A program made the position numbers and the translations under genes. DNA of 64,000 nucleotides from Thermodesulfovibrionales bacterium. Its GTDB lineage: Bacteria > Nitrospirota > Thermodesulfovibrionia > Thermodesulfovibrionales > SM23-35. Every line of letters starts with the position of its first letter. Positions within the stretch are counted from its first letter, which is position 1. Under the pieces are notes generated by a model, which saw only the letters and a list, made by a program, of their open reading frames with translations, had not been told where the DNA came from and searched no databases. Below, piece by piece: positions 1 to 64,000 of the stretch. The DNA lies in assembly GCA_031082155.1 (NCBI GenBank), contig JAVHLL010000004.1, forward strand, positions 50,332 to 114,331, in the 5' to 3' direction.

Positions 1-1295
1 GCAGTAAATGTGACCCCTTTTGAGAGATCATTTAAATCTAATGGGGTAGAAGCAAGAATGACATCAATTATGGTTCCATCTTTTTTCATCCACCTTGTTT
101 CGACAACTCCGGTTCCTCTCTCGGCAATCTGACGATATTTCTCAGTTCCAACATATTCAAAGTCTTTTTGTGTTGGATAAAATATTCTTGCACTTTTTCC
201 CAAGAGTTCTTCTTTTCCATATCCGGTCATTTCACAAATACGCAGGTTAACATCAAGCAGGATTCTGTCTCTCACAAGTCCAATGCCTGTCGGAGCAACA
301 CGAAAGATGCTTTGCAGCTTCTCCTCGCGCTCCCGCTTCGCCTCCTCCGACCGTTTGTGCTCAATAATCTCCCATACGACATCTGCCATGAATGAAACAA
401 TTTCAACGTCTTTCTTGGTATAGTTTTTAGGCTTATTGCCAATGCCGAGGACAGCAACGATCCGATCCGCACGCATGATCGGAACGACCAGTTCACGGAT
501 AACGGCTGCATGTCCTTCGGGCAATCCTTTCCGATGCGGCAGCGAGTGGTAGTCATTGTGAATCACGGGCCTTCGCTGATGGATGCAGTCCACCCATACC
601 CCTGCCTGGTCAATGCCGTAGTGCATCCCTTTCCCTTTCACCATACAGAATTCTTTCATCGTTCTCGTTGACCATGCCTGCAGCGAAAGTGTTTTCTGGT
701 CTGGCTCTACAAAATGATAGAAACCAATGGGGCTGTCGATTAGAGCGCCGACTTCGTCTAGCGTCCTCTGGAGCAATTCTTCAAGTGAGTGAGTGCTCGC
801 ATACTGCATTAGCTCCAGTCGCAGATGCATCAAAGCCTCAGTCCGCTTTTGTTCGGTGATGTCTATAGCTATGTGAATTATTTTTTGAATATTGCCTTTT
901 TCATCAAAGACAGGTGTGCATGAGACGAGAAACACTCCGTCAAGTGCTTCTACTTCCATTTCGTTCGCTTCAGGTTTTGTTGAGGCAAGCATTTTTATCA
1001 ACGGGCAGTTTTCTGGCGGTTTAGTGCTATTATGAAAAATTTCATAGCATTTCCTGTAGATCAGTTCTTTCGCGGAAATTGCTCCTACTGCTTTTACCGT
1101 AGCCCTGTTTACAGAGATGATATTATATTGTACGTCGAGTATTATTGTTGGATGATTTATGGCCTGAAAGATATTCTCCCCTTCTTGGCGGATGTGCATT
1201 ATATTTTTCTTAATTTTTTTACGTTTATCTATTTGCTTGCGCAGCTTTTCATTTTCTGTTATAAGATCTTTTTTTGTCTTCGTTTGGTCTTTCAT
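1..1295 (-). CDS. PAS-GAF-PAS sensor protein, N-terminal part (runs off the window)
   Basis: An open frame of about 431 codons runs from an ATG at 1295 off the left edge with no stop. A TAG lies directly before the ATG in frame, so this is the natural start. After a charged coiled stretch (residues 1-40) comes a PAS domain (about 45-150), ending in a 'DITEQKR' motif. A GAF domain follows (about 165-320), with the 'VP...VLGIGNK' strand and the 'YTKKDVEIVSFMADVVWEIIE' type ending typical of such sensors. A second PAS domain begins near 335 ('SIFRVAPTGIGLV'). No transmembrane segment is visible, so the sensor is probably cytoplasmic. The missing C-terminus would be a histidine kinase or a GGDEF output; which one cannot be seen. 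Confidence 0.85.
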   Translation of the reverse strand, partial: MKDQTKTKKDLITENEKLRKQIDKRKKIKKNIMHIRQEGENIFQAINHPTIILDVQYNIISVNRATVKAVGAISAKELIYRKCYEIFHNSTKPPENCPLIKMLASTKPEANEMEVEALDGVFLVSCTPVFDEKGNIQKIIHIAIDITEQKRTEALMHLRLELMQYASTHSLEELLQRTLDEVGALIDSPIGFYHFVEPDQKTLSLQAWSTRTMKEFCMVKGKGMHYGIDQAGVWVDCIHQRRPVIHNDYHSLPHRKGLPEGHAAVIRELVVPIMRADRIVAVLGIGNKPKNYTKKDVEIVSFMADVVWEIIEHKRSEEAKREREEKLQSIFRVAPTGIGLVRDRILLDVNLRICEMTGYGKEELLGKSARIFYPTQKDFEYVGTEKYRQIAERGTGVVETRWMKKDGTIIDVILASTPLDLNDLSKGVTFT

Positions 1296-1774
1296 CTAAG
1301 GCTCTTGAATGAATTTAGATTGAGTTAGTAAGAAAACAAGACCTTCTACAAGGCAAGATAATTGAGTGAGTGTAAATTCTGTATAAGGTCATAGTGATCT
1401 TCTTTACCCCCTACAGAAGTATAGCCCTGATTTTGATTATACCATCAGTAAAACATATTGCAAATGCAGTGCAGATTTCCAAGATGGGCGAATAGTATCT
1501 GATAAAAATATTCGCTGTTTGCCTTGTCTTCAGAAAATTCGGAAATCTTTAAGTCTCACCCGCATAGATTTGCTCAGTTCTTTTTGTACTTTGCAAAATT
1601 ATACCCTGTACAAGAGGGGTCTATTCCAGGAAGTTAGTCGCAGAGCGTTTTACGATTTAAAAGAAACAACCGGCGTCTCACTCAGTGGGTGGCAAGGACT
1701 ATGGAACAGGTAGGGATGAGTCCAAGGTTAGGCTGTAGATATAATGGATAACGCCTTGAACGCGGGACCAACTA
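1296..1774. other. Intergenic stretch without recognisable gene
   Basis: About 480 bases between the sensor gene start and the terminator below tRNA-Arg. Only a 64-codon plus-strand frame (1519-1713) is open, and its composition and lack of a ribosome binding site do not suggest a gene. I see no repeat or RNA structure here. It presumably holds the promoter of the leftward sensor gene, but no convincing -35/-10 pair was found. Confidence 0.5.
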
Positions 1775-1818
1775 TAAAAAAAAGAGGCTGCAAGCCATGT
1801 CTAAGACTTACAACCTCT
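1775..1818 (-). terminator. Rho-independent terminator after tRNA-Arg
   Basis: Read on the minus strand, AGAGGTTGTAAG (1818-1807) pairs with CTTGCAGCCTCT (1794-1783) through twelve positions with two G-U wobbles and a 12-nt loop. A run of eight T follows. It lies about 35 bases after the 3' end of tRNA-Arg, so it probably ends that transcript. Confidence 0.85.
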
Positions 1819-1851
1819 CTTTTAAGCTATTGAATTTATTTGATAATTCAG

Positions 1852-1928
1852 TGGCGCGCCCAGGAGGATTTGAACCCCCGACCTGCGGATTCGTAGTCCG
1901 TCGCTCTATCCAGCTGAGCTATGGGCGC
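1852..1928 (-). tRNA. tRNA-Arg (anticodon ACG)
   Basis: 77 nt on the minus strand. The acceptor arm GCGCCCA pairs with TGGGCGC, followed by discriminator G and an encoded CCA. The D-loop AGCTGGATA and the T-arm GGGGGTTCAAATCCTCC are standard. The anticodon loop CTACGAA gives anticodon ACG, which after A34-to-I editing reads CGU, CGC and CGA. Confidence 0.97.
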
Positions 1929-1943
1929 AGTCTTGACTCTTTT

Positions 1944-2585
1944 TTATCCTTTCTTAATACCTTCTTTTAAGGTAATCCCATACTTCGGATGTTCGAAAGG
2001 ATGTATTGACGGCACCTTGGAAAACAACCACCCCCACTGTCTTCCCGGAGCAGGGAATATCTGCTTACCGTTCTCAAAAACCTTCATGCTGAGAGCAGGA
2101 TTTTTCGGCTGGTTCGATGACGAGGTAAGCGCAAGCCCGTCCATTTTGAAATCCGGGAGAAAATCGCCAACATGGATTTTCAGCGCCGAATTCGGCACTA
2201 CAAAATCACTGTTCAGCTTGACCGTGTATTCTTGCTTCGTCTTTGAGACCTTGTCCTCAAACACTATCTTCGCAGCTTCCCACTTTCCCTTCACAGCAGC
2301 AGGAATGATGACCTGAGTTTTCCCCATCGGCATCGTGCCCGGCTTTGCCATCTGTTGCGATCCGCCCGGCGGCATCATTCCCGGAGGCACTTGCCCTGAC
2401 GGCATCATGCCCGGAGTCGTGGAGCCGGGAGGCATTTGTCCCGGAGATATCGGACCAGAGGGCATCTGCCCCGGCATCATCTGCCCCGGAGTCTGGGGAA
2501 CCGGTGGCTGCTCTTCCTTCTTCTTACACGCTTGCAATGAAAAGAGCAATAAAAGACATATGGTGAGCAACAAACCTTTCTTCAT
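1944..2585 (-). CDS. Lipoprotein with Pro/Gly/Met repeat linker and DUF2155-like domain
   Basis: 213 aa. The N-terminus is a lipoprotein signal peptide with lipobox LQAC (Cys about 20), so the protein is lipid-anchored outside the inner membrane. Residues about 30-85 are a low-complexity linker of PGQMPPG/PGMMPSG-type repeats. The remaining part (about 90-205) resembles DUF2155: 'GWLFSKVPSIHPFEHPKYGI' matches the W-F-SxPxxxxxEHPxY pattern I associate with that family. Function is unknown. It stands alone between two tRNA genes on the same strand. The start is supported by a GGAG sequence a few bases upstream. Confidence 0.75.
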   Translation of the reverse strand: MKKGLLLTICLLLLFSLQACKKKEEQPPVPQTPGQMMPGQMPSGPISPGQMPPGSTTPGMMPSGQVPPGMMPPGGSQQMAKPGTMPMGKTQVIIPAAVKGKWEAAKIVFEDKVSKTKQEYTVKLNSDFVVPNSALKIHVGDFLPDFKMDGLALTSSSNQPKNPALSMKVFENGKQIFPAPGRQWGWLFSKVPSIHPFEHPKYGITLKEGIKKG

Positions 2586-2639
2586 GATTGTCTCCTTCTT
2601 TAGATTTTGGCTTCTTACTTTTCACTCTTAACTTTGTAA

Positions 2640-2732
2640 TGGCGGAGAGGCAGGGATTCGAACCCTGGGTGGAGTGTTACCCCCACAACCGCTTAGCAGG
2701 CGGCTGCCTTCGACCGGCTCGGCCACCTCTCC
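2640..2732 (-). tRNA. tRNA-Ser (anticodon GCT)
   Basis: 93 nt with the long variable arm typical of class II tRNA-Ser. GGAGAGG pairs with CCTCTCC, then discriminator G and encoded CCA. The anticodon loop CTGCTAA gives GCT, reading AGC and AGU. The T-arm GGGTTCGAATCCC is standard. Confidence 0.97.
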
Positions 2733-2767
2733 CGGACAGACTTATATACTAACAGCTTGCGATCAAT

Positions 2768-3613
2768 TCAGGCAATATCCCTGTGGACTACACTCAGCTC
2801 TGCCGGATATTTTTTAAGATATACCCTGAGCCTCTCAACAATCGCCGGGGACCGGTGATTTCCGCCTGTACACCCGACGCCGATGGTCAGATAAGCTCTT
2901 CCCTCTTTGATATAGTTAGGGATAAGGAAATCCAGCAGGTCTTTAATCTTGTTCACATATGTCTTCGCTACCCTTCCCCGGAAAACATACTCTGCCACCT
3001 TTTTGTCAGTCCCTCTCAGGGCTTTGAGTTCAGGAACAAAGTTTGGATTAGGAAGAAACCTCGCATCAAAGAGCAGGTCAATATTCTGCGGAGCACCGAA
3101 CTTGAAACCGAACGATATCAGCGCAATGGTCAGTGCTTTTTTCCCGGTTTTCATGGCATAGAGTGATATTACAAGCTCTCTCAGCTGGTGGGGAGTATAC
3201 GAGGAAGTATCAATGATCCGGTCAGCTGAATCTTTAAGGAGGGAGAGCCTTTCTCTCTCCATTGCGATTGCCTCCTCCACGTTTCCGCCGAGAGGGTGGG
3301 GGCGGCGTGTTTCCTTGAATCTTCTCACCAGCACGTCTTTCTCGGCATCAAGAAACAGCACCTCTGTCTGGCGCTGCTTCCTGAGAATTTTGAGGACGCC
3401 GCTGATTTCGGTCAGGAAACACTTTTCCCGTATATCAATGCCGATGGCAATCTTTCCAATATCTTTCTGGCGGGTAATGGTAGTGACGAAAGATTCGATG
3501 AGGGCAACCGGCAGATTGTCTACACAATAATAATCGCAGTCCTCAAGAGAACGCAAAGCCACTGTCTTGCCGGAACCTGAAAGGCCGGTCAGTATAACAA
3601 TGATCGGTTTCAA
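2768..3613 (-). CDS. rapZ: RNase adapter protein RapZ (P-loop, YvcJ family)
   Basis: 281 aa, the usual family length. The Walker A motif GLSGSGKT is at residues 10-17, and the C-terminal half carries the conserved 'GCTGGNHRSP' motif of RapZ proteins. In Enterobacteria RapZ guides RNase E to the small RNA GlmZ and so tunes glucosamine-6-phosphate synthase and cell wall precursor supply. In other phyla it binds nucleotides but its target is less clear. It is the last gene of lptC-lptA-lptB-rpoN-hpf-rapZ, 8 bases after hpf; rpoN-hpf-rapZ linkage is common in Gram-negatives. The exact role here is inferred. Confidence 0.95.
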   Translation of the reverse strand: MKPIIVILTGLSGSGKTVALRSLEDCDYYCVDNLPVALIESFVTTITRQKDIGKIAIGIDIREKCFLTEISGVLKILRKQRQTEVLFLDAEKDVLVRRFKETRRPHPLGGNVEEAIAMERERLSLLKDSADRIIDTSSYTPHQLRELVISLYAMKTGKKALTIALISFGFKFGAPQNIDLLFDARFLPNPNFVPELKALRGTDKKVAEYVFRGRVAKTYVNKIKDLLDFLIPNYIKEGRAYLTIGVGCTGGNHRSPAIVERLRVYLKKYPAELSVVHRDIA

Positions 3614-3621
3614 ATCGCTCT

Positions 3622-4146
3622 CTATCTTACCGGCTCGATGAGACCGAAATTCCCGTCTCTTCTCCGATAGATCACATTGATTTCACCACTGGTGTCGTTT
3701 GTAAACACAAAAAAATCCTTGTCAAGAAGTTCCATCTGCATCGCAGCCTCGTCAGGACTCATCGGTTTGAGTTCGAACCGTTTGTTCTTAATAATCGTAC
3801 CGACCTCAGGAGGTAATGCAGTCTCCTGAACTTCTGTCCCTGCCTTCCCTTCGACTTTTCTGTGTGAAACCAGTTTTTCCTTGTATTTCTTTGTCTGCCG
3901 TTCGAGTTTTTCCGCGACTTCGTCTATAGACGAATACACGTCGCTGGTAATTGCCTCAGCCTGTATTAACACTCCGTTTACCTTCAGGAGAACCTCGGCT
4001 TTATGCCGGTATTTCTCGACCGTAAGAGTGACATTGGCTTCGGAAATATTCGTAATATATCGGTCAAATCTTTTTATCTTCTTTTCCACATAGGTTTTTA
4101 AAGCATCAGTAACTTCCAGGTGTCTTCCGGTAATAATGATATTCAT
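3622..4146 (-). CDS. hpf: Ribosome hibernation promoting factor, long form
   Basis: 174 aa. The N-terminal HPF/RaiA domain (about 1-100) starts 'MNIIITGRHLEVTDALKTYVEKKIKRF' in family style. A linker leads to the C-terminal dimerisation domain (about 120-174: 'FELKPMSPDEAAMQMELL', 'FFVFTNDTSGEINVIYRR'). The two-domain long form links 70S ribosomes into 100S dimers in stationary phase, so a separate RMF is not needed. It follows rpoN by 13 bases and probably shares its transcript. A GGAGG ribosome binding site precedes the ATG. Confidence 0.95.
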   Translation of the reverse strand: MNIIITGRHLEVTDALKTYVEKKIKRFDRYITNISEANVTLTVEKYRHKAEVLLKVNGVLIQAEAITSDVYSSIDEVAEKLERQTKKYKEKLVSHRKVEGKAGTEVQETALPPEVGTIIKNKRFELKPMSPDEAAMQMELLDKDFFVFTNDTSGEINVIYRRRDGNFGLIEPVR

Positions 4147-4159
4147 GAAATCCTCCTTT

Positions 4160-5602
4160 TTATTTGGTCAGTTTCCTTCTCTGCGTTTGCGACGGGATGC
4201 CCAGTTCTTCTCTGTATTTTGCCACAGTCCTCCTCGCAATTTCGATCCCCTGCTGTTGCAGCATCTCGGCAATCTTCTGATCGCTGAAAGGTTTCTGCAT
4301 ATCTTCTTCAGTCGCAATCTTTCTGATCATATTCTTGACTGACGTGGAGGAAATATCCCCCATGTCGCTGCTGAGGGCGCTGCTGAAAAGAAACCGGAAG
4401 CCAAGGATTCCGTACTCGCATGCGAGGTATTTATTCGAGGTAACCCTGCTCACCGTGCTCTCGTGCAGGCTGAGGGTGGAAGCAACGTCCCTGAGCGTCA
4501 GGGGCTTCAGATATTCGACGCCATGGTCGAAGAACTGCCGCTGGAGGTCAAGGAGCGTCTCGGTCACACGGTATATCGTACGGTTCCGCTGGTCAAGACT
4601 TTTCAGGAGTCCGACCGCAGAGCGCCATTTCTCAACAAGAAAATTTTTTTCTTCTTTCGGGAAGTCGTTGTCCTGCTGAATCAGTTTCCGGTAAAAGCTG
4701 CTCACGTTCAGCTTCGGAACTCCCTCATCGTTGAGGATAATCTGATACCCCTCTGCTGTTTTGATAAGATATACATCCGGCACGATATAATGCGGCGCTG
4801 TGCTCGAAAAATTGCGGCCGGGTTTCGGCTCAAGACCTTCAATAACCTTTACCGCAGCCATAATTTCTCCGACAGAAACAGTGTAGTGCTGTGCGAGCAC
4901 GGTATATTTTTTTTTCTCGAGTTCCTCTATGTTATTGAGAATGATCTTCTCAATGATTGTCCCGTTAAGACCCAGTGCGGATACCTGGAGAAGCAGGCAC
5001 TCCTGTATATTCCGTGCGCCAACTCCCGGCGGATCGAATCCCTGTATCATCCTGAGGGCTTTTTCTGCGGTCGCCTCATCAGTCTCCGCCCCATTCATAA
5101 TCTCTTTAGGAGAAGCAGCGAGATATCCGTTTTCATCGATATTCCCGATGATTATTTCTCCCACCTTCCTTATTTCATCAGGAACGTGGGAAAGACGTAG
5201 TTGCCACAGGAGATGATCGGCAAGGTCGGGTTCTCTGGTAAGAAACTGCTCAAAAGACGGCGGGGTAACAGTCCCCGGGGTGAAGTATCCAAGGTCCCGG
5301 CCGTCAGAACTTCTCTCTTCAAAGTATTCATCCACAGTGAGATTCATAAGCTTCTCGACCGGAGCCTCTGTATCTTCATGCTCGACTTCCCTTTCGGCAT
5401 TTTCCCGCTCTTCGGCGCTGAGTTCCTCCGGCGGAACTTCTTCGTCTGCCTCCTCGAGGAAAGGGTTCTCCATGAGTTCCTGATTGAGAAACTCGGAAAG
5501 CTCAAGATGGGGCAACTGGAGCAGTTTTATTGCCTGTTGCAACTGCGGTGTCAGGATCAATTTCTGGGATAGCCTGAGTTCAAGTCTGCTCTCGAGTGCC
5601 AT
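4160..5602 (-). CDS. rpoN: RNA polymerase sigma-54 factor RpoN
   Basis: 480 aa. Region I at the N-terminus is the glutamine/leucine-rich activator-contact segment ('LSQKLILTPQLQQAIKLLQL'). An acidic region II follows (about 50-90). The C-terminal RpoN box ARRTVAKYRE (residues about 456-465) recognises the -24 promoter element. The start ATG shares one base with the lptB stop codon (TAATG), so translation is probably coupled. A close match to a sigma-54 promoter is present in this same window at 52336, before the candidate selenoprotein cytochrome. Confidence 0.98.
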   Translation of the reverse strand: MALESRLELRLSQKLILTPQLQQAIKLLQLPHLELSEFLNQELMENPFLEEADEEVPPEELSAEERENAEREVEHEDTEAPVEKLMNLTVDEYFEERSSDGRDLGYFTPGTVTPPSFEQFLTREPDLADHLLWQLRLSHVPDEIRKVGEIIIGNIDENGYLAASPKEIMNGAETDEATAEKALRMIQGFDPPGVGARNIQECLLLQVSALGLNGTIIEKIILNNIEELEKKKYTVLAQHYTVSVGEIMAAVKVIEGLEPKPGRNFSSTAPHYIVPDVYLIKTAEGYQIILNDEGVPKLNVSSFYRKLIQQDNDFPKEEKNFLVEKWRSAVGLLKSLDQRNRTIYRVTETLLDLQRQFFDHGVEYLKPLTLRDVASTLSLHESTVSRVTSNKYLACEYGILGFRFLFSSALSSDMGDISSTSVKNMIRKIATEEDMQKPFSDQKIAEMLQQQGIEIARRTVAKYREELGIPSQTQRRKLTK

Positions 5603-6324
5603 TAGAGACGAAACTCCTCTCCGAGGAATACTTCTCTGACCCGTGGGTCTGAGACAAGGGTATCCGGACTGCCTTCCTGGAGGATTGCCCCGCTGCTTAT
5701 GATATATGCTCTGTCGGTGATCGAAAGCGTATCCCGGACATTATGATCTGTAATCAGGATTCCGAGCCCTTTGTTTTTCAGGTATCTCAACATCTTTTTC
5801 AGTTCAATGATCGCGATAGGGTCTATCCCTGCAAACGGTTCATCGAATAAGAGGAAGGTGGGTTTTACCGCAATCGCCCGCGCTATTTCTGTCTTCCTCC
5901 GTTCACCTCCGGAAAGTTTGTATCCCTCCTTGTTCGCAAGTTCCGTGAGATTGAATTCCTTCAATAACCGCTCGACCTCGCTTGTAATCTCATTCTTGCC
6001 AAGGCCCCTTATTTCCAACACAGCCCTGAGATTGTCTTCAACCGAGAGTTTTCTGAAAATCGAAGGTTCCTGGGGGAGGTAACTGATCCCCCTGAGAGCC
6101 CGCTGGTACATGGGCGTTCTTGTAAGGTCCTCGTCGTCAATGACGATATGCCCGCTGTCGGGTCTTATGAGACCGACCATCATATAAAAGGTAGTCGTTT
6201 TCCCTGCACCGTTTGGGCCGAGCAGCCCCACAATCTCGCCGTTCATTACCGAGAGGCTGAGACCCTGAACAACATGCCTCTTGCCGTAATGTTTTGAAAG
6301 TCCTTTTGCTTCAAGGAGATGCAC
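5602..6324 (-). CDS. lptB: LPS export ABC transporter ATP-binding protein LptB
   Basis: 240 aa ABC ATPase. Walker A GPNGAGKTT is at residues 36-44, the signature LSGGERRK near 138, and Walker B LLFDEPFAG near 160. 'TDHNVRDTL' is the H-loop in LptB style. It powers extraction of lipopolysaccharide from the inner membrane together with LptF and LptG (not in the window) and LptC. It sits 14 bases after lptA and overlaps rpoN by one base. This lptC-lptA-lptB-rpoN order is widespread in diderm bacteria. Confidence 0.97.
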   Translation of the reverse strand: MHLLEAKGLSKHYGKRHVVQGLSLSVMNGEIVGLLGPNGAGKTTTFYMMVGLIRPDSGHIVIDDEDLTRTPMYQRALRGISYLPQEPSIFRKLSVEDNLRAVLEIRGLGKNEITSEVERLLKEFNLTELANKEGYKLSGGERRKTEIARAIAVKPTFLLFDEPFAGIDPIAIIELKKMLRYLKNKGLGILITDHNVRDTLSITDRAYIISSGAILQEGSPDTLVSDPRVREVFLGEEFRL

Positions 6325-6338
6325 TGCGTTTCCCGTCC

Positions 6339-6836
6339 TTATTTTTCCCTGGAAGAGATAAAAACCTTGCTACCCTCGACGATGAACCGATCTTCTTTCA
6401 TGAGGTATGTCATTGTTTGTCCGGTAATCACCTTTTCACCTTCCGCAGCCCTTGGCTCACCGGTAAAGACGACCTTTTCCTCCCCCGAGAAATAGGTTGC
6501 TTCCCTGGCGGTGATCACCCGCTTCTCTTTCATTACGCTTACGTTTCCCTGAGCGTTGATACGGCTAACATTGCCCGTATTGCTGTCATACGCGACACTC
6601 ATCCGGTCTGCCCATATGGTCATATCAGGGGTGCGTGCAACGACAGAATGCTCAAAAACAGCCGAGTGTGTCTTGCTGTCGGCAGTGAGTTTCTGGGAAG
6701 TGATAACCACCGGGCCCTGAATCTTTTTCGTCTCTTCAGCAAAGGCGGGTGCCGAGAGCAGAAAGACGAGGATAAGGGCGCCGCCATAATGGCAGAGATT
6801 ACTTATGAAATGTCGCCTTGACATCATTGAGAACAT
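6339..6836 (-). CDS. lptA: LPS transport periplasmic protein LptA
   Basis: About 165 aa from the chosen ATG at 6836 (others at 6827 and 6824). The frame stays open farther upstream to 6968, but that part lies inside lptC and does not look like signal sequence. From 6836 the protein starts with a charged end and a hydrophobic signal peptide ending APAFA, then an OstA/LptA beta-jellyroll: 'ITSQKLTADSKTHSAVFEHSV', 'ARTPDMTIWADRMSV'. It bridges LptC and LptD across the periplasm. The start region overlaps the end of lptC by about 38 bases, which favours translational coupling. Confidence 0.9.
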   Translation of the reverse strand: MFSMMSRRHFISNLCHYGGALILVFLLSAPAFAEETKKIQGPVVITSQKLTADSKTHSAVFEHSVVARTPDMTIWADRMSVAYDSNTGNVSRINAQGNVSVMKEKRVITAREATYFSGEEKVVFTGEPRAAEGEKVITGQTMTYLMKEDRFIVEGSKVFISSREK

Positions 6837-7308
6837 TGACTTTCTGTTCCGAGTCTGCCTGCATGCCTGTGCCTTCAATGCTGAATCCTTTCCCCTCCAC
6901 CCTGATTTTTCCATCGGTTCTGATCTTTCCCGAAGCAACGTCATAATCGAGTGAATCTGCTGAGACACGAATGTCTTTCCCGGAGACTTTCACCGTTTCA
7001 TCTGTGGAAAAGCTCTGGCTCGAAAGATCATATACTCCTCTGTCTGCATGGAGTATCATGCCGTTTTTCTCTATGCGGAGTTCTATATCACTCAGTTCCG
7101 CCCTTTGTTCTCCTTCCCGGAAATCAGCCTTGCTTGCCGTGAGAGTCCATGTGGTGACGCCGTCCTTCTTTTGCACAATCCGGATATCTTCGAGAAAAGA
7201 ATCCGTCCTTGTCCGTATATCCCCGACCATTTCCTTCCCGCTTCTCAGCATGAAGAAAAGACTGCTGAAAAACAAGACAGAAAGCCCTATCAGTAAAAAT
7301 TTCCTCAT
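6799..7308 (-). CDS. lptC: LPS export system protein LptC
   Basis: 169 aa. One N-terminal membrane anchor (about residues 3-22) is followed by a periplasmic LptC-type jellyroll ('LSDIELRIEKNGMILHADRGVYDLSSQSF', here read as the usual strand pattern). LptC sits on LptBFG and passes LPS to LptA. It is the first gene of the lpt-rpoN-hpf-rapZ run. The region upstream (7309-7410) is a divergent promoter region shared with the rightward gene at 7411. Function is assigned by both sequence style and position before lptA. Confidence 0.88.
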   Translation of the reverse strand: MRKFLLIGLSVLFFSSLFFMLRSGKEMVGDIRTRTDSFLEDIRIVQKKDGVTTWTLTASKADFREGEQRAELSDIELRIEKNGMILHADRGVYDLSSQSFSTDETVKVSGKDIRVSADSLDYDVASGKIRTDGKIRVEGKGFSIEGTGMQADSEQKVNVLNDVKATFHK

Positions 7309-7410
7309 TCAAAATTCTATCACACAGGATGCCCTATGTAAACCCGTTGCTGAAAAAGCATACGGAAAGATTCCCTTGAAAAAATATTGCTGCCGTTCAA
7401 TAATAGAGCC

Positions 7411-7731
7411 ATGATTTCTTTTGAAGATTTCAAGAAACTGGACATCAGAATCGGAAAAATCATTGCCGCCGAGAGAGTCCAGGATACCGAAAAATTGCTG
7501 AAGATCGAGATCGATCTCGGCACCGAAAAAAGACAGCTTGTCGCAGGGATTGCACAGAGCTATGAACCTGATGCGCTTATCGGGAAAGAAATCCCGGTTC
7601 TTCTCAATCTGGAACCGCGAACCATCAGGGGAGTTGAAAGCCATGGCATGATACTCGCCGCGGTTTCGGATGGGAAGGCAGTCCTCATGCATCCCGACAA
7701 AGAAGTCCCTCCGGGAAGTATCATCAGATAA
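7411..7731 (+). CDS. Stand-alone tRNA-binding (EMAP/OB-fold) domain protein, MetRS-beta-like
   Basis: 106 aa. The whole protein is one tRNA-binding OB fold, as in the C-terminal part of methionyl-tRNA synthetase and in CsaA: 'FKKLDIRIGKIIAAERV', 'LGTEKRQLVAGI', 'PRTIRGVESHGMILAA'. The frame is open for eight codons before 7411, but homologues normally begin with 'ISFEDFKKLDIRIG', so the ATG at 7411 is preferred. It may act in trans with a MetRS lacking this domain or as a CsaA-like chaperone; the sequence cannot decide. It is divergent from lptC. Confidence 0.85.
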   Translation: MISFEDFKKLDIRIGKIIAAERVQDTEKLLKIEIDLGTEKRQLVAGIAQSYEPDALIGKEIPVLLNLEPRTIRGVESHGMILAAVSDGKAVLMHPDKEVPPGSIIR

Positions 7732-7848
7732 GCTTGCACGGGGAATTCACCGGAGAAGCAAGGAGACTGTCTGATTTTGGACGGTTCTGATTGGCACATT
7801 TTTCCCCCTGCTTGTCTCATGGAATAAGAATGCAGTTAAGGTAAGAGA

Positions 7849-8859
7849 ATGATCCCCCGGAAAGAACAATTCAGCGGATGTCTGATCGGCCAGTGCCTCG
7901 GCGATGCGACAGGCTTTGTTGTTGAAGGGTATTCCCCTGCTGCATGCAGGCGGTATGTTGAGGATTTTTTAAAAACTGACAAGACAGAGCAATTCGGAGG
8001 GCATTTCCCCTTCCCTTTCGGGCAGTATTCCGACGACTCACAACTTGCCCGCGAACTGATGCAGAGCTATGCTGCCTGCAGAAAATTTGATCCTGCTGAT
8101 TATGCTGAGCGGTTGAAGATGATTTTTATCGAGAAAAGAATCGTTGCCTTCGGGTATTCGACAAAAGAGGCCGTAAAAAGATTATGCCTCGGAACACCAT
8201 GGGAGGAGTCCGGGGCGCCGCCTCCGGCAGCGGGGAATGGAAGCGCCATGCGGGCAGCGCCCATCGGCCTGTTCTTCTATGACAATCCCGATATACTCAT
8301 TCAGGCCGCCCACGATCAGGGGAAGATCACTCACCGGGACCCGAGGAGTTCTGCAGGGGCAGTTGCAGTAAGTGGCGCAGTAGCGTTCGCACTGCAGGAG
8401 AAGCCAATCAGGCCTGACAGGTTGCTCGCAACACTTGGAGACTGGACCGGCAGGGTATCTCCGGTATTCGCCGCAGAAGTGGCAAAACTCCAGGAATGGC
8501 TTCCCCTCCCGCCTGCAGAGGCAGCAGAAGTCATTGCTGATGCAGGGTTTGATGCCGAGTATATTGATGACGATGAATGGAAGGGCATATCCGGATATGT
8601 CATCAGCAGTGTACTCTGGAGCCTCTATTCCTTCCTCAGAACACCCGAAGATTACTGGGAAACCATCTGCACTGCTATCTCTGGAGGCGGTGATACGGAT
8701 ACAACAGCAGCGATGGCGGGTGCAATCAGCGGCGCCTATTTGGGGCTTGGGGGTATCCCTGCACATCGTCCCCGGCAGCTTACAGACAGGCAGACCTGGA
8801 AATACGATGAACTGGTTGCATTGGCGCATCAGTGCTATGAAATAAAAATGAGGACATAA
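7849..8859 (+). CDS. ADP-ribosylglycohydrolase (DraG/ARH family)
   Basis: 336 aa. The family metal-site motifs are visible: 'GQCLGDATGFVVEG' near the N-terminus, 'YSDDSQLARELM' (SDDSQ), 'GNGSAMRAAPIGL' in the middle, and 'GGDTDTTAAMAGAISGA' near residue 285. These coordinate the dinuclear Mg site that hydrolyses the N- or O-glycosidic bond of ADP-ribose on a target. DraG reactivates nitrogenase reductase, but no nitrogenase or DraT is nearby, so the substrate here is unknown. A 117-base gap separates it from the previous gene; a repeat element follows. Confidence 0.9.
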   Translation: MIPRKEQFSGCLIGQCLGDATGFVVEGYSPAACRRYVEDFLKTDKTEQFGGHFPFPFGQYSDDSQLARELMQSYAACRKFDPADYAERLKMIFIEKRIVAFGYSTKEAVKRLCLGTPWEESGAPPPAAGNGSAMRAAPIGLFFYDNPDILIQAAHDQGKITHRDPRSSAGAVAVSGAVAFALQEKPIRPDRLLATLGDWTGRVSPVFAAEVAKLQEWLPLPPAEAAEVIADAGFDAEYIDDDEWKGISGYVISSVLWSLYSFLRTPEDYWETICTAISGGGDTDTTAAMAGAISGAYLGLGGIPAHRPRQLTDRQTWKYDELVALAHQCYEIKMRT

Positions 8860-8862
8860 ACA

Positions 8863-8983
8863 CCCTCCCCTTTATCCCCTCCCATCAAGGGATGGGAAAG
8901 AGTCAAAATCTTTTGCATTCCGGAATAAGAGAGAATGTACAAATACCCTCTTTCCTGATGGGAGAGGGTAAGGGAGAGGAGGG
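8863..8983. repeat. MITE-like imperfect inverted repeat
   Basis: The left arm CACCCTCCCCTTTATCCCCT... (8861-8890) and the right arm ending GGGAGAGGGTAAGGGAGAGG (8960-8979) are imperfect reverse complements around CATCAAGG/CCTGATG, with about 50 bases between them. C-rich/G-rich elements of this type are dispersed in many environmental genomes. It fills most of the gap before the DUF72 gene and leaves that gene's ribosome binding site (GGAGGGACTG) at its right edge. Confidence 0.7.
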
Positions 8984-8991
8984 ACTGAAAA

Positions 8992-9888
8992 ATGATCTCG
9001 ATCGGCACATGCTCCTGGACCGAGAAAACGCTTATTCAGAGCGGAGAATTCTATCCTGGAGAGGTTAAGACCGCCGAAGGCCGCCTCAGGTATTATGCCG
9101 GCCACTTTGATACGGTAGAAGTTGATGCCACCTATTATGCAATTCCTGACAGAAAGAATACTTCTCTCTGGGCCGAGAGAACACCTGAAGATTTTATTTT
9201 TCACATAAAAGCATATGGCGCATTCACAGGCCACGGGATTGATCCGAAAACCCTGCCAAAGGATATGCATTCCCTCCTTCCGGAAAAAGACAAGTCGGCA
9301 AACTATGCATACGTAAAAGAACCCTCGCTGCTCGGTCTCATGGCAGAACGGTTCAGGGACTCCCTGACCCCCCTCATACAGGCGAAAAAACTCGGCGTGC
9401 TCGTCTTTCAGTTCCCTCCCTGGTTTCAATACAGAAAATCGAATTTTGATTCTATCCTGAAATACAGGGAACTGATGCAGGGACTGCCGATGGCTGTCGA
9501 GTTCAGACATGGAAGCTGGCTCACCCCTGATGTACAGCAATCCGTCTTTCAGTTTCTGGAAATGACCGGACTGACCTACATCGCCGCAGACGAACCTCAA
9601 TATGGTTCGCTGGCAACAGTCCCCTTTATCCCCCGGACCACTTCAGATATCGCCTATTTCAGATTTCATGGGAGGAACAAAGAGACATGGCTGAAGAAAG
9701 GCGCAGAGACTGCGCTCCGGTACAGTTATCTCTATTCAGATCAGGAACTCCGGGAATTTGTCCCTCCCCTTCGCTCAGCGGGCAAAAAGGCAAAAGTCAC
9801 GTACGCCATGTTCAACAACTGTCACGGGGGATTTGCGATGCGGAATGCCCTGAGATTGAAGGAACTGACAGGGCAGAAGATACAATAA
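8992..9888 (+). CDS. DUF72 family protein (YecE-like TIM-barrel fold)
   Basis: 298 aa. It has the DUF72 hallmarks: 'IGTCSWTEKTL' at the N-terminus, 'FDTVEVDATYYAIP' (residues about 40-53), 'FIFHIKAYGAFTGHG', 'LGVLVFQFPPWF', 'MAVEFRHGSWL', 'YFRFHGRN' and a C-terminal 'YAMFNNCHGGFAMRNAL'. The family is a TIM-barrel resembling metal-dependent endonucleases, but its activity is not established. The start follows a GGAGG at the end of the preceding repeat. No functional link to neighbours is evident. Confidence 0.92.
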   Translation: MISIGTCSWTEKTLIQSGEFYPGEVKTAEGRLRYYAGHFDTVEVDATYYAIPDRKNTSLWAERTPEDFIFHIKAYGAFTGHGIDPKTLPKDMHSLLPEKDKSANYAYVKEPSLLGLMAERFRDSLTPLIQAKKLGVLVFQFPPWFQYRKSNFDSILKYRELMQGLPMAVEFRHGSWLTPDVQQSVFQFLEMTGLTYIAADEPQYGSLATVPFIPRTTSDIAYFRFHGRNKETWLKKGAETALRYSYLYSDQELREFVPPLRSAGKKAKVTYAMFNNCHGGFAMRNALRLKELTGQKIQ

Positions 9889-9949
9889 ATCCCTTCCTTT
9901 TGTTCCTATGGAGAGTCTATCTATAAGCTATCAAGAAAATCAAAAGACT

Positions 9950-10034
9950 GTCATTCCCGCAATCCCGAAAGCTTTCGGGAGTCGGGAATCCTTCCCGGAA
10001 ACCATCGGAAAGATTCCGGACAAGCCGGAATGAC
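9950..10034. repeat. Palindromic dispersed element (GTCATTCC...GGAATGAC)
   Basis: 85 bases with perfect terminal inverted repeats GTCATTCC (9950-9957) and GGAATGAC (10027-10034). It holds an internal 16-base perfect palindrome CCCGAAAGCTTTCGGG. A related element occurs at 12249-12346. This is a MITE/REP-like family, here downstream of DUF72, where its hairpin could also act in termination. Confidence 0.8.
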
Positions 10035-10085
10035 AAATGAACATTAAAAAATTCGCATTTATAAATAGACACTATTGAACACTGC

Positions 10086-10120
10086 TTGACAAACCCATAT
10101 TTTTAGTATACATTTGTATA
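10086..10120 (+). promoter_or_regulatory. lexA promoter with overlapping palindrome (candidate LexA box)
   Basis: A -35 box TTGACA (10086-10091) is followed by a perfect palindrome TATACA-TT-TGTATA (10107-10120) that covers the expected -10 position (spacing 15 to TATACA, 17 to TACATT). A palindrome on the -10 region just before lexA is the classic arrangement for autorepression. The motif differs from the E. coli CTG-N10-CAG box, as expected for another phylum. The assignment to LexA is inference. Confidence 0.6.
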
Positions 10121-10225
10121 TATATTCTCCCCACTTTCTGAGGAGAGGTTGGGCGGGGATCCGGGAACCACGCTTTTCCCGAACCTGCCCGGCTTCTTCC
10201 GATCCAAGAGGGATATATTTGTATT

Positions 10226-10825
10226 ATGAAAGCCATTACGGATAAACAGAAACGCATCCTCGATTTTCTCAGGGAATATACGAAAGGCCACGGCTATCCG
10301 CCGACGGTCAGGGAAATCGGCGAACACTTCAGGTTCCTCTGGGCTGCAGCGCGGGTGCATCTCAAGGCGCTTGAGAAGAAAGGGTTCATAAAAGTGAACC
10401 CGTCAAAATCCAGGGGCATAGAGATCCCTGGGTTAATGCCTTCCGACGGTGTAATGCTTCCGGTTGCAGGAAAGATACGCGCGGGCAAACCGATACTGGC
10501 GAGAGAAGACATCGATGCACACATTCTGATCGACAGGTCCCTGTTCCCCCACGATGATTCATTCTCTTTAACGGTCACAGGGGACAGCATGATCGAAGCA
10601 GGGATATTGGACGGCGATTACGTGATCGTAAGACCACAGAGGAGCCTCGAAAACGGGGAGATCGGGGTAGTCCTGCTGGAAGACGAAGCAACGGTAAAAA
10701 GGGTATATCGGAACAAGAATAAAATAGTCCTGAAGCCTGAGAACAGAACTATGCAACCGACAGCACATAGTCCCCACGAAGTAACCATTATCGGGAAAGT
10801 TGTCGGGGTCATAAGGAAAATGTAA
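10226..10825 (+). CDS. lexA: SOS repressor LexA (S24 autoprotease)
   Basis: 199 aa. An N-terminal winged helix-turn-helix (residues 1-65) is followed by the S24 peptidase domain. The scissile Ala86-Gly87 in 'KIRAGKP', catalytic Ser121 in 'TGDSMIEAG' and Lys158 in 'EATVKRVY' are all present, so self-cleavage after RecA activation should work. The recognition helix region reads 'FRFLWAAARVHLKALEKKG', not the common GFRS-type sequence, which fits a non-standard operator. It is followed by a small unknown gene, an acyltransferase and dinB, an SOS-type polymerase, on the same strand. The mRNA leader would be about 100 bases. Confidence 0.96.
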   Translation: MKAITDKQKRILDFLREYTKGHGYPPTVREIGEHFRFLWAAARVHLKALEKKGFIKVNPSKSRGIEIPGLMPSDGVMLPVAGKIRAGKPILAREDIDAHILIDRSLFPHDDSFSLTVTGDSMIEAGILDGDYVIVRPQRSLENGEIGVVLLEDEATVKRVYRNKNKIVLKPENRTMQPTAHSPHEVTIIGKVVGVIRKM

Positions 10826-10843
10826 TGACGGCTTATACAATTG

Positions 10844-10870
10844 GTCATTGCGAGTGAAACGAAGCAATCT
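10844..10870 (+). repeat. Dispersed 'ATTGCGAG...GAAGCAATCT' repeat, single copy
   Basis: The sequence GTCATTGCGAGTGAAACG plus GAAGCAATCT matches a short palindrome-like repeat that I recognise as common between genes in several anaerobic phyla. Only this one copy is seen in the window. It lies between lexA and the next small gene. Confidence 0.6.
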
Positions 10871-10893
10871 TCTATTTTGGCTAAACATTATCC

Positions 10894-11133
10894 ATGGACA
10901 TCGGAGAAACCATAAGCGTCGTCGCCTCCTTCGGAATGCCGTACAAAATAAGGCCGGTGAAGTTCAGGTGGAACGGCAAAGTCTTTGAGGTGAAGGACAT
11001 TACCTATGCATGGCAGACAAAAGAGGGGCAGACAAGGATATACCATTTCTCCCTAACGGATGAAAATACCTTGTACGAATTGAGCTTCGATACCGTATCG
11101 CTTGTGTGGAGGCTGGAGCGGTTGGAGGTATAA
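10894..11133 (+). CDS. Small conserved-looking protein in lexA-dinB interval
   Basis: 79 aa, no signal peptide. Basic N-terminal half ('YKIRPVKFRWNGKVFEVKDI') then a beta-rich C-terminal half ending 'LSFDTVSLVWRLERLEV'. The pattern recalls DUF6504-type small proteins that occur near translesion polymerases, but I cannot confirm this. The start ATG at 10894 lies 68 bases after lexA. Its place between lexA and dinB suggests a link to DNA damage tolerance, which is only guilt by association. Confidence 0.6.
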   Translation: MDIGETISVVASFGMPYKIRPVKFRWNGKVFEVKDITYAWQTKEGQTRIYHFSLTDENTLYELSFDTVSLVWRLERLEV

Positions 11134-11393
11134 GAAAAGTTTCACTTTTTCCAAAGGGAAGAAAGAAGGGTAATGTTATTCAAAAACCTCCTCATTCCAA
11201 GGTGAGATCAGGTGAGGGTTTGAATTGCAAAATAGATGAGTCGGGGATACAATGTTTTAGAAAACAGACAGATAACGTAGTAATCTCACAGTATCTGTGT
11301 TTATAATTCCCTGACCAGCAGGTTAATTGGGCCTTGCATCCGCAACAACAACGCGTGGTCCAGAGAAAATGGAGAGGAACGGGTGATCCGTTC

Positions 11394-12215
11394 ATGACGA
11401 ATAAGGATACGACAATTATGGAACCTTTTTTTACCGGCAACTCGTACGACACCCCGGATAATGCACCGCGTTTTCTTGGGGACCGTCTCGCTCTGAATAC
11501 CCGGTGGTATTTTGCCGGGAAGTATATACGTGAAGTATTCAGGTCCCGCGCGATAGCGCTCAGTGGCCTGTACGACAGGAAAGCCTGGGCAGAGTCTTCT
11601 TACAGAGTTTTAAAAATAATAGAAGGGTGCGGCGGACGTTTCCACCTGAGGGGGTTGGACAACCTGCGTTCCTGTCAGGGGCCCGTAGTTTTTATCAGCA
11701 ACCATATGAGCACCCTGGAAACCATGACACTTCCCTGTATAATCGCACCTTTTATAAAGGTTACCTTTGTAGTCAAGGAAAGTCTGGCGACACACCCCCT
11801 GTTCGGACCAGTAATGCGCGCCAGGGCCCCTATCCTTGTGAGCAGGAAAAATCCCCGTGAAGATTTTCAGACCGTTATGACCAAAGGGAAAGAATTATTG
11901 GCCAAAGGGACTTCAATCATCATTTTCCCCCAGAGCACCAGGAGCGCAGTATTTGTACCGGAAGAATTTAATTCTTTGGGCGTCAAACTTGCCAGGGCTG
12001 CCGGGGTACAGGTTATACCTGTAGCCGTCAAGACAGATTTCTGGGCAAACGGCAAATATCTCAAAGACCTGGGAACTGTCACCCGCAGCAAACCCATCCA
12101 TATGGTATTCAGCCAACCCTTTTCGATTCATGGGACCGGCAAGGATGAACAGAAAAAGATTATCGATTTCATAATCGGTCATCTCCGGCAATGGGGAGGA
12201 ATCATTAAGGCATAA
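11394..12215 (+). CDS. 1-acyl-sn-glycerol-3-phosphate acyltransferase (PlsC-like)
   Basis: 273 aa from the ATG at 11394, which follows GGTGATC, a match to the extended anti-Shine-Dalgarno pairing. The frame is open from 11334, and a later ATG at 11418 has an AAGGA upstream. The acyltransferase core is present: block I 'ISNHMSTLETM' (residues about 98-108, with HxxxxE in place of the usual HxxxxD), the arginine-containing block II, block III 'IIIFPQSTRS' and block IV 'VQVIPVAVKT'. It would acylate lysophosphatidate or a related acceptor at the membrane face. The E-for-D exchange and the 'PQSTRS' block suggest a divergent subfamily. Confidence 0.8.
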   Translation: MTNKDTTIMEPFFTGNSYDTPDNAPRFLGDRLALNTRWYFAGKYIREVFRSRAIALSGLYDRKAWAESSYRVLKIIEGCGGRFHLRGLDNLRSCQGPVVFISNHMSTLETMTLPCIIAPFIKVTFVVKESLATHPLFGPVMRARAPILVSRKNPREDFQTVMTKGKELLAKGTSIIIFPQSTRSAVFVPEEFNSLGVKLARAAGVQVIPVAVKTDFWANGKYLKDLGTVTRSKPIHMVFSQPFSIHGTGKDEQKKIIDFIIGHLRQWGGIIKA

Positions 12216-12248
12216 AACCACGTACAACTGCGCTGGAACATATCAAAT

Positions 12249-12346
12249 CTGTCATTCCGGCTCGTCCGGAATCTTTCTTCAACAACCTTCTTGATCATAT
12301 TTTCTCATTAGGCTAAAGAAGGATTCCCGACAAGCGGGAATGACAG
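12249..12346. repeat. Second copy of the GTCATTCC...GGAATGAC palindromic element
   Basis: Terminal inverted repeats CTGTCATTCC (12249-12258) and GGAATGACAG (12337-12346) match perfectly. Sub-palindromes CCGGCTCGTCCGG and CCCGACAAGCGGG lie just inside. It shares ends and general build with the element at 9950-10034 and sits immediately upstream of dinB. Confidence 0.8.
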
Positions 12347-12373
12347 GTATCCCCCGTGGAGGTCGGGGAATAA

Positions 12374-13606
12374 GTGTGTGGAGCAATCTCTAAAATAATC
12401 CTCTGTATAGACATGGACGCATTTTTTGCCTCAGTGGAGCAGCAGTCCAATCCGAAGCTCCGGGGCAAACCGATTGCGGTTATCGGTTCCGGCGGGAGAA
12501 CGGTCATCACAACCCGTTCCTACGAGGCAAGGAAATACGGCGTAAAAACAGGCATGAACCTATATGAGGCAAAGAAGCTATGCCCCCGTCTCATTTTTGT
12601 GCCCGGGAACAACGAGAAATATACCCATACCTGCAGGGAACTGCAGAAGATATATCTCCGGTTTACCCCTGAGGTTGAGGTGTATTCCATCGATGAAGCG
12701 TTTCTCGATGTCACCGCCTCACACCATCTTTTTGGCGGACCTGAAGCAATCGGAAATACCATCAAAAGAGAGATCAAAAAACAGATCGGTATCAACTGTA
12801 CAGTTGGGATTGCTCCGAATATCCTTCTCGCAAAGCTTGCGAGTGATATTGCAAAGCCCGACGGCCTGAAGTGGATCAGGCCTGAAGATGCAGGGTCCGT
12901 ACTTGAATGTCTTCCTGTAAAAGAACTCTGGGGCATCGGCTCCCGGCTCTCGGCAAAACTTGACGCCATGGGAATCAAAACCTGCGGTGACCTGGGAAGG
13001 ACCCCGGCAAGTCTTCTGCGGAATAAATTCGGCATCATCGGTGAACATCTCAAGGCCATGGGCATGGGTATATGTAACAGGCTGCTCTCTGTGCACGAGG
13101 AGGACCCAAAATCCATCGTCCACAGCATGACCTTCGATAGGAACCTCTCTCAGAGGAATGCGATAGAGGCGGAGATGCTCAAGCTGAGCGATATGGTAGG
13201 GAGACGGGCACGGAAATATGGGTTCATCGGAAGAAAAGTAACGCTCACCGTGAGATATCCTGACTTTGAAACGTTTTCAAAGCAGACAACACTCGCCGAG
13301 CACACAAACCATACTCACGAGATTTACCGGAATGCTGTCTCCATCCTGAATACCCTTATGCTGAAAGACAGCGTAAGATTGCTCGGCGTATCTCTTGCAA
13401 GCCTTGTCAGAGACCAGGGTCAGGTGCTGTTATTTGCGGAGCAGAGAAAAGAGAAGGCCCTCCTTCAGACAATTGATGGGGTAAATGACCGATATGGTGA
13501 CTTTAAGCTCATATGGGCGTCGTATCTCAGGAACATTGCCCCGCCCCGCGTCATCTCGCCTGCGTGGAAACCTTCAGGGGTCCGGCACATAGGCGTGAAG
13601 AGTTAA
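12374..13606 (+). CDS. dinB: DNA polymerase IV (Y family) DinB
   Basis: 410 aa. The GTG start at 12374 follows GGAGG by 11 bases; homologues begin close to 'ILCIDMDAFFASVEQ', so this start fits. Catalytic residues are visible in 'CIDMDAFFASVEQ' (Asp about 12) and 'YSIDEAFLDV' (Asp-Glu near 103-104). Next come the helix-hairpin-helix thumb region and the little-finger domain. It performs translesion synthesis and is normally SOS-induced. It lies on the lexA strand but has its own upstream gap with a palindromic repeat, so joint transcription is uncertain. Its end overlaps the end of kup1 by 4 bases (convergent). Confidence 0.96.
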   Translation: MCGAISKIILCIDMDAFFASVEQQSNPKLRGKPIAVIGSGGRTVITTRSYEARKYGVKTGMNLYEAKKLCPRLIFVPGNNEKYTHTCRELQKIYLRFTPEVEVYSIDEAFLDVTASHHLFGGPEAIGNTIKREIKKQIGINCTVGIAPNILLAKLASDIAKPDGLKWIRPEDAGSVLECLPVKELWGIGSRLSAKLDAMGIKTCGDLGRTPASLLRNKFGIIGEHLKAMGMGICNRLLSVHEEDPKSIVHSMTFDRNLSQRNAIEAEMLKLSDMVGRRARKYGFIGRKVTLTVRYPDFETFSKQTTLAEHTNHTHEIYRNAVSILNTLMLKDSVRLLGVSLASLVRDQGQVLLFAEQRKEKALLQTIDGVNDRYGDFKLIWASYLRNIAPPRVISPAWKPSGVRHIGVKS

Positions 13607-15417
13607 AGCTGAATTTTCGTAAATACCCCATGGAGTTTCTTTGGCGGAAAATTATAGAACCGCACAAAGGGAGGCATTATCCTTTTCATTAACGCAAACA
13701 ATTTCCAGATTATATTCGGTGTAGAAATATCTTCGAGGCCATAGAAGACGACCCTTTCCTCGATGCCTGCTTCCCGGAGAATTTCTTCGATATCAATCAC
13801 CTCCATATACCCAACCTGTATCTCAAAAACCCTCAACCCGTCTGCAAGCTCTTCTCTGAAAAATCCCGTCATTCCATACGGGTCCTCTCTTTTGATGAGT
13901 GATACAAAAATATTGTCCTCATAGAGAATGTTGTGAAAAAACATTGTCTGCGTGACATAGAACGGGATATCCTGTGTGTCCTTAATCAGGAAAAGAGCAC
14001 TGCCTTCCAGTTTTTCTTTCACCGCATATACTCTTTTGAATTTATGGAGGAATTCATCATGGGGCATAAAATCCATCATCCTGTACAGTTTTTTCTGGCC
14101 ATGCGTGTAAAGAAGTATCATTCCGAGCGGCAATGCAGCCAGGAGCAGGGACCAATAGCCACCGTGCGGCAGTTTATAGAGGTTTGCCGAGAAAAAAACT
14201 ATGTCTATAATGGTCACAAAGACAGCAAAAAATGCGAGCACTTTTTTCTTCTTCAGATAAAAAATGACTGTCATGAATATTCCCGTGAGCACCATTGTCC
14301 CTGTCACTGCTATGCCGTATGCAGCAGCAAGACGGTGGGATTCCCTGAATTCAAACATGATAAAAAGCACGGCCGCAAGAAGGAACCAGTTCACGGACCC
14401 TATGTAAATCTGGGATTTTCTCTCCTCTGATGTATAACTCACCTCAAACGCAGGCAGCAACCGTGTGGTAATCCCCTGATATACCATGGAGAACGTCCCG
14501 CTGATCATCGCCTGGGAAGCGATAATCGTTGCCGCAATGCTCAACAGCAGGAACGGCACATAGAGGGACTGCGCATAATGCAGTACCATTTCAAAAAGTA
14601 TGCTCTTTGCCTCAGGATGATTCATGAGGAAAGCTCCCTGCCCCAGATAGTTCAATACAAGGGCCACGAAAACCCCTGCCCATGCCTGGCGGATAGGTTT
14701 CCCCCCCAGATGTCCCATGTCGGCATAGAGGGCTTCCCCGCCTGTCGCACAGAGGATAATTTCACCAAGGAGAAAAAATCCCGCAAGCTTATTCTCAACG
14801 AGGAACTTCAATCCATAATAGGGGTTGAGAGAAACGAGCACCTGGGGCGCCTCGGCAATGGCAACAATCCCGGATATCGCAAGTGCAAGAAACCATATCG
14901 CTGTAACAGGACCGAAGACCCCTGCAACCTTTTCCGTGCCTCTCTTCTGAAACGAGAAAAGGACAAGAGCGATAACCATTGCGATGAACACTATGGCAGT
15001 TCCGGAGAGATGCTCAAATCCCGGGATAAGCGCAGCGCCTTCAACTGCGCTCAATATGCTTATTGCCGGGGTTATGATTCCGTCGCCAATAAGCAGTGAC
15101 ACACCGATAATTGCGAGAAACGAAACAAGGCCGGCGCTCTTCCTTTTCCTGAGTAAGGGAAGGAGAATCTCTTTGAGAACGATCTTGCCGCCTTCTCCCC
15201 GGATACTCAGACTCATGGCCAGCCATGCGAACTGGATGCTTACCAGGATTGTGAGCGTCCAGACAATCAGGGAAAGTGCTCCAAGGATATTGTCATTGCT
15301 TTGTTTGAGGAAGATAAAGATCACCGTTACCGTATAGATAGGGCTGGTTCCTATATCACCAAAGACAAGACCGAGAGATTTTATGATACCTTTGAGAGAG
15401 GACTGTCGTTCAATCAT
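13603..15417 (-). CDS. kup: KUP/HAK/KT family potassium uptake protein (copy 1)
   Basis: 604 aa, about 12 transmembrane segments in the first 440 residues and a cytoplasmic C-terminal tail. The N-terminal 'LGLVFGDIGTSPIYT' and 'GEGGKIVLKEILLPLL' motifs are those of KUP transporters, and 'CATGGEALYADMGHLG' is the conserved mid-protein motif. It takes up K+ with protons across the inner membrane. A paralogue of identical length lies at 44121-45935. Unlike that copy, this gene has only about 57 bases before the next gene and no riboswitch, so control must differ. Confidence 0.95.
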   Translation of the reverse strand: MIERQSSLKGIIKSLGLVFGDIGTSPIYTVTVIFIFLKQSNDNILGALSLIVWTLTILVSIQFAWLAMSLSIRGEGGKIVLKEILLPLLRKRKSAGLVSFLAIIGVSLLIGDGIITPAISILSAVEGAALIPGFEHLSGTAIVFIAMVIALVLFSFQKRGTEKVAGVFGPVTAIWFLALAISGIVAIAEAPQVLVSLNPYYGLKFLVENKLAGFFLLGEIILCATGGEALYADMGHLGGKPIRQAWAGVFVALVLNYLGQGAFLMNHPEAKSILFEMVLHYAQSLYVPFLLLSIAATIIASQAMISGTFSMVYQGITTRLLPAFEVSYTSEERKSQIYIGSVNWFLLAAVLFIMFEFRESHRLAAAYGIAVTGTMVLTGIFMTVIFYLKKKKVLAFFAVFVTIIDIVFFSANLYKLPHGGYWSLLLAALPLGMILLYTHGQKKLYRMMDFMPHDEFLHKFKRVYAVKEKLEGSALFLIKDTQDIPFYVTQTMFFHNILYEDNIFVSLIKREDPYGMTGFFREELADGLRVFEIQVGYMEVIDIEEILREAGIEERVVFYGLEDISTPNIIWKLFALMKRIMPPFVRFYNFPPKKLHGVFTKIQL

Positions 15418-15474
15418 CTTCTCTATTGTACAATCCAGAGCAGCGAAGTTGCCTGATTATAAGTATCCGGGGCA

Positions 15475-16095
15475 TTATTGTGGATATACTATGCACTTCG
15501 CACCTTCGGTGAAAGACCAGTACAGGGCTTTGGCATCCTGTTTCTCAAGTCCGAGATCCAGCGCAGTGTATTGTTTCCCGCGCACTGCATACCAGAAGGT
15601 AACCGCAGGTCTCACGAGAAAGTCCTCCAGAGATGAGAGCGTATTCCCAAATTTTGAAGTCACCCCTTCCGAGGGACGTATTGATATGAATACCCTGTTA
15701 TCGAGCACAAGTGTGTATCGTGCTGGCATATCCCCGATCTCAAGCACATCAAGGGTGAAATCCTCCGATTCCTTCATGTCTCCGGGCCTGACGGTTTTTC
15801 TTGACGGTTTCACCAACGCGCTCTTTTTCACCAGGGCCAGTGCCTGGTCAGGCACATTGTTCCCCCAAAAGTCAACATGGTGTATCGGGAACTCCCGCAA
15901 AGAGATTCCTTTTGCTTTTATCTGTATTCTCTTTTCTTTCAAATGAAAGACCACATAGAGATTTGGCTTTTTTGCCAATGACCACTCTTCTCTGAGAAGC
16001 TGATTTTCCTTTACAAGACTTGCCCGGTTCTCTCCAAAAGTCTGGGATGGGAACAGGATAAGGGTTGAGATGAGAAGAAGTATTTTGATAAGCAT
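15475..16095 (-). CDS. Exported protein of unknown function next to L,D-transpeptidases
   Basis: 206 aa from the ATG at 16095, one base after the stop of the upstream gene. The longer frame to 16179 reads into that gene and is unlikely. The start gives a clean signal peptide ('LIKILLLISTLILFPSQTFG'). A short heptad-like stretch ('LVKENQLLREEWSLAKK') follows, then a beta-rich domain. The upstream transpeptidase has a similar coiled stretch ('RLKSENQYLKQRIKSM'), so the two may interact. I do not recognise the family. Probably periplasmic and linked to the cell wall by context only. Confidence 0.7.
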   Translation of the reverse strand: MLIKILLLISTLILFPSQTFGENRASLVKENQLLREEWSLAKKPNLYVVFHLKEKRIQIKAKGISLREFPIHHVDFWGNNVPDQALALVKKSALVKPSRKTVRPGDMKESEDFTLDVLEIGDMPARYTLVLDNRVFISIRPSEGVTSKFGNTLSSLEDFLVRPAVTFWYAVRGKQYTALDLGLEKQDAKALYWSFTEGAKCIVYPQ

Positions 16096-16096
16096 A

Positions 16097-16726
16097 TTAA
16101 AAGATGTAAATTCTTGTCCCGATATCAGTCGCTGCGAAAAGAGTTTTGAGGTCTTCGTCACCAACACGGACACACCCATGTGTCACATTTCTGCCGAGCA
16201 ATCTCGTATAGAGTGTTCCGTGTATATAGTAACCGCTGCCGAAGCCGAGCGCATAATCCCCAAGCATTCCCGTCTCCATTCTTCCCTGTGCCGTAACCGG
16301 AATCTTCTCGCCTTCTTCAATGAAGGCCCAGTCAGGCTTTGTCCAGACCGGCGCAACATGTTTCGTCTGAACCGTAAACACTCCTCGTGGGGTATCAAAT
16401 ATCCATGTGGTTTTCTTGTCCGGATCTCTCAACACTGCACCGCTTCCACAGGATACGACAGCTTCATGGATAACCCTGTCCCCTTTTTTCAGGAAAAGCC
16501 TGTTTTTGCCGCTGTCAATCACAATGTAGAAAACATTCGGTGCCATACTCTTTATTCTCTGTTTCAGATACTGGTTTTCAGATTTCAGCCTGGATACGCT
16601 CCTGGCTGAACCTTTACCCTCCGTCTCGATGGGCGGCCACATTCCGATATAGAATCCCGTACCCCACATTAACAGGAAAAGGGAAAAAACAGCCGAGGCA
16701 AGTATGGTCTTTTTATCCCGGAACAT
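16097..16726 (-). CDS. L,D-transpeptidase (YkuD domain), membrane-anchored
   Basis: 209 aa. One N-terminal transmembrane anchor (about residues 8-28) and a short coiled segment precede a YkuD domain (about 65-209). The catalytic motif 'HGTLYTRLLG...VTHGCVRVGDEDL' carries the active His and Cys (HGCVR). Such enzymes form 3-3 peptide cross-links or attach proteins to murein in the periplasm. It lies 3 bases from the upstream transpeptidase lipoprotein gene and 1 base from the downstream exported protein, forming one operon. Confidence 0.9.
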   Translation of the reverse strand: MFRDKKTILASAVFSLFLLMWGTGFYIGMWPPIETEGKGSARSVSRLKSENQYLKQRIKSMAPNVFYIVIDSGKNRLFLKKGDRVIHEAVVSCGSGAVLRDPDKKTTWIFDTPRGVFTVQTKHVAPVWTKPDWAFIEEGEKIPVTAQGRMETGMLGDYALGFGSGYYIHGTLYTRLLGRNVTHGCVRVGDEDLKTLFAATDIGTRIYIF

Positions 16727-16729
16727 CGC

Positions 16730-17827
16730 TTACTTTCCCTGAATCCCCGAGGAGAATCTGTTCCTCGCATCAACTGCCCCGATAATAGTGACCGGCGTCC
16801 CGACGCTTATTAATCCGTAGAGTTCATTAATGTTTTGATTGTCCATGGCAATACAACCATAGGTCATGCTATCTTTTCCGCCGCCGTGTATTTCAATCAA
16901 TCCTCCAATGCTGACTGTGCGGGGAATGAGCCCTTTTTTCTTTGCGAATTCGAATTGCCTCCGGTCATCCTCATTAGGGTAATTGATGAGCAAAGCCTTA
17001 TGATAACGACTCCGTGGTAATTTTTTGATAATTTTATATCTCCCCTCGGGTGTTGCATAATCTCCTGCGTGGATTTTATCCTTTGATCCGTTCCTGCCGA
17101 GCCCGATTTTATAGCTCTTTGCGGCGTTCCCTCGTTTATAGAGCGTAAGTGTGCGTTCACTTTTATTGATTACTATTACCGGAATTTTCCTTGTTCGAGA
17201 TTCGGCAATCGTATCATCGAACCACTGCTGCCATTGCCCGATCTGTTTTTTATCTGAATATCGGGTTACAATCGGATAGAGTGTTTTCTCTGCGGCTTTG
17301 ATATGCTGGGCAAGCGAGGGTGTCTTTTCATCGGCACCTATAAAATCGCCCCGTTCAAAACGCTTCTTGGCTTCGATCAGGATGACTTCCGCCTGTATGA
17401 GGTTTCTCCTGGCCAGGCGTCCTTCATTCATTGTTTTTGACAACCTCTTCAGCGTCTCTATTTGATCGCCAAGAAACGACAACTTCTCCTCTGTCTTCCG
17501 GGAGAATTCCTGCTTCTTTCCCTCCAGTTGTACAATTATGGAATTCCCGGTCTGTAAAAGCTGTCTGTATTCCGACTGGACATGGGTATAATTGCGGAAG
17601 AAAATCAGTCTCGATTTCTCCCTGATAAAATTGGCTTTTGCCTTAATAAACGTTTTCTTATACTGTCCATATTCTTCCGGCAGGTACACAGGCACCTCCG
17701 ACCTCCAGAGGGCAAGAGCTTGTTCCTCTGCCTGCTTTATCTCTGGAGGTATCGGAGGTTCAGTGCAACCTGCAAGGCACAGAATTGCCACTGCGAGCAG
17801 TATGTTCTGAATGCGGCTCAGGTTCAA
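16730..17827 (-). CDS. L,D-transpeptidase lipoprotein (YkuD domain)
   Basis: 365 aa. The signal peptide ends at lipobox LAGC (Cys about 21). A long helical region follows (about 25-190), then a YkuD domain whose active site reads 'IEIHGGGKDSMTYGCIAMDN' (His and Cys present, with YGC instead of HGC). The 'YKIGLGRNGSKDKIHAGDYATPEGRYKI' region is typical of ErfK/YbiS/YcfS enzymes. Anchored by its lipid, it would act on murein in the periplasm. It follows the lipoprotein at 18456 by 26 bases and precedes a second YkuD gene. Confidence 0.9.
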   Translation of the reverse strand: MNLSRIQNILLAVAILCLAGCTEPPIPPEIKQAEEQALALWRSEVPVYLPEEYGQYKKTFIKAKANFIREKSRLIFFRNYTHVQSEYRQLLQTGNSIIVQLEGKKQEFSRKTEEKLSFLGDQIETLKRLSKTMNEGRLARRNLIQAEVILIEAKKRFERGDFIGADEKTPSLAQHIKAAEKTLYPIVTRYSDKKQIGQWQQWFDDTIAESRTRKIPVIVINKSERTLTLYKRGNAAKSYKIGLGRNGSKDKIHAGDYATPEGRYKIIKKLPRSRYHKALLINYPNEDDRRQFEFAKKKGLIPRTVSIGGLIEIHGGGKDSMTYGCIAMDNQNINELYGLISVGTPVTIIGAVDARNRFSSGIQGK

Positions 17828-17853
17828 CGTCGGATTTCGCCTGAAAATTTAGC

Positions 17854-18456
17854 CTATTTTGCCTTTGCGCCGACTTTCTCCATGGCTTGGGTAACCTGGG
17901 CGGAGACTTCTCCTGCTTTCTCTTTAATGCTGTTTGCCTTTTCAATTGCCGCACCGTAATCTTCGCCGTCCATTGCTGCCTGAACTTCTGCGAGAGAATC
18001 TTCAAGCCCCTTGACATCTGCTTTGAGCGCCTCTATATCTGCCTTGGAACCTTTTCCCTTCGGTGCCTTCGCGAGCAGGATTTTCGCCTCCTGCACCGCT
18101 GTCTTTGCAGTTTCCTGTGTAGCGAGGGCAGTATTTTTAGCTTGTTCTTTCTTCATCGGGAGATTGGATTTAAGCGTCTCGGCATCAGTTTTCACCTTGG
18201 CAAGCATCTCCTTGGCCTTGCCGTAGTTCTTCATGGTTTTTCCGTCCTGCACCTTGATCTCTTCCATTGCTGCGTTCATCGCTTCTGTGATCAGCTTCGC
18301 ATCTTCGGGTGCGTATTTCTGAGCACCTTCTGCCACCACGGCATCGACTGAAACCTGTGCAGCTTTGATATCTTCTGTAGGCTGTTTGGCGCATCCCGCA
18401 ACGAGAAGTACCGCCAATACGCTGCAGATCAAAAAGGCAATAGTAATTCGCTTCAT
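17854..18456 (-). CDS. Alpha-helical lipoprotein (DUF4398-like)
   Basis: 200 aa. Signal peptide with lipobox VAGC (Cys about 22) and then an Ala/Lys/Glu-rich, fully helical protein. Its two similar halves each contain an 'ED...AI/NAAMEEI..GK...' type turn, a pattern seen in DUF4398 proteins. No catalytic motif. It is the first gene of a four-gene minus-strand run with two L,D-transpeptidases, so a structural role in envelope-murein attachment is a reasonable guess. A strong AAGGAGA site precedes the ATG. Confidence 0.75.
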   Translation of the reverse strand: MKRITIAFLICSVLAVLLVAGCAKQPTEDIKAAQVSVDAVVAEGAQKYAPEDAKLITEAMNAAMEEIKVQDGKTMKNYGKAKEMLAKVKTDAETLKSNLPMKKEQAKNTALATQETAKTAVQEAKILLAKAPKGKGSKADIEALKADVKGLEDSLAEVQAAMDGEDYGAAIEKANSIKEKAGEVSAQVTQAMEKVGAKAK

Positions 18457-18891
18457 TCTTGTTTGTCTCCTTTTTTTCTTTGTAAGTTTTTAACCAACAT
18501 ACTTGTAAATCATGATGTGAAACCTTTTTGTTCTTTTTGCCTTCTGGCTTTTCTAGTCCATATTATTCATAAAACTATATTTAGCACGATTAGGACATAG
18601 TATTTTCGTTCATTCTCGGTCTTCGACCCCTGAGGTATTTTGTCTCTTTATTATTAAATATACATACTGTTGAATATTGGCAAAATACATCCGCTCAAAT
18701 TCTATATCCTGTCACTGTCTGAAAAAACTTTATGAATAAAATAGGCTAGCGTTCTTTTCTTGTCCATCCCCTCCTTTCTTTGTGTAAGATTTTCCAATAA
18801 TATTACTAATGACATGTCTGTTGTCAAGTACTATGCCAGATTGAGGTAATCTTTTTCTCATAAACCGTGAACCTCGCTGAAGCGACCGGGG
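18457..18891 (-). other. AT-rich intergenic region with candidate promoter and mini-ORF
   Basis: 435 bases between the SspB-like gene and the lipoprotein, both leftward. On the minus strand, TTGACA (18825-18820) is followed after 16 bases by TAATAT. Downstream, AAAGGAGGGG directly precedes an ATG at 18767 opening a 21-codon frame to 18702 (starts MDKKRTLAYF). This could be a leader peptide or chance. The promoter would serve the lipoprotein/L,D-transpeptidase operon. Confidence 0.4.
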
Positions 18892-19320
18892 CTACTTCTT
18901 CAGTTTTCTGAACTTGTCGAGAGGAACTACTTTTTCATCGTTTGGGATTTCCTCTTCTGCCACGGGAGCCTCAGCTTTGGGCGACGCATCTTCTCCAAGC
19001 CAGTCCCACCGGTCAAATCGCACCCTTGCATCGGGTGAAAAAACCGAAACGATGTCGTCCGCACTGAAGAAACACTTTTCGGGCCTGTTCCCGGCGCCGA
19101 ATCCGAGCGTAGCGCGAATGCTTCCGTCCTCCGTCCAGTGAAGATCCCTGTAGTTGCTCTGGGTAAAGACGAGTACAAGCCCTTTTTCTTTCTCTTCCTC
19201 GGTAAATCCTCTCTGCCCGATACTGGCATGCTCAGAATATTTCACAACGACGTAGACCCGTCCGTAATCGTTGAAAAGTTCATAAAAGAGCGTCTGGAGA
19301 TACTTCACCTGATTCTTCAT
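18892..19320 (-). CDS. ClpXP adaptor SspB-like protein
   Basis: 142 aa from the ATG at 19320. A TTG at 19356 extends the frame but gives a short false lipobox, so the ATG is preferred. The core 'GLVLVFTQSNYRDLHWTEDGSIRATLGFG', 'FFSADDIVSVFSPDARVRFDRW' matches the SspB pattern of a substrate-binding domain. An acidic linker (about 110-130) leads to the tail 'KVVPLDKFRKLKK', like the ClpX-binding tail of SspB. It would deliver ssrA-tagged or specific substrates to ClpXP. It follows ftsZ at 111 bases and closes the dcw region. Assignment is by motif resemblance only. Confidence 0.7.
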   Translation of the reverse strand: MKNQVKYLQTLFYELFNDYGRVYVVVKYSEHASIGQRGFTEEEKEKGLVLVFTQSNYRDLHWTEDGSIRATLGFGAGNRPEKCFFSADDIVSVFSPDARVRFDRWDWLGEDASPKAEAPVAEEEIPNDEKVVPLDKFRKLKK

Positions 19321-19431
19321 CCCATTCAAAATAGTACAAGCGGCGAGAAAAAGCAAGGTGAATTGAGCTGTCTCATTTCAGATGGAGGGGGAGGGGCCTC
19401 CGGGGGAGGAGACCCCTCGTGGGAGGGAAAG

Positions 19432-20598
19432 CTATACTTCCTTTTGGGGTTGGGGAGCCTTGCGTAAAAAAGCAGGTATGTCAATAGCGTTCTCATAGGT
19501 AGACATGATCTCTGTCGTCACGACATCTATCCCTAATTCAGATCTCATGTTCTTTGACAATACCCGCTCTGAACCTTTCAGACTGACAGGGTGTTTCAGA
19601 GGAGCCCACTTCTTCACCTGGGGAAGATCGACCTTCTCTTTCTGCGCATCGAAGCCGGTAGCGATCACCGTAACCCGCACCTCGTCTCCGATGTCGGGAT
19701 TGATCACTGCTCCGAATATGAGGTGTACTTCCTCGTGGGAAGAATCATATATATATGACACGGCATCCTGAACATCGTTGAGCGAGAGTTCGAGCCCTCC
19801 GGTGATGTTCACAAGGATACCCTTTGCTCCCTCGATGGAAGAATCTTCGAGCAACGGATTAGATATAGCCTTTTTCGCTGCATCGAGAGCCCCGGTATCT
19901 CCTCTTCCAATTCCGGCACCCATGACTCCGCGGCCCTTATCCTCGATAATCGTTCTCACGTCCGCGAAGTCAACATTAATGAGCCCCGGTATCAGAATAA
20001 TGTCGGAAATTCCCTGAACTGCCTGTTTCAGGACATCATTCGCCACCGCAAATGATTTGAGGAGTGGGGTGCCTTTTTCAACAACAAGACCGATCTTGTC
20101 ATTCGGTATCACGATGAGGGTATCAACATGTTTTTTTAATTCCATGATCCCTTCTTCAGCATTCAGATATCTCACTTTTCCCTCATAGAAGAAAGGCCTG
20201 GTAATCACCGCAACGGTGATGGCGCCGAGTTCCTTTGCCACACTTGCGATCACAGGACCCGCGCCGGTTCCGGTTCCACCACCCATACCGGCGGTGATAA
20301 AGACCATATCAGATCCGTCGAGATGTTCGGCAATGGCTGCGGTATCTTCAAGAGCCGCATCCCTGCCGATCTGGGGATTTGACCCTGCGCCAAGGCCACG
20401 GGTAAGGTTGCCGCCTATCTGGACTTTCACGGGAGCAAGGTTTGTTTCAAGGGCCTGCATATCTGTGTTGATTGCCACAAACTCGACTCCCTGCAGATTT
20501 GAGGCGATCATATTATTAATGGCATTTCCACCGGCACCCCCGACGCCGATAACTCTGATTTTTGCCCTCTGCCCTTTTACTTCTTCGATTTCAAACAT
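19432..20598 (-). CDS. ftsZ: Cell division protein FtsZ
   Basis: 388 aa. Tubulin-like GTPase: the signature GGGTGTGAGP lies near residue 107, with 'GVGGAGGNAINNM' near 19 and the T7 loop 'NVDFADVRTI' near 210. The conserved C-terminal peptide 'IDIPAFLRK' binds FtsA. It polymerises into the Z ring at midcell. It is the distal core gene of the dcw cluster, 24 bases after ftsA. A GGAGG site precedes the ATG. Confidence 0.98.
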   Translation of the reverse strand: MFEIEEVKGQRAKIRVIGVGGAGGNAINNMIASNLQGVEFVAINTDMQALETNLAPVKVQIGGNLTRGLGAGSNPQIGRDAALEDTAAIAEHLDGSDMVFITAGMGGGTGTGAGPVIASVAKELGAITVAVITRPFFYEGKVRYLNAEEGIMELKKHVDTLIVIPNDKIGLVVEKGTPLLKSFAVANDVLKQAVQGISDIILIPGLINVDFADVRTIIEDKGRGVMGAGIGRGDTGALDAAKKAISNPLLEDSSIEGAKGILVNITGGLELSLNDVQDAVSYIYDSSHEEVHLIFGAVINPDIGDEVRVTVIATGFDAQKEKVDLPQVKKWAPLKHPVSLKGSERVLSKNMRSELGIDVVTTEIMSTYENAIDIPAFLRKAPQPQKEV

Positions 20599-20622
20599 CT
20601 GTTCTCCCTCCTCTTTGTATTT

Positions 20623-21834
20623 TTATATGAAGATCCCTTTGACCCATTCTTTCATCTTTCCGAATATGCCGGCAAACGCATCAGGATAAAAGACTTTATT
20701 GCTTTCCGAATCGAAGCCATAGAGCACAAGGCCTGCTCCGGTTGCATACATCGGATTCTTTTCAATCTCGGCACATCCCCTGATCTTCCTCGGGAACCCG
20801 ATTCTGACGGGCAGTCCCAGGATCGCCTCCGCCATTCTGTCCATTCCTTCAAGCAGGGACCCGCCTCCGGTCATCACTACACCCGTTGCTGCGATATCGT
20901 AGCCGGAACAGGATCGGAGTTCAGCGCGAATCAATTCAAGAAGTTCTTCTGCGCGCGGCTGGATGATCTCAGCCACATGCCTCCTCAGTATCTTTCTGCC
21001 CTGTCCCGCCTGGAATATGTCTATCTCTTCACTGTCTTCAACCAGAGTAGTGACCGCGTGGCCGAAGCTCTTTTTTACCCGTTCAGCCTCGGGCACAGGA
21101 ATCCTTAATCCCACCGCAATGTCATTCGTAAAATGATTTCCTCCAAGCGCAAGGACCGAAGAATGCCTCAACCATCCATCTTTATAGAGGATGATATCCG
21201 TTGTCCCGCCGCCGACATCAACAATTGCCACGCCGAGTTCTCTCTCATCGTCTGTAAGGATCGCTTCCGCCGAAGCAAGAGGCTCAAACACGATATCGAT
21301 AACCTCAAGCCCTGCTTTCTCACAGCATTTCAGCAGGTTCTGCACGGAACTCACCGCACCGGTGAGAATATACACTTTTGCTTCAAGCCTCACCCCTGCC
21401 ATGCCGATCGGGTCTCTGATGCCGTTCTGCCCATCGAGTGTATATCCTGTGGGAATGACGTGAAGAAGCTCTCTGTCAAGAGGCACATAGACCGCCTTTG
21501 CAGAGTCTATCACCCGGTTCACATCTACAGGTTTCACTTCTTTCCCCCGGATACCAACCGCACCGTAGCTGTCGATCCCCTTGACATGACCTCCGGAAAT
21601 CCCGACATATACCGTATGAATCTCGACTCCTGCCGCAGACTCTGCCCTCCTCACGGCGTCTCTGATAGATGAGACGGTCGCTTCTATATCTATAATCACG
21701 CCCTTTCTCAGGCCTGTTGAAGGCGATACGCTCACGTTCCGGAACTCCAGTGCTCCGTCAATAACCTCACCGACAACAGCGCAAATTTTTGTTGTTCCGA
21801 TATCAAGGCCTACAACAATATTCCCGTTTTTCAC
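20623..21834 (-). CDS. ftsA: Cell division protein FtsA
   Basis: 403 aa, actin-like ATPase ('VGLDIGTTKICAVVGE' phosphate-1 at the N-terminus, 'VDVGGGTTDIILY' phosphate-2 near 205, 'TGGGSLLEGM' adenosine motif near 330). The C-terminal amphipathic helix 'GKMKEWVKGIFI' is the membrane-targeting sequence. It tethers FtsZ to the inner membrane and recruits late divisome proteins. Its ATG overlaps the ftsQ stop by 4 bases. Confidence 0.97.
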   Translation of the reverse strand: MKNGNIVVGLDIGTTKICAVVGEVIDGALEFRNVSVSPSTGLRKGVIIDIEATVSSIRDAVRRAESAAGVEIHTVYVGISGGHVKGIDSYGAVGIRGKEVKPVDVNRVIDSAKAVYVPLDRELLHVIPTGYTLDGQNGIRDPIGMAGVRLEAKVYILTGAVSSVQNLLKCCEKAGLEVIDIVFEPLASAEAILTDDERELGVAIVDVGGGTTDIILYKDGWLRHSSVLALGGNHFTNDIAVGLRIPVPEAERVKKSFGHAVTTLVEDSEEIDIFQAGQGRKILRRHVAEIIQPRAEELLELIRAELRSCSGYDIAATGVVMTGGGSLLEGMDRMAEAILGLPVRIGFPRKIRGCAEIEKNPMYATGAGLVLYGFDSESNKVFYPDAFAGIFGKMKEWVKGIFI

Positions 21835-22592
21835 TGAACCACCATATCTGCTATAGGTTTTACCACTGCCCTGTTTGCAAAGCGCAGATCAATATACTCC
21901 ACTGGGATTCCCCTGCTCCTGACCTCTTCCTCCAGAGTCACGAGCCGTTCGAGTTTCTGTTCGTAATCACCGCTCCCTATCTTGACATAGGTTCCGTCTA
22001 CCATTATAGTCAGCTCTTCCGGCCTGTCGGCAATAATCTCAATCTGGTCTCTTTCTGCTGTGAACCCCTTCTCGTTCATAACTTTTGCAAGGCTCACCGC
22101 TTCTATAAATCCTTCTTTTTGTTTCAATGGGTCTCCGGCAATAACGGGGAGAAAAGGGATGGAATCGTCCCTCAATTCTTCGAGGAGGGTCCCTTTCTCG
22201 TCCACAAGGAACAGATGCCCCTTCATGTCAAGAAGCGCAAAAGGCTCCGCCTCTTTGATCACAAGTGAGAGGATATCCGGGAACTGTTTTCTCATTTGCA
22301 CTGACCGTATCCACGGAGATTTGAGCAGCTGCTCACTCACCGCTTTTCCTGAGAGCAAAAGGAGACTGTCATGGAGATGCACTCCCGACAGTGTACTTAA
22401 CTCTTCATCGGTAAGATGTCTGTTTCCGGTGAACACAATCTGTGTTATCGGCAGGAGGGTAACCGCCTGCAGGGAATGAATCAGGAGATATGCGCCAATG
22501 GAAACCCCAAGGAGCGAGATGATTACCGCGCTCTTCCTGAAAATGCCCGATATTGACGTCTTTTTATTCTTCTTCAGCCTGCTAATTTTCAT
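21831..22592 (-). CDS. ftsQ: Cell division protein FtsQ
   Basis: 253 aa. A short basic cytoplasmic end, one transmembrane helix (about 24-46), a POTRA domain (about 50-120: '[23 protein letters not shown]') and the FtsQ beta domain. It links FtsB/FtsL to the divisome in the periplasm. It overlaps ddl by 11 bases upstream and ftsA by 4 downstream, the standard ddl-ftsQ-ftsA order. Confidence 0.93.
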
Positions 22593-23490
22593 TAAGAACC
22601 CCGCTAAGAATCTCTTCTATGAGTCCGGGAAAGCTCAAGCCCGCAAGGCCTGCTATCTTGGGGAGGAGGCTTGTCTCCGTCATGCCCGGTATTGTGTTGA
22701 CCTCAAGGACAGAGGGATTTCCGTTCCGGTCCAGCCGCAGGTCGACACGGGTAGCTCCCTTGCATCCAAGTGCATTATGGGCGGCAAGAGCAGTACTTTT
22801 TGCTTTTTCGTACGTGGCTTCGTCTATCTCGGGTGGCAGGATATATTGGGTAAGACCGGCAGTATATTTTGCTTCGTAGTTATAAAACTCAAGAGATGGT
22901 CTTACCTCAACCCCTCCGAGCGCCTTCTTGTTGAGTATGCCGATATGTATTTCCTTGCCATCGATAAATTCTTCTATAACTGCTCGTGGTCCGTGCGAAT
23001 ACGCCTTGGCGAGTGCTTCCTGCAGCTGCTCTCTCTTTTTGACGATACTCACCCCGATGCTCGAACCCTCGGCTGCAGGCTTCACAACCCAGGGAAACGC
23101 GAAATCCACACTCTTTACACTTTGCCCTTTGCTCACAATAAGGAACGGCGGGACCGGTATGCCGTGGTAGAGAAAAATCTTTTTCGATGCCTCTTTGTCC
23201 ATTGCAAGGGCGGATGCAAGGACATCGGACCCTGTATACGGAATCCCGAGCACTTCGAGCATCCCCTGGATAGAGCCATTTTCGCCGTATCCTCCATGGA
23301 GGGAAAGAAAGGCTATCTCTATCTTCTCTCTCCTCAAGTCTTCACAGAAGTCCTGCCCGACGTCTATAGTAACAGCGCGATACCCTAACCCTTTGAGCGC
23401 GTGATAGATCGCAGTGCCGCTCCGGAGTGACACTGCCCTCTCGGCAGATATCCCGCCCATCAGCACGCCTATCTTCCTGTCAGTCAGCAA
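22582..23490 (-). CDS. ddl: D-alanine--D-alanine ligase
   Basis: 302 aa ATP-grasp ligase. '[17 protein letters not shown]' at the N-terminus binds the first D-Ala, '[16 protein letters not shown]' follows, '[19 protein letters not shown]' is the ATP-binding loop, and '[18 protein letters not shown]' carries the metal-binding Glu and Asn. It makes the D-Ala-D-Ala dipeptide used by MurF. It overlaps both neighbours by about 10 bases, indicating coupled translation. Confidence 0.96.
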
Positions 23491-24412
23491 TTTCTCTCCC
23501 CAGAATCTTTATCTCCGCTTCCAGGAGTATCCCGAACCTCTTTTCGACTCTCAGCGAAACCAGTTCCATGAGTCTTATAAAATCCAAGGCGTTCGCGTTC
23601 CCTTTATTGACGAAAAAATTTGCATGCACTTCGCTCACCTCAACTTCACCGATTGTTGCACCCTTGCAGCCAGCTTCGTCGAGGAGCTTCCCTGCCGATG
23701 TCCCGGGAGGATTTTTAAAGACACATCCGGCAGAGGGCTCCCATATAGGCTGCCTTTCCCGTTTTGTCCGTAAAAATTCTCCTATCCTTTTCGAGACTGC
23801 CTCTGCATGGTCTTTTTTCAGCCGTATCTCCGCCCCGAGTATAAACTCCTCCGGCCTGATGCCGGACTTTCTGTACCCGAAGGCTATATCTTCGGCTCTG
23901 CGCCAGGACACGATACCCTCCCTGTCCATCATCTCAAGAGCAACAAGGACATCTTTTATTTCATAGCCGAATGCGCCGGAATTGCCGCAGATCGCGCCTC
24001 CGACAGTGCCGGGGATTCCTGCAAGTCCTTCCAATCCTGAAAATCCGTGCTCCTGTGAGAAACGGACAAGCTTTGCGAGCAGCGCACCGGCGTCTGTATG
24101 TATGAATATGAATTCGTCTTCCTCACGCAGGGTCTCGATCTTTTTCAGCGACCTGAACAGCACGACCGCACCCGCTATCCCTCCATCCCTGATCAGGATA
24201 TTTGTCCCACTGCCCAGGGCAATATAGGGAATATTGCTTTTTTTCAGGTTCAGATGAATATTCTTCAGCGAATCAAGGTCCCTTGGCAGGGCGAAAATTT
24301 CGGCAGCCCCTCCAATACGCAACGAGGTGTGGTTGCTCATCGGCTCCATAAACCGGACCTCTCCTTCAAAAAACCCTTCCGAAAAAATAGCCCTAAATTG
24401 TTCATCCCTCAC
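23480..24412 (-). CDS. murB: UDP-N-acetylenolpyruvoylglucosamine reductase MurB
   Basis: 310 aa FAD enzyme. '[17 protein letters not shown]' and '[14 protein letters not shown]' form the FAD-binding PCMH domain. '[21 protein letters not shown]' and '[23 protein letters not shown]' are active-site segments, the latter with the proton-donor Ser or Cys position. The length fits type II MurB. It reduces enolpyruvyl-UDP-GlcNAc to UDP-MurNAc in the cytoplasm. It sits between murC and ddl with short overlaps. Confidence 0.95.
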
Positions 24413-25814
24413 TTTTTTCCTGCAACTTCAAGAGCATTTTCTCACCGGTTTGCCAGACGTTCCCAGCCCCAAGTGTGAGGAAGATATCTCCCTGCCTGAG
24501 ATGTGCAAGCCCATAGGCAATTGCCTGTTCACGGTCCTTGAGATACAGGACATTACCCTGCCCCGCCTCCCTGATTTTTTCGCAAAGTTTCGGCGTTTTC
24601 ACGCCACGCACCGGCTTTTCCCCTGCAGGATAAATATCGAGGAGCAGGAGCATATCGGCGTCATGAAATGACAGGGCAAATTCATCCATGAGGTCCTTTG
24701 TCCTGGTGTATCGGTGGGGCTGAAAAAGGACGATTAACCTTCCAGACTGCTGCCGCCCTGAAAAAAGCCCTTCTTTTATCGCTTTTAGTGTCGCTTTGAT
24801 TTCTGTCGGATGATGTCCGTAATCGTCGTATATTTTTATTCCCCTTGCCTCGCCCTTCAACTCGAGTCTTCTCTGAATGCCGCTGAATCCCCTGAGTGCG
24901 TCCTTCACCACCGCTATGTCAAGGTTAAGCAACAGAGCGACCCCGATCGCAGCCAGACTGTTCAGGACATTATGGGCACCCGGAGCAGGGAGTTCGAAAT
25001 TTCCAAGATTTAATCCTTTATAGACAACATCAAAAGTTACCGACATAAAACCTTTCCTGATATTCTCTGCATAGAGTTCTGCCTTTTTCGTAAGCCCATA
25101 GGCAAGATACCGCCTCTCGACAAACGGGAGGATATCCCGGATATGTTTGTTTTCGATACAAATTACTGATGTGCCATAGAAGGGCACCTTATTGATAAAC
25201 GCGAGAAAAGCATCCTTTAACGATTCCATGGTTCTGAAAAAATCCATGTGTTCCCTGTCGATATTTGTGACGACAGAAATTGTGGGAGAGAGCTTGAGAA
25301 ACGAGCCGTCACTTTCGTCTGCCTCGGCAACAAGAAACTCTCCCGTGCCGAGCCTTGTATTACTTCCCAGTGCCTTCAGTTTCCCTCCGATAACGACTGT
25401 AGGGTCGAGCGCATTTTGTGCAAGAACAGTTGCGATAAGGGATGTCGTCGTGGTCTTGCCATGCGCTCCTGCAACGAGTATCCTGTATTTGAGGTTGCCG
25501 ACCAGGTTCGTGAGTTCAGCAAGCATCTCGGCCCGCGGAATGACAGGAACTGATCTCCTCCGTGCTTCGGCAACTTCGGGATTGTCCCCTGCGACCGCAG
25601 AGGAGAGTACCAGGACATGAGCATCATCTATATTCTCTACTCTATGGCCGATATGGACCTTGATGCCCAGTACCCTCAACCGGGTTGTAGTCTCTGATTC
25701 TCTCAGGTCCGAACCGGTAACTTCATAGCCGAGGTTGTGAAGCAGTTCCGCAATCCCCGACATTCCGATGCCTCCGATGCCGACAAAGTGTATTACCCTG
25801 TATCGCTCAAACAC
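24402..25814 (-). CDS. murC: UDP-N-acetylmuramate--L-alanine ligase MurC
   Basis: 470 aa Mur ligase. The N-terminal nucleotide fold starts 'VIHFVGIGGIGMSGIAELL', the P-loop is 'GAHGKTTTTSLIA' near residue 112, and 'DDYGHHPTEIKATL' near 340 is the MurC-specific C-terminal motif. It adds L-Ala to UDP-MurNAc. It overlaps murG by 8 bases upstream and murB by 11 downstream. Confidence 0.97.
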   Translation of the reverse strand: MFERYRVIHFVGIGGIGMSGIAELLHNLGYEVTGSDLRESETTTRLRVLGIKVHIGHRVENIDDAHVLVLSSAVAGDNPEVAEARRRSVPVIPRAEMLAELTNLVGNLKYRILVAGAHGKTTTTSLIATVLAQNALDPTVVIGGKLKALGSNTRLGTGEFLVAEADESDGSFLKLSPTISVVTNIDREHMDFFRTMESLKDAFLAFINKVPFYGTSVICIENKHIRDILPFVERRYLAYGLTKKAELYAENIRKGFMSVTFDVVYKGLNLGNFELPAPGAHNVLNSLAAIGVALLLNLDIAVVKDALRGFSGIQRRLELKGEARGIKIYDDYGHHPTEIKATLKAIKEGLFSGRQQSGRLIVLFQPHRYTRTKDLMDEFALSFHDADMLLLLDIYPAGEKPVRGVKTPKLCEKIREAGQGNVLYLKDREQAIAYGLAHLRQGDIFLTLGAGNVWQTGEKMLLKLQEKSEG

Positions 25815-26943
25815 GCGCTTTCCCTTCCGGCTGATACCCGTTGCCCCTGGACTGTTTCATCAAGCTCAGTGCGATATCTACAATTTTTTCGCAGGCTTCC
25901 GGTCTGCCGAGCGTCCTGCTGTTTTTCCCCATCTCAATTCTCAGGGACTCGTTCAGATAGAGTTCCCGTATCGCCTCTGCTAAAGCTTCTCCGCTCAACT
26001 CCCGGTCCGGTATTATTTTTGCCGCTCCTATTTCAACGAGTCTCTTTGCGTTCAACTCCTGATGGTTGCCTGCCGCGTAGGGATACGGGACCAGGATGGA
26101 TGGCTTTCCCATGGTGGTTATTTCCGCAAGTGTTGTCGCCCCTGCCCGTGAGACTACGATATCCGCCACTGCATACGCTTCACCCATCTGGTAGACAAAG
26201 GGAGTGATTGTCCCCTTGAACCCCGCCTTCCGGTATGCCTCCCGGACATTTTCGTAATCCCTGGGCCCGGTTTGATGGAAGAATTGAATCTTGTCTTTCA
26301 GGTCATAGAGATGATTCAGGGCATCCACCATAGCGGTATTGATGCTTCGTGCACCGGCACTCCCTCCAAAAGTAAAAATAGTGAATAATCCTTCCTCGAG
26401 CGAAAACAGCCGGTACGCAGACTCAATACTCCCTTTAAGCACTTGCAACCTCACGGGGTTGCCGGTGAAAAAAGTCTTTTCCCGGGGGAAGAAGGAAATG
26501 CTCTCATGGTAAGTCACGCATATGGTATCCACAAATTTGCCGAGTATCTTGTTTGTGAGTCCGGGCATGGAATTCTGTTCCAGAATCATGGTCGGGATCG
26601 ACATAAAATATGCAACAAGCACAAGAGCGCCTGATGCATACCCCCCCACTCCGATTACCATATCGGGTTTGACCGTTTTGATGATGCGGTATGAATCGAC
26701 GGTCGAGAGGAATGTCCTGAGTATAGCCCTGATTTTTTTCAGAGGAGATACTCCTGTAATCCCTTCTGCACGCAAAAACCTGATCGGGTATCCTTCCCTT
26801 GGAACTACCCTGGCTTCGATACCGTGCTCGGTCCCCACAAATATCACTTCAGTAGAGACATTCCTCAGCTTCAATTCTTCCGCGACGGCAAGTCCCGGAA
26901 AGAGATGTCCGCCTGTACCTCCGCCTGCAATGATCACCCGCAT
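25807..26943 (-). CDS. murG: Undecaprenyl-PP-MurNAc-pentapeptide GlcNAc transferase MurG
   Basis: 378 aa GT-B glycosyltransferase. The N-terminal glycine-rich loop 'GGGTGGHLFPGLAVAEEL' and the C-terminal UDP-GlcNAc site 'VVSRAGATTLAEI' are present. It converts lipid I to lipid II on the inner face of the membrane. About the last 20 residues ('QSRGNGYQPEGKARV') extend beyond the usual end. It overlaps murC and follows ftsW by 33 bases. Confidence 0.97.
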   Translation of the reverse strand: MRVIIAGGGTGGHLFPGLAVAEELKLRNVSTEVIFVGTEHGIEARVVPREGYPIRFLRAEGITGVSPLKKIRAILRTFLSTVDSYRIIKTVKPDMVIGVGGYASGALVLVAYFMSIPTMILEQNSMPGLTNKILGKFVDTICVTYHESISFFPREKTFFTGNPVRLQVLKGSIESAYRLFSLEEGLFTIFTFGGSAGARSINTAMVDALNHLYDLKDKIQFFHQTGPRDYENVREAYRKAGFKGTITPFVYQMGEAYAVADIVVSRAGATTLAEITTMGKPSILVPYPYAAGNHQELNAKRLVEIGAAKIIPDRELSGEALAEAIRELYLNESLRIEMGKNSRTLGRPEACEKIVDIALSLMKQSRGNGYQPEGKARV

Positions 26944-26976
26944 AAACCTTTCAATTTCTCAAATGTTTTCTGGTTA

Positions 26977-28146
26977 CTATTTGGTCCCATAGAGAGTCCT
27001 TCTCGCTTTTCTCCTCGCCAGTATTTCCCGGTTCATGCCCGGCATTTCGCTTTTCTCCTCTCCCCTTGAAATATTCAGGAGGATTCCGACTGCAACCATA
27101 TTCACCAGGAGAGAAGAACCTCCGTAACTGATAAACGGTAAAGGCAGCCCTTTCGTGGGTACCATACCGGTTGCAACTGCAAAATTGATGAGCGCCTGAA
27201 GGGCAATCATCAGGGAAAGCCCTGTTGCAAGATAATAGACAAACTGGTCTTTTGCCCTGTATGCGATCGCGATGCCCTTGATGAACAGAAACAGGAAGAG
27301 AGCGATTACTACCGTCACCCCGAAGAATCCGAACTCTTCTCCGATGATGGAAAAAATAAAATCCGTATGGGATTCCGGCAGATACGCGAGCTTCTGTTTC
27401 GAGCTTCCAAGCCCTACTCCTGTCATGCCTCCGCTTCCGAGGGCGATAAAAGACTGTATGAGCTGGAATCCGCTTCCATGCGGATTATCCCATGGATTAA
27501 GGAATGAGGTTATCCTTTTGAGGCGGTAAGGCTGCATGGCAAGCTTAACCACAACAGGCAGCGCGAGACAAAGGAGCGCTCCGATATACCTGAGTCGCAC
27601 GCCGGAAAGAAAAAGCATCGCAAAGGTAAGAAACGCGAGGCTCATCGCCGCGCCGAAATCAGGCTGTTTGAGGATCGCTATCTGAAATATGACCATCACC
27701 AATACCGGTTTCAGAAAAGACAGAAAGTTGTCGGTCCTGAAGCCGGGCATAGACATATACCGCGCGAGGAATATCACCATGGCAAGTTTCACAAGTTCTG
27801 AAGGCTGGAAAGTCGAGGGCCAAAGCTTTATCCACCTCTGTGCACCGCCTGCAGAAGCGCCGATGCCAGGGACAAAAACAAGAATCATGAGTATGAAAGA
27901 GACGACCAGAAGCGGAATGGATATTTTTTTAATAAAACCCGCACTCATTCTGGAGGCAATGAACATAAAGCTCAATCCAATAAAGATGGTAAAAAGATGT
28001 CTTTTAAAATAAAAAAATTCTGTTATTCCTTTCTTCGCAAGTACAGGGGTAACCACAGAGGTAGTACTGTAGATCATGAGCGCTCCCAGTCCTGTAAGGA
28101 GCATCGTTCCAAGCAGCAGCCACCGGTCGTATCTGCCCATCGTCAT
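26977..28146 (-). CDS. ftsW: SEDS peptidoglycan glycosyltransferase FtsW
   Basis: 389 aa with about ten transmembrane segments. SEDS motifs 'GGAQRWIKLWPSTFQPSELVKL' (split here as GGAQRWI and FQPSEL), 'GSGGMTGVGLG' and 'GLPLPFISYGGSSLLVNM' are present. It polymerises septal glycan from lipid II with its partner FtsI, encoded in the same cluster. The start overlaps the murD stop by 4 bases. Its place between murD and murG supports FtsW over RodA. Confidence 0.96.
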   Translation of the reverse strand: MTMGRYDRWLLLGTMLLTGLGALMIYSTTSVVTPVLAKKGITEFFYFKRHLFTIFIGLSFMFIASRMSAGFIKKISIPLLVVSFILMILVFVPGIGASAGGAQRWIKLWPSTFQPSELVKLAMVIFLARYMSMPGFRTDNFLSFLKPVLVMVIFQIAILKQPDFGAAMSLAFLTFAMLFLSGVRLRYIGALLCLALPVVVKLAMQPYRLKRITSFLNPWDNPHGSGFQLIQSFIALGSGGMTGVGLGSSKQKLAYLPESHTDFIFSIIGEEFGFFGVTVVIALFLFLFIKGIAIAYRAKDQFVYYLATGLSLMIALQALINFAVATGMVPTKGLPLPFISYGGSSLLVNMVAVGILLNISRGEEKSEMPGMNREILARRKARRTLYGTK

Positions 28147-29606
28147 GCGCGCAACTCCGAGACGAACAGTTTAAACTGTCTTCCCCGGTCTTCGAAATTC
28201 TCGAACATATCAAAACTGGCACATGCAGGGGAAAGGAGGACGACGTCCCCTTGTGCGGCGATGTCCCGTGATATCTGCACCGCCTCCCGGAGTTCTCCTG
28301 CCATGACTATCCGGGTCATCAGATCACCCAGCGCCTTTTTTATCTTCTCCGCAGCCTCACCGATCAATATAAGCGCCTTCACTTTCTCTTTCACCAGTGT
28401 TTTGAGGAGGGAGAATTCTCCCGCCTTGTCTCTCCCTCCTGCTATCAGTATCACTGGTTCTGAAAAGCTCTCAAGCGACTTCATCACTGCAGCCACATTG
28501 GTTCCTTTCGAATCGTTGTAATATCTCACGCCGTCAAGCTCCCTGATAAATTCGAGCCTGTGTTCCAGTCCTGCGAATTCCCTCAATGAATCTGTCACAG
28601 CAGCTACAGGGCACCCTGCAAGGAGAGCCATGGCTGAAGCAGCCATGGCATTCTCCAGGTTATGAACACCTTTGATTCTGATCTCATTCGCCTGGATAAG
28701 TGGGATGGAAGGAGAGGCAAGGGGCAGACCAGGGATTGTGCAATACACCTCACCGCCTTTTAAACAGATCCCTTCAACTTCTCTTTGACGACTGAAGGAA
28801 AAAACCCGTGGTTTCTCGTTCTGCACTGCAAACTTTTCACTTGCAACCTTCATCGTCTCCGGGTCGTCCCGGTTTAAGACCAAAAAATCTTCTTCCCTCT
28901 GGTTTTCGAATATCTTTGCCTTTGCGTCGCCATATTCCTTCAGGGAATGATATCTATCGAGATGATCCGGGGTTATATTTACGATCACCGCTCCCTGAGG
29001 CCTGAATTCCTTTATTGTTTCGAGCTGGAAGCTTGATATTTCGGCGACTATATAGTCGGGGGTCAGGAGCCGATCGTTTCCCGTTTCCTGTCCTGTACCG
29101 AATAACTGCTGACCAATGCCTGTTTTGAATATTTCCTCGGTCAGTGCATACCCTATATTCCCACCGAGCACGGTCCGGAACCCTCCTTTTTTCATCATGA
29201 AATCGAGCAGGGCTGTTGTGGTGGATTTCCCGTTTGTTCCTGTAACGCCAAGGAAGCGCGGCATGGGATTGGGTCCCGGGAGGAAATTGTTCATTATGTG
29301 GTAAGCGAGTTCAAGCTCGCCGATAACCGGGATCCCCTTCTCACCTGCCCTCGCCAGCTGCGGCATATCAGAAGGCACTCCGGGGCTCACTACAATCATG
29401 TCCGCCGCCATAAAGATATCATTCGGGTGTGATCCGAAGACACGGCACACCGAGGGACTCAGCTGATCGACAAAGCTCCTGAGGGAGTCTTCCCCTTTCT
29501 TGTCGGTGACCGTGACGAGAGCACCGAGACGAGCAAGCAGATTTGCTGCGCCAACGCCGCTTCTCGCGAGACCGACAACCGTGATATTTTTATCCTTTAG
29601 TGTCAT
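28143..29606 (-). CDS. murD: UDP-N-acetylmuramoylalanine--D-glutamate ligase MurD
   Basis: 487 aa Mur ligase. 'ITVVGLARSGVGAANLLARLG' is the N-terminal substrate fold, 'GVTGTNGKSTTTALLD' near 120 is the P-loop, and 'YYNDSKGTNVAAVMKSL' near 340 is the C-terminal signature. It adds D-Glu to UDP-MurNAc-L-Ala. It overlaps the carboxypeptidase gene by 17 bases and ftsW by 4. It is some 30 residues longer than E. coli MurD, mainly through a loop near 170-185. Confidence 0.96.
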   Translation of the reverse strand: MTLKDKNITVVGLARSGVGAANLLARLGALVTVTDKKGEDSLRSFVDQLSPSVCRVFGSHPNDIFMAADMIVVSPGVPSDMPQLARAGEKGIPVIGELELAYHIMNNFLPGPNPMPRFLGVTGTNGKSTTTALLDFMMKKGGFRTVLGGNIGYALTEEIFKTGIGQQLFGTGQETGNDRLLTPDYIVAEISSFQLETIKEFRPQGAVIVNITPDHLDRYHSLKEYGDAKAKIFENQREEDFLVLNRDDPETMKVASEKFAVQNEKPRVFSFSRQREVEGICLKGGEVYCTIPGLPLASPSIPLIQANEIRIKGVHNLENAMAASAMALLAGCPVAAVTDSLREFAGLEHRLEFIRELDGVRYYNDSKGTNVAAVMKSLESFSEPVILIAGGRDKAGEFSLLKTLVKEKVKALILIGEAAEKIKKALGDLMTRIVMAGELREAVQISRDIAAQGDVVLLSPACASFDMFENFEDRGRQFKLFVSELRA

Positions 29607-30759
29607 TTTTCTTTTTCTCGGCTACCCGGTAATTCTTTTTCTTGAGCTTCTTTTTGGCAAAGGTCTTGTTCTTCGCCTTCGTCTTTTTCTTGGCGATCAC
29701 CGTCTTTTTCTTTGCCTTTTGTTTCTTTGCTATAAAGGAGTGGGGCTTTTTCTTTGCGTTCTTTTTAGCGATCAATGTTTTCTTGGACTTCTTCTTTTTT
29801 GAATTTTTTATTGTTTTCCCGGACCTCTTTTTATGAGTTGCCTTCTTCACAACAATATCGTCATAATCTGCTTGCGTAACGTAGAGGTAAGGGTCATCTT
29901 TATGCTCCATGATATCAAACCCCTTACTGATGAGGAGCTCCGATTCTTTCCAGAGGGTGGTCCTGCTCGGGCTTCCCAGCAGGGCTATAACAATTGTTTC
30001 ATCCTTCCGTTCCGCGGCACAGACAAAACAATGACGTGCTGACCGGGTATATCCTGTTTTACCGCCGACCAGGTCCTCTTCCGACCAGAGGAGCCTGTTC
30101 GTATTCCTCACAGAAAGCGTCCGGCCTCTCTCCGTTGTCACTTCTGCCACCCGGGTGCCGATAATATCCTTCAGCGTCGGATATCGCAACGCATAACTCA
30201 TGATCTTCGCAAGGTCTGATGCAGTAGTAAACTGGCCGGGACCGGGGAGCCCGTTCGCATTGATAAACCGCGTATTCAGCGCCCCTATTGCAATGGCCTT
30301 CCGGTTCATAAGCTCAACAAACCGCTTCTCGGAACCGGAAACCGCTTCTGCCAGCGCAACAGCGGCATCATTTGCAGAGCCCATCAGGGCTGCATAGAGG
30401 AGCTTCTCGACGGTAATTCTTTCTCCTTCCCGGAATCCTGCCGTATGGGCAGGCGTGTCAGCGGCATTACTGCTTATCGTGACCACATCCTGAAGGCTGG
30501 TATTCTCAATCGCCAGCATTGCCGTCATCAGTTTCGTCGTGCTTGCAGGAGGACGCTTAAGATTCGGATTTTTAGCGTAGAGAAGCTGTCCGGTTGTTAC
30601 ATCCATGACGACTACTGCCTGCGAACGGAAATTATCAGCAAATGAGGAAGCAGGAAGGAATACGCAGGCAGCAAATAGGAAGAGAGAATAAAATATTCTC
30701 CATGGTTTTGCTCCCCTCTGTTTGCTGCTTGCCGGTTTCTGCTTCCTTATCATCCTCAC
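29590..30759 (-). CDS. D-alanyl-D-alanine carboxypeptidase (PBP5/6 class) with lysine-rich tail
   Basis: 389 aa. After a basic N-terminus and signal peptide (ending near 'ASSFA'), the penicillin-binding domain carries the catalytic triad motifs S-T-T-K ('PPASTTKLMTAM'), S-A-N ('GSANDAAVALAE') and K-T-G ('GGKTGYTRSA'). It removes the terminal D-Ala of murein pentapeptides in the periplasm. From about residue 305 the last 85 residues are about 45% lysine, made of degenerate A-K-K-K repeats. The usual C-terminal membrane-anchoring helix is absent, so the tail may bind anionic murein or LPS instead. Its place between mraY and murD, with overlaps on both sides, is unusual. Confidence 0.9.
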   Translation of the reverse strand: MRMIRKQKPASSKQRGAKPWRIFYSLFLFAACVFLPASSFADNFRSQAVVVMDVTTGQLLYAKNPNLKRPPASTTKLMTAMLAIENTSLQDVVTISSNAADTPAHTAGFREGERITVEKLLYAALMGSANDAAVALAEAVSGSEKRFVELMNRKAIAIGALNTRFINANGLPGPGQFTTASDLAKIMSYALRYPTLKDIIGTRVAEVTTERGRTLSVRNTNRLLWSEEDLVGGKTGYTRSARHCFVCAAERKDETIVIALLGSPSRTTLWKESELLISKGFDIMEHKDDPYLYVTQADYDDIVVKKATHKKRSGKTIKNSKKKKSKKTLIAKKNAKKKPHSFIAKKQKAKKKTVIAKKKTKAKNKTFAKKKLKKKNYRVAEKKKNDTKG

Positions 30760-31838
30760 CTCACTTTTAAGGTTGCCAGACTTAACAGCGCCAGCATGAT
30801 GCCGATAATCCAGAACCGCACAATAACCTTCGGTTCAGGCCATCCCTTGAGTTCAAAGTGGTGATGGATCGGGGCCATCTTGAATATCCGTTTTCCCGTA
30901 AGCTTGAAAGATCCTACCTGGAGTATGACCGAAATGGTCTCGATCACAAAGATTCCCCCGACCACCGCGAGCACAATCTCATGTTTGGTTATCACTGCAA
31001 GGGTACCGAGCGCACCGCCAAGGCTGAGAGACCCGACATCTCCCATGAAAACATCAGCGGGATACGAATTGAACCAGAGGAATCCGAGCGCCGCACCTAG
31101 CATCGCCCCGCAGAAGACCGTTAATTCACCGGTACCCGGCAAATACATGACTTGCAGGTACTGCGCCAGCCCCTTATGCCCCGAAATATAGACAAGGACA
31201 CTGTTCGCGAGAACAGCGATGGCGACCAGCCCGATTGCAAGCCCGTCAATCCCGTCGGTGAGATTCACCGCATTGGATGAACCGACCATCACGATGACCG
31301 AAAACGGGATATAGAATATTCCGAGATCAAAAAACCATCTTTTAAAGAAGGGGACACTCAACACATCGGTATAGGGATCTTTCGGGTTCATATAGAGGAA
31401 GATCCCTATTATGAGTGCAAGGATTATCTGTAAGCCAAACTTCTGATAGGCCCGAAGGCCCTTGTGGCTCTTTCCGGTAATTTTTAAATAGTCGTCAAAA
31501 AAACCGATCGCACCGAACCCGAGAAGCGCGACGATCATCGTCCAGATATAGATATTCTTGAGATCTCCCCAGAGAAAAACCGCCACAAGTATACAGAGAA
31601 TAATGAGAATGCCTCCCATAGTCGGCGTTCCCGCTTTGCCGAGATGGGCCTTTGGACCGTCATCCCGGATATGTTGTGTCATGCTGAATTTTTTCAGACG
31701 GTTGATAATCCAAGGGCCGAAGATCAGCGCAGTAATCATTGCGGTGAGCACAGCAAGAGCTGTCCTGAACGTGATATACCTGAAAACATTCAGGGGTGAA
31801 AACCAGTTGTGCAGGCTGTATATGAGATCGTACAACAT
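30756..31838 (-). CDS. mraY: Phospho-N-acetylmuramoyl-pentapeptide transferase MraY
   Basis: 360 aa with ten predicted transmembrane helices, exactly the family length. 'KAHLGKAGTPTMGGILI', 'FFDDYLKI' (catalytic Asp pair), 'NAVNLTDGIDGLA' and 'MAPIHHHFELKGWPE' are the conserved cytoplasmic motifs. It makes lipid I from UDP-MurNAc-pentapeptide and undecaprenyl phosphate. It follows murF by 9 bases and overlaps the carboxypeptidase start by 4. Confidence 0.98.
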   Translation of the reverse strand: MLYDLIYSLHNWFSPLNVFRYITFRTALAVLTAMITALIFGPWIINRLKKFSMTQHIRDDGPKAHLGKAGTPTMGGILIILCILVAVFLWGDLKNIYIWTMIVALLGFGAIGFFDDYLKITGKSHKGLRAYQKFGLQIILALIIGIFLYMNPKDPYTDVLSVPFFKRWFFDLGIFYIPFSVIVMVGSSNAVNLTDGIDGLAIGLVAIAVLANSVLVYISGHKGLAQYLQVMYLPGTGELTVFCGAMLGAALGFLWFNSYPADVFMGDVGSLSLGGALGTLAVITKHEIVLAVVGGIFVIETISVILQVGSFKLTGKRIFKMAPIHHHFELKGWPEPKVIVRFWIIGIMLALLSLATLKVR

Positions 31839-31847
31839 TATCCCTCT

Positions 31848-33224
31848 CTACGAGCCATCGGCAAGCACCCTTTCCATGCGCATACCCCTTGAACCTTTCA
31901 CGAGCACCGTGTCCCCAACCTTCCCTATCCCTTTCAGCAAGTTCCCCGCATCTTCAGGCTTCGCAGCGGTGAGTACATCTCCTGTGTACTCGGATACAGC
32001 AAAAGACATGAGCGGACCTACCGCGATAAAAACATCCACAGACAGTTCTGATAAGAGTCTGCCGATCTTTCGGTGCGCCTCCTCTGCATAGGTTCCCAAT
32101 TCAAGCATGTCGCCAAGCACGGCGATCGTCCTTCCTTTTTTAATCCTCACCAGCTCTCTGAGCGCAGCTTCCATGGAGGCAGGATTTGCATTGTACACAT
32201 CACTGATGATCAGGATGCCATTCATTTCCCGCAACTGCAGCCTCATGGGAACTCCTGGGAAGCTTTCTATGCCATCCCTGATATGGGAGAGAGCAATATT
32301 GAGGAGATCCCCGACAGAGGCTGCCGCCAGGATGTTATAGATATTGAAGACTCCTGATATTTTCGGGTTTATCCGAAGCAATTCTTTTCCCCTGAAAAGA
32401 ATCTGAAACCTGGCTCCCGTATCATACAGCTGTATATCGACCGCACGAACTTCGGCCTCCTGCTGTATGCCATACCTGATTACCCTGCCCCGATATCCTG
32501 ATTGATTCAGCCCTTCCATGAGAAAAAGGTCGTCGGCATTCACCACAACAGTATGCACAGAACCGAGGATTTCGAGTTTCGTTCTTCGGATCGTCTCAAG
32601 GTCTCTGAAACTCTCCAGATGGGTATAATTGATATTCGTTAAAACTCCGATACCAGGCGCAGCAATTGCGCACAACTCCAGAATATCTCCGGGTGCGCTC
32701 GCGCCCATTTCGAGAACAATCATCTCCTCTGCATCACTGATCTCCGCGAGGCTCAAAGGAAGTCCGATCTGATTATTCAGGTTCCCGGTGTTTTTTAATA
32801 TCCTGTGTTCCGTACCGAGAACTGCTGCAGTAAGCTCTTTTGTTGTTGTCTTGCCGTTTGAGCCTGTGATAGCGACAACCGGGATGTCCCTCTTTCTACG
32901 CATATGGTGAGCAATATCCTGAAGGGCTTTGAGCGTATCCTCAACATGAATAAGAGTCTTGCCCCGGACAGTGGATTGATGGTCCCTTTCGGCAACAGCT
33001 CCGTTCCCCCGCTCCAGCGCCTTCTCCAGATAGTCATGGCCGTCAAAATTCTTCCCTCTCAGTGCGATGAACAATGCTCCTTCCTGGATCGTCCTCGAAT
33101 CAATTGAAAGGCCCGTAAAAATCTCCTGTCCGCGGGAAATGATCTTCCCCTGCGTCGCGGTCATGACATCCTCTATAGTTATAGTTCCCATCAGTGTTCT
33201 TTCGGTATAATTCCCTGCAATCAT
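31848..33224 (-). CDS. murF: UDP-MurNAc-tripeptide--D-alanyl-D-alanine ligase MurF
   Basis: 458 aa from an ATG at 33224 preceded by AAAGGGA; an alternative ATG at 33191 would give 'MGTITIEDVMTATQG', nearer to homologue starts. The Mur ligase P-loop 'AITGSNGKTTTKELTAAV' is near residue 118, and 'DVYNANPASMEAALREL' is the MurF-specific segment. It adds D-Ala-D-Ala to the muramyl tripeptide. It lies 8 bases after murE and 9 before mraY. Confidence 0.96.
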   Translation of the reverse strand: MIAGNYTERTLMGTITIEDVMTATQGKIISRGQEIFTGLSIDSRTIQEGALFIALRGKNFDGHDYLEKALERGNGAVAERDHQSTVRGKTLIHVEDTLKALQDIAHHMRRKRDIPVVAITGSNGKTTTKELTAAVLGTEHRILKNTGNLNNQIGLPLSLAEISDAEEMIVLEMGASAPGDILELCAIAAPGIGVLTNINYTHLESFRDLETIRRTKLEILGSVHTVVVNADDLFLMEGLNQSGYRGRVIRYGIQQEAEVRAVDIQLYDTGARFQILFRGKELLRINPKISGVFNIYNILAAASVGDLLNIALSHIRDGIESFPGVPMRLQLREMNGILIISDVYNANPASMEAALRELVRIKKGRTIAVLGDMLELGTYAEEAHRKIGRLLSELSVDVFIAVGPLMSFAVSEYTGDVLTAAKPEDAGNLLKGIGKVGDTVLVKGSRGMRMERVLADGS

Positions 33225-33232
33225 TATTCCCT

Positions 33233-34774
33233 TTATATTCCCGGTCTGACCTTCAGCACCTCCTCGATTACTTCTCTGTCGCTGAAGCGGTGTTTTTCAC
33301 TCTTAATTTCCTGATACTCTTCATGCCCCTTGCCTGCTACAAGGACAATATCACCCTCTCTTGCCATGCATACTGCTTTGCGTATCGCTTCACGCCGGTC
33401 AGACTCAACAAGGTAGTTCCTCCCTGTGACTCCGGCTTCAATATCCCGGATAATGGCATCCGGTTCTTCCGAGCGCGGATTGTCAGAGGTGATAAGTACA
33501 AAATCGCTGAGTTTTGTTGCGATTTCGCCCATCTTCGGTCTTTTGCCGCGGTCCCTGTCTCCTCCGCAACCGAAGACAGTTATGATGCGGGGTGCTGCAT
33601 GCGCCGCCCCGGCGGTGGATTTTTTATCAAGAAGCTCCCGTGCGGTGCGAATCAACCGTTCAAGGGCATCTTCTGTATGCGCATAATCGACAATACAGAG
33701 GAATTCCTGTCCCGCTTCAACCTTCTCAAACCTGCCTCTGATACTTGATGCCTGACGAATCCCCTGTATAATGGCTTTCCATGGAATCCCGAGGGAAACT
33801 GCAGCGCCGGCTGCAGCAAGAATGTTATATACATTCGGCATGCCGGTAAGCGGAGATATTATCTCGTAGGCATTTCCGCGAAACGCTACCGTGAACCGCA
33901 ACCCTTCAAAGGAATTCATGATATCACGGGCCAGGAGGTCCGCCTGTGTTTCAATCCCGTAAGTGAGGATTTGCCCCGCCTCGCCCTCTCCTGCCTTCAT
34001 AGCCATAGATAAATTCAGGCCGGATACGTCATCAAGGTTTATGACGGCGGTTCCTGTTCTCACAAGGAGTTCTGTAAATAGGCGCGCTTTGGCATGAAAG
34101 TACTCATCCATAGTCTTATGAAAATCCAGGTGATCCCTCGTCAGGTTCGTGAATATTGCAGTATGAAAAGCGGTCCCGTCGACTCTGTACTGCGCGAGCG
34201 CATGTGATGAGACCTCTGATACCACGAACCGGCAGCCGGACAGAAGCATCTCTTGCAGGAGACACTGAAATTCGGGGGACTCAGGGGTGGTATGTACTGC
34301 AGGAAAAACCTGATCTTTTATCATATATTGAATTGTCCCGATTAGTCCAACGGTCTCACCAGTTGTCTCAATTATGGATTTGAGGAGGTAGGATGTAGTG
34401 GTCTTGCCGTTGGTTCCGGTTATCCCGATGAGGTTGAGGCTCTCTGATGGCCGTCCATAAAAGTTATTTGCCATACACGCAAGGGCCTTCCTGCTGTTGT
34501 TCACATAAATATACCGTATCACCGGATATCGTTTGCCTATGTCCTCTTCACACGCCACTGCAACCGCCCCCTGCGCTATTGCCTTTTCAAGAAAATCATG
34601 GCCATCATATTTTTCTCCCCGTATTGCTATAAATAAATAGCCTTTCTGCACCTTGCGCGAGTCGTATGCAATGCCTTCTATATCAAGCGCCGGGCCAATA
34701 CTTTCTCTTCCCAATGTACTTTCTGCTCCTTTTCCCATACACTCGCAGTCCCTGAGGATTTCCTTCAGCATCAT
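33233..34774 (-). CDS. murE: UDP-MurNAc-dipeptide--2,6-diaminopimelate ligase MurE
   Basis: 513 aa Mur ligase. The P-loop is 'GITGTNGKTTTSYLL' near 118. The 'DNPRSEEP' motif near residue 430 is the form that recognises meso-diaminopimelate rather than lysine, so the cell wall is probably the A1-gamma type. It lies between ftsI (4-base overlap) and murF. No fusion partner is visible. Confidence 0.96.
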   Translation of the reverse strand: MMLKEILRDCECMGKGAESTLGRESIGPALDIEGIAYDSRKVQKGYLFIAIRGEKYDGHDFLEKAIAQGAVAVACEEDIGKRYPVIRYIYVNNSRKALACMANNFYGRPSESLNLIGITGTNGKTTTSYLLKSIIETTGETVGLIGTIQYMIKDQVFPAVHTTPESPEFQCLLQEMLLSGCRFVVSEVSSHALAQYRVDGTAFHTAIFTNLTRDHLDFHKTMDEYFHAKARLFTELLVRTGTAVINLDDVSGLNLSMAMKAGEGEAGQILTYGIETQADLLARDIMNSFEGLRFTVAFRGNAYEIISPLTGMPNVYNILAAAGAAVSLGIPWKAIIQGIRQASSIRGRFEKVEAGQEFLCIVDYAHTEDALERLIRTARELLDKKSTAGAAHAAPRIITVFGCGGDRDRGKRPKMGEIATKLSDFVLITSDNPRSEEPDAIIRDIEAGVTGRNYLVESDRREAIRKAVCMAREGDIVLVAGKGHEEYQEIKSEKHRFSDREVIEEVLKVRPGI

Positions 34775-36471
34775 CTTGCTACTACGAAATGAGCCCGCTG
34801 GGCATTGTCGTCCCTCGGTATATCCATATACGATAAAGCCTGATTCGCGATTTCCCGGAAAACCGGCGCTGCGACAACTCCTCCATATATCTGTCCTTTC
34901 GGTTCATATACCACAACGATCATTGCAATTCTCGGGTTGTCGGCAGGCACAAACCCGACGAAGGAACTTACATATTTCTCCTTTGAATACCTCTTCGTGA
35001 CCGGATTGATCATCTGTGCCGTGCCTGTTTTCCCTGCTACAGGGTTGCCGTCAACCGATGCATTCTGCCCGGTTCCTCCCTCCTCGGTAACCGTCGCGAG
35101 TATATCTCTGAATGTCTCGGCAGTCCTTGCAGAAAGGATACGATGACTATCCGGATTCCTGAAAGATGCGATGACCTCTCCCGACGGAGAAAGGACCTCC
35201 GAGACGACATGGGGTTTCACAAGATATCCTCCGTTCGCAATTGCAGCATAAGCCCTGAGAATCTGGAGAGGGGTTACGGCAACCTCCTGTCCTATCGGAA
35301 TTGCCCCTATAGACGTCCCGGACCAGCGTTCCGGGGGATATATCCATCCGGATATTTCACCCGGAAGGTCTATCCCCGTTTTTTCCCCTATCCCCATCAG
35401 TTTTGCATATTTATAGATTCGCTCTTTTCCTAGCTTCATGCCGATCATGATGGAACCGACATTTGATGATTTCTGAATGACTTCACTGAAGGTGAGCACA
35501 CCGTATTTATGTACGTCCCCAATATTCTTGCCCCCGGCATTGATGCTTCCCTTGCTCACATCGAACAAGGTTCCTGCCCTCGCTATCTTCTCCTCAAGTG
35601 CGGCGACACCAATGATAATCTTGAATGTTGACCCCGGCTCGTAACAATCGGTTATAGCCCTGTTTCGCTTCTCTGAATCGGAGGCCGCGGTTCCTTTGTT
35701 TGGGTCGTAGGTAGGTCTGTTCCCAATGGCCAGCACCTCACCGGTGAATGGGTCCATCATAATAGCCGTTGCCGAGGCGGCCCGCCATTGTATCGTTGCT
35801 TTATCAAGCTCGTTTTCGAGAATTCCCTGAAGGCCTTCATCAATAGTAAGCACAAGACTGTTGCCGTTTGTTTCCGTCTCCACCCCTGATGAGAGGATTT
35901 TGCCGCTTGCATCCCTTCCCACAACGACTTTCCCCCCGTTTGTCTTCAGGTCTTTGTCAAACTTCAACTCTATGCCTTCAAGGGCCTGGTTGTCTATGCC
36001 GACAAACCCAAGAACATGAGAGGCGAGCACACCCTTGGGGTAAACCCGCTTCGCTTCAGTGAGAAAACCCAGTCCTTCAATCTCAAGCCCCTTTATCTTC
36101 TCTGCGGTTTCCGGTTCAAGTTTTCGCTCTATCCAGAAAAATCGTCCGCTCTCCGGCACTTTTGTACGAATTATTTTTGGCTCCTTATTGATCAGCAGTG
36201 CGAGTTTTTTTATATTCCCCTCTTTCAAATCAAGCATCTCAGGGTCCCCGTACAGCGATTCGAGATCAAGGTTGAGCGCGAGTTCCCTTCCGTTCCTGTC
36301 GAAGATAACCCCGCGCCTTGCCTGAACATCCTCAACCTTGTTATGCTGCTGTTTTGCCCGTTCGGCAAGGCGGTTATGGTTGAAGATCATCAGGTCAACA
36401 AGACGCAGGGAGACCAGGATAAAACTGAAGATAATTGCAGTGTTAAGAATTACCGCCCTCTTCTTGGTCAA
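34771..36471 (-). CDS. ftsI: Septal transpeptidase FtsI (class B PBP, PBP3)
   Basis: 566 aa. One N-terminal transmembrane helix (about 7-25), a pedestal domain (about 45-200), then the transpeptidase domain with SxxK in 'EPGSTFKIIIG', SxN in 'QKSSNVGSIM' and KTG in 'AGKTGTAQMI'. It cross-links septal murein with FtsW. No PASTA domain is present, unlike sporulation-type homologues. It overlaps murE by 4 bases and follows ftsL by 31. Confidence 0.96.
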   Translation of the reverse strand: MTKKRAVILNTAIIFSFILVSLRLVDLMIFNHNRLAERAKQQHNKVEDVQARRGVIFDRNGRELALNLDLESLYGDPEMLDLKEGNIKKLALLINKEPKIIRTKVPESGRFFWIERKLEPETAEKIKGLEIEGLGFLTEAKRVYPKGVLASHVLGFVGIDNQALEGIELKFDKDLKTNGGKVVVGRDASGKILSSGVETETNGNSLVLTIDEGLQGILENELDKATIQWRAASATAIMMDPFTGEVLAIGNRPTYDPNKGTAASDSEKRNRAITDCYEPGSTFKIIIGVAALEEKIARAGTLFDVSKGSINAGGKNIGDVHKYGVLTFSEVIQKSSNVGSIMIGMKLGKERIYKYAKLMGIGEKTGIDLPGEISGWIYPPERWSGTSIGAIPIGQEVAVTPLQILRAYAAIANGGYLVKPHVVSEVLSPSGEVIASFRNPDSHRILSARTAETFRDILATVTEEGGTGQNASVDGNPVAGKTGTAQMINPVTKRYSKEKYVSSFVGFVPADNPRIAMIVVVYEPKGQIYGGVVAAPVFREIANQALSYMDIPRDDNAQRAHFVVAR

Positions 36472-36502
36472 CCCCCCACCTCAAATCTGTATGCGTCTTA
36501 AC

Positions 36503-36838
36503 TCACTGCTTTCGCTCGAGCGACGCTTTGTACGGTAAATATCCCTTTTGTTTATTGATATAGACGACTTTGAGCCTGTCAGGCATCACAAACGCTTCCC
36601 CATCGTTGCGGGATACCTGAAGTTTTGCGAAAGAAAGGAGACCTGTCCTTTCTGCAAGCAGCGATTTTTTCTCTGTAAGATACTCCGTCTTCTGTTTCTC
36701 AAGGTCTCCAAGGCTGTATTCAAGTGTCAGGAAGCTCGATCTCAGATACACGAGTCCGAATGCACAAGACACTAGGAAAAGAATCAGGAGCGGCTTGATT
36801 ACGAACGAAAGCATAGTACCCCTTCCTCTATACATCAT
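36503..36838 (-). CDS. ftsL: Cell division protein FtsL
   Basis: 111 aa: short N-terminus, one transmembrane helix (about 10-32), then a periplasmic leucine-zipper-like coiled coil (about 33-75: 'LEYSLGDLEKQKTEYLTEKKSLL'-type heptads). FtsL sequences are poorly conserved, so this rests mainly on architecture and its place between rsmH and ftsI. It overlaps the end of rsmH by 11 bases. It would form the FtsQLB complex. Confidence 0.85.
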   Translation of the reverse strand: MMYRGRGTMLSFVIKPLLILFLVSCAFGLVYLRSSFLTLEYSLGDLEKQKTEYLTEKKSLLAERTGLLSFAKLQVSRNDGEAFVMPDRLKVVYINKQKGYLPYKASLERKQ

Positions 36839-37709
36839 ATTTCTCCGCTGCTCTCAGTTTGGCGCTCCTCGATGACGGGTTTGCCCTGCGTTCCTCCTGC
36901 CCGGAGGTGAGGGGTTTCTTCGTAAGGATTTTTATCACACCTTTCTTCGCGTTTTCTGCAAAAAAATGTTTGACCTTCCTGTCCTCTAATGAATGGTATG
37001 AGATTACGCATACTCTTCCACCCTTTCTCAACAGTCTCACTGATGCATCGAGGCCTGTCGCGAGCTGATTGAGTTCCCTGTTCACCTCGATTCTCAACGC
37101 CTGGAATGTCTTCGTCGCAGGATGCACCTTGCCTCTTGACCCATATACTGCAGCAACGATCTTCGCCAGTCCGGAGCAGGTATCAATCGTTTTTTTGCCT
37201 CTCTGATTCACGATCGCCTGTGCTATTTTGCGTGCCAGGCGTTCTTCTCCGAATTCCCTCAGGACCCTTTCGATCTCTTTTCCTGAATATCGGTTCACAA
37301 CGTCCCATGCTGATATGTTTTGCCCTTTATCCATCCTCATGTCGAGGCGCTCATCCGAGAGGAAACTGAATCCTCTGAGGGGGTCTCTTATCTGTACCAT
37401 AGAAAGCCCGAGGTCAAAGAGAATACCGTCAACCTGAGAGATACCCGCCTGCGACAGAAGGCCTTCCACTTCCGAGAACTCTCCTCTCATCAAGACAACC
37501 CTTTCGTCCGAAAGTCTTTCCCCGGCTATTTTCAAGGCATCCTCATCTCTGTCAATACCGATGAGTCTGCCCGCAGGGCCAAGGCATTTCATTATTTGTT
37601 CTGCATGTCCCCCGGGACCAATCGTTGCATCTACATAAATCCCATTCGGCTTCGGGCTAAGCATATCGAGGACCTCGGTCTGGAGAACCGGAAGATGAAG
37701 GACCTTCAT
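36828..37709 (-). CDS. rsmH: 16S rRNA (cytosine-1402-N4)-methyltransferase RsmH
   Basis: 293 aa. 'HLPVLQTEVLDML' at the start, 'YVDATIGPGGHAEQIM' (SAM-binding motif I), 'DGILFDLGLSM' and 'VISYHSLEDRKVKHFF' (catalytic and C-terminal motifs) are those of MraW/RsmH. It methylates C1402 in the ribosomal P-site region. Second gene of the dcw cluster, 103 bases after mraZ. Confidence 0.97.
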   Translation of the reverse strand: MKVLHLPVLQTEVLDMLSPKPNGIYVDATIGPGGHAEQIMKCLGPAGRLIGIDRDEDALKIAGERLSDERVVLMRGEFSEVEGLLSQAGISQVDGILFDLGLSMVQIRDPLRGFSFLSDERLDMRMDKGQNISAWDVVNRYSGKEIERVLREFGEERLARKIAQAIVNQRGKKTIDTCSGLAKIVAAVYGSRGKVHPATKTFQALRIEVNRELNQLATGLDASVRLLRKGGRVCVISYHSLEDRKVKHFFAENAKKGVIKILTKKPLTSGQEERRANPSSRSAKLRAAEKYDV

Positions 37710-37812
37710 GTCTATTCAGCGATCCACTGTGCAAAAAAACACGGGAACCCCGAAATATAACCCTCTCCATCCTTTCTCGTCCTCTCCCGAATGAAACCTT
37801 TATGCTGCATAT

Positions 37813-38265
37813 TTAAAGACCATAGGCAGCAAGTTTTTCCTCTATGGCTTTCCGGTCGATCTTCGCAGGGTCGTACAACATGTCCCATTCGTTCCTGTCC
37901 CATAATTCGATCCTCTCAATCTGTCCTGCGAGCACCACATTCCCATTGATCTTTGCATCCTCACGCAATGCAGACGGGACAAGAACCCGCCCCTGTTTAT
38001 CTATTTCTGTTTCGATTGCCGACGCGACCACCCTTCTCAGGTAATACCTGATCGCTTCATCGGATCTCGGTTTTGTTCTCACCTGCTCCTGGAGTCTATG
38101 CCATTCTTCCATCGGATATATGCAAAGACAATTGTCAAACAGGGCATTTGTGATATAAAGTTTTGTGCTATAATTGGCTATGATAATCTCTCGGAAAGGC
38201 GCAGGGATAATGATTCTCCCTTTCGGATCAACCGTGTAGTAGTATTTACCTGAGAAAGCCGGCAT
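37813..38265 (-). CDS. mraZ: Transcriptional regulator MraZ
   Basis: 150 aa from the ATG at 38265, which has a GGAGGG site at the right distance. The frame also opens at a GTG at 38277, but that codon lies within the ribosome binding/operator region. Two AbrB-like swapped-hairpin domains are visible: 'YYYTVDPKGRIIIPAPFREI' and, after the middle, 'TEIDKQGRVLVPSALRE'. MraZ binds tandem repeats upstream of its own operon and controls dcw expression. Three such repeats lie directly before this gene. Confidence 0.96.
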   Translation of the reverse strand: MPAFSGKYYYTVDPKGRIIIPAPFREIIIANYSTKLYITNALFDNCLCIYPMEEWHRLQEQVRTKPRSDEAIRYYLRRVVASAIETEIDKQGRVLVPSALREDAKINGNVVLAGQIERIELWDRNEWDMLYDPAKIDRKAIEEKLAAYGL

Positions 38266-38273
38266 TATTCCCT

Positions 38274-38300
38274 CCACTTTCTACCACTTTCTTCCACTCA
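38274..38300 (-). promoter_or_regulatory. Three tandem MraZ boxes
   Basis: On the minus strand, the heptamers TGAGTGG (38300-38294), AAAGTGG (38290-38284) and AAAGTGG (38280-38274) repeat every 10 bp, with 3-base spacers. This matches the AAAGTGK-N3 tandem arrangement known for MraZ binding sites. They begin just after the -10 box and run into the mraZ ribosome binding site, the expected position for repression. Confidence 0.88.
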
Positions 38301-38329
38301 ATAATAGTAGTGGAAAAAAAGAATGTCAA
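38301..38329 (-). promoter_or_regulatory. Sigma-70-type promoter of the dcw cluster
   Basis: TTGACA (38329-38324), a 17-base spacer, then TATTAT (38306-38301): a near-consensus promoter reading leftward into mraZ. Transcription would start around 38294, inside the first MraZ box. Confidence 0.88.
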
Positions 38330-38704
38330 GAAAAAAATTTAAATTCCTACATGCTGTATGTAATATTGTAAATAAGCACTACATATTGTTTTATTGAAAA
38401 AATGCTAAAGGTTACGCATTAGGTTGCCTGACATCCTGTTTCAACTTCTGCACACAGCCAAGGGCGATATCGCCAGCCAAAAAATTCCCTGCGGAGGACG
38501 TTCGCAAGAGAATGAGCAAAATACTGTTTCTGCTTATTCATTGAAGGGAAGGAGAAAAGAAACAAAACATCTTTTTTCCGGATTTTCTCGAACGATTTCA
38601 CAATCGTTCCGGTGATATGTTCATTGCAGATATTTTTCTTCTCCCTCTCTCTGTGAAACAGCAACTGGCATGAGTTTTTCTAAGATAAAGCCATCATTTT
38701 TGGC
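38330..38704. other. Intergenic region between dcw promoter and hup promoter
   Basis: 375 bases separating the leftward dcw promoter from the rightward HU promoter. An 81-codon leftward frame at 38419-38664 is open, but has no clear ribosome binding site and would lie upstream of, and in line with, the mraZ promoter. I see no repeat or RNA motif. Confidence 0.4.
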
Positions 38705-38732
38705 TTGACAAAAGGATTTCTTCCTTGATACT
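38705..38732 (+). promoter_or_regulatory. Promoter of the HU gene
   Basis: TTGACA (38705-38710), 16-base spacer, GATACT (38727-38732). It reads toward the HU gene, which starts at 38801 after AAAGGGGGG. Confidence 0.7.
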
Positions 38733-38800
38733 GTTATTTGCAGCATTTATTACCTTGCACGTTTATCCATAATCTTAAGAATGAAAGGGGGGAAAGCTAG

Positions 38801-39073
38801 ATGACAAAAGCAGAGTTGATCGACAAGATCGCATCAGGCACGGGGTTAAGCAAGGCAGATGCGTCCCGCGCACTCGATTCCACATTAAACGCTATCAGAT
38901 CCGCCATGAAAAAAGGGCAGAAGGTGACACTTGTCGGCTTCGGTACTTTTTCGGTAACGAAAAGAAAGACCAGAAAAGGCCGCAACCCGAGAACCGGTGA
39001 AGTTATTACCATTCCTGCAGCAAAAATCCCGAAATTCACGTCTGGAAAAGCTCTGAAAGACGCCGTTAAATAA
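38801..39073 (+). CDS. hup: DNA-binding protein HU
   Basis: 90 aa, the standard length. 'MTKAELIDKIASGTGLSKADASRALDS' forms the dimerising helices, 'KVTLVGFGTFSVTKRKTRKGRNPRTGE' is the beta arm that inserts in the minor groove, and 'PKFTSGKALKDAVK' the C-terminal end. It compacts and bends DNA without sequence specificity. Single gene with its own promoter and terminator. Confidence 0.97.
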   Translation: MTKAELIDKIASGTGLSKADASRALDSTLNAIRSAMKKGQKVTLVGFGTFSVTKRKTRKGRNPRTGEVITIPAAKIPKFTSGKALKDAVK

Positions 39074-39095
39074 ATTTGCATGCCTTAATACTTAT

Positions 39096-39129
39096 AGAGG
39101 AGGGGCAAGGTTCATTGCCTCTCCTCTTT
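39096..39129 (+). terminator. Rho-independent terminator after hup
   Basis: AGAGGAGGGGCAA pairs with TTGCCTCTCCTCT through a slightly imperfect stem around loop GGTTCA, followed by TTT. It lies 23 bases after the HU stop codon. Confidence 0.8.
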
Positions 39130-39176
39130 GAAAAACCTTCATAATTATTGTCCATCCCGCAAAAAGGAGGGTTACC

Positions 39177-39482
39177 ATGCTTGTAGAATTCAGTGTTATC
39201 CCTATCGGCATTGGAAGCAGCCTGGGGGCTCAACTCGCCGAGGTTCTGAAAATTATTGACGCCAGCGGACTCCCTTACAAGCTGAATCCAATGGGCACTG
39301 TTGTAGAAGGTGAATGGGATGAGATTATGAAGCTCGTAAAAAAGTGCCACGGAACAATTATGAAAAAGACCGAGCGGGCAGTCACAACGATTACCATAGA
39401 CGACCGGAAGGGGAAACCGAACCGCATCGAACTCAAGGTGAAGTCGCTAGAAAAAAGGATCGGAAAATCACTGAAAAAATAA
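39177..39482 (+). CDS. MTH1187-type thiamine-binding protein
   Basis: 101 aa. The family pattern is clear: 'VEFSVIPIGIGSSLGAQLAEVLKIIDASG', 'YKLNPMGTVVEGEWDEIM', then an 'AVTTITIDDRKGK' strand. These small ferredoxin-like proteins form oligomers that bind thiamine or thiamine phosphates in the cytoplasm. It has a strong AAAGGAGG site. No TPP riboswitch was seen in the leader. Confidence 0.9.
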   Translation: MLVEFSVIPIGIGSSLGAQLAEVLKIIDASGLPYKLNPMGTVVEGEWDEIMKLVKKCHGTIMKKTERAVTTITIDDRKGKPNRIELKVKSLEKRIGKSLKK

Positions 39483-39551
39483 TGGGGTATTATCCCGCAT
39501 AGCATACCGATGGCCGTGATGGATACCGATACCGATGGATATGTCGCGGGG

Positions 39552-42152
39552 TTAAACCCGGGATCTCACGAATCGTTCCTCCTCATCACGTGATTTCAGA
39601 TGCCCCTTGAGTTTCTCCTCAAGAAGTTCTTTGAGCACCGTTGAGTAGAGAGGCCCTGGAGGAATTCCCATCCTCTTTAAATCTTTGCCTGTGAGGATCG
39701 TCCTGACAGTTCTCAATTCCGTAAGATAATGAGATATCACCTTCTGCTTCTTTCTGTCCTTGCTCAGTGCCATTACAAAGAGCACTGTCTCGAGATCGAG
39801 TTTACTCAGCAAAGCATACGTTTCTACCGGGTTATCCAGAGGGAGCCTTCTCAGGATATCCTTTGCCCGGGACAAACCATTGAGTATAAGTTCCCTTGCT
39901 TTCGGCGGCGGTGAAAGTCTGTCGAGCACGCTCCTTACGTCTTCTTCCTTAAGACCTGAAAGCAGAACCATAAAGTAGAGAATGCCCCGGTCTGTCTTCT
40001 CTTCAAGGAAAAGAAGATTAAACCACGAGAGTGTTTCCTGTAGTGACCTGAAAGTCGTTTCCAGTTCCTCGGTAAATATGAGATTAGGATGAATAACCTT
40101 CAGAAGCCCGTACACAGAAAGCCTCTTCAGAGTCTTGATAGGGTCCGTCTCCTGGAATGAGATGAGGAGTTCCTCGCAGAGTCTCGGCCCGGAAAGTTTC
40201 TCGAAGAGATTCATCTCTATAGTAGATCTGATAAGATTTTCCGTATGTTTGCCGATCTTGAACCCGAACCGTTCTGAAAATCTGACCGCCCTGAATGCGC
40301 GGGTCGGATCTTCCACAAAACTGAGGTTATGGAGCACCCTGAGTGTCTTTTCCCGCAGGTCCCTCTGCCCTCCAAAAAAATCTGTGAGGAGACCGAAATC
40401 CCTCGGATTCAGTTTCACCGCAAGCGTATTGATGGTAAAGTCTCTCCGGTAAAGGTCTTTCTTGATGGATGAAGTCTCGACCTTAGGAAGGGCTGCAGGG
40501 GATTCATAATATTCGGTTCTTGCTGTTGCAACATCCAGCTTTGTCCCGTTCGTGAATATCTGTGCGGTGCCAAACTTCTGGTGTGTTCTCACTTTTGCGT
40601 GCACCCGCTCCCCGAATGCTCTTGCGAAAGCGATTCCTTCCCCTTCTATCACAATGTCTATATCGAGGTTTTCCTCCCCCCTGAGCAGGTCTCTCACGGA
40701 ACCACCGACGAGATACGCCTGAAAGCCCTGTTCTTCCGCAACCTCTCCGGCAAGTTTCAGGAGGCCAAAGACATTCGCCGGGAACCGTTCTCTCAGCCAC
40801 GATGAGAGATTTCTGCCAATTGTCTGTTTTTCCTTTGTAAGGGTTTCCTCGATTCTGCGCCTCCTTAAAAATTCTTCGTAAAGAGTGCGGAGGAGATCTG
40901 TCCGTGTGATCGCCCCGACAATCTTTCCGTCCTGAATAACAGGCATGAATCTCTGATTCTGCTCGATCATCACCGTTTCGATCTCCCTGACGGGACTTTC
41001 CGGAGTGACAATGCTGGCGTCAGTCGTCGCAAAATCAATCGCCCTGCTTTTTCCGAATCCGTGGTAAAGCGCCTTCTCAACGAATTCACGGGAGATGAGG
41101 CCGGCGTATGTATCCCCTTTCAGTACCGGAAGAACATTCACCCCGTACCGGGTCATCATCACCTCTGCCTCTTTAATGGGAAGATCACCCTGAACGGTAA
41201 TAACGGGCCGTGTCATGACATCCGATGCAGTCTTGCCCGGTTTAACATTCTCATTGATGATCTCTACAAGACTATCCTCAACCCCCTCGAGGGTTGCTTC
41301 TTTCACCGTTGCTGAAGCTGCGGTCGGATGCCCCCCGCCGCCGAATCCCCTCATGATATTCGATACATCGAGTTCGGGCGCTTTGCTCCGGGCCACCAGC
41401 AGTATTTTCCCCTCCATTGCGAGAAGAACAATCACTGCATCGATGTCATCCATATCTATCATACGATGCGCGAGGTGGGCTGCATCACCGAGATACTGTT
41501 CGCAGGAGGCTTTCGCAATCTTAATCCGTATCCCCTTCACGACATGCTCTTTCGATGACTGGACAAGTTTGTTCAGGATGTCGAATTCCTCCATAGTCAG
41601 CTCCATCTTGATGAAGCTCGATACAATGTTGAGATTTGCACCCCTTTTCAAGAGGTAGGCGGCGGCGAGCATATCCCGTTCGGTCGTCGAGGGGAAGAGG
41701 AAGCAGCCTGTTTCTTCGTAGATACCCAGGGCAAGGATTGTTGCTTCTATCGGCGTCGGATACCGTTTTCTGTTTTTCAATATCTCAGTGAAGATTGTCG
41801 CTGTTGCGCCGACATTCTCGATCTTCTCCACCTCGCCGCGTATATCTCCTTTGCTGAAAGGGTGATGATCATAAATATGGATTTTTATATTCTTCCTCGA
41901 CAGGAGTTCCGCGAGTGGTCCGATCCTGGCCGGTATTTTGGTGTCAACAATAATCAGTCTGGTTACCAGTGAAAGGTCAATATCCTTGATACGTTTGATC
42001 TCTATCGGATGAAACGTTTCGAGAAAATCCCGCAACTTCTTTTCCTGGGAACCGGGGAATACAATCACTGCATTGGGATACAGTTTTTTTGCGGCGACCA
42101 TCGAAGCGAGGGAATCGAAATCGGCATTCATATGGGACGTTATGATTTCCAC
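39552..42152 (-). CDS. tRNA nucleotidyltransferase with DHH phosphoesterase and CBS domains
   Basis: 866 aa, four parts in order: a DHH/DHHA1 phosphoesterase (about 1-305: 'SHMNADFDSLASMVAAKK', 'IYDHHPFSKGD', 'GGGGHPTAASATV'), two CBS domains (about 310-430), a class II polymerase beta-type nucleotidyltransferase (about 455-600: 'YLVGGSVRDLLRGEENLDIDIVIEG', here with the GG and DxD residues), and a C-terminal RNA-binding region. In Aquifex-type lineages proteins of this build are the A-adding half of a split CCA-adding activity. Whether a CC-adding partner exists cannot be seen here. CBS domains may sense adenine nucleotides. Confidence 0.93.
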   Translation of the reverse strand: MEIITSHMNADFDSLASMVAAKKLYPNAVIVFPGSQEKKLRDFLETFHPIEIKRIKDIDLSLVTRLIIVDTKIPARIGPLAELLSRKNIKIHIYDHHPFSKGDIRGEVEKIENVGATATIFTEILKNRKRYPTPIEATILALGIYEETGCFLFPSTTERDMLAAAYLLKRGANLNIVSSFIKMELTMEEFDILNKLVQSSKEHVVKGIRIKIAKASCEQYLGDAAHLAHRMIDMDDIDAVIVLLAMEGKILLVARSKAPELDVSNIMRGFGGGGHPTAASATVKEATLEGVEDSLVEIINENVKPGKTASDVMTRPVITVQGDLPIKEAEVMMTRYGVNVLPVLKGDTYAGLISREFVEKALYHGFGKSRAIDFATTDASIVTPESPVREIETVMIEQNQRFMPVIQDGKIVGAITRTDLLRTLYEEFLRRRRIEETLTKEKQTIGRNLSSWLRERFPANVFGLLKLAGEVAEEQGFQAYLVGGSVRDLLRGEENLDIDIVIEGEGIAFARAFGERVHAKVRTHQKFGTAQIFTNGTKLDVATARTEYYESPAALPKVETSSIKKDLYRRDFTINTLAVKLNPRDFGLLTDFFGGQRDLREKTLRVLHNLSFVEDPTRAFRAVRFSERFGFKIGKHTENLIRSTIEMNLFEKLSGPRLCEELLISFQETDPIKTLKRLSVYGLLKVIHPNLIFTEELETTFRSLQETLSWFNLLFLEEKTDRGILYFMVLLSGLKEEDVRSVLDRLSPPPKARELILNGLSRAKDILRRLPLDNPVETYALLSKLDLETVLFVMALSKDRKKQKVISHYLTELRTVRTILTGKDLKRMGIPPGPLYSTVLKELLEEKLKGHLKSRDEEERFVRSRV

Positions 42153-42184
42153 GATCTATTTTACCAGATTCAGAGAGGCATCAA

Positions 42185-42295
42185 TTACTTTGCAGAGAAT
42201 ACTTTGACCATATTCCGGCTTTTTTCGGCGCTGCTGATTCTAAGAACATCCGGTGCTCTTCTCACTGTCTTCTCAAAAGCAACAACTTTTTTCAT
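42185..42295 (-). CDS. Possible small basic protein (36 aa)
   Basis: A 36-codon frame begins at an ATG (42295) preceded by AAGGAAAG and ends at TAA (42185). The peptide starts MKKVVAFEKTVRRAPDVL and is basic, with an alternating pattern that looks coding. It lies between polX (ends 42338) and the tRNA nucleotidyltransferase (starts 42152), all leftward, and fills the gap neatly. I know no family. It could still be chance. Confidence 0.4.
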   Translation of the reverse strand: MKKVVAFEKTVRRAPDVLRISSAEKSRNMVKVFSAK

Positions 42296-42337
42296 CTTTT
42301 CTTTCCTTACTGAAAAACGCGGGGCGAAAGTCCAAGG

Positions 42338-44083
42338 TCAGGAGGATGCACGGGTATTTTTATTCAGCCTGTTTTTCTTTAGCGCCCTGACAAGCGAAGC
42401 ATAGCTCAGGGTATTGAGAATATCGCTCTTTTCAAGCCAGCCCCGTCTTGCGATAGATACGCCGTATCCCATATATTCGAACTGGGTTTTGACGTGGGCA
42501 TCGGTGCTGATTGCTATGGGAATACCCATTTCCTTCGCCTTTTTTGCATAGACGTCATTCAGGTCCAGTCTGAGAGGATATGCATTGATCTCTATGGCCG
42601 TCCCTGTTGCCTGTGCCGCCCTCAGAATTTCGTCCATATCCAACTCATAGGGGTCCCGCTCTCCGATAAGTCTCCCTGTGGGGTGGGCAATAATGGAAAC
42701 ATAGGGGTTCTTCATGGCAGATATGAGCCTGCCGGTGAGCTGTTCCCTGCCCTGACGGAATCCCGAATGGATGGATGCGACCACGATATCCAGCATCCTG
42801 AGTATTTCGTCCGGGAAATCGATCTCACCGTTGCTCCTGATATCGACCTCGGTGCCTGCGAGAAGTGTAAACCCTCTCAGCCGCTTATTCAGGGCATCGA
42901 TCTCCTTTTTTTCCTCGATAAGACGTTCCGGCGTTAATCCCCGTGCAATTCCAAGCCCCCTTGAATGATCGGTGATCGCGATATATTCATACCCCCTCTC
43001 CCGTGCTGCCTCGATCAATTCGTCAAAATCATGACTTCCGTCACTCCATTTCGTATGGACATGGAGGTCTCCCTTTATGTCCCTGAGTTCCACGAGCTTC
43101 GGCAGTTTCCCCTGGAGCGCAGCCTCTATCTCTCCCGAGTCCTCGCGCAGTTCAGGGGGGATATAGGGAAGATCGAGATTTTTATATACCTCTTCCTCCT
43201 TTGCCCCTCCGATTTTTTTGTTGTCTTTTTCCCTGAATATCCCGTACTCATTGATTTTTAATCCGCTTCTTACCGCCATTTCTCTCAGACGTATGTTGTG
43301 CGCCTTGCTGCCGGTAAAATAAGCAAGCGCCGCCCCGAAACTCTCCTCCTCGACAACCCGGAGGTCCACCTGCAGCCCTTCCTGAATAATCACGCTCGAC
43401 TTCGTCGGACCATGCATGAGTATCTCTTTCACCTGCGGCAGGTGCACGAAGGTATTCATAACAGATTTCGGATCTTTCGATGTTGCGAGGACATCAATAT
43501 CTTTGATCGTATCTTTCCACCGGCGTATGCTTCCCGCTATGCTCAGTTTCCTCACGGACGGGTCTTTTCCGATCTGTTCAAGGATGTCATTTGCTATCGG
43601 AAGAACTCTTCCCAACGGCTGTCTTTCCATCCCCCGTTTCAGCATCCCGATCCCTTTCAGGATATTCACCTCTGTTTTTTCCTTGATGCCCGCCAAACTG
43701 CTCAGTTTATGTTCCTGTGCATACCGTTCGAGCTCTTCCAGATTTGTGATGTGCAATTGTTCGAAAAGGAGTTTCGCGGTCTTCGGACCGAGGCCAGGAA
43801 TGGAAAGGAGGACGCTGAGCCCTCCGGGGATCTCTTTTTTCAGGCTTTCATATGCCTGTATTCTTCCGGTTTCGGTATATTCCCCGATCTTCCCCGCGAG
43901 GTCCTGTCCGATGCCGGGTATTTTTCGCAAGTCATCCTTTGAGGTCTGAGATACATCCTTCGAGAGCGCTTCGATATTGAGCGCCGCCCGCCTGTATGCC
44001 CGAATCCGGAACGGGTTTTCACCCTTGATTTCGAGCAGGTCCGCGATGTCATTAAAAATACGCGCAACCTCCTGGTTCTTCAT
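42338..44083 (-). CDS. polX: DNA polymerase/3'-5' exonuclease PolX
   Basis: 581 aa from the ATG at 44083 ('MKNQEVARIFNDIADLLEIKG', matching homologue starts). A longer reading to 44113 is possible but has no ribosome binding site. N-terminal helix-hairpin-helix repeats (about 50-130: 'LRKIPGIGQDLAGKI', 'LLSIPGLGPKTAKLL') precede the polymerase-beta palm (about 180-320). The C-terminal PHP domain is introduced by 'GDLHVHTKWSDGSHDF', whose His and Asp residues bind metals. It fills short gaps in base excision repair and has PHP-based 3'-5' exonuclease activity. Confidence 0.95.
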   Translation of the reverse strand: MKNQEVARIFNDIADLLEIKGENPFRIRAYRRAALNIEALSKDVSQTSKDDLRKIPGIGQDLAGKIGEYTETGRIQAYESLKKEIPGGLSVLLSIPGLGPKTAKLLFEQLHITNLEELERYAQEHKLSSLAGIKEKTEVNILKGIGMLKRGMERQPLGRVLPIANDILEQIGKDPSVRKLSIAGSIRRWKDTIKDIDVLATSKDPKSVMNTFVHLPQVKEILMHGPTKSSVIIQEGLQVDLRVVEEESFGAALAYFTGSKAHNIRLREMAVRSGLKINEYGIFREKDNKKIGGAKEEEVYKNLDLPYIPPELREDSGEIEAALQGKLPKLVELRDIKGDLHVHTKWSDGSHDFDELIEAARERGYEYIAITDHSRGLGIARGLTPERLIEEKKEIDALNKRLRGFTLLAGTEVDIRSNGEIDFPDEILRMLDIVVASIHSGFRQGREQLTGRLISAMKNPYVSIIAHPTGRLIGERDPYELDMDEILRAAQATGTAIEINAYPLRLDLNDVYAKKAKEMGIPIAISTDAHVKTQFEYMGYGVSIARRGWLEKSDILNTLSYASLVRALKKNRLNKNTRASS

Positions 44084-44120
44084 AGAAAAAGTATAGCAGA
44101 ACCCTGGTTGCATTGCTTTG

Positions 44121-45935
44121 TTACATTTCCACCCTTGTCATAACGCCATGCAATTTATGAGAAGGAAGTTTATAAAACTGGACAAATGTAGGATTAAGCC
44201 GTTTGATGATTGAGAAGATCTTCCACAATATATTTTTTGTGGTAATGTCTTCAAGGCCGTAAAAAATAGTATTCTCCTCTATCCCTGCTTCTCTCAATAC
44301 CTCCTCGATATCGGGAACTTCCAGATACCCCGTCTGAATTTCGAATATTCTTAGTCCGTTCCCAAGATCCTCCTTAAAAAACCCGGCTACTCCGAAAGGA
44401 TCATCACGTTTTATGACCGTAACAAGAATATTATTCTCATAAAGGATGTTGTTGATAAACATGCTCCGGATCATGAAAGGTGGAATCTCTTTCGGGTCTT
44501 TCAAAAAAAACAGGGCGGCACCCTGCAGCTTATTTCGTGTCGTATAAGCAGCAGTATACTTTTCAAGAAATTCCTCCAAAGGTATCGCCTTCAATTTTTT
44601 GTAAAGCATCTTCTGTCCCCTTGTATAGATCATGATTACCGCGAAAGGGATGGCTCCAATTATAATCGACCAATACCCGCCGTGGGGTATTTTGTAGCTG
44701 TTCGAGAACAGGTACAAAATATCAAGAAAAGTTACCAGCAACGAAATAATCGCAAGGTGCTTTTTCTTTTTCAGATGGAATATCCAGGTCATCATTATCC
44801 CGGTAAGGGTCATGGTTCCCGTCACTGCAAGACCATAGGCAGCTGCAAGCCGATGCGATTCTCTGAATATGTACATAACAATCAGAACAGAAATCAGCAA
44901 AAACCAGTTCACGAGCCCTATATATATCTGCGACCTGAGTTCAGTCGAGGTAAATTCTATCTTGAACATAGGCATGATATGAGTTGTTATTCCCTGATAG
45001 ACGATAGAGAACATCCCGCTTATCATTGCCTGGGAAGCAATAACTGTAGCGAGAATGCTGAGGATAAGGAACGGGACATAAAGCGCTGCTGACTCATGCA
45101 GTATCATCTCAAAGAGTGTGCTCTTCGCATGGGGATGTTCAATGAGAAATGCCCCCTGTCCAAGATAATTAATAAGCAGGGCAAAGAACACGAAATACCA
45201 TGCTCTCACAATGGGTTTCCTGCCTAAATGTCCCATGTCAGCATACAATGCTTCTCCTCCCGTAGCACAGAGGAAAACCTCCGAGAGAATAAAAAACCCT
45301 GAGACACCGTTCTCCATAAGAAATTTGAACGCATAATATGGGTTTATTGCCTTGAGGACATACGGAGCATGAATTATCGATAGTACGCCTGAGAGAGCGA
45401 GGGAAAGAAACCATATCACCATGATCGGTCCGAATGTCCGGGCAACCTTCTCAGTCCCCTTTCTCTGGAATGAAAAGAGCACTATGGCGATGAGGCCGGC
45501 AATAAGGATCAATACACCCTGGCTCATATTCTCGAATCCCGGGATGAGGAGAGAACCTTCAACTGCGCTCAATATGCTGATCGCAGGGGTAATCACTCCG
45601 TCTCCTATGAGAAGGGATATTCCGATGAATGAGAGAAGGGCAATAAAAGACACGTGCCTGCCTTTTTTAAGCAAAGGCACGAGGATTTCTTTGAGGACAA
45701 TGGTTCCCCCTTCACCTCTTTTCCCGAGGCTCATTGCAAGCCAGGCATATTCAACAGTTACCAGAATTGTCATTGTCCAGGTGATGAGAGAAAGCACCCC
45801 CATGACATTCACTTCGGTTGGTTTGGTGAGAAGAAAGACAACTGTTATGGTGTATATGGGGCTTGTCCCGATATCACCGAACACAAGACCGAGGGATTTG
45901 ATAATCCCTTTCACAGGGGATTCCCTGTTCAGCAT
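44121..45935 (-). CDS. kup: KUP family potassium uptake protein (copy 2, riboswitch-controlled)
   Basis: 604 aa, the same length as the copy at 13603 and highly similar over its whole span ('LGLVFGDIGTSPIYTITV', 'GDGVITPAISILSAVEG', 'CATGGEALYADMGHLGRKP'). About 12 transmembrane segments plus a C-terminal cytoplasmic part. The ATG follows GAGGAGGAGTT. Its leader holds a ydaO-type riboswitch and a terminator, so high c-di-AMP should turn it off. This makes it the regulated member of the pair. Confidence 0.95.
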   Translation of the reverse strand: MLNRESPVKGIIKSLGLVFGDIGTSPIYTITVVFLLTKPTEVNVMGVLSLITWTMTILVTVEYAWLAMSLGKRGEGGTIVLKEILVPLLKKGRHVSFIALLSFIGISLLIGDGVITPAISILSAVEGSLLIPGFENMSQGVLILIAGLIAIVLFSFQRKGTEKVARTFGPIMVIWFLSLALSGVLSIIHAPYVLKAINPYYAFKFLMENGVSGFFILSEVFLCATGGEALYADMGHLGRKPIVRAWYFVFFALLINYLGQGAFLIEHPHAKSTLFEMILHESAALYVPFLILSILATVIASQAMISGMFSIVYQGITTHIMPMFKIEFTSTELRSQIYIGLVNWFLLISVLIVMYIFRESHRLAAAYGLAVTGTMTLTGIMMTWIFHLKKKKHLAIISLLVTFLDILYLFSNSYKIPHGGYWSIIIGAIPFAVIMIYTRGQKMLYKKLKAIPLEEFLEKYTAAYTTRNKLQGAALFFLKDPKEIPPFMIRSMFINNILYENNILVTVIKRDDPFGVAGFFKEDLGNGLRIFEIQTGYLEVPDIEEVLREAGIEENTIFYGLEDITTKNILWKIFSIIKRLNPTFVQFYKLPSHKLHGVMTRVEM

Positions 45936-45967
45936 AACTCCTCCTCTGAGGGCAAAGGAGGACCCAA

Positions 45968-45995
45968 TAAAAAACCGCCGGCAAGGCAGCGGTTT
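45968..45995 (-). terminator. Terminator of the c-di-AMP riboswitch
   Basis: On the minus strand AAACCGC (45995-45989) pairs with GCGGTTT (45978-45972) around a 10-base loop, followed by a run of T. It lies between the aptamer and the kup ribosome binding site, as expected for an expression platform that stops transcription when ligand is bound. Confidence 0.85.
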
Positions 45996-46004
45996 CGATC
46001 TCTG

Positions 46005-46145
46005 TCCATTGCCCTTCCAAATGCCTACGAGGTTAGCTGTCGGGCTCGGGCTTGGAAGTGCCCTATTCCCGGTGATTCCGGGAAATACGCCCCATATTCC
46101 GGGTCCCCCGTATCCATTCTTTGAATGGATTTCGGCTGCTCTTTG
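46005..46145 (-). promoter_or_regulatory. ydaO-yuaA class c-di-AMP riboswitch aptamer
   Basis: The minus strand contains the family core in order: GCCGAAA near 46136, ACGGGGGACCC near 46110, GGGGCGTATTTCCCGG near 46095, and GAGCCCGACAGCTAACCTCG with GTAGGC at 46043-46023. These are the conserved blocks of the ydaO riboswitch, which binds two c-di-AMP molecules. It lies about 80-200 bases before the second kup gene, with a terminator in between. Potassium transporters are a classic target of this RNA. Confidence 0.95.
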
Positions 46146-46150
46146 ATTTT

Positions 46151-46179
46151 ACCTTATTCCTGACAGAGCAGATTGTCAA
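46151..46179 (-). promoter_or_regulatory. Promoter of the riboswitch-kup transcript
   Basis: TTGACA (46179-46174), a 17-base spacer, then a weak -10 TAAGGT (46156-46151), just upstream of the aptamer. The -35 is perfect, the -10 is poor. Confidence 0.55.
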
Positions 46180-46273
46180 GAGGTTTTTACCTCATCTGCA
46201 TTGAATCTCCTTCCCCCGCCGTTTCTATTACGTGCCTGCTATTTCCATCCGGGATTTTTTCCTTTGTAGTAAA

Positions 46274-46912
46274 TCATAAAGTTTTTTCCGCCGATATTAC
46301 AACAAATAATCCCTCTCCATGTCCTTCTCTTACCGGCTCTAAAGCAGTTATTTTGTCCGGTTTCTGGAAGATTGTTTGCAGGATATGAATATGATTGTAT
46401 CCCAATATCCTCAGCCATTCCACAACCTGCTTGACTGAATAAAATTCTGCATACTCATAAAACTTGCTGCTCTTTTTTTTAGAGTCATATTCCTTACCAG
46501 GAGGACTGTCTTCATCAAGCATACCGATAATTATTTTTCCTGACGGGCGAAGAATTCTTCTTATTTCCCTTAAAGCTTGCAACGGATCATTAAGAAAGCA
46601 GATTGTTGTGACCATTAACGCAAAATCAAATGCGCTATCATCGAATGGCAGATTCTCTGCTTTGGATTCATATACAGTAATTCCTCTGCTTCTTGCAATT
46701 TCAGCCATTGTTTCTGAAGGTTCAACGCCGATGGTTATACCGAAAAGGACTGAAAACCTTCCTGTCCCTGTTCCTATTTCAATACCCTTTCCAGCCTGAG
46801 GCAATACAATTTTCACTGCCTGTACTTCTGATCGATAAACCCAAGGATGGACATCGAACCATTCATCATACTCTTCGGCATATTTATCAAATACATTAAT
46901 CTTGTCCATCAT
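46274..46912 (-). CDS. SAM-dependent class I methyltransferase
   Basis: 212 aa from the ATG at 46912, seven bases after GAGGA. The frame extends to 46945 inside the previous gene. Motif I 'GKGIEIGTGTGRFSVLFG' (about residue 40-57) binds SAM, 'GVEPSETMAEIARSRG' and 'AENLPFDDSAFDFALMVTTICF' are motifs II and III/post I. The type-11 (UbiE-like) fold does not tell the acceptor. As last gene of the ArsR-led selenoprotein operon, a metalloid or thiol acceptor is a possibility, but this is only inference. Confidence 0.85.
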   Translation of the reverse strand: MMDKINVFDKYAEEYDEWFDVHPWVYRSEVQAVKIVLPQAGKGIEIGTGTGRFSVLFGITIGVEPSETMAEIARSRGITVYESKAENLPFDDSAFDFALMVTTICFLNDPLQALREIRRILRPSGKIIIGMLDEDSPPGKEYDSKKKSSKFYEYAEFYSVKQVVEWLRILGYNHIHILQTIFQKPDKITALEPVREGHGEGLFVVISAEKTL

Positions 46913-46922
46913 ATTGATTTCC

Positions 46923-47651
46923 TCAGGAAATATTTCCGGCATCACCGCTGGACTTTTTCATTCTGGATCGGTACAAAGCTATCAGTTTCTTTATCATTAT
47001 GGGAAAAATTCCAATCAGTGCAAAAGAGATGATTAGGCCTGGGGAGAGAATACCTTTGACAGACTCAATCTTTGCCAGTTCTTTTCCCGCGTTCACAAAC
47101 ACCATTGTTCCGGGCAACATCCCTATCTGTGATACCCAATAGAATTTGAAAAAGGACATTTTCGTCAGCCCCATAGCAAGGTTGATCAGCCAGAAAGGGA
47201 ATATCGGAATCAACCGCAGGGTGAACAGATAGAACGCCCCTTCTTTTTCAATCCCTTTATTGACCTTCGCAATCTTCTCGCCGAATTTATTCTGTATCCA
47301 GTCCCTTAAAAGAAACCGGGAAACAAGGCATGCCAATGTAGCGCCGATAGTGCTTGCGAAAGAAACCACAATTGTCGCTGTCCAGAAACCGAATAGTGCG
47401 CCTCCGGCAATACCCAGGGGAGAAGCGCCCGGCAGGGAAAGTGAGGTTGTAAGGACGTAAATAAGAAAATAGCCGGTAATTACCATAAACCTGTGGTTTG
47501 CATAGAGGGACTTAAGCGAATCCAGCGATCCCTTTAAATACGAAAGGGTGAGATATTGGTCGAGGTGAAACATCTTAACCGCCACAATTAATCCGACAAT
47601 ACTAATCAGGATAATTATTTTCTTTCGCTTCATTTCCGAATCATTCTCCAA
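46923..47651 (-). CDS. TVP38/TMEM64 (DedA-like) inner membrane protein
   Basis: 242 aa, about six hydrophobic segments. The central 'LSLPGASPLGIAGGALFGFWTATIVVSFASTIGATLACLVSRFL' region (cited in parts) and 'RLIPIFPFWLINLAMGLTKM' are the SNARE-associated/VTT domain motifs. VTT proteins move or scramble lipids; some are found with mercury and other metal detoxification genes. It overlaps the DsbD-fusion stop by 11 bases, and the methyltransferase follows after 10, so it belongs to the same operon. Confidence 0.9.
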   Translation of the reverse strand: MENDSEMKRKKIIILISIVGLIVAVKMFHLDQYLTLSYLKGSLDSLKSLYANHRFMVITGYFLIYVLTTSLSLPGASPLGIAGGALFGFWTATIVVSFASTIGATLACLVSRFLLRDWIQNKFGEKIAKVNKGIEKEGAFYLFTLRLIPIFPFWLINLAMGLTKMSFFKFYWVSQIGMLPGTMVFVNAGKELAKIESVKGILSPGLIISFALIGIFPIMIKKLIALYRSRMKKSSGDAGNIS

Positions 47652-49374
47652 ACGCCCTTTTCATTCTTGGCAGAAATTCTTTTCCCGGAACATAGTCTAC
47701 AATCTGTAATTCCTTGATTTCATTTCCACCATCATCAAGGAATATAACAGTCGGGACACCCTTAACATCGTATTTTTTCAGCAGTTGCAGAACATCCGGA
47801 TTGGCCTCTTTTGTCAGATTAACTTTTATCATACTGAATTTTGCAGATTCTTTCACTACATCCTTATCATGGAATGTCTTTTTGTCCAGTTCACGACAGG
47901 GCGTGCACCAGTCTGCGTAAAAGTCAATGATTATCGGTTTTTTGGCAGCTATTGCTTTTGTATACGTTTCCTGAGAATATGGTTGCCAGGATACCCCTGG
48001 TCCCCGTAAGAAGACAGATCCTGCAAGGAATAGAGATAATCCTATTGCAAAAACACCGGCGGTTCTTTTTATTATGACGAAAGTCCGCAGGGTTTTGCCT
48101 GTTTGGCTTATAAAACCCAGATGAACTCCTGAAGCCAAAGCAATTAATGCCAGCATGTAAGTTCCGGCATCATGCCATGGGAACAACGGTCTTATAAAAT
48201 ATACAGCCATGGCAAGCATGATCCATCCGAACAAAGTTCTGATCCAAATCAACCACTCACCTGAGCTTGGGAGCTTGCTCAGATTTCCGGCAAAGAGAGA
48301 CAGAATAAAAAGCGGCAATCCGAGACCAATGCTTAGAGTAAAGAATATAAGAAAACCGTACAGAGGGTCTCCCTTCTGCGCAACCATGGTCAAAAGACCT
48401 ATAATGAATGGCCCGATACAGGGTGCAGCAACGATACCGAGTGTCAGTCCCATAAAGAGTGATTGTGCATAACCTGTATGAGATTTTGATACGGCGGAAC
48501 TCAGGAAACCTGGCAATCTCAGTTCCCATAATCCGAAGAAGTTGAGCGCCATGAGGAGCAGTACAGATGCAACAAAAATAAGCACGGCAGGATGCTGGAG
48601 AAACGAGCCCATGAGTTTCCCGGTGAAAGCTGCCGAGACACCAATGGCAGAGTTCATGACCGAAAGTCCAAGAATATAGAGAAGGCCATGCAGAATAAGA
48701 TACCCCTGGCGTTCACCCGTTTCACTCCTGCCGCCAAAATATGAAGCGGTAATCGGAATGAGTGGGTAAACACAGGGAGTCAGATTGAGAGCGATGCCTC
48801 CTAAAAACACTCCGAGGAGTGTCAGAATCAACCCTGTTCCAATAACGGTCGAAATGCCTTGTCCTTCGGACACTCCATAAGACGCACGTCCTGCCTCAAT
48901 AGGCAAGCCCATCTCCTTCCACGTCGGAAGTCCCTGAGCAAATCGGTATACATTTTTATATCCGAGTTTTACAGCCAACCTGGCTGCACCGTGACTTCGC
49001 ACTCACGTGAGACCGTCTCAGTAAAAAATTACTTTTTTGTTTTTGTCAGTACCGAGGACTTTTTTCATATCCGATCGTGTCATGGGAGAGTATTGATTCC
49101 ACCATGTGGGGGCAAAATCAATATGCGACGATCCCTTTATATGCTGCATCTGATATGACCACTCCTGTCTTGTATCGACAAGAAGGAATGCTGCTGAATC
49201 TTGCAGATATTCCTTCCCGAGTTCCTCAGGCGTGACAAGATGATACCCTCCCTTTTTTGCCTCAGCAACGACCTTGTCCCAGGCACGTACTTCATTCTGA
49301 CTATCTGATTGTGCTGGACCAGTATAACTCATAAAAAAGAAGAATAATAAACTTATGTACATTATTTTTTTCAT
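47641..49374 (-). CDS. Rhodanese-DsbD-thioredoxin fusion with two in-frame UGA codons (predicted selenoprotein)
   Basis: 577 aa if both UGA codons (49020-49018 and 49005-49003) are read as selenocysteine. The ATG at 49374 follows GGAGG by 10 bases and starts a signal peptide. Residues about 25-165 form a rhodanese domain: 'LLVDTRQEWSYQMQHIKGSSHI', then 'KVIFY-U-DGLT-U-VRSHGAARLA', where U119 and U124 replace the two Cys of the active-site loop. A DsbD-type transmembrane domain follows (about 175-430; Cys201 in 'NLTPCVYP', Cys319 in 'AAPCIGPF'), then thioredoxin (WCTPC, Cys490 and Cys493). Electrons would pass from cytoplasmic thioredoxin through DsbD to the outer domains. Without recoding the gene gives a truncated rhodanese and an orphan DsbD. 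Confidence 0.85.
48970..48988 (-). promoter_or_regulatory. SECIS-like hairpin for the second UGA (Sec124)
   Basis: On the minus strand UGCAGCCA (48988-48981), loop GGU (48980-48978) and UGGCUGUA (48977-48970) form an 8-bp stem with one G-U pair. The loop starts 26 bases from the U of the UGA at 49005, and begins GG, as in bacterial SECIS elements. Confidence 0.8.
48990..49007 (-). promoter_or_regulatory. SECIS-like hairpin for the first UGA (Sec119)
   Basis: CGUGA (49007-49003) pairs with UCACG (48994-48990) around loop GUGCGAAG. The loop starts 19 bases from the U of the UGA at 49020 and begins with G. The second UGA is itself part of the stem, so the two hairpins sit back to back. Confidence 0.6.
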
Positions 49375-49399
49375 AACATCTGTGCCTCCTTTGTCTCCT

Positions 49400-49651
49400 C
49401 TAAGACCGCTTTTCGATAACCGCTTTTTCAACATCTTCAAATGTAGCTTCGCTGCCGAGTATTTTGTCATCAACAGCTATGTTGGGGGGTTTAATGGCAT
49501 CTCCCTTATGACCAAATCCTAGTAAACCGGAATAAACGGTTTCCACTTCTACATCATCGGGGTATTTTTCTTTGACTCTCCCGGCCAAAGCACAGAGATT
49601 TGTTCAACGTTTTCCGGCAGGCCGGTTGGAATAAATTGTTACTTTCACCAT
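49400..49651 (-). CDS. Small thioredoxin-like protein with in-frame UGA (predicted selenoprotein, SaoT-like)
   Basis: 83 aa if the UGA at 49606-49604 (codon 16) is selenocysteine. The ATG at 49651 has an excellent AAGGAGGTG site, so translation surely starts here, upstream of the UGA. The protein reads 'VKVTIYSNRPAGKR-U-TNLCALAGRVKEKYP': a first beta strand, then a U-x3-C redox motif and helix, as in a thioredoxin/glutaredoxin fold, and later the cis-Pro 'KPPNIAVDDKIL'. It resembles small (seleno)proteins that I recall being named SaoT; this needs an HMM check. The hairpin after the UGA (loop GGCCG about 21 bases on) is weak. It lies 25 bases before the rhodanese-DsbD gene. Confidence 0.75.
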
Positions 49652-49690
49652 AACAATTCACCTCCTTTTCATAAAAATTTATTACGAAGT

Positions 49691-50479
49691 TTAGTGACCT
49701 GTCAGCACCTGATACCACATCCTTAGTCCGGTTATTGCTATTATGATTGCGATGAAAAACCGCAAGTATTTCGTGTTGGTCTTTTTGCTGATCTTCCCGC
49801 CTATCTGAGCGCCTGGTATTGTGCCGATAACCAGAGCTATCGCATAGGGCCAGATTATCTGTCCAGTTGCCATCTTTCCGATGGTGCCAGTGATCGCTCC
49901 AAGTAATACGATACCCAGGGTGCTCCCAATCACAATTCTCGTCGGGATATTAAGGAGATATATCATCGCCGGGATGTAGATAAAAGCGCCGGGTGCCCCT
50001 ACCATTCCGCCGAAACTTCCAATCAGCAGGCTCACCCCCACCGCAAGAGGCTTTTTATAGACAAGCTCATCTGGAGAGATATCTTCCCCTTGTTCGCGCT
50101 TTGGAATAAACATAGCAACAGCGGCTATAACAGCCATAGACGCGAATATTGCAAGCAAAAAATCGCTCTTTGTCTGCTTCGAAAAAATAGATCCTGCCAA
50201 ATTACCAGCTGCATTGGCTATACCCATATACAGCAGAAGAGACTTGCTGACAAAACGATTTTTGTTATGCACGATGACCCCTGAAAGGGATGCAGAAAGA
50301 ACCTGGACCATGCTGACCGCAGCCACCTGCTTCATGTCAAGTTGTCCGACACCAAGCAAGGGAGGCACGTAGAGGAGCAGGGGTATCATGAAAATTGCTC
50401 CGCCGAGTCCAAGAAGACCGGAGAGAAATCCGCCGCCTAATCCAAGGAATAAAAGCGTTATAAGAAAAGGAACGTCCAC
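49691..50479 (-). CDS. Sulfite exporter TauE/SafE family permease
   Basis: 262 aa with about eight transmembrane segments. The two glycine-rich repeats 'GLGGGFLSGLLGLGGAIFMIPLL' (read in part) and 'GSFGGMVGAPGAFIYIPAMI' mark the TauE/SafE (DUF81) family, and 'GTIPGAQIGGKI' is the usual C-terminal motif. Members export sulfite, sulfoacetate or other small oxyanions and thiol compounds. It follows the DsrE-like gene by 8 bases and precedes the UGA-containing thioredoxin-like gene by 39 bases, so it probably moves the substrate or product of this system. Confidence 0.92.
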   Translation of the reverse strand: MDVPFLITLLFLGLGGGFLSGLLGLGGAIFMIPLLLYVPPLLGVGQLDMKQVAAVSMVQVLSASLSGVIVHNKNRFVSKSLLLYMGIANAAGNLAGSIFSKQTKSDFLLAIFASMAVIAAVAMFIPKREQGEDISPDELVYKKPLAVGVSLLIGSFGGMVGAPGAFIYIPAMIYLLNIPTRIVIGSTLGIVLLGAITGTIGKMATGQIIWPYAIALVIGTIPGAQIGGKISKKTNTKYLRFFIAIIIAITGLRMWYQVLTGH

Positions 50480-50487
50480 ATTACACC

Positions 50488-50814
50488 TTAGAAGCAGACA
50501 AGCTTGTCGCTCGTCATAACCATTTCATACAAGTCTTTCTGGCTGCCTTTACGGCAGACATCATTCTCTTCCAGTCCCCTGAACCCGAGACACTTGCCGC
50601 ACGCAAGCAATTTGCCGTCGCTCAGGACAAATGTTTTCGCCAGCTCTTTGATATTGAACTTCTCTGAATCACAGCTTTCATATTCGACAGCCTTTGCATG
50701 CATAAAAATTGATACTTCGTCGTTCACGTTTGTGTTGAGACAGAGATTCGCAAAGCGAAAGGCGTTCCAGATTATTTCTGCGTCACCGGTTGAAATAAGA
50801 ATACCGATTTTCAT
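50488..50814 (-). CDS. DsrE-related sulfur-carrier-like protein
   Basis: 108 aa. The fold pattern 'KIGILISTGDAEIIWNAFRFANLCLN', 'VSIFMHAKAVEY' and a C-terminal 'LLACGKCLGFRGLEENDVC' is that of DsrE/DsrF-like proteins, with a CxxC in the position where the active Cys is found. Such proteins bind persulfides and pass sulfur between partners in the cytoplasm. It lies 32 bases after the ArsR gene and 8 before the TauE gene. I recall DsrE-related members (SaoD) in selenoprotein neighbourhoods, to be confirmed. Confidence 0.8.
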   Translation of the reverse strand: MKIGILISTGDAEIIWNAFRFANLCLNTNVNDEVSIFMHAKAVEYESCDSEKFNIKELAKTFVLSDGKLLACGKCLGFRGLEENDVCRKGSQKDLYEMVMTSDKLVCF

Positions 50815-50846
50815 TTCATCCTCCTTACTGTGTATAAAAGCAAAAA

Positions 50847-51188
50847 CTATCTTTTCCGTTCTCCCGGATATACCCCCTTTTTCGTAACAGGACAGCAGGC
50901 TGGTCTGGGGAGGGATTCATAGTAATCCTTACGGAGCAACTCAAGAAGATCAGGGATCAGGGGATGCACAAGAAAATAGCATCTGAGTCTTCCATCCATA
51001 TAATAGTCAACAACTCCAAAATGCCTGAGTAGTGTAAGATGCTGGGATATATTCGGTTGTCGTATCTCAAGAAATTCCTCAAAATCACTTACACATTTCA
51101 CCCCCTTTACCAGTTCTTCAAGAATTTTGATTCTGACGGGGTGGGAAATAACCTTTAGAAGCTCTACCTTCTGGCCCAATGAAAGCAT
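50847..51188 (-). CDS. ArsR/SmtB family transcriptional regulator
   Basis: 113 aa from the ATG at 51188, five bases after AGGAGG; the GTG at 51194 overlaps that site and is rejected. Winged helix: 'KVISHPVRIKILEELVKGVKCVSDFEEFLEIRQPNISQHLTLLRHFGVV' (cited in parts) with the recognition helix 'RQPNISQHLTLLRH'. One Cys in helix 3 ('GVKCVSD') and a vicinal pair near the end ('RPACCPVT') could sense a metal(loid), a persulfide or redox state. It is the first gene of the selenoprotein operon and has a dyad on its own promoter, so it very likely represses the operon. Confidence 0.92.
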   Translation of the reverse strand: MLSLGQKVELLKVISHPVRIKILEELVKGVKCVSDFEEFLEIRQPNISQHLTLLRHFGVVDYYMDGRLRCYFLVHPLIPDLLELLRKDYYESLPRPACCPVTKKGVYPGERKR

Positions 51189-51204
51189 TGGCACCTCCTG
51201 TTAC

Positions 51205-51250
51205 ATATATTCTTATTTTTGAATATATTAATATTTGAATATTTTGTCAA
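51205..51250 (-). promoter_or_regulatory. ArsR-controlled promoter and operator of the selenoprotein operon
   Basis: TTGACA (51250-51245), 17-base spacer, TATATT (51227-51222). A perfect dyad ATATATTC-N8-GAATATAT (51205-51228) covers the -10 box, and a second inverted repeat AATATT-TG-AATATT (51230-51243) lies in the spacer. AT-rich dyads of this type bind ArsR/SmtB repressors. Confidence 0.85.
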
Positions 51251-51491
51251 GATAAATTTTATCTTAGGCTGTCCACTCTAACCTGTCACTTTGGTATAAA
51301 GCGGTGAGTTCGTTCCATGAGCAACCGGAAGGACACCTGGTTGAGAGTATTCCCATCGAGGATATAAGAAAAAAGGCTTGCTTCTTTTATATAATAGAAA
51401 AGTAAAGGGGAAAGCATGAATTTTCTGTGTGCTCAAAAAATTTGGCCGGGCTTTCTCTCTATCTTGTCAGCGGTAAAGGAGGAAGGCATTT

Positions 51492-51983
51492 ATGTTTCCG
51501 GGAATGTATCATAACACCAAGGTCTTGTGGTATTCTCTGATTCTTGTAATAGTATTCTTCCCTCTCTTCGCACGGGCAGAACCTGACAGAGCGCTTTCAT
51601 CCGGCGAAACCCTCTATGTCCCTATCTATTCAAATGTCTATGCCGGGCCGAAAGGAAACCCGTTCCAGCTTGCAACAATGTTAAGCATCCATAATATAGA
51701 CCCCAAATACTCATTCACCTTACTGAAAGTGGATTATTATGATTCGAGCGGTAAATTTATCGAGAGCTATGTAAAAAAACCGTTAGTCCTGAAACCATTT
51801 GCTCATACCTTCTTCTACCTCAAAGAATATGATACGAGAGGAGGACCAGGCGCAAATTTCCTGGTGAAATGGCGTGCGGAGAAAAACATCAACCAACCGA
51901 TTGTGGAAGCGCTTATGCTTGACACAAGGGCAGGGGTGTCTTTCAGTTCAACAGGCAAGGCAATTACCGAACACGACAACTGA
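51492..51983 (+). CDS. DUF3124 family exported protein
   Basis: 163 aa. Signal peptide ending 'LFARA' near residue 29, then a DUF3124 domain: 'SSGETLYVPIYSNVYAGPKGNP', 'LATMLSIHNIDPKYSFTLLKVDYYDS' and 'FLVKWRA' near the end (quoted in parts). The family is a beta-sandwich periplasmic protein of unknown function. The ATG at 51492 follows AAAGGAGGAAGG. It reads toward the UGA-containing cytochrome gene but is separated from it by hairpins and a sigma-54 promoter, so the two are probably separate transcripts. Confidence 0.85.
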   Translation: MFPGMYHNTKVLWYSLILVIVFFPLFARAEPDRALSSGETLYVPIYSNVYAGPKGNPFQLATMLSIHNIDPKYSFTLLKVDYYDSSGKFIESYVKKPLVLKPFAHTFFYLKEYDTRGGPGANFLVKWRAEKNINQPIVEALMLDTRAGVSFSSTGKAITEHDN

Positions 51984-52335
51984 ACCGTGATAGGAATACT
52001 CTTGCATGAGAGTGCGATCACTCTTCCAGTTAACGGGAGAACTCCTTCGGATGGGAGTTCTTTGAAGTCCTCCGGAAATCGGTTTCGGTATCTTCTTCCC
52101 TGACATGGAACCATTGTATCTTTTGCACTTTGATAAATCCAAAACCGGCTTGTTTATCCCGGTTTTCATGCTTATCCATTCATATGTACACAGATAAATA
52201 CGGCAGATTAAGTATTTCGTAGTCAGTTGATGAATAAAAAGTATTACCGGGCAATTTGTCCGGGGAAAAGGCGATTTGCCGCACTTCTTTACTCATTAGA
52301 TTCCCGGGAATTAAGCAAAATCAATCGGTTACTCA
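51984..52335 (+). other. Intergenic region with hairpins between DUF3124 and cytochrome genes
   Basis: Two hairpins follow the DUF3124 gene: AGAGTG/CACTCT at 52009-52024 and AGAACTCC/GGAGTTCT at 52038-52061 with TTT after it. A third lies at 52141-52166. Between 52250 and 52335 there is a perfect 12-bp palindrome ATTCCCGGGAAT (52300-52311), centred about 55 bases before the expected sigma-54 start site, and a shorter GGCGATTTGCC repeat. These could bind an activator. No coding frame looks real. Confidence 0.5.
52141..52166. terminator. Hairpin AAAACCGG/CCGGTTTT
   Basis: A perfect 8-bp stem (52141-52148 with 52159-52166) ending in TTTT on the plus strand and preceded by AAAA, so it could end transcription in either direction. 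It lies about 160 bases after the DUF3124 stop and insulates the sigma-54 promoter downstream. Confidence 0.6.
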
Positions 52336-52351
52336 TGGCACCTTGTTTGCT
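52336..52351 (+). promoter_or_regulatory. Sigma-54 promoter of the selenoprotein cytochrome
   Basis: TGGCAC-CTTGT-TTGCT matches the -24/-12 consensus, with GG and GC at the invariant spacing. Transcription would start near 52362, giving a leader of about 65 bases to the ATG at 52428. rpoN itself is in the window at 4160-5602. A bound enhancer protein would be needed; none is encoded nearby. Confidence 0.85.
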
Positions 52352-52427
52352 TATACAGCAGCACCGGGTGATATCGTATGCCGCCAGGTTAAAGATCACT
52401 TAAGTAACCTAAAAAAGGAGGTATTTG

Positions 52428-52829
52428 ATGGACCAGAAAGATTTCAAAAGAATTCTTGCAGGATTGAGTATTACTACTCTCGTTGCCGGTGCCACCCTGA
52501 TAGGGATCGGCTATCCCGATCCGGCCCAGGCAGCCTGAGCCGGGAGCAAGGGTTCCGGGGGAACCCATGCAGTAGGTAAGGACGCTATGCAGGGAGGGGA
52601 TGCTGAACGTGGCAAAACCCTTTTTACAGACCCGGCATTGGGAGGAAGCAAGAGCGCCAAAAGCTGTAACACCTGTCACCCTGAGGGAAAAGGACTCGAA
52701 AATACCGGAGGAGATATTGCGGGGACTATTAATGCCTGTATCGAGAAGGCATTAGGAGGAAAGCCTCTCGCTGCGGATTCAAAGGAGATGAAGGACCTTG
52801 TTGCCTATATAACCTCGTTAAAGAAGTAA
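52428..52829 (+). CDS. c-type cytochrome with in-frame UGA at mature N-terminus (predicted selenoprotein)
   Basis: 133 aa if the UGA at 52536-52538 (codon 37) is selenocysteine. The ATG at 52428 follows AAAAAAGGAGG. A long signal peptide ends 'PDPAQA-A', so the UGA residue would be about the second residue of the secreted protein: 'A-U-AGSKGSGGTH'. The rest is a small class I cytochrome c: heme motif CNTCH near residue 84, and a possible distal Met in 'SKEMKDLVAYITSLKK'. The frame continues without interruption after the UGA, and the reading downstream has no good start of its own that would keep a signal peptide. A SECIS-like hairpin follows. It is probably a periplasmic electron carrier with a selenol group; no partner is known. 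Confidence 0.8.
52550..52566 (+). promoter_or_regulatory. SECIS-like hairpin of the cytochrome selenoprotein gene
   Basis: GGGUUCC (52550-52556), loop GGG (52557-52559), GGAACCC (52560-52566): a perfect 7-bp stem with a GG-starting loop, 22 bases from the U of the UGA at 52536. This is the textbook bacterial SECIS geometry. Confidence 0.85.
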
Positions 52830-52841
52830 TCCGTCTTTCAT

Positions 52842-52870
52842 TACGCACGGGGCCGCTTGCCCCGTGCGTA
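52842..52870. terminator. Hairpin between convergent cytochrome and DHS-like genes
   Basis: TACGCACGGGG pairs perfectly with CCCCGTGCGTA (11 bp, 7-base loop) in the 58-base gap between two converging genes. There is no strong T tract on either side, so termination efficiency is uncertain. Confidence 0.65.
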
Positions 52871-52887
52871 CAATACCTTTATTAACC

Positions 52888-53841
52888 TTAGCCGATCGCT
52901 TCGATGAGCGCTGCTCCGAGGAGCGGAAACATAATTTCGTGATGCCCTGTGAGGGCATAGGCAGTGCCTTTTTTTAGCGTAGGCCTTCTGAGGACATTTT
53001 CCCTCGGCCTGTAATGCTGGATAAAATCCATATTCACTGTGGTAATATTTTCGACTTTATAGCCCAGGTTGCGGGCGATGGTCAGCGCCTTCAGGAAAAC
53101 CTCCGGCATTATCACTGCGGAGCCGAGGTTAATATATACCCCGGCTTCGAGGTCGGAAACCACAGCAGCGAAGAGTTTAAAATCATTGAAGCTTCCCTCA
53201 CCAATGGCTGAACCGTCAGCCTCTGAATGCATATGGATGATATCTGACCCGATCGCTACATGTACAGTGGCGGGAATACCCAGTTCAAATGCATGGGCAA
53301 AGATACTCGTCTTCTTAAATCTGAACCTGCTCCTGTAAATCAGCTCTCCAACCGATTTCCCGATACCATATCCTTTCCGGACTCCGTCACGGATTGCCTT
53401 GTTCAGATATTTCCCCGTGTCGCCGGCCATCCCGAAACTCCCCTTGCAAAGCTCTGTGTCAACATCCTCGGAAGTAGAGCCGACATACGCTATCTCAAAG
53501 TCGTGGATAATACAGGCGCCGTTTGTTGCAAGGGCAGTTATGATGCCTCGTTTCATGAGATCGATAATAAGAGGGGAAAGCCCTGCTTTTATAGGATGCG
53601 CACCCATGCCAAGGACCACGGGTCTTCTGTTCTTGTGTGCATTCGCAATGCATCTGACAACGGAGGTGAAATCCCGGGCGGCAAGTATATCGGGGAGTTT
53701 CCTGAGAAATGCCTTCATCGTATCCCCTTTCACCGCCGGTGTTGCAATGGCTGAGTGAGAAACCTTGCTTTTCCGTGATGTAAGCGAACAGGTTTTTATT
53801 TTTTTGAGTGACAGGGGTTTGTAGCGTTTCATGAGATACAT
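52888..53841 (-). CDS. Deoxyhypusine synthase-like protein
   Basis: 317 aa, with an N-terminal basic extension of about 40 residues before 'MKAFLRKLPDIL' (start uncertain; ATGs at 53841, 53832 and later). The core is NAD-binding DHS-like: 'VVLGMGAHPIKAGLSPLIIDLMKRGIITALATNGACIIHDFEIA' (cited in part), 'IPATVHVAIGSDIIHMH', and 'TGHHEIMFPLLGAALIEA' at the C-terminus. True deoxyhypusine synthase acts on eIF5A, absent in bacteria, so bacterial members use another substrate, as known for homospermidine synthase relatives. Convergent with the cytochrome gene. Confidence 0.8.
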   Translation of the reverse strand: MYLMKRYKPLSLKKIKTCSLTSRKSKVSHSAIATPAVKGDTMKAFLRKLPDILAARDFTSVVRCIANAHKNRRPVVLGMGAHPIKAGLSPLIIDLMKRGIITALATNGACIIHDFEIAYVGSTSEDVDTELCKGSFGMAGDTGKYLNKAIRDGVRKGYGIGKSVGELIYRSRFRFKKTSIFAHAFELGIPATVHVAIGSDIIHMHSEADGSAIGEGSFNDFKLFAAVVSDLEAGVYINLGSAVIMPEVFLKALTIARNLGYKVENITTVNMDFIQHYRPRENVLRRPTLKKGTAYALTGHHEIMFPLLGAALIEAIG

Positions 53842-53880
53842 CTTACCATAAAATATCCGGGAGCAGGGATACAGTCAATC

Positions 53881-53959
53881 TTCCCCTTTCCAAGGGGAGG
53901 CAGGTGGGGTATTTTTGAAAAACCTTGAAACCTCCCCAACCACTCTTTATAAAGGAGTG
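53881..53959. repeat. Imperfect inverted repeat element
   Basis: TTCCCCTTTCCAAGGGGAGG at the left and CCTCCCCAAC...TTTATAAAGGAGTG at the right are related as imperfect inverted repeats around an AT-rich centre. Similar short elements occur between genes of many environmental bacteria. It lies in the divergent gap before the hypothetical gene at 54031. Confidence 0.6.
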
Positions 53960-54030
53960 AATTGAAATCTTAATGAATGGGTCCACAGACAGTATATTGA
54001 AAAACAGACTGAATACTGATAAGGTAAAAT

Positions 54031-54531
54031 ATGCCCAAGGGTATCAAATATGATTTCGTGGTCTCGAAATCTCACCGGAAAGGGCAGAAATATCATCATC
54101 TCATTCTGACAGACGGCTCTGACTTCAAGACATGCAGGGAAAAGGTCGTTTATTTCTTTCAGCATTATCAACTGGTACGTTACTTCAATACGAACATCGC
54201 AGAGGAAAAATCCCTGTCAGCTGCGAACCAAGCGTTCCGGAATACGCTTGATCAGGCAATCCGTAAAAACCGGACAATCCTTCGCGAGCTGATCTCCGAG
54301 TTACAGGGTGAAGGGATAAAGACACTCACAGACTTGGAACAGACCCCTCAGGGATACCGGACAAATATGCTCCATGTGATCACTCATCTCCTTGACGGTT
54401 TTTTCGGAATCGACTCATACTTCTATAACCTTGTCGAAGACTCGCACTGGGTTTCAGAAGAACTGCGGGCAACAATAAAAACCTGCCCTTCACGCTACTG
54501 GCTTATTGCCATCGAGGCTGATTTCGAATAA
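54031..54531 (+). CDS. Hypothetical protein
   Basis: 166 aa, soluble and without signal peptide. It starts 'MPKGIKYDFVVSKSHRKGQKYHHL' (in part), is rich in helices in the middle ('AANQAFRNTLDQAIRKNRTILRELI'), and ends 'SRYWLIAIEADFE'. I recognise no family or catalytic motif. The length and codon use look like a real gene. It stands between a repeat and rpsT and has no clear operon partner. A weak AAGG precedes the ATG. Confidence 0.6.
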   Translation: MPKGIKYDFVVSKSHRKGQKYHHLILTDGSDFKTCREKVVYFFQHYQLVRYFNTNIAEEKSLSAANQAFRNTLDQAIRKNRTILRELISELQGEGIKTLTDLEQTPQGYRTNMLHVITHLLDGFFGIDSYFYNLVEDSHWVSEELRATIKTCPSRYWLIAIEADFE

Positions 54532-54596
54532 AACGTATTGATTTTATAACCATTTTTATGGTAATTTATAATTTCTAATTCACTAGGAGGTTACCA

Positions 54597-54893
54597 TTGC
54601 CAGCAAAAGCTACACCTAAGAAAAACCTGTCGGCCATAAAACGGTCGAGACAGGCTGAGAAACAGAATCTAAGGAACAGAGCGGTAAGGAGCACTATCAA
54701 GACCGTCGTGAAGAAAGTGGAAACTGCAGTGGTTGCAGGCAAGAAAGAAGAGGCAGGAAAAGAGCTCACTCTTGCAATCAAGGCGCTCACGAAAGCTGCC
54801 TCAAAAGGGGTTATCCACAAGAATACCGCTTCACGGAACATATCCCGGCTCAGCAGGAAAGTAAACGCTATCCCTGCAGCCGGAGCAGCGTAA
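54597..54893 (+). CDS. rpsT: 30S ribosomal protein S20 (UUG start)
   Basis: 98 aa. The start codon is TTG at 54597, preceded by AGGAGG with 6 bases spacing; the protein then reads 'PAKATPKKNLSAIKRSRQAEKQN', the normal S20 N-terminus. S20 is helical and binds 16S rRNA early in assembly. A UUG start is also used by E. coli rpsT, where it takes part in autogenous control. The 3' end overlaps the end of holA by 26 bases in convergent direction. Confidence 0.95.
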   Translation: MPAKATPKKNLSAIKRSRQAEKQNLRNRAVRSTIKTVVKKVETAVVAGKKEEAGKELTLAIKALTKAASKGVIHKNTASRNISRLSRKVNAIPAAGAA

Positions 54894-55770
54894 GCAGAAG
54901 ATATTCTACGGGATACGATCTTCCTGAGCTTTTCATATCAGTATCGATTCTGTTGAGGCATTCGAATATCTTCAGGAAATATTCATTCTCACCGGGACTG
55001 ATCCCTGTATGGAGAAGTTTTGCATATTGCCAGTTGAGCGCGCCAATGAGTCCGAACCCTTCCGTCGTCTCTTTCAACGTTTTATAGATAGCGAAAACCC
55101 TGTCAGTGTCCTTTTTTCTCAGCGCATCGGTAAGATCAAAGACACTGTATAGCCTCTCTCCGGTGATAATGTCTGCGATATCATCCACGTTTATTTTCTT
55201 CTTTCCGATGAAAGAAATCTTCTCGATTTCCGCCGAAAGGAGACCAAGGTCGGGTCCTACGACACCCAGCAGATACTCTGCCGCTTCATCTGAAATCACC
55301 AGTCCGTGGTATCCTGCTCTCTGTTTTATCCAGAAAGGTATTTCTGAATCCCGCATGTCAAGGGACAGAAGCTTTACTCCCTGGAACTTCTCTCTCTTCG
55401 CCCCTTTCCATGCCCCGATGTGCATGATCACGAACACAGACTGAGGGGAAGGATTCGCGGCATAGAATTCCAGGCGCTCGACATCTTTTTTGACAAGTTT
55501 CTGCAGGTTCCCAATAAAGACGGTAAATCTCCTGCTGCCGAAAAAAGAAACTGTATTCGCTGTCTCGACGATCTTTTCGATCGATGCGCTTTCATCCACA
55601 TTGGAAAAAAGGTCAAAGATATGGAGGTTGAAGTCCCTTTCTGTTTCGGGCACAAGTTTTTTGATCGCCTCAACCGCTTCCCTGGTAAAAAATTGATCTG
55701 CCGTGTAGAGCAGATACGCCGGTTCAGGCAAGCCTTTTTCAATTTCGCCAAGGAAATTACGATAGCTCAT
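54868..55770 (-). CDS. holA: DNA polymerase III subunit delta HolA
   Basis: 300 aa. AAA+-like clamp loader subunit without functional nucleotide site: 'EPAYLLYTADQFFTREAVEAIKKLV' (in part), 'RRFTVFIGNLQKL', 'AAEYLLGVVGPDLGLLSAEIEKISF' and 'DLTDALRKKDTDRVFAIYKTL' match the family. Delta opens the beta clamp in the clamp loader complex. It overlaps lptE by 4 bases in the usual leuS-lptE-holA order. Confidence 0.92.
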   Translation of the reverse strand: MSYRNFLGEIEKGLPEPAYLLYTADQFFTREAVEAIKKLVPETERDFNLHIFDLFSNVDESASIEKIVETANTVSFFGSRRFTVFIGNLQKLVKKDVERLEFYAANPSPQSVFVIMHIGAWKGAKREKFQGVKLLSLDMRDSEIPFWIKQRAGYHGLVISDEAAEYLLGVVGPDLGLLSAEIEKISFIGKKKINVDDIADIITGERLYSVFDLTDALRKKDTDRVFAIYKTLKETTEGFGLIGALNWQYAKLLHTGISPGENEYFLKIFECLNRIDTDMKSSGRSYPVEYLLLTLLRLQG

Positions 55771-56372
55771 TGGTAAAGGATGGTTGCCACAATCTCTCCG
55801 GCTGTATCTCTCATGGCCTTCAGCGATGCCTCTTCCTTGAGGGCTATCAATTCATTCAATTGTCCGGTAGCAGGAAAAGAGACAATGAAGGGGGAGCCCA
55901 CGGTTTTCCATTCGGAGATCTTGCCGGAAGGATCATTCAGTCTGAAATCACCTTGAATGACAACCTCGTACTCTGCTGCAACATCTGACTTTTCGGACAG
56001 TATCTTCAACTCAAAGGTGTTTATCACCCCGCTGAGTGTATACGGGGCAGCAGGAGTAACCGTGACCCCCTGTTTTAAAAATTCCTGCGTAAGAGCAACA
56101 GAAAGCTTATCCTGGAGTTTGGGTTCCACAGTCTTATTTTCTATAGTGCCTATCGCTATTTCCCGGAATGGCAACTGCGACCCCCGGTGCAGGGAATAGC
56201 CACACCCGCTTATCACGAAGAGCAGAGAACAGAGAACCAAAAACAAAAAAACTCTTTTTCCAGACGTCCACTTCCGGTTTTTGGTTGCTGAGATAGCTGT
56301 TCCTCCAACATTCTGAAGGATTGAGAGAAACATTGCACGGACATATATCTTTAAACTGTTACCCATAACCAT
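55767..56372 (-). CDS. lptE: LPS assembly lipoprotein LptE
   Basis: 201 aa. The ATG at 56372 shares a base with the leuS stop (TGATG). A long N-terminus (about 45 residues) precedes the lipoprotein signal 'LLFVISGC' (Cys about 56), so an inner start such as 56333 is also possible. The mature part, 'CGYSLHRGSQLPFREIAIGTIENKT' (in part), is LptE-like. It plugs the LptD barrel in the outer membrane. With lptABC in the same window it supports a complete LPS export path. Confidence 0.88.
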   Translation of the reverse strand: MVMGNSLKIYVRAMFLSILQNVGGTAISATKNRKWTSGKRVFLFLVLCSLLFVISGCGYSLHRGSQLPFREIAIGTIENKTVEPKLQDKLSVALTQEFLKQGVTVTPAAPYTLSGVINTFELKILSEKSDVAAEYEVVIQGDFRLNDPSGKISEWKTVGSPFIVSFPATGQLNELIALKEEASLKAMRDTAGEIVATILYQ

Positions 56373-58861
56373 CAGTCTGTAACAATATTGACCAGTTTTC
56401 CCCTCACAACAATAACCTTTTTTATTTGTTTGTCGCCAGTAATTTCCTGTATTTTCGGTTCCTCAAGCGCAAGCCTCTTTATCTCGTCATCGGGAGTTCC
56501 GGTTGCCATCATGATCTTTGATCTGAGCTTCCCATTCACCTGGACGACAAGCTCAATGGTCTCTTCCTTTGCCGCGTCTTCATCCCATTCGGGCCAACCT
56601 TTTTCAAAGATGCTCGGCTGATTTCCTGTTTCCTCCCACAGTGCTTCTGCAATGTGAGGGGAGAACGGTGAGAGCAGGAGAAGGACATGCTCAATGGCAA
56701 ACCTGAATACCGCCCGGTCTTCTTCACTCTCATGCGCGAAGGACGTGATTTCATTCACCAGTTCCATCAATGCAGCTATTGCGGTATTGAAATGGTATTC
56801 ACGTTCAATATCCATCGTGACCTTCTTGATCGTCTGGTGGGTTTTTCTGTAAAGGCCTGCAGCTGTAGGCTGAAGATTTGTAATGCTGCAGGTTCCGGAC
56901 TCTGCATTCCGGATTTCGGATCTGTTCCTCTGAACGATTCCCCACAGCTTGTTCAGGAATCTGTATGCACCCTCTACCCCTTTATCAGACCAGTCGAGGT
57001 CCTTTTCCGGAGGGGCAGCAAACAGGGAGAATAATCTTGAGGTGTCAGCGCCGTATTTCTCGATGAGATAATTGGGGTCGACAACATTCCCTTTTGATTT
57101 GGACATCTTGGCGCCGTCTTTAATCACCATGCCCTGGGTCAGGAGATTCTGGAATGGTTCGCTGATGGTAATGAGTCCGAGGTCACGGATTACCCGGGTA
57201 AAAAACCGGGAATATAATAGATGGAGCACCGCATGCTCTACGCCGCCTATATATTGATCAACAGGCATCCACCGCCTCGACTCGGAATCGGGCTTGCGGA
57301 AATCAGAAGGAAGATCTCTCTCTCCTCCCGGGAAACAATATCGGAAGAAATACCATGATGAATCCACAAAGGTATCCATTGTGTCGGTCTCCCGTCTTGC
57401 CTTGCCCCGGCATGTCGGACACTCGACAGGGAAAAATCTCTCAGAACTGAGGAGCGGGGAATCCCCTTTCCCGGAGAACGAGACATCTTCAGGAAGGATT
57501 ACGGGGAGATCTTTTTCAGGGACAGGGACCATGCCACATGTATCGCAGTAAATTACCGGTATCGGCGTACCCCAGTATCTCTGCCGTGAAATACCCCAGT
57601 CGCGCAGCTTAAAATTGACCACAGCCTTGCCGATCCCGGTCTCTTCTATAAAGCGTATTATCTTCTTTTTTGCGGTGTCACTCTTCATGCCGGTAAACTG
57701 TCCTGAGTCAATCAGAATGCCCTCATCTTCATAAGCCTCTCCCAGATTTGGGCACACCTCTCCACTCCCCTTCGTAACAAGGGGGGGAGTAGTTCCTGTT
57801 GCCGGAATGATCACAACTTTCACGGGGAGATTACAGGTCTTTGCAAAATCAAAATCCCTCTGGTCATGAGCCGGAACAGACATAATCGCACCTGTGCCAT
57901 ACTCCATGAGCACAAAATTCGCAATGTAGAGTGGAACCCTGTCACCGTTCAGGGGATTTTTCGCATAGGAACCGGTGAACAGCCCGACCTTCTCGTCTTC
58001 TTTCCCGTATTTTGCTTTTACTGCATCCAGCTTTTCTTTGTCACTGATCAGGCGTTCAGACAGGGGATGTTGAGGCGCAAGACACAGAAAGGTCACCCCG
58101 AATAACGTATCAGGCCTGGTCGTAAATATTCTCAGCGGTTCATCTATTCCTTCGACAGGGAAATCGACCTCCACCCCCTCGCCCTTGCCTATCCAGTTCT
58201 TCTGCATGAGGACTACCCGTTCGGGCCATCCGCTCAGTTCATCGCAGGCGAGGAGGAGCTCTTCAGCATAGTTCGTAATCCTGAAAAACCATTGCTCAAG
58301 CTTTTTCTGCGTAACCGTGTCATCGCATCGCCAGCATTTTTCGTCTATCACCTGTTCGTTGGCCAGAACAGTCGCACAGGAAGGACACCAGTTGACAAAA
58401 GAAAATTTCCGGTACGCGAGCCCCCGTTCGAACATCTTCAGGAAAAACCACTGGTTCCATCGATAATACTCCGGAGCGCATGTGGTGACTTCCCTGTTCC
58501 AGTCATAGCTCAACCCCAAACGATCGAGCTGCTTTTTCATGGTTTCAATATTTTTGCACGTCCATTCTGAAGGATGCACGTTATGCTTGATCGCTGCATT
58601 CTCCGCAGGAAGCCCGAAGGCATCCCATCCCATGGGGTGCAGCACATTATACCCGCGCATCCTTTTATACCGTGCGATAACATCGCCGATCGAATAATTT
58701 CTTACATGACCCATATGGATTTCACCGGACGGATAAGGGAACATCTCCAGACAGTAGAAGTCCTTGTTCGCGGGATTCCGCCCGGTCTTATGGAGGCCTC
58801 TCTCTGCCCAGAACTTCTGCCATTGTAATTCAACCTGCCGCGGATTATATTTTTCTTCCAA
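56372..58861 (-). CDS. leuS: Leucyl-tRNA synthetase
   Basis: 829 aa class I synthetase. The HIGH motif appears as HMGH in '[15 protein letters not shown]' (residues about 42-56), the editing domain CP1 follows (about 220-400: '[13 protein letters not shown]'), and KMSKS is present in '[13 protein letters not shown]' near 575. It charges tRNA-Leu and removes norvaline and isoleucine by editing. First gene of leuS-lptE-holA. No T-box leader was seen in the upstream gap. Confidence 0.98.
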
Positions 58862-59247
58862 TGACGGTCCCCTCCTGAAAGTACGATGAAATCAGCGATG
58901 AAAACACCTGAAGGCTATTATAGCAAAAAACCGGGGTCGGATATTTGAAACCGGGATGTCTGGATTGAATGTTGATGGAGCGCCATATCCAAATGAATAT
59001 CTCAACCTGCAAGAACTGGAAGGTATACAGCTTGATTTTCGAATCGAAATCACGGGCAATCTCGATGAGACCGAAGACGAAGCGGAGGTCTCGGCCTTCA
59101 ATATTTCAATACCATAAAAATCAGAGAAAGGTTTGCAGAGAATCAGAGGGAGTTTATTTCTATTCGGGAATTAAGCTGTATACCTGCCCTTAAATATTCT
59201 CGACAACAACGATGTTGCTCTGATCTCAGCAGTGTAAAGTGGATAGA
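58862..59247. other. Intergenic region between lapB and leuS with a small frame
   Basis: 386 bases between two leftward genes. It contains the plus-strand 53-codon frame at 58956-59117 described separately. No clear leftward promoter for leuS was identified apart from AT-rich stretches. No repeat copy is visible. Confidence 0.4.
58956..59117 (+). CDS. Possible small acidic protein or gene remnant (53 aa)
   Basis: An ATG-initiated 53-codon frame, open for another 18 codons upstream, on the strand opposite to leuS and lapB. The peptide has protein-like composition ('GAPYPNEYLNLQELEG', 'DFRIEITGNLDETEDEAEV') and is acidic. The ribosome binding site is weak. It could be a small gene or the remnant of a longer one; no family is recognised. 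Confidence 0.35.
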   Translation: MSGLNVDGAPYPNEYLNLQELEGIQLDFRIEITGNLDETEDEAEVSAFNISIP

Positions 59248-60558
59248 CTAGGCAGCATCAAAGTTCAGCTGGAAAGAACTCCACTGCTTACATCCGGGAC
59301 ATCTCCCTGACCAATCGGAAGTGGCATTCCCGCATGTTCTGCATTTATATGACATGCTGACAGCGCATTTATGGGATTCAAGCGCCTTTTTGAATTCATA
59401 CACGGCACTTTCCGGCTGGTTCCTCTTCAGATAAAGGTTCCCCATAAGCTGGAACATTTCAGGATAGGCGGCGCCTCCTGTATCGATTGAGGTCATGGTC
59501 TCGAACGCATCGTCTATCATCTCAAGTCGGAAAAAAAGTCTTCCAAGGAAGAATTTTACCATGGGATTTTGCGGGTTTTTGAGTATGTTATTCTTATGGA
59601 TCCGGATAAGCCTTAACGGTTCGCCTGCGCTGATGAGGAGGTCTTCCAGTCTCAGGAGGATAATCGTGGAGGACGTTTGTTCATAACTCTTCTCGAGATG
59701 ATTGATGGCCTCTTCTGTTTCTTCTTCACGCAAAAGCACTTCTGCAAGACCAAGCATTGCGGGCACAAAATCCTTCTCCAGCCGTAATACCGTCTTGAAG
59801 GCCTTTTTCGCCTTTTCCAGGTCACCGTTCTCAAGGCTGTGCCTTCCATACTCGTATTTGTACCCTACAAGGTTTCTCCGTTCACGGGACTTGTCTTTTT
59901 CCGTATGCTCATTTTTCAGAACAATCTTTTGAACAAACACGATTTCATCCCATTTTTCCTGTTTTTCAAGAATATCCCGCTTTTTATAGAGGGCCGTGAG
60001 GTTCTTATCGTCGAGATCGAGAACCTCTTCAATATACCGGAGGGCCTCATCCAGCCTGCCCGTCTTTTCCATAAGCCTTTCGAGGGAGAAGAGAACCTCG
60101 ATATTTTTTGCATTCAGGTCTCTCGCCTTCTGATAATATTCCCGGGCCTTCTGGAAATCATCCTCTGCCATGGCGATATCTCCGAGCTGGAGGAGGGTAT
60201 TAAGATGTTCCGGATCTTCTTTTAGTGCATCCTGAAAAAGTTCTTTGGCTTCTGACTGGTTATGGTGCGCAAATAAATTATTTAATGCCTTTGCATAAAG
60301 ATCTCTGACCTTTGCCTCTTTCCTCTGTTTTTTTTGATATTGCCAGCTGTCGACATATTTTTTTGTGTCTCTTATGATAACCATGAGGAGCATCCCGAGT
60401 GCACCGATCGCCACCGACATCAGGATGAGGGCAATCGTCGGGGTTTCATATACCATGCCAAAGGGAATCTTTACCATGGTGACTGCCTGATTGAAGATCG
60501 CAAAGAGCGCCAGCGCTGCGAGGAAGAGGATAAATATGAATACGGCGAGCTTACTCAT
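59248..60558 (-). CDS. lapB: LapA/LapB-type TPR protein with C-terminal rubredoxin-like knuckle
   Basis: 436 aa. The first about 70 residues contain two transmembrane segments in LapA (DUF1049) style. A cytoplasmic tetratricopeptide array follows (about 85-395). The C-terminus has a zinc/iron ribbon 'YKCRTCGNATSDWSGRCPGC' with CxxC-x10-CxxC, as in LapB (YciM). In E. coli LapA and LapB are separate proteins that control LpxC degradation and link it to LPS export; here one polypeptide seems to combine the LapA membrane part with LapB. It overlaps the rsfS stop (ATGA). Confidence 0.85.
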   Translation of the reverse strand: MSKLAVFIFILFLAALALFAIFNQAVTMVKIPFGMVYETPTIALILMSVAIGALGMLLMVIIRDTKKYVDSWQYQKKQRKEAKVRDLYAKALNNLFAHHNQSEAKELFQDALKEDPEHLNTLLQLGDIAMAEDDFQKAREYYQKARDLNAKNIEVLFSLERLMEKTGRLDEALRYIEEVLDLDDKNLTALYKKRDILEKQEKWDEIVFVQKIVLKNEHTEKDKSRERRNLVGYKYEYGRHSLENGDLEKAKKAFKTVLRLEKDFVPAMLGLAEVLLREEETEEAINHLEKSYEQTSSTIILLRLEDLLISAGEPLRLIRIHKNNILKNPQNPMVKFFLGRLFFRLEMIDDAFETMTSIDTGGAAYPEMFQLMGNLYLKRNQPESAVYEFKKALESHKCAVSMSYKCRTCGNATSDWSGRCPGCKQWSSFQLNFDAA

Positions 60559-60911
60559 GAAGAGTGATGCTCTTCCGGAGATATCCTTGCGGCATCGATC
60601 CAGAGTTTTTCGAGTTCATAGAACACACGAGTTTCTTCCTCAAATATATGGACTATAATATCGCCGTAGTCCATGAGGACCCAATGACCGTGTTTTAATC
60701 CCTCAATCCCGAGGGGCTTAAAACGCAAGTCGTCAAAGGTTTCCTCTATGAGTTCTGTGATTGCTTTTACCTGTGTAGTGCTTTCTCCAGAACAGATTAC
60801 AAAATAACCTGTTATGGTGGTCAGGTCTTTTACATCGAGGATCAGAACATCTTTCGCCTTTTTTTCGAGAGCAGCCTGCGCCGCTCTGATGGCTTTTTCT
60901 CTACTTTCTAA
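60555..60911 (-). CDS. rsfS: Ribosome silencing factor RsfS, without canonical start codon
   Basis: 118 codons. The frame begins 'L/M-ESREKAIRAAQAALEKKA' and continues 'DVLILDVKDLTTITGYFVICSGES', 'LKHGHWVLMDYGDIIVHIF' and 'YELEKLW', matching RsfS throughout. The residue where homologues have the initiator Met is coded by TTA (60911-60909), with GGAGGGAGG 4-8 bases upstream. The frame contains no ATG, GTG or TTG between the preceding stop (TGA) and this point, and the next ones lie well inside the conserved domain. RsfS blocks subunit joining by binding L14. It lies between nadD and lapB, the usual place. Confidence 0.88.
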   Translation of the reverse strand, partial: LESREKAIRAAQAALEKKAKDVLILDVKDLTTITGYFVICSGESTTQVKAITELIEETFDDLRFKPLGIEGLKHGHWVLMDYGDIIVHIFEEETRVFYELEKLWIDAARISPEEHHSS

Positions 60912-60997
60912 AGGTCCTCCCTCCCTTCTTAAAAAATTTCAAGTTAAGCGTGATGAAAATATCCGGCTAACAACTTGTTGCTCTTATTTCTCAACTC

Positions 60998-61654
60998 TTA
61001 ATGTTTATAGAGCTTATTTGAAATTATATAAGATTCAACTTCCGGTGGCAATAAGTATTTTATGCTCCTTCCCCTCTTGTGAAGACGTCTTATCTCTGTC
61101 GAGGAGATTCCGACCGGTGTAATGGGCAATAAAAGGGCATCTCTTTTGCTTGTAAGTTTAATCCTGTGGTGTCCGGTCTTCCCACGATCAAGTTCTTTGA
61201 GCATCGCTTTTCCGGCCTTCAAATAAGGCGATTCCCTTAAATCTTCGAAAAGATACCCGGGCCTTGAGATAATGGCAAAATCGGTAAGTACGGTCAACCT
61301 CTCCGGATGCCACCAGTGCGGGATATCGAGGAAGGCATCTATCCCGAGGATGAAAGAGAAATCCGCATTCCGGTACTGGAGTTGCAGTGTTTCGATTGTC
61401 CTGACCGTGTATGACTTGCCCTTCAGCCCGAATTCGATATCAGAAAGATTGAGTTGTTTGCTGCCGCGAAGGGCGCGTTTCAACATCTCGTATCTGTGTT
61501 TTGCAGGAGCGATGTCCTTTGTTTTTAAAGGGGGATTCCTGGAGGGGATAAAGAGAACAGTATTCAGATCCAGTCGCTCCCTGATCTCTTCTGCAGCCCT
61601 CAGATGCCCGTAATGCACCGGATTAAAGGTCCCGCCGAAGATGCCGATCTTCAA
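60998..61654 (-). CDS. nadD: Nicotinate-nucleotide adenylyltransferase NadD
   Basis: 218 aa. 'IGIFGGTFNPVHYGHLRAAEEI' (in part) holds the nucleotide-transfer motif GGTFNPVHxGH. 'GIDAFLDIPHWWHPERL' and 'GISSTEIRRL' (ISSTxIR) complete the signature. It makes NaAD from NaMN and ATP. It lies 4 bases after proA and upstream of rsfS. Confidence 0.96.
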   Translation of the reverse strand: MKIGIFGGTFNPVHYGHLRAAEEIRERLDLNTVLFIPSRNPPLKTKDIAPAKHRYEMLKRALRGSKQLNLSDIEFGLKGKSYTVRTIETLQLQYRNADFSFILGIDAFLDIPHWWHPERLTVLTDFAIISRPGYLFEDLRESPYLKAGKAMLKELDRGKTGHHRIKLTSKRDALLLPITPVGISSTEIRRLHKRGRSIKYLLPPEVESYIISNKLYKH

Positions 61655-61658
61655 ATTC

Positions 61659-62915
61659 TTATTCCCTTACCTGTCCGTCTCCCAGGACAATAAACTTTGT
61701 GCAGGTGAGTTCTTCAAGTCCCATCGGACCGCGCGCATGGATTTTATCAGTTGAGATGCCGATTTCCGCGCCGAGACCAAACTGAAATCCGTCATTCAGC
61801 CTGGTCGACGCATTCACCAGTACCGCCGACGAATCAACCTCTTTCAGAAACCGCATGGCTTTCCCGTAGTCTTTCGTAACGATAGCGTCTGAATGGGCAG
61901 AACTGTACCGGGCGATATGCTCCATGGCAGCATCCATATCACTCACGACTCTTACATTTAATATGAGATCGAGATACTCCCTGGAGAAATCCTCTTCCTG
62001 TACTTCCTTGACAGACGCATCAATCTTTCTTGTCTGGGGGCATCCTTTCAGTGTCACCCGCGCATTCCTGAACCTCTTGATCATGCCCGGCAGGAAAGCC
62101 TTTGCGATCTTCTTGTCCACGAGCATTGTCTCCATGGCGTTACAGGTGCCGGGCCTCTGGACCTTTGCATTCAAGCAGATATCCTCGGCCATCTTCAGGT
62201 CGGCGTCCCTGTCTACGAATATATGACAGACTCCTTTATAATGTTTAAGTACCGGTATCCGGGAGTTTTCTGTAACAAACCGTATAAGCCCTTCTCCACC
62301 CCTGGGGATTATCAGATCAACAATCCCTTCGAGTTTCAGCATTTCTGTTATTGCCTGCCTGTCGGCGGTATCGATGAAAGTCACCGCGCCTTCATGGAGA
62401 CCGCTCTTTTTTACCGCATTCCGGAGGACATTCACAATCGCCTTGTTCGAATGTATCGCTTCGGAACCTCCTCTTAAGATAACTGCATTGCCTGCCTTGA
62501 GGCACAGACCTGCCGCATCTGCGGTCACATTCGGCCTTGATTCATAGATAATACCGATAACCCCGATCGGGACTCTCATCTTTCCCACACTCATCCCGTT
62601 CGGCCTCCGCCACATTCGGGTGATTTCTCCAACTGGATCCGGGAGGGCCACCACCTCTACAAGCCCTTCTGCCATTTCATGAATGCGTTTTTCGTTCAGA
62701 GTGAGCCTGTCGATCAGCGCCTTCGACAACCCTTTCTTTTCAGCAAATTGTATGTCTTTTCTGTTTTCCGAGATGAGCCTTTCGGCATTCTTCTGCAACG
62801 CCCCGGCCATGGCAGCAAGGACCGCGTTTTTCTGGTTTGATGACGCCTTTGCAAGCGACCTTGCCCCTTCTTTTGCCTCGAGCGCTTTATTGTGAACAAA
62901 TGTCTTCATATCCAT
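61659..62915 (-). CDS. proA: Gamma-glutamyl phosphate reductase ProA
   Basis: 418 aa aldehyde dehydrogenase-type enzyme. '[41 protein letters not shown]' (in part) and the active-site '[14 protein letters not shown]' with the catalytic Cys near 255 are diagnostic. It reduces gamma-glutamyl phosphate to the semialdehyde in proline synthesis. proB is not in the window. The ATG at 62915 has AAGGAGG. Confidence 0.97.
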
Positions 62916-63044
62916 AAATGCCTCCTTGAAATGATCTGTTAAAAATTATACATGAAACTGTCCTGTTTTTAATAATCTGTCCGTCCCTGCTCCGCTCTTA
63001 TCAATGCTGATTGACTTAGAATCGCATGCCTTTTAAAATGTCAT

Positions 63045-64000
63045 ATGCCACAGATCAAGATCCTTCCGCCAGATTTAAGGAACAAGATCGCAGCCGGTGA
63101 AGTTATTGAAAGACCGGCATCAGTGGTCAAGGAACTAATAGAAAATTCGATAGACGCCGGGAGCACCGATGTCCGGATCGATGTCCTCCATGGGGGGAAA
63201 CGCCTCATCAGGATATCTGACGACGGCGCGGGCATGGACAGGGACGATGCCCTCCTCTGTTTTGAGAGACATGCAACAAGTAAACTTGCTGCCGAGCCTG
63301 ATCTCTTCAATATCAGGACTATGGGGTTCAGAGGTGAAGCCCTTTCGTCGATCGCTTCTGTTGCAAAGGTGCACCTCGTTACCGGCTTGCGGGAAAACCC
63401 TTCAGGCGTTTCGGTTGAGATACAGGGAGGGGAGATAAAGGAAATAAAGGATGCGCCATCCGTTGGCACATCGATTGAAATCAGAGATTTGTTCTACAAT
63501 ACCCCTGCCCGCAAAAAGTTCCTCAAAACAACGGGCACTGAGATATTCCACATTATAGACACTGTTACGAAAGAGGCCCTCTCACATCCCGGGATCGCTT
63601 TCAGATTAACCTCGGACAATCAGGACACTGTGCATTTCCCTGTGTCCTCAGGCAGAAAAGAACGTATCATGCAGGTCTACGGAGAAGAATTCCTCAGTGG
63701 TTTAACAGATGTTGCTGCAGAAACTGAGGGAATAAAAATGGAAGCCTACGTCACAAAAGGCGGGAATTTCAGAAACACGAGGTCTCATCAGTTCATCTTT
63801 CTCAACACACGCCCCATAAAAGACCCGGCTCTCTCTTCGGCCATTTACAAAGCATACGAGGGGATTCTCCCACAGGGAAAACACCCGATATTCTTCCTTT
63901 CCCTGGATATCGATCCGGAAAAAGTGGATGTGAATGTTCATCCGGCAAAACGGGAGGTAAGGTTTGAGGACAGGGAATCCATCTATCGCTTTATTCTGAC
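63045..64000 (+). CDS. mutL: DNA mismatch repair protein MutL (5' part)
   Basis: The first 318 codons, running off the right edge. The GHKL ATPase motifs are all visible: 'NKIAAGEVIERPASVVKELIENSIDAG' (in parts; motif I), 'ISDDGAGM' (II), 'RHATSKL' and 'TMGFRGEALSSIASV' (III). The S5-type fold domain with 'NVHPAKREVRF' begins near residue 300. The ATG at 63045 is in frame with these; an ATG at 63038 is not. It is divergent from proA with a 129-base gap. Confidence 0.97.
   Translation, partial: MPQIKILPPDLRNKIAAGEVIERPASVVKELIENSIDAGSTDVRIDVLHGGKRLIRISDDGAGMDRDDALLCFERHATSKLAAEPDLFNIRTMGFRGEALSSIASVAKVHLVTGLRENPSGVSVEIQGGEIKEIKDAPSVGTSIEIRDLFYNTPARKKFLKTTGTEIFHIIDTVTKEALSHPGIAFRLTSDNQDTVHFPVSSGRKERIMQVYGEEFLSGLTDVAAETEGIKMEAYVTKGGNFRNTRSHQFIFLNTRPIKDPALSSAIYKAYEGILPQGKHPIFFLSLDIDPEKVDVNVHPAKREVRFEDRESIYRFIL

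Follow-up and report, generated by a model that had tools for sequence, protein, structure and literature searches.

The minus-strand frame running from position 49374 to 47641 of the window (the whole stretch of 64,000 nucleotides analysed here) encodes a TsoB protein for which our main reading, given a probability of about two in three, is that two selenocysteine (Sec) residues are inserted by the genome's own Sec system with the help of one shared hairpin and form a reductive pair fed with electrons through the membrane. In such a protein, UGA119 and UGA124, which bound the active-site loop of the rhodanese domain, would be read as Sec by the genome's SelA, SelB and tRNA-Sec, and the hairpin at 48988-48970, following the second UGA, would direct both insertions. 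The rhodanese domain would take the place of the N-terminal electron-exit domain of DsbD, and the U119/U124 pair would cycle between diselenide and diselenol. Electrons would pass from cytoplasmic thioredoxin to the membrane cysteines C201 and C319, then to the WCTPC thioredoxin domain and finally to the Sec pair, and the substrate would be a sulfur compound, oxidised or sulfane, on the outer side of the membrane.

The tsoB frame (47641-49374, minus strand) has 577 codons and ends with a TGA at 47643-47641; exactly as the original prediction had it, the only internal stops are the TGAs at codons 119 (UGA1, 49018-49020, the first position of the rhodanese active-site loop) and 124 (UGA2, 49003-49005). 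A hydrophobic N-terminus precedes Pfam matches to rhodanese (residues 59-154; 55.2 bits against a cut-off of 22.2), DsbD_TM (184-397) and thioredoxin (466-553, containing WCTPC), so the proposed rhodanese-DsbD-thioredoxin fusion is borne out by all three models. The active-site loop FY-U-DGLT-U and a ribosome binding site were likewise found where they had been reported, the latter as the ribosome-binding-site-like AAAGGAGG upstream of tsoB. Over residues 10-573 the protein matches NCBIfam NF045694 (rhodanese/DsbD fusion-like selenoprotein TsoB) with 838.8 bits against a cut-off of 805, and it contains the motif UxxxxU with both UGAs in frame. A 2026 review of the prokaryotic selenoproteome (PMC13188914) lists TsoB with this same motif and 2 Sec, with credit to Haft and Tolstoy 2025 (mSystems); in it, the Tso operon comprises three selenoprotein genes. 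Together, the family match and the review's table mean that a double-Sec TsoB is not a new kind of protein and that the central claim of the original prediction, a very unusual double-Sec protein, was already in print for a known family. In a literature search covering TsoB, Tso and the decoding of double Sec, this review was the sole paper on Tso to turn up. Judged from its sequence, the window's gene is a new member of the published family, in another lineage and with a changed operon. What would be new here is the putative shared hairpin, the TsoC-like gene upstream and the possibly competing tRNA-Cys/SelB system. The earlier reading was thus right in kind as to the fusion, the TGAs at Cys sites and the Sec machinery; its novelty did not hold, and neither did a separate hairpin for each TGA as a family feature.

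To assess conservation of the UGA pair, we scanned contigs with an alignment of the window's protein and four relatives and collected 80 loci, the best 80 of 556 confirmed; three further loci from a search of the phylum (L018-L020, of which L020 is the window's own copy) brought the set to 83. TGA stands at both positions in 77 of these 83 listed loci, and the remaining six have no rhodanese match (tblastn), a pattern that places the two TGAs beyond chance. Among the 395 genomes searched in the window's phylum, three exceed the TsoB cut-off, each with two TGAs inside the gene, and all three belong to the window genome's own family (three of the 15 family members listed). Close database relatives of TsoB come from Thermodesulfovibrionales (P0029, P0033), a Nitrospira sp. 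(P0044) and Nitrospirota (P0073).

The original prediction had placed the TGAs where rhodanese relatives have Cys. This is confirmed by the full-length database relatives P0095, P0096 and P0119, which have Cys at both UGA positions, and by separate rhodanese genes of the same order, which read (F/I)YC-x4-C-TRS in 9/9 loci inspected. It had also counted homologues lacking Cys or Sec at these positions as evidence against itself; one such relative, P0097, does exist, with Gly and Arg, but the TGA pair is kept across the listed loci as described above. In a quick tree, P0095, P0096, P0119 and P0097 were placed inside the Sec/Sec tree, P0119 being long-branched and its placement unsure. The active-site pair was replaced or lost jointly in the four full-length Sec-free relatives compared, a comparison from which P0103, which has no loop stretch at all, was left out. 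The pair of UGA or Cys codons can therefore be absent, as Gly/Arg in P0097 or by loss of the loop in P0103. When the rhodanese portion of P0095 served as a protein query, P0095 and P0096 alone were found among 124 candidates.

That the TGAs are genuine stops or errors of assembly, with two separate proteins being made, we consider extremely improbable. Gene callers do split the gene, and most of the 120 listed database relatives span just the part after UGA2; against this stand the TGA/TGA pair of the listed loci, the conserved hairpin and the Cys found at both positions in homologues. That Sec itself occupies positions 119 and 124 is, on the sequence evidence, likely.

We looked for RNA structure after the UGAs by scanning 75 gap-free aligned tsoB sequences for position pairs 4 to 59 nt apart, numbering from UGA1 so that UGA2 lies at +15. 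Just one helix with marked covariation emerged among these 75 listed sequences, pairing +33..38 with +44..49. In 97% of the sequences, five of the helix's pairs are complete; when synonymous codons were permuted 1000 times within columns, this share averaged 59% and never exceeded 69%. Parsimony on a TsoB tree of 71 gave about nine coincident changes at pair 35/47 and about six at 38/44; when column 35 was compared with 57 variable columns, partner 47 gave nine and the other 56 reached at most six.

In the window this helix is an 8-bp SECIS-type hairpin with a GGU loop (48970-48988, minus strand), supported by fold, covariation and a model check, whose loop starts 22 nt downstream of UGA2 and 37 nt downstream of UGA1. 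The bSECIS model given in PMC13188914 calls for a stem of 4-16 bp, a loop of 3-9 nt with G in its first two positions, a distance of 16-37 nt from the UGA and an energy of -7.5 or lower. At -10.1, the window's hairpin fits this model for both UGAs at once. Across the family the main hairpin lies 36-37 nt from UGA1 and 21-22 nt from UGA2. A hairpin passing the bSECIS rules was found in 69/76 listed sequences for each UGA, and in 67 of these 69 the one found for UGA1 is the shared main hairpin. The 36-37 nt spacing to UGA1 is at the far limit of the accepted range, both spacings being within it.

The original prediction had drawn a hairpin after each TGA. The one after UGA2, with its 8 bp and GGU loop, is real and conserved; that after UGA1 does form in the window's fold, yet just 2/76 listed sequences have it complete. 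This UGA1 hairpin pairs +13..17 with +26..30, with its loop 15 nt after UGA1, and the two sequences are L019 and the window's own copy. The window's own 53-nt segment here folds further hairpins ahead of the main one, to a total of -21.3 kcal/mol (z -2.75; 4/200 shuffles as good). The family-wide candidate for UGA1, +16..20/+27..31, is fully paired in 63/75 listed sequences and has its inner 3 bp paired in 71/75, with about one coincident change, and in 15/76 a model-conforming hairpin located 16-30 nt past UGA1 has an energy within the limit. A separate UGA1 hairpin was therefore rejected as a family feature on its completeness, its coincident changes and its energy. Relative to the remainder of the gene, synonymous codon use deviates at codons 120, 121, 123 and 125-138 except 136, an effect that fades at 139-142, with probabilities that treat related sequences as independent; GTC at codon 125, for example, occurs in 63/74 listed sequences where 21.8 were expected, and GAC at codon 128 in 66/72. 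Because synonymous codons are constrained there, the region of the UGA1 hairpin may have a minor role.

From these sequence patterns we infer that one shared SECIS serves both UGAs across the family. A stronger version, in which one hairpin decodes two UGAs five codons apart in a single pass and could also, through a second SelB and a tRNA-Cys, place Cys, giving Sec/Sec, mixed or Cys/Cys active sites according to selenium supply, is put forward tentatively and with the odds somewhat against it, slightly lowered by the UGA1 fold of the window itself. A narrow literature search did not find one hairpin serving two bacterial UGAs. If true, decoding by one hairpin would offer a natural test case, kept in dozens of genomes, for the number of UGAs within reach of a single bacterial hairpin; in the window's genome, a rival system that may insert cysteine is present alongside it.

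The window's genome (completeness 100, contamination 2.12) contains selA, two selB genes over cut-off, a tRNA-Sec (UCA) and selD, so that the search for selA, selB, selC and selD suggested by the original prediction found all four, selB twice. SelD scores 387.6 bits against a cut-off of 125, and its own frame has a TGA near the start. Directly upstream of the second selB lies a tRNA-Sec-like tRNA with a GCA anticodon and, by eye, a T before the encoded CCA. Over 626 positions, the C-terminal part included, the SelBs share 62% identity. Recoding was also considered for a rhodanese gene beside the GCA tRNA and rejected, as its TAA ends an ordinary open frame.

This arrangement raises the alternative that tRNA-Cys(GCA), together with the second SelB, reads the UGAs partly or always as Cys, a fallback for times of selenium shortage. 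PMC7609411 describes selC-like tRNA-Cys in several phyla including Nitrospirae, and a second selB in two deltaproteobacterial groups. The position of the tRNA beside a second SelB alike even in its C-terminal part, and the Cys/Cys relatives noted above, are in keeping with such a fallback. Recoding of UGA by cysteine with a selC-like tRNA-Cys and SelB has reportedly been the subject of a paper in 2018, to go by its title. The same genome, however, also has the UCA tRNA-Sec, SelA and the SelD with its in-frame TGA, and the GCA tRNA does not track tsoB. It was also called in G355, G166 and G180, of which G355 has tsoB and G166 and G180 have no TsoB match over cut-off; G221 and G128 gave the UCA tRNA alone, at the threshold used, and G221 has tsoB. 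A second match in G142 was not called. We accordingly regard decoding as Cys as quite unlikely, and keep to Sec at both positions in what follows.

The architecture of TsoB is best understood by comparison with DsbD. The two share the DsbD membrane domain and a C-terminal thioredoxin domain, but TsoB has a rhodanese in place of the N-terminal domain (PF11412): the DsbD model NF001419 gave 234.1 bits against a cut-off of 330, and PF11412 did not match. The N-terminal domain of DsbD is its electron-exit domain. Six DsbD-type relatives lack the rhodanese part (L021-L026), and of the three looked at, L021 has an ordinary DsbD N-terminal domain and, judged by eye, L022 and L026 are similar to it, which suggests that the TsoB rhodanese sits where DsbD has its electron-exit domain. 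The separate rhodanese genes of the same order have the same loop with Cys rather than Sec at both positions and are open frames of 122-206 residues, thus without the DsbD or thioredoxin part of TsoB. Across 30 aligned sequences neither the membrane cysteines C201 and C319 nor the C490/C493 pair varies, and the predicted electron route from cytoplasmic thioredoxin is a reasonable one given this domain make-up. With its matched active-site pair, the protein would allow a direct test of what a diselenide does in a membrane electron relay.

In the predicted model of TsoB (pLDDT 78, pTM 0.53, with an unreliable domain arrangement), a strand and a helix flank loop 119-125; Foldseek matches to the model include DsbD-gamma and rhodanese structures. 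A viral structure search gave five matches at E 0.001 or better, all of them thioredoxins and of no help here. The classical rhodanese loop has six residues, from Cys to Arg (C-x4-R). In TsoB the corresponding stretch runs from U119 to R126, and alignment gaps put its loop at two residues more than in the solved rhodaneses 6mxv, 2hhg and 1qxn, and at one more or none in the case of 1uar. This bears on whether TsoB is mainly a sulfurtransferase, in which U119 would carry sulfur as in an ordinary rhodanese and the DsbD part would just keep it reduced. The rhodanese match and the neighbouring DsrE and TauE/SafE genes would suit such an enzyme, yet the loop is longer than in most of the structures compared and U124 is as conserved as U119, while transfer at a single site needs no second residue. 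We think this enzyme unlikely, if somewhat less so than decoding as Cys, and prefer a reductive Sec pair.

All genes of the operon lie on the minus strand, in the order ArsR-type regulator, DsrE-like protein, TauE/SafE, TsoC-like gene, tsoB, VTT protein and methyltransferase, with a promoter-like site before the regulator. This site, TTGACA-17-TATATT (51222-51250), matches a sigma-70-like promoter at 11 of 12 positions by consensus alone, with 11 such sites found in the region and 9.3 expected by chance. The regulator (50847-51194) scores 67.6 bits with NF033788 (metalloregulator subfamily, cut-off 55) and is 74% identical to the ArsR beside tsoC-tsoB in L095; it gave 28 bits with the TsoR model NF045707 against a cut-off of 115, indicating an ArsR of another kind, and 50.8 bits with the BigR model against 155. 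The DsrE-like protein (50488-50814; PF02635, 37.8 bits) and the TauE/SafE permease (49691-50479; PF01925, 154 bits) follow. Downstream of tsoB are a VTT-domain membrane protein (46923-47651) and a methyltransferase (46274-46945), whose families occur near tsoB in 22 and 8 of 77 listed loci.

The ArsR, DsrE and TauE neighbours are the reason for taking a sulfur compound as probably the substrate of TsoB. An operon for handling metals, metalloids or selenium oxyanions would account for the ArsR-type regulator, with its metalloregulator match, and for the methyltransferase. The ArsR class nevertheless includes a sulfite sensor (BigR, here below cut-off), and DsrE and TauE/SafE are neighbours of a sulfur type; we thus see metal or metalloid handling as improbable and favour sulfur chemistry.

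The original prediction missed a further feature directly upstream of tsoB. The small gene at 49403-49651 (minus strand), a third TGA-containing gene feature, appears by its motif to encode a divergent, TsoC-like selenoprotein: it reads NRPAGKR-U-TNLC, with the UGA at codon 16 (49606-49604), and scores 28.8 bits with the TsoC model NF045708. It resembles TsoC in its N-x-P-x-G-x-x-U motif and in the position of U, but differs in scoring below the cut-off of 45, in having a Cys four residues after U and in falling about 20 residues short of most TsoC seen. L018 and L019 carry copies that are 84 and 83% identical. It has 139 database relatives, and of the 120 listed, the best two run full length and carry Trp at the UGA codon, as would result from translating TGA as Trp; the others listed are of 60-65 residues, and the five of these that were read all start after the UGA codon. 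The local fold after the UGA of the TsoC-like gene was no better than shuffles as a SECIS (z 0.04).

Compared with the Tso operon, then, the window has its TsoC-like gene upstream and divergent, carries DsrE and TauE genes within the operon, and shows no match to TsoA. The TsoA model NF045695 and, in a genome search, the TsoC model NF045708 each matched 0/3 near genomes, and the control genomes gave no match with either. A suggestion that TsoA might be a DNA-binding selenoprotein was set aside as weak, a winged-helix match being found in just 2/14 members. A motif search in the 77 listed tsoB loci found TsoA in 34, TsoC in 57 and neither in 17, some of the latter perhaps explained by contig ends. 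The 78 TsoC-motif frames in these listed loci, at least two of which are spurious short frames, comprise 68 downstream of tsoB, four upstream, two upstream on the other strand and four unplaced. The four upstream frames are the window's copy, those of L018 and L019, and that of L095, a contig labelled Nitrospirota, where a standard TsoC (148.7 bits) lies upstream of tsoB and behind the related ArsR.

The nucleotide sequence following the second in-frame TGA of tsoB (UGA2, codon 124), the gene for the rhodanese-DsbD-thioredoxin fusion, was compared among relatives. At codons 137–138, a synonymous bias (CTT/CTC, GGT) extends beyond the 3′ side of the SECIS-type hairpin, and no pairing partner for these two codons was found in the relatives. 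In one relative (locus L111), an in-frame deletion after UGA2 has removed the hairpin region while both TGAs are kept. The tsoB frames of three further relatives end early, in each case past both TGAs, at 184 (L088), 301 (L108) and 480 codons (L118).

Two database proteins related to TsoB lack the selenocysteine pair. P0097, a full-length relative placed within the Sec/Sec forms, has Gly and Arg at the two Sec positions; it is known from the protein alone, and its Gly and Arg codons could each be one change away from TGA. P0103 (541 residues) is without the active-site-loop stretch, through either a real deletion or the way its gene was called.

The window also contains a small gene, overlooked in the first reading of the sequence, for a predicted TsoC-like selenoprotein (49403–49651, minus strand) with a TGA at codon 16 in the motif NRPAGKR-U-TNLC, and two other tsoB loci, L018 and L019, both keep this gene. 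For TsoA, a further selenoprotein family of the Tso operon, a winged-helix match at the C-terminus was obtained for two of 14 members (the protein at L049 3707–4153 and 13 others), and it is possible that TsoA is a Sec-containing regulator.

Contig C35 of the window's genome carries a second SelB (L128 6599–8641, minus strand) immediately preceded by a tRNA-Sec-like tRNA with a GCA (Cys) anticodon; similar tRNAs occur in three other genomes (G355, G166 and G180). Adjoining this pair are SelD and two neighbours (L128 8859–11943, plus strand), one resembling 2-hydroxyglutaryl-CoA dehydratase D and the other an activase of the BadF/BcrA type; the SelD frame has an in-frame TGA close to its start.

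Elsewhere in the window, a c-di-AMP riboswitch (46007–46147, minus strand; RF00379, 88.7 bits) lies a short way upstream of a frame (44121–45935) for a Kup-like potassium transporter, which scores 384 bits with the kup model, below that model's cut-off of 539.6.
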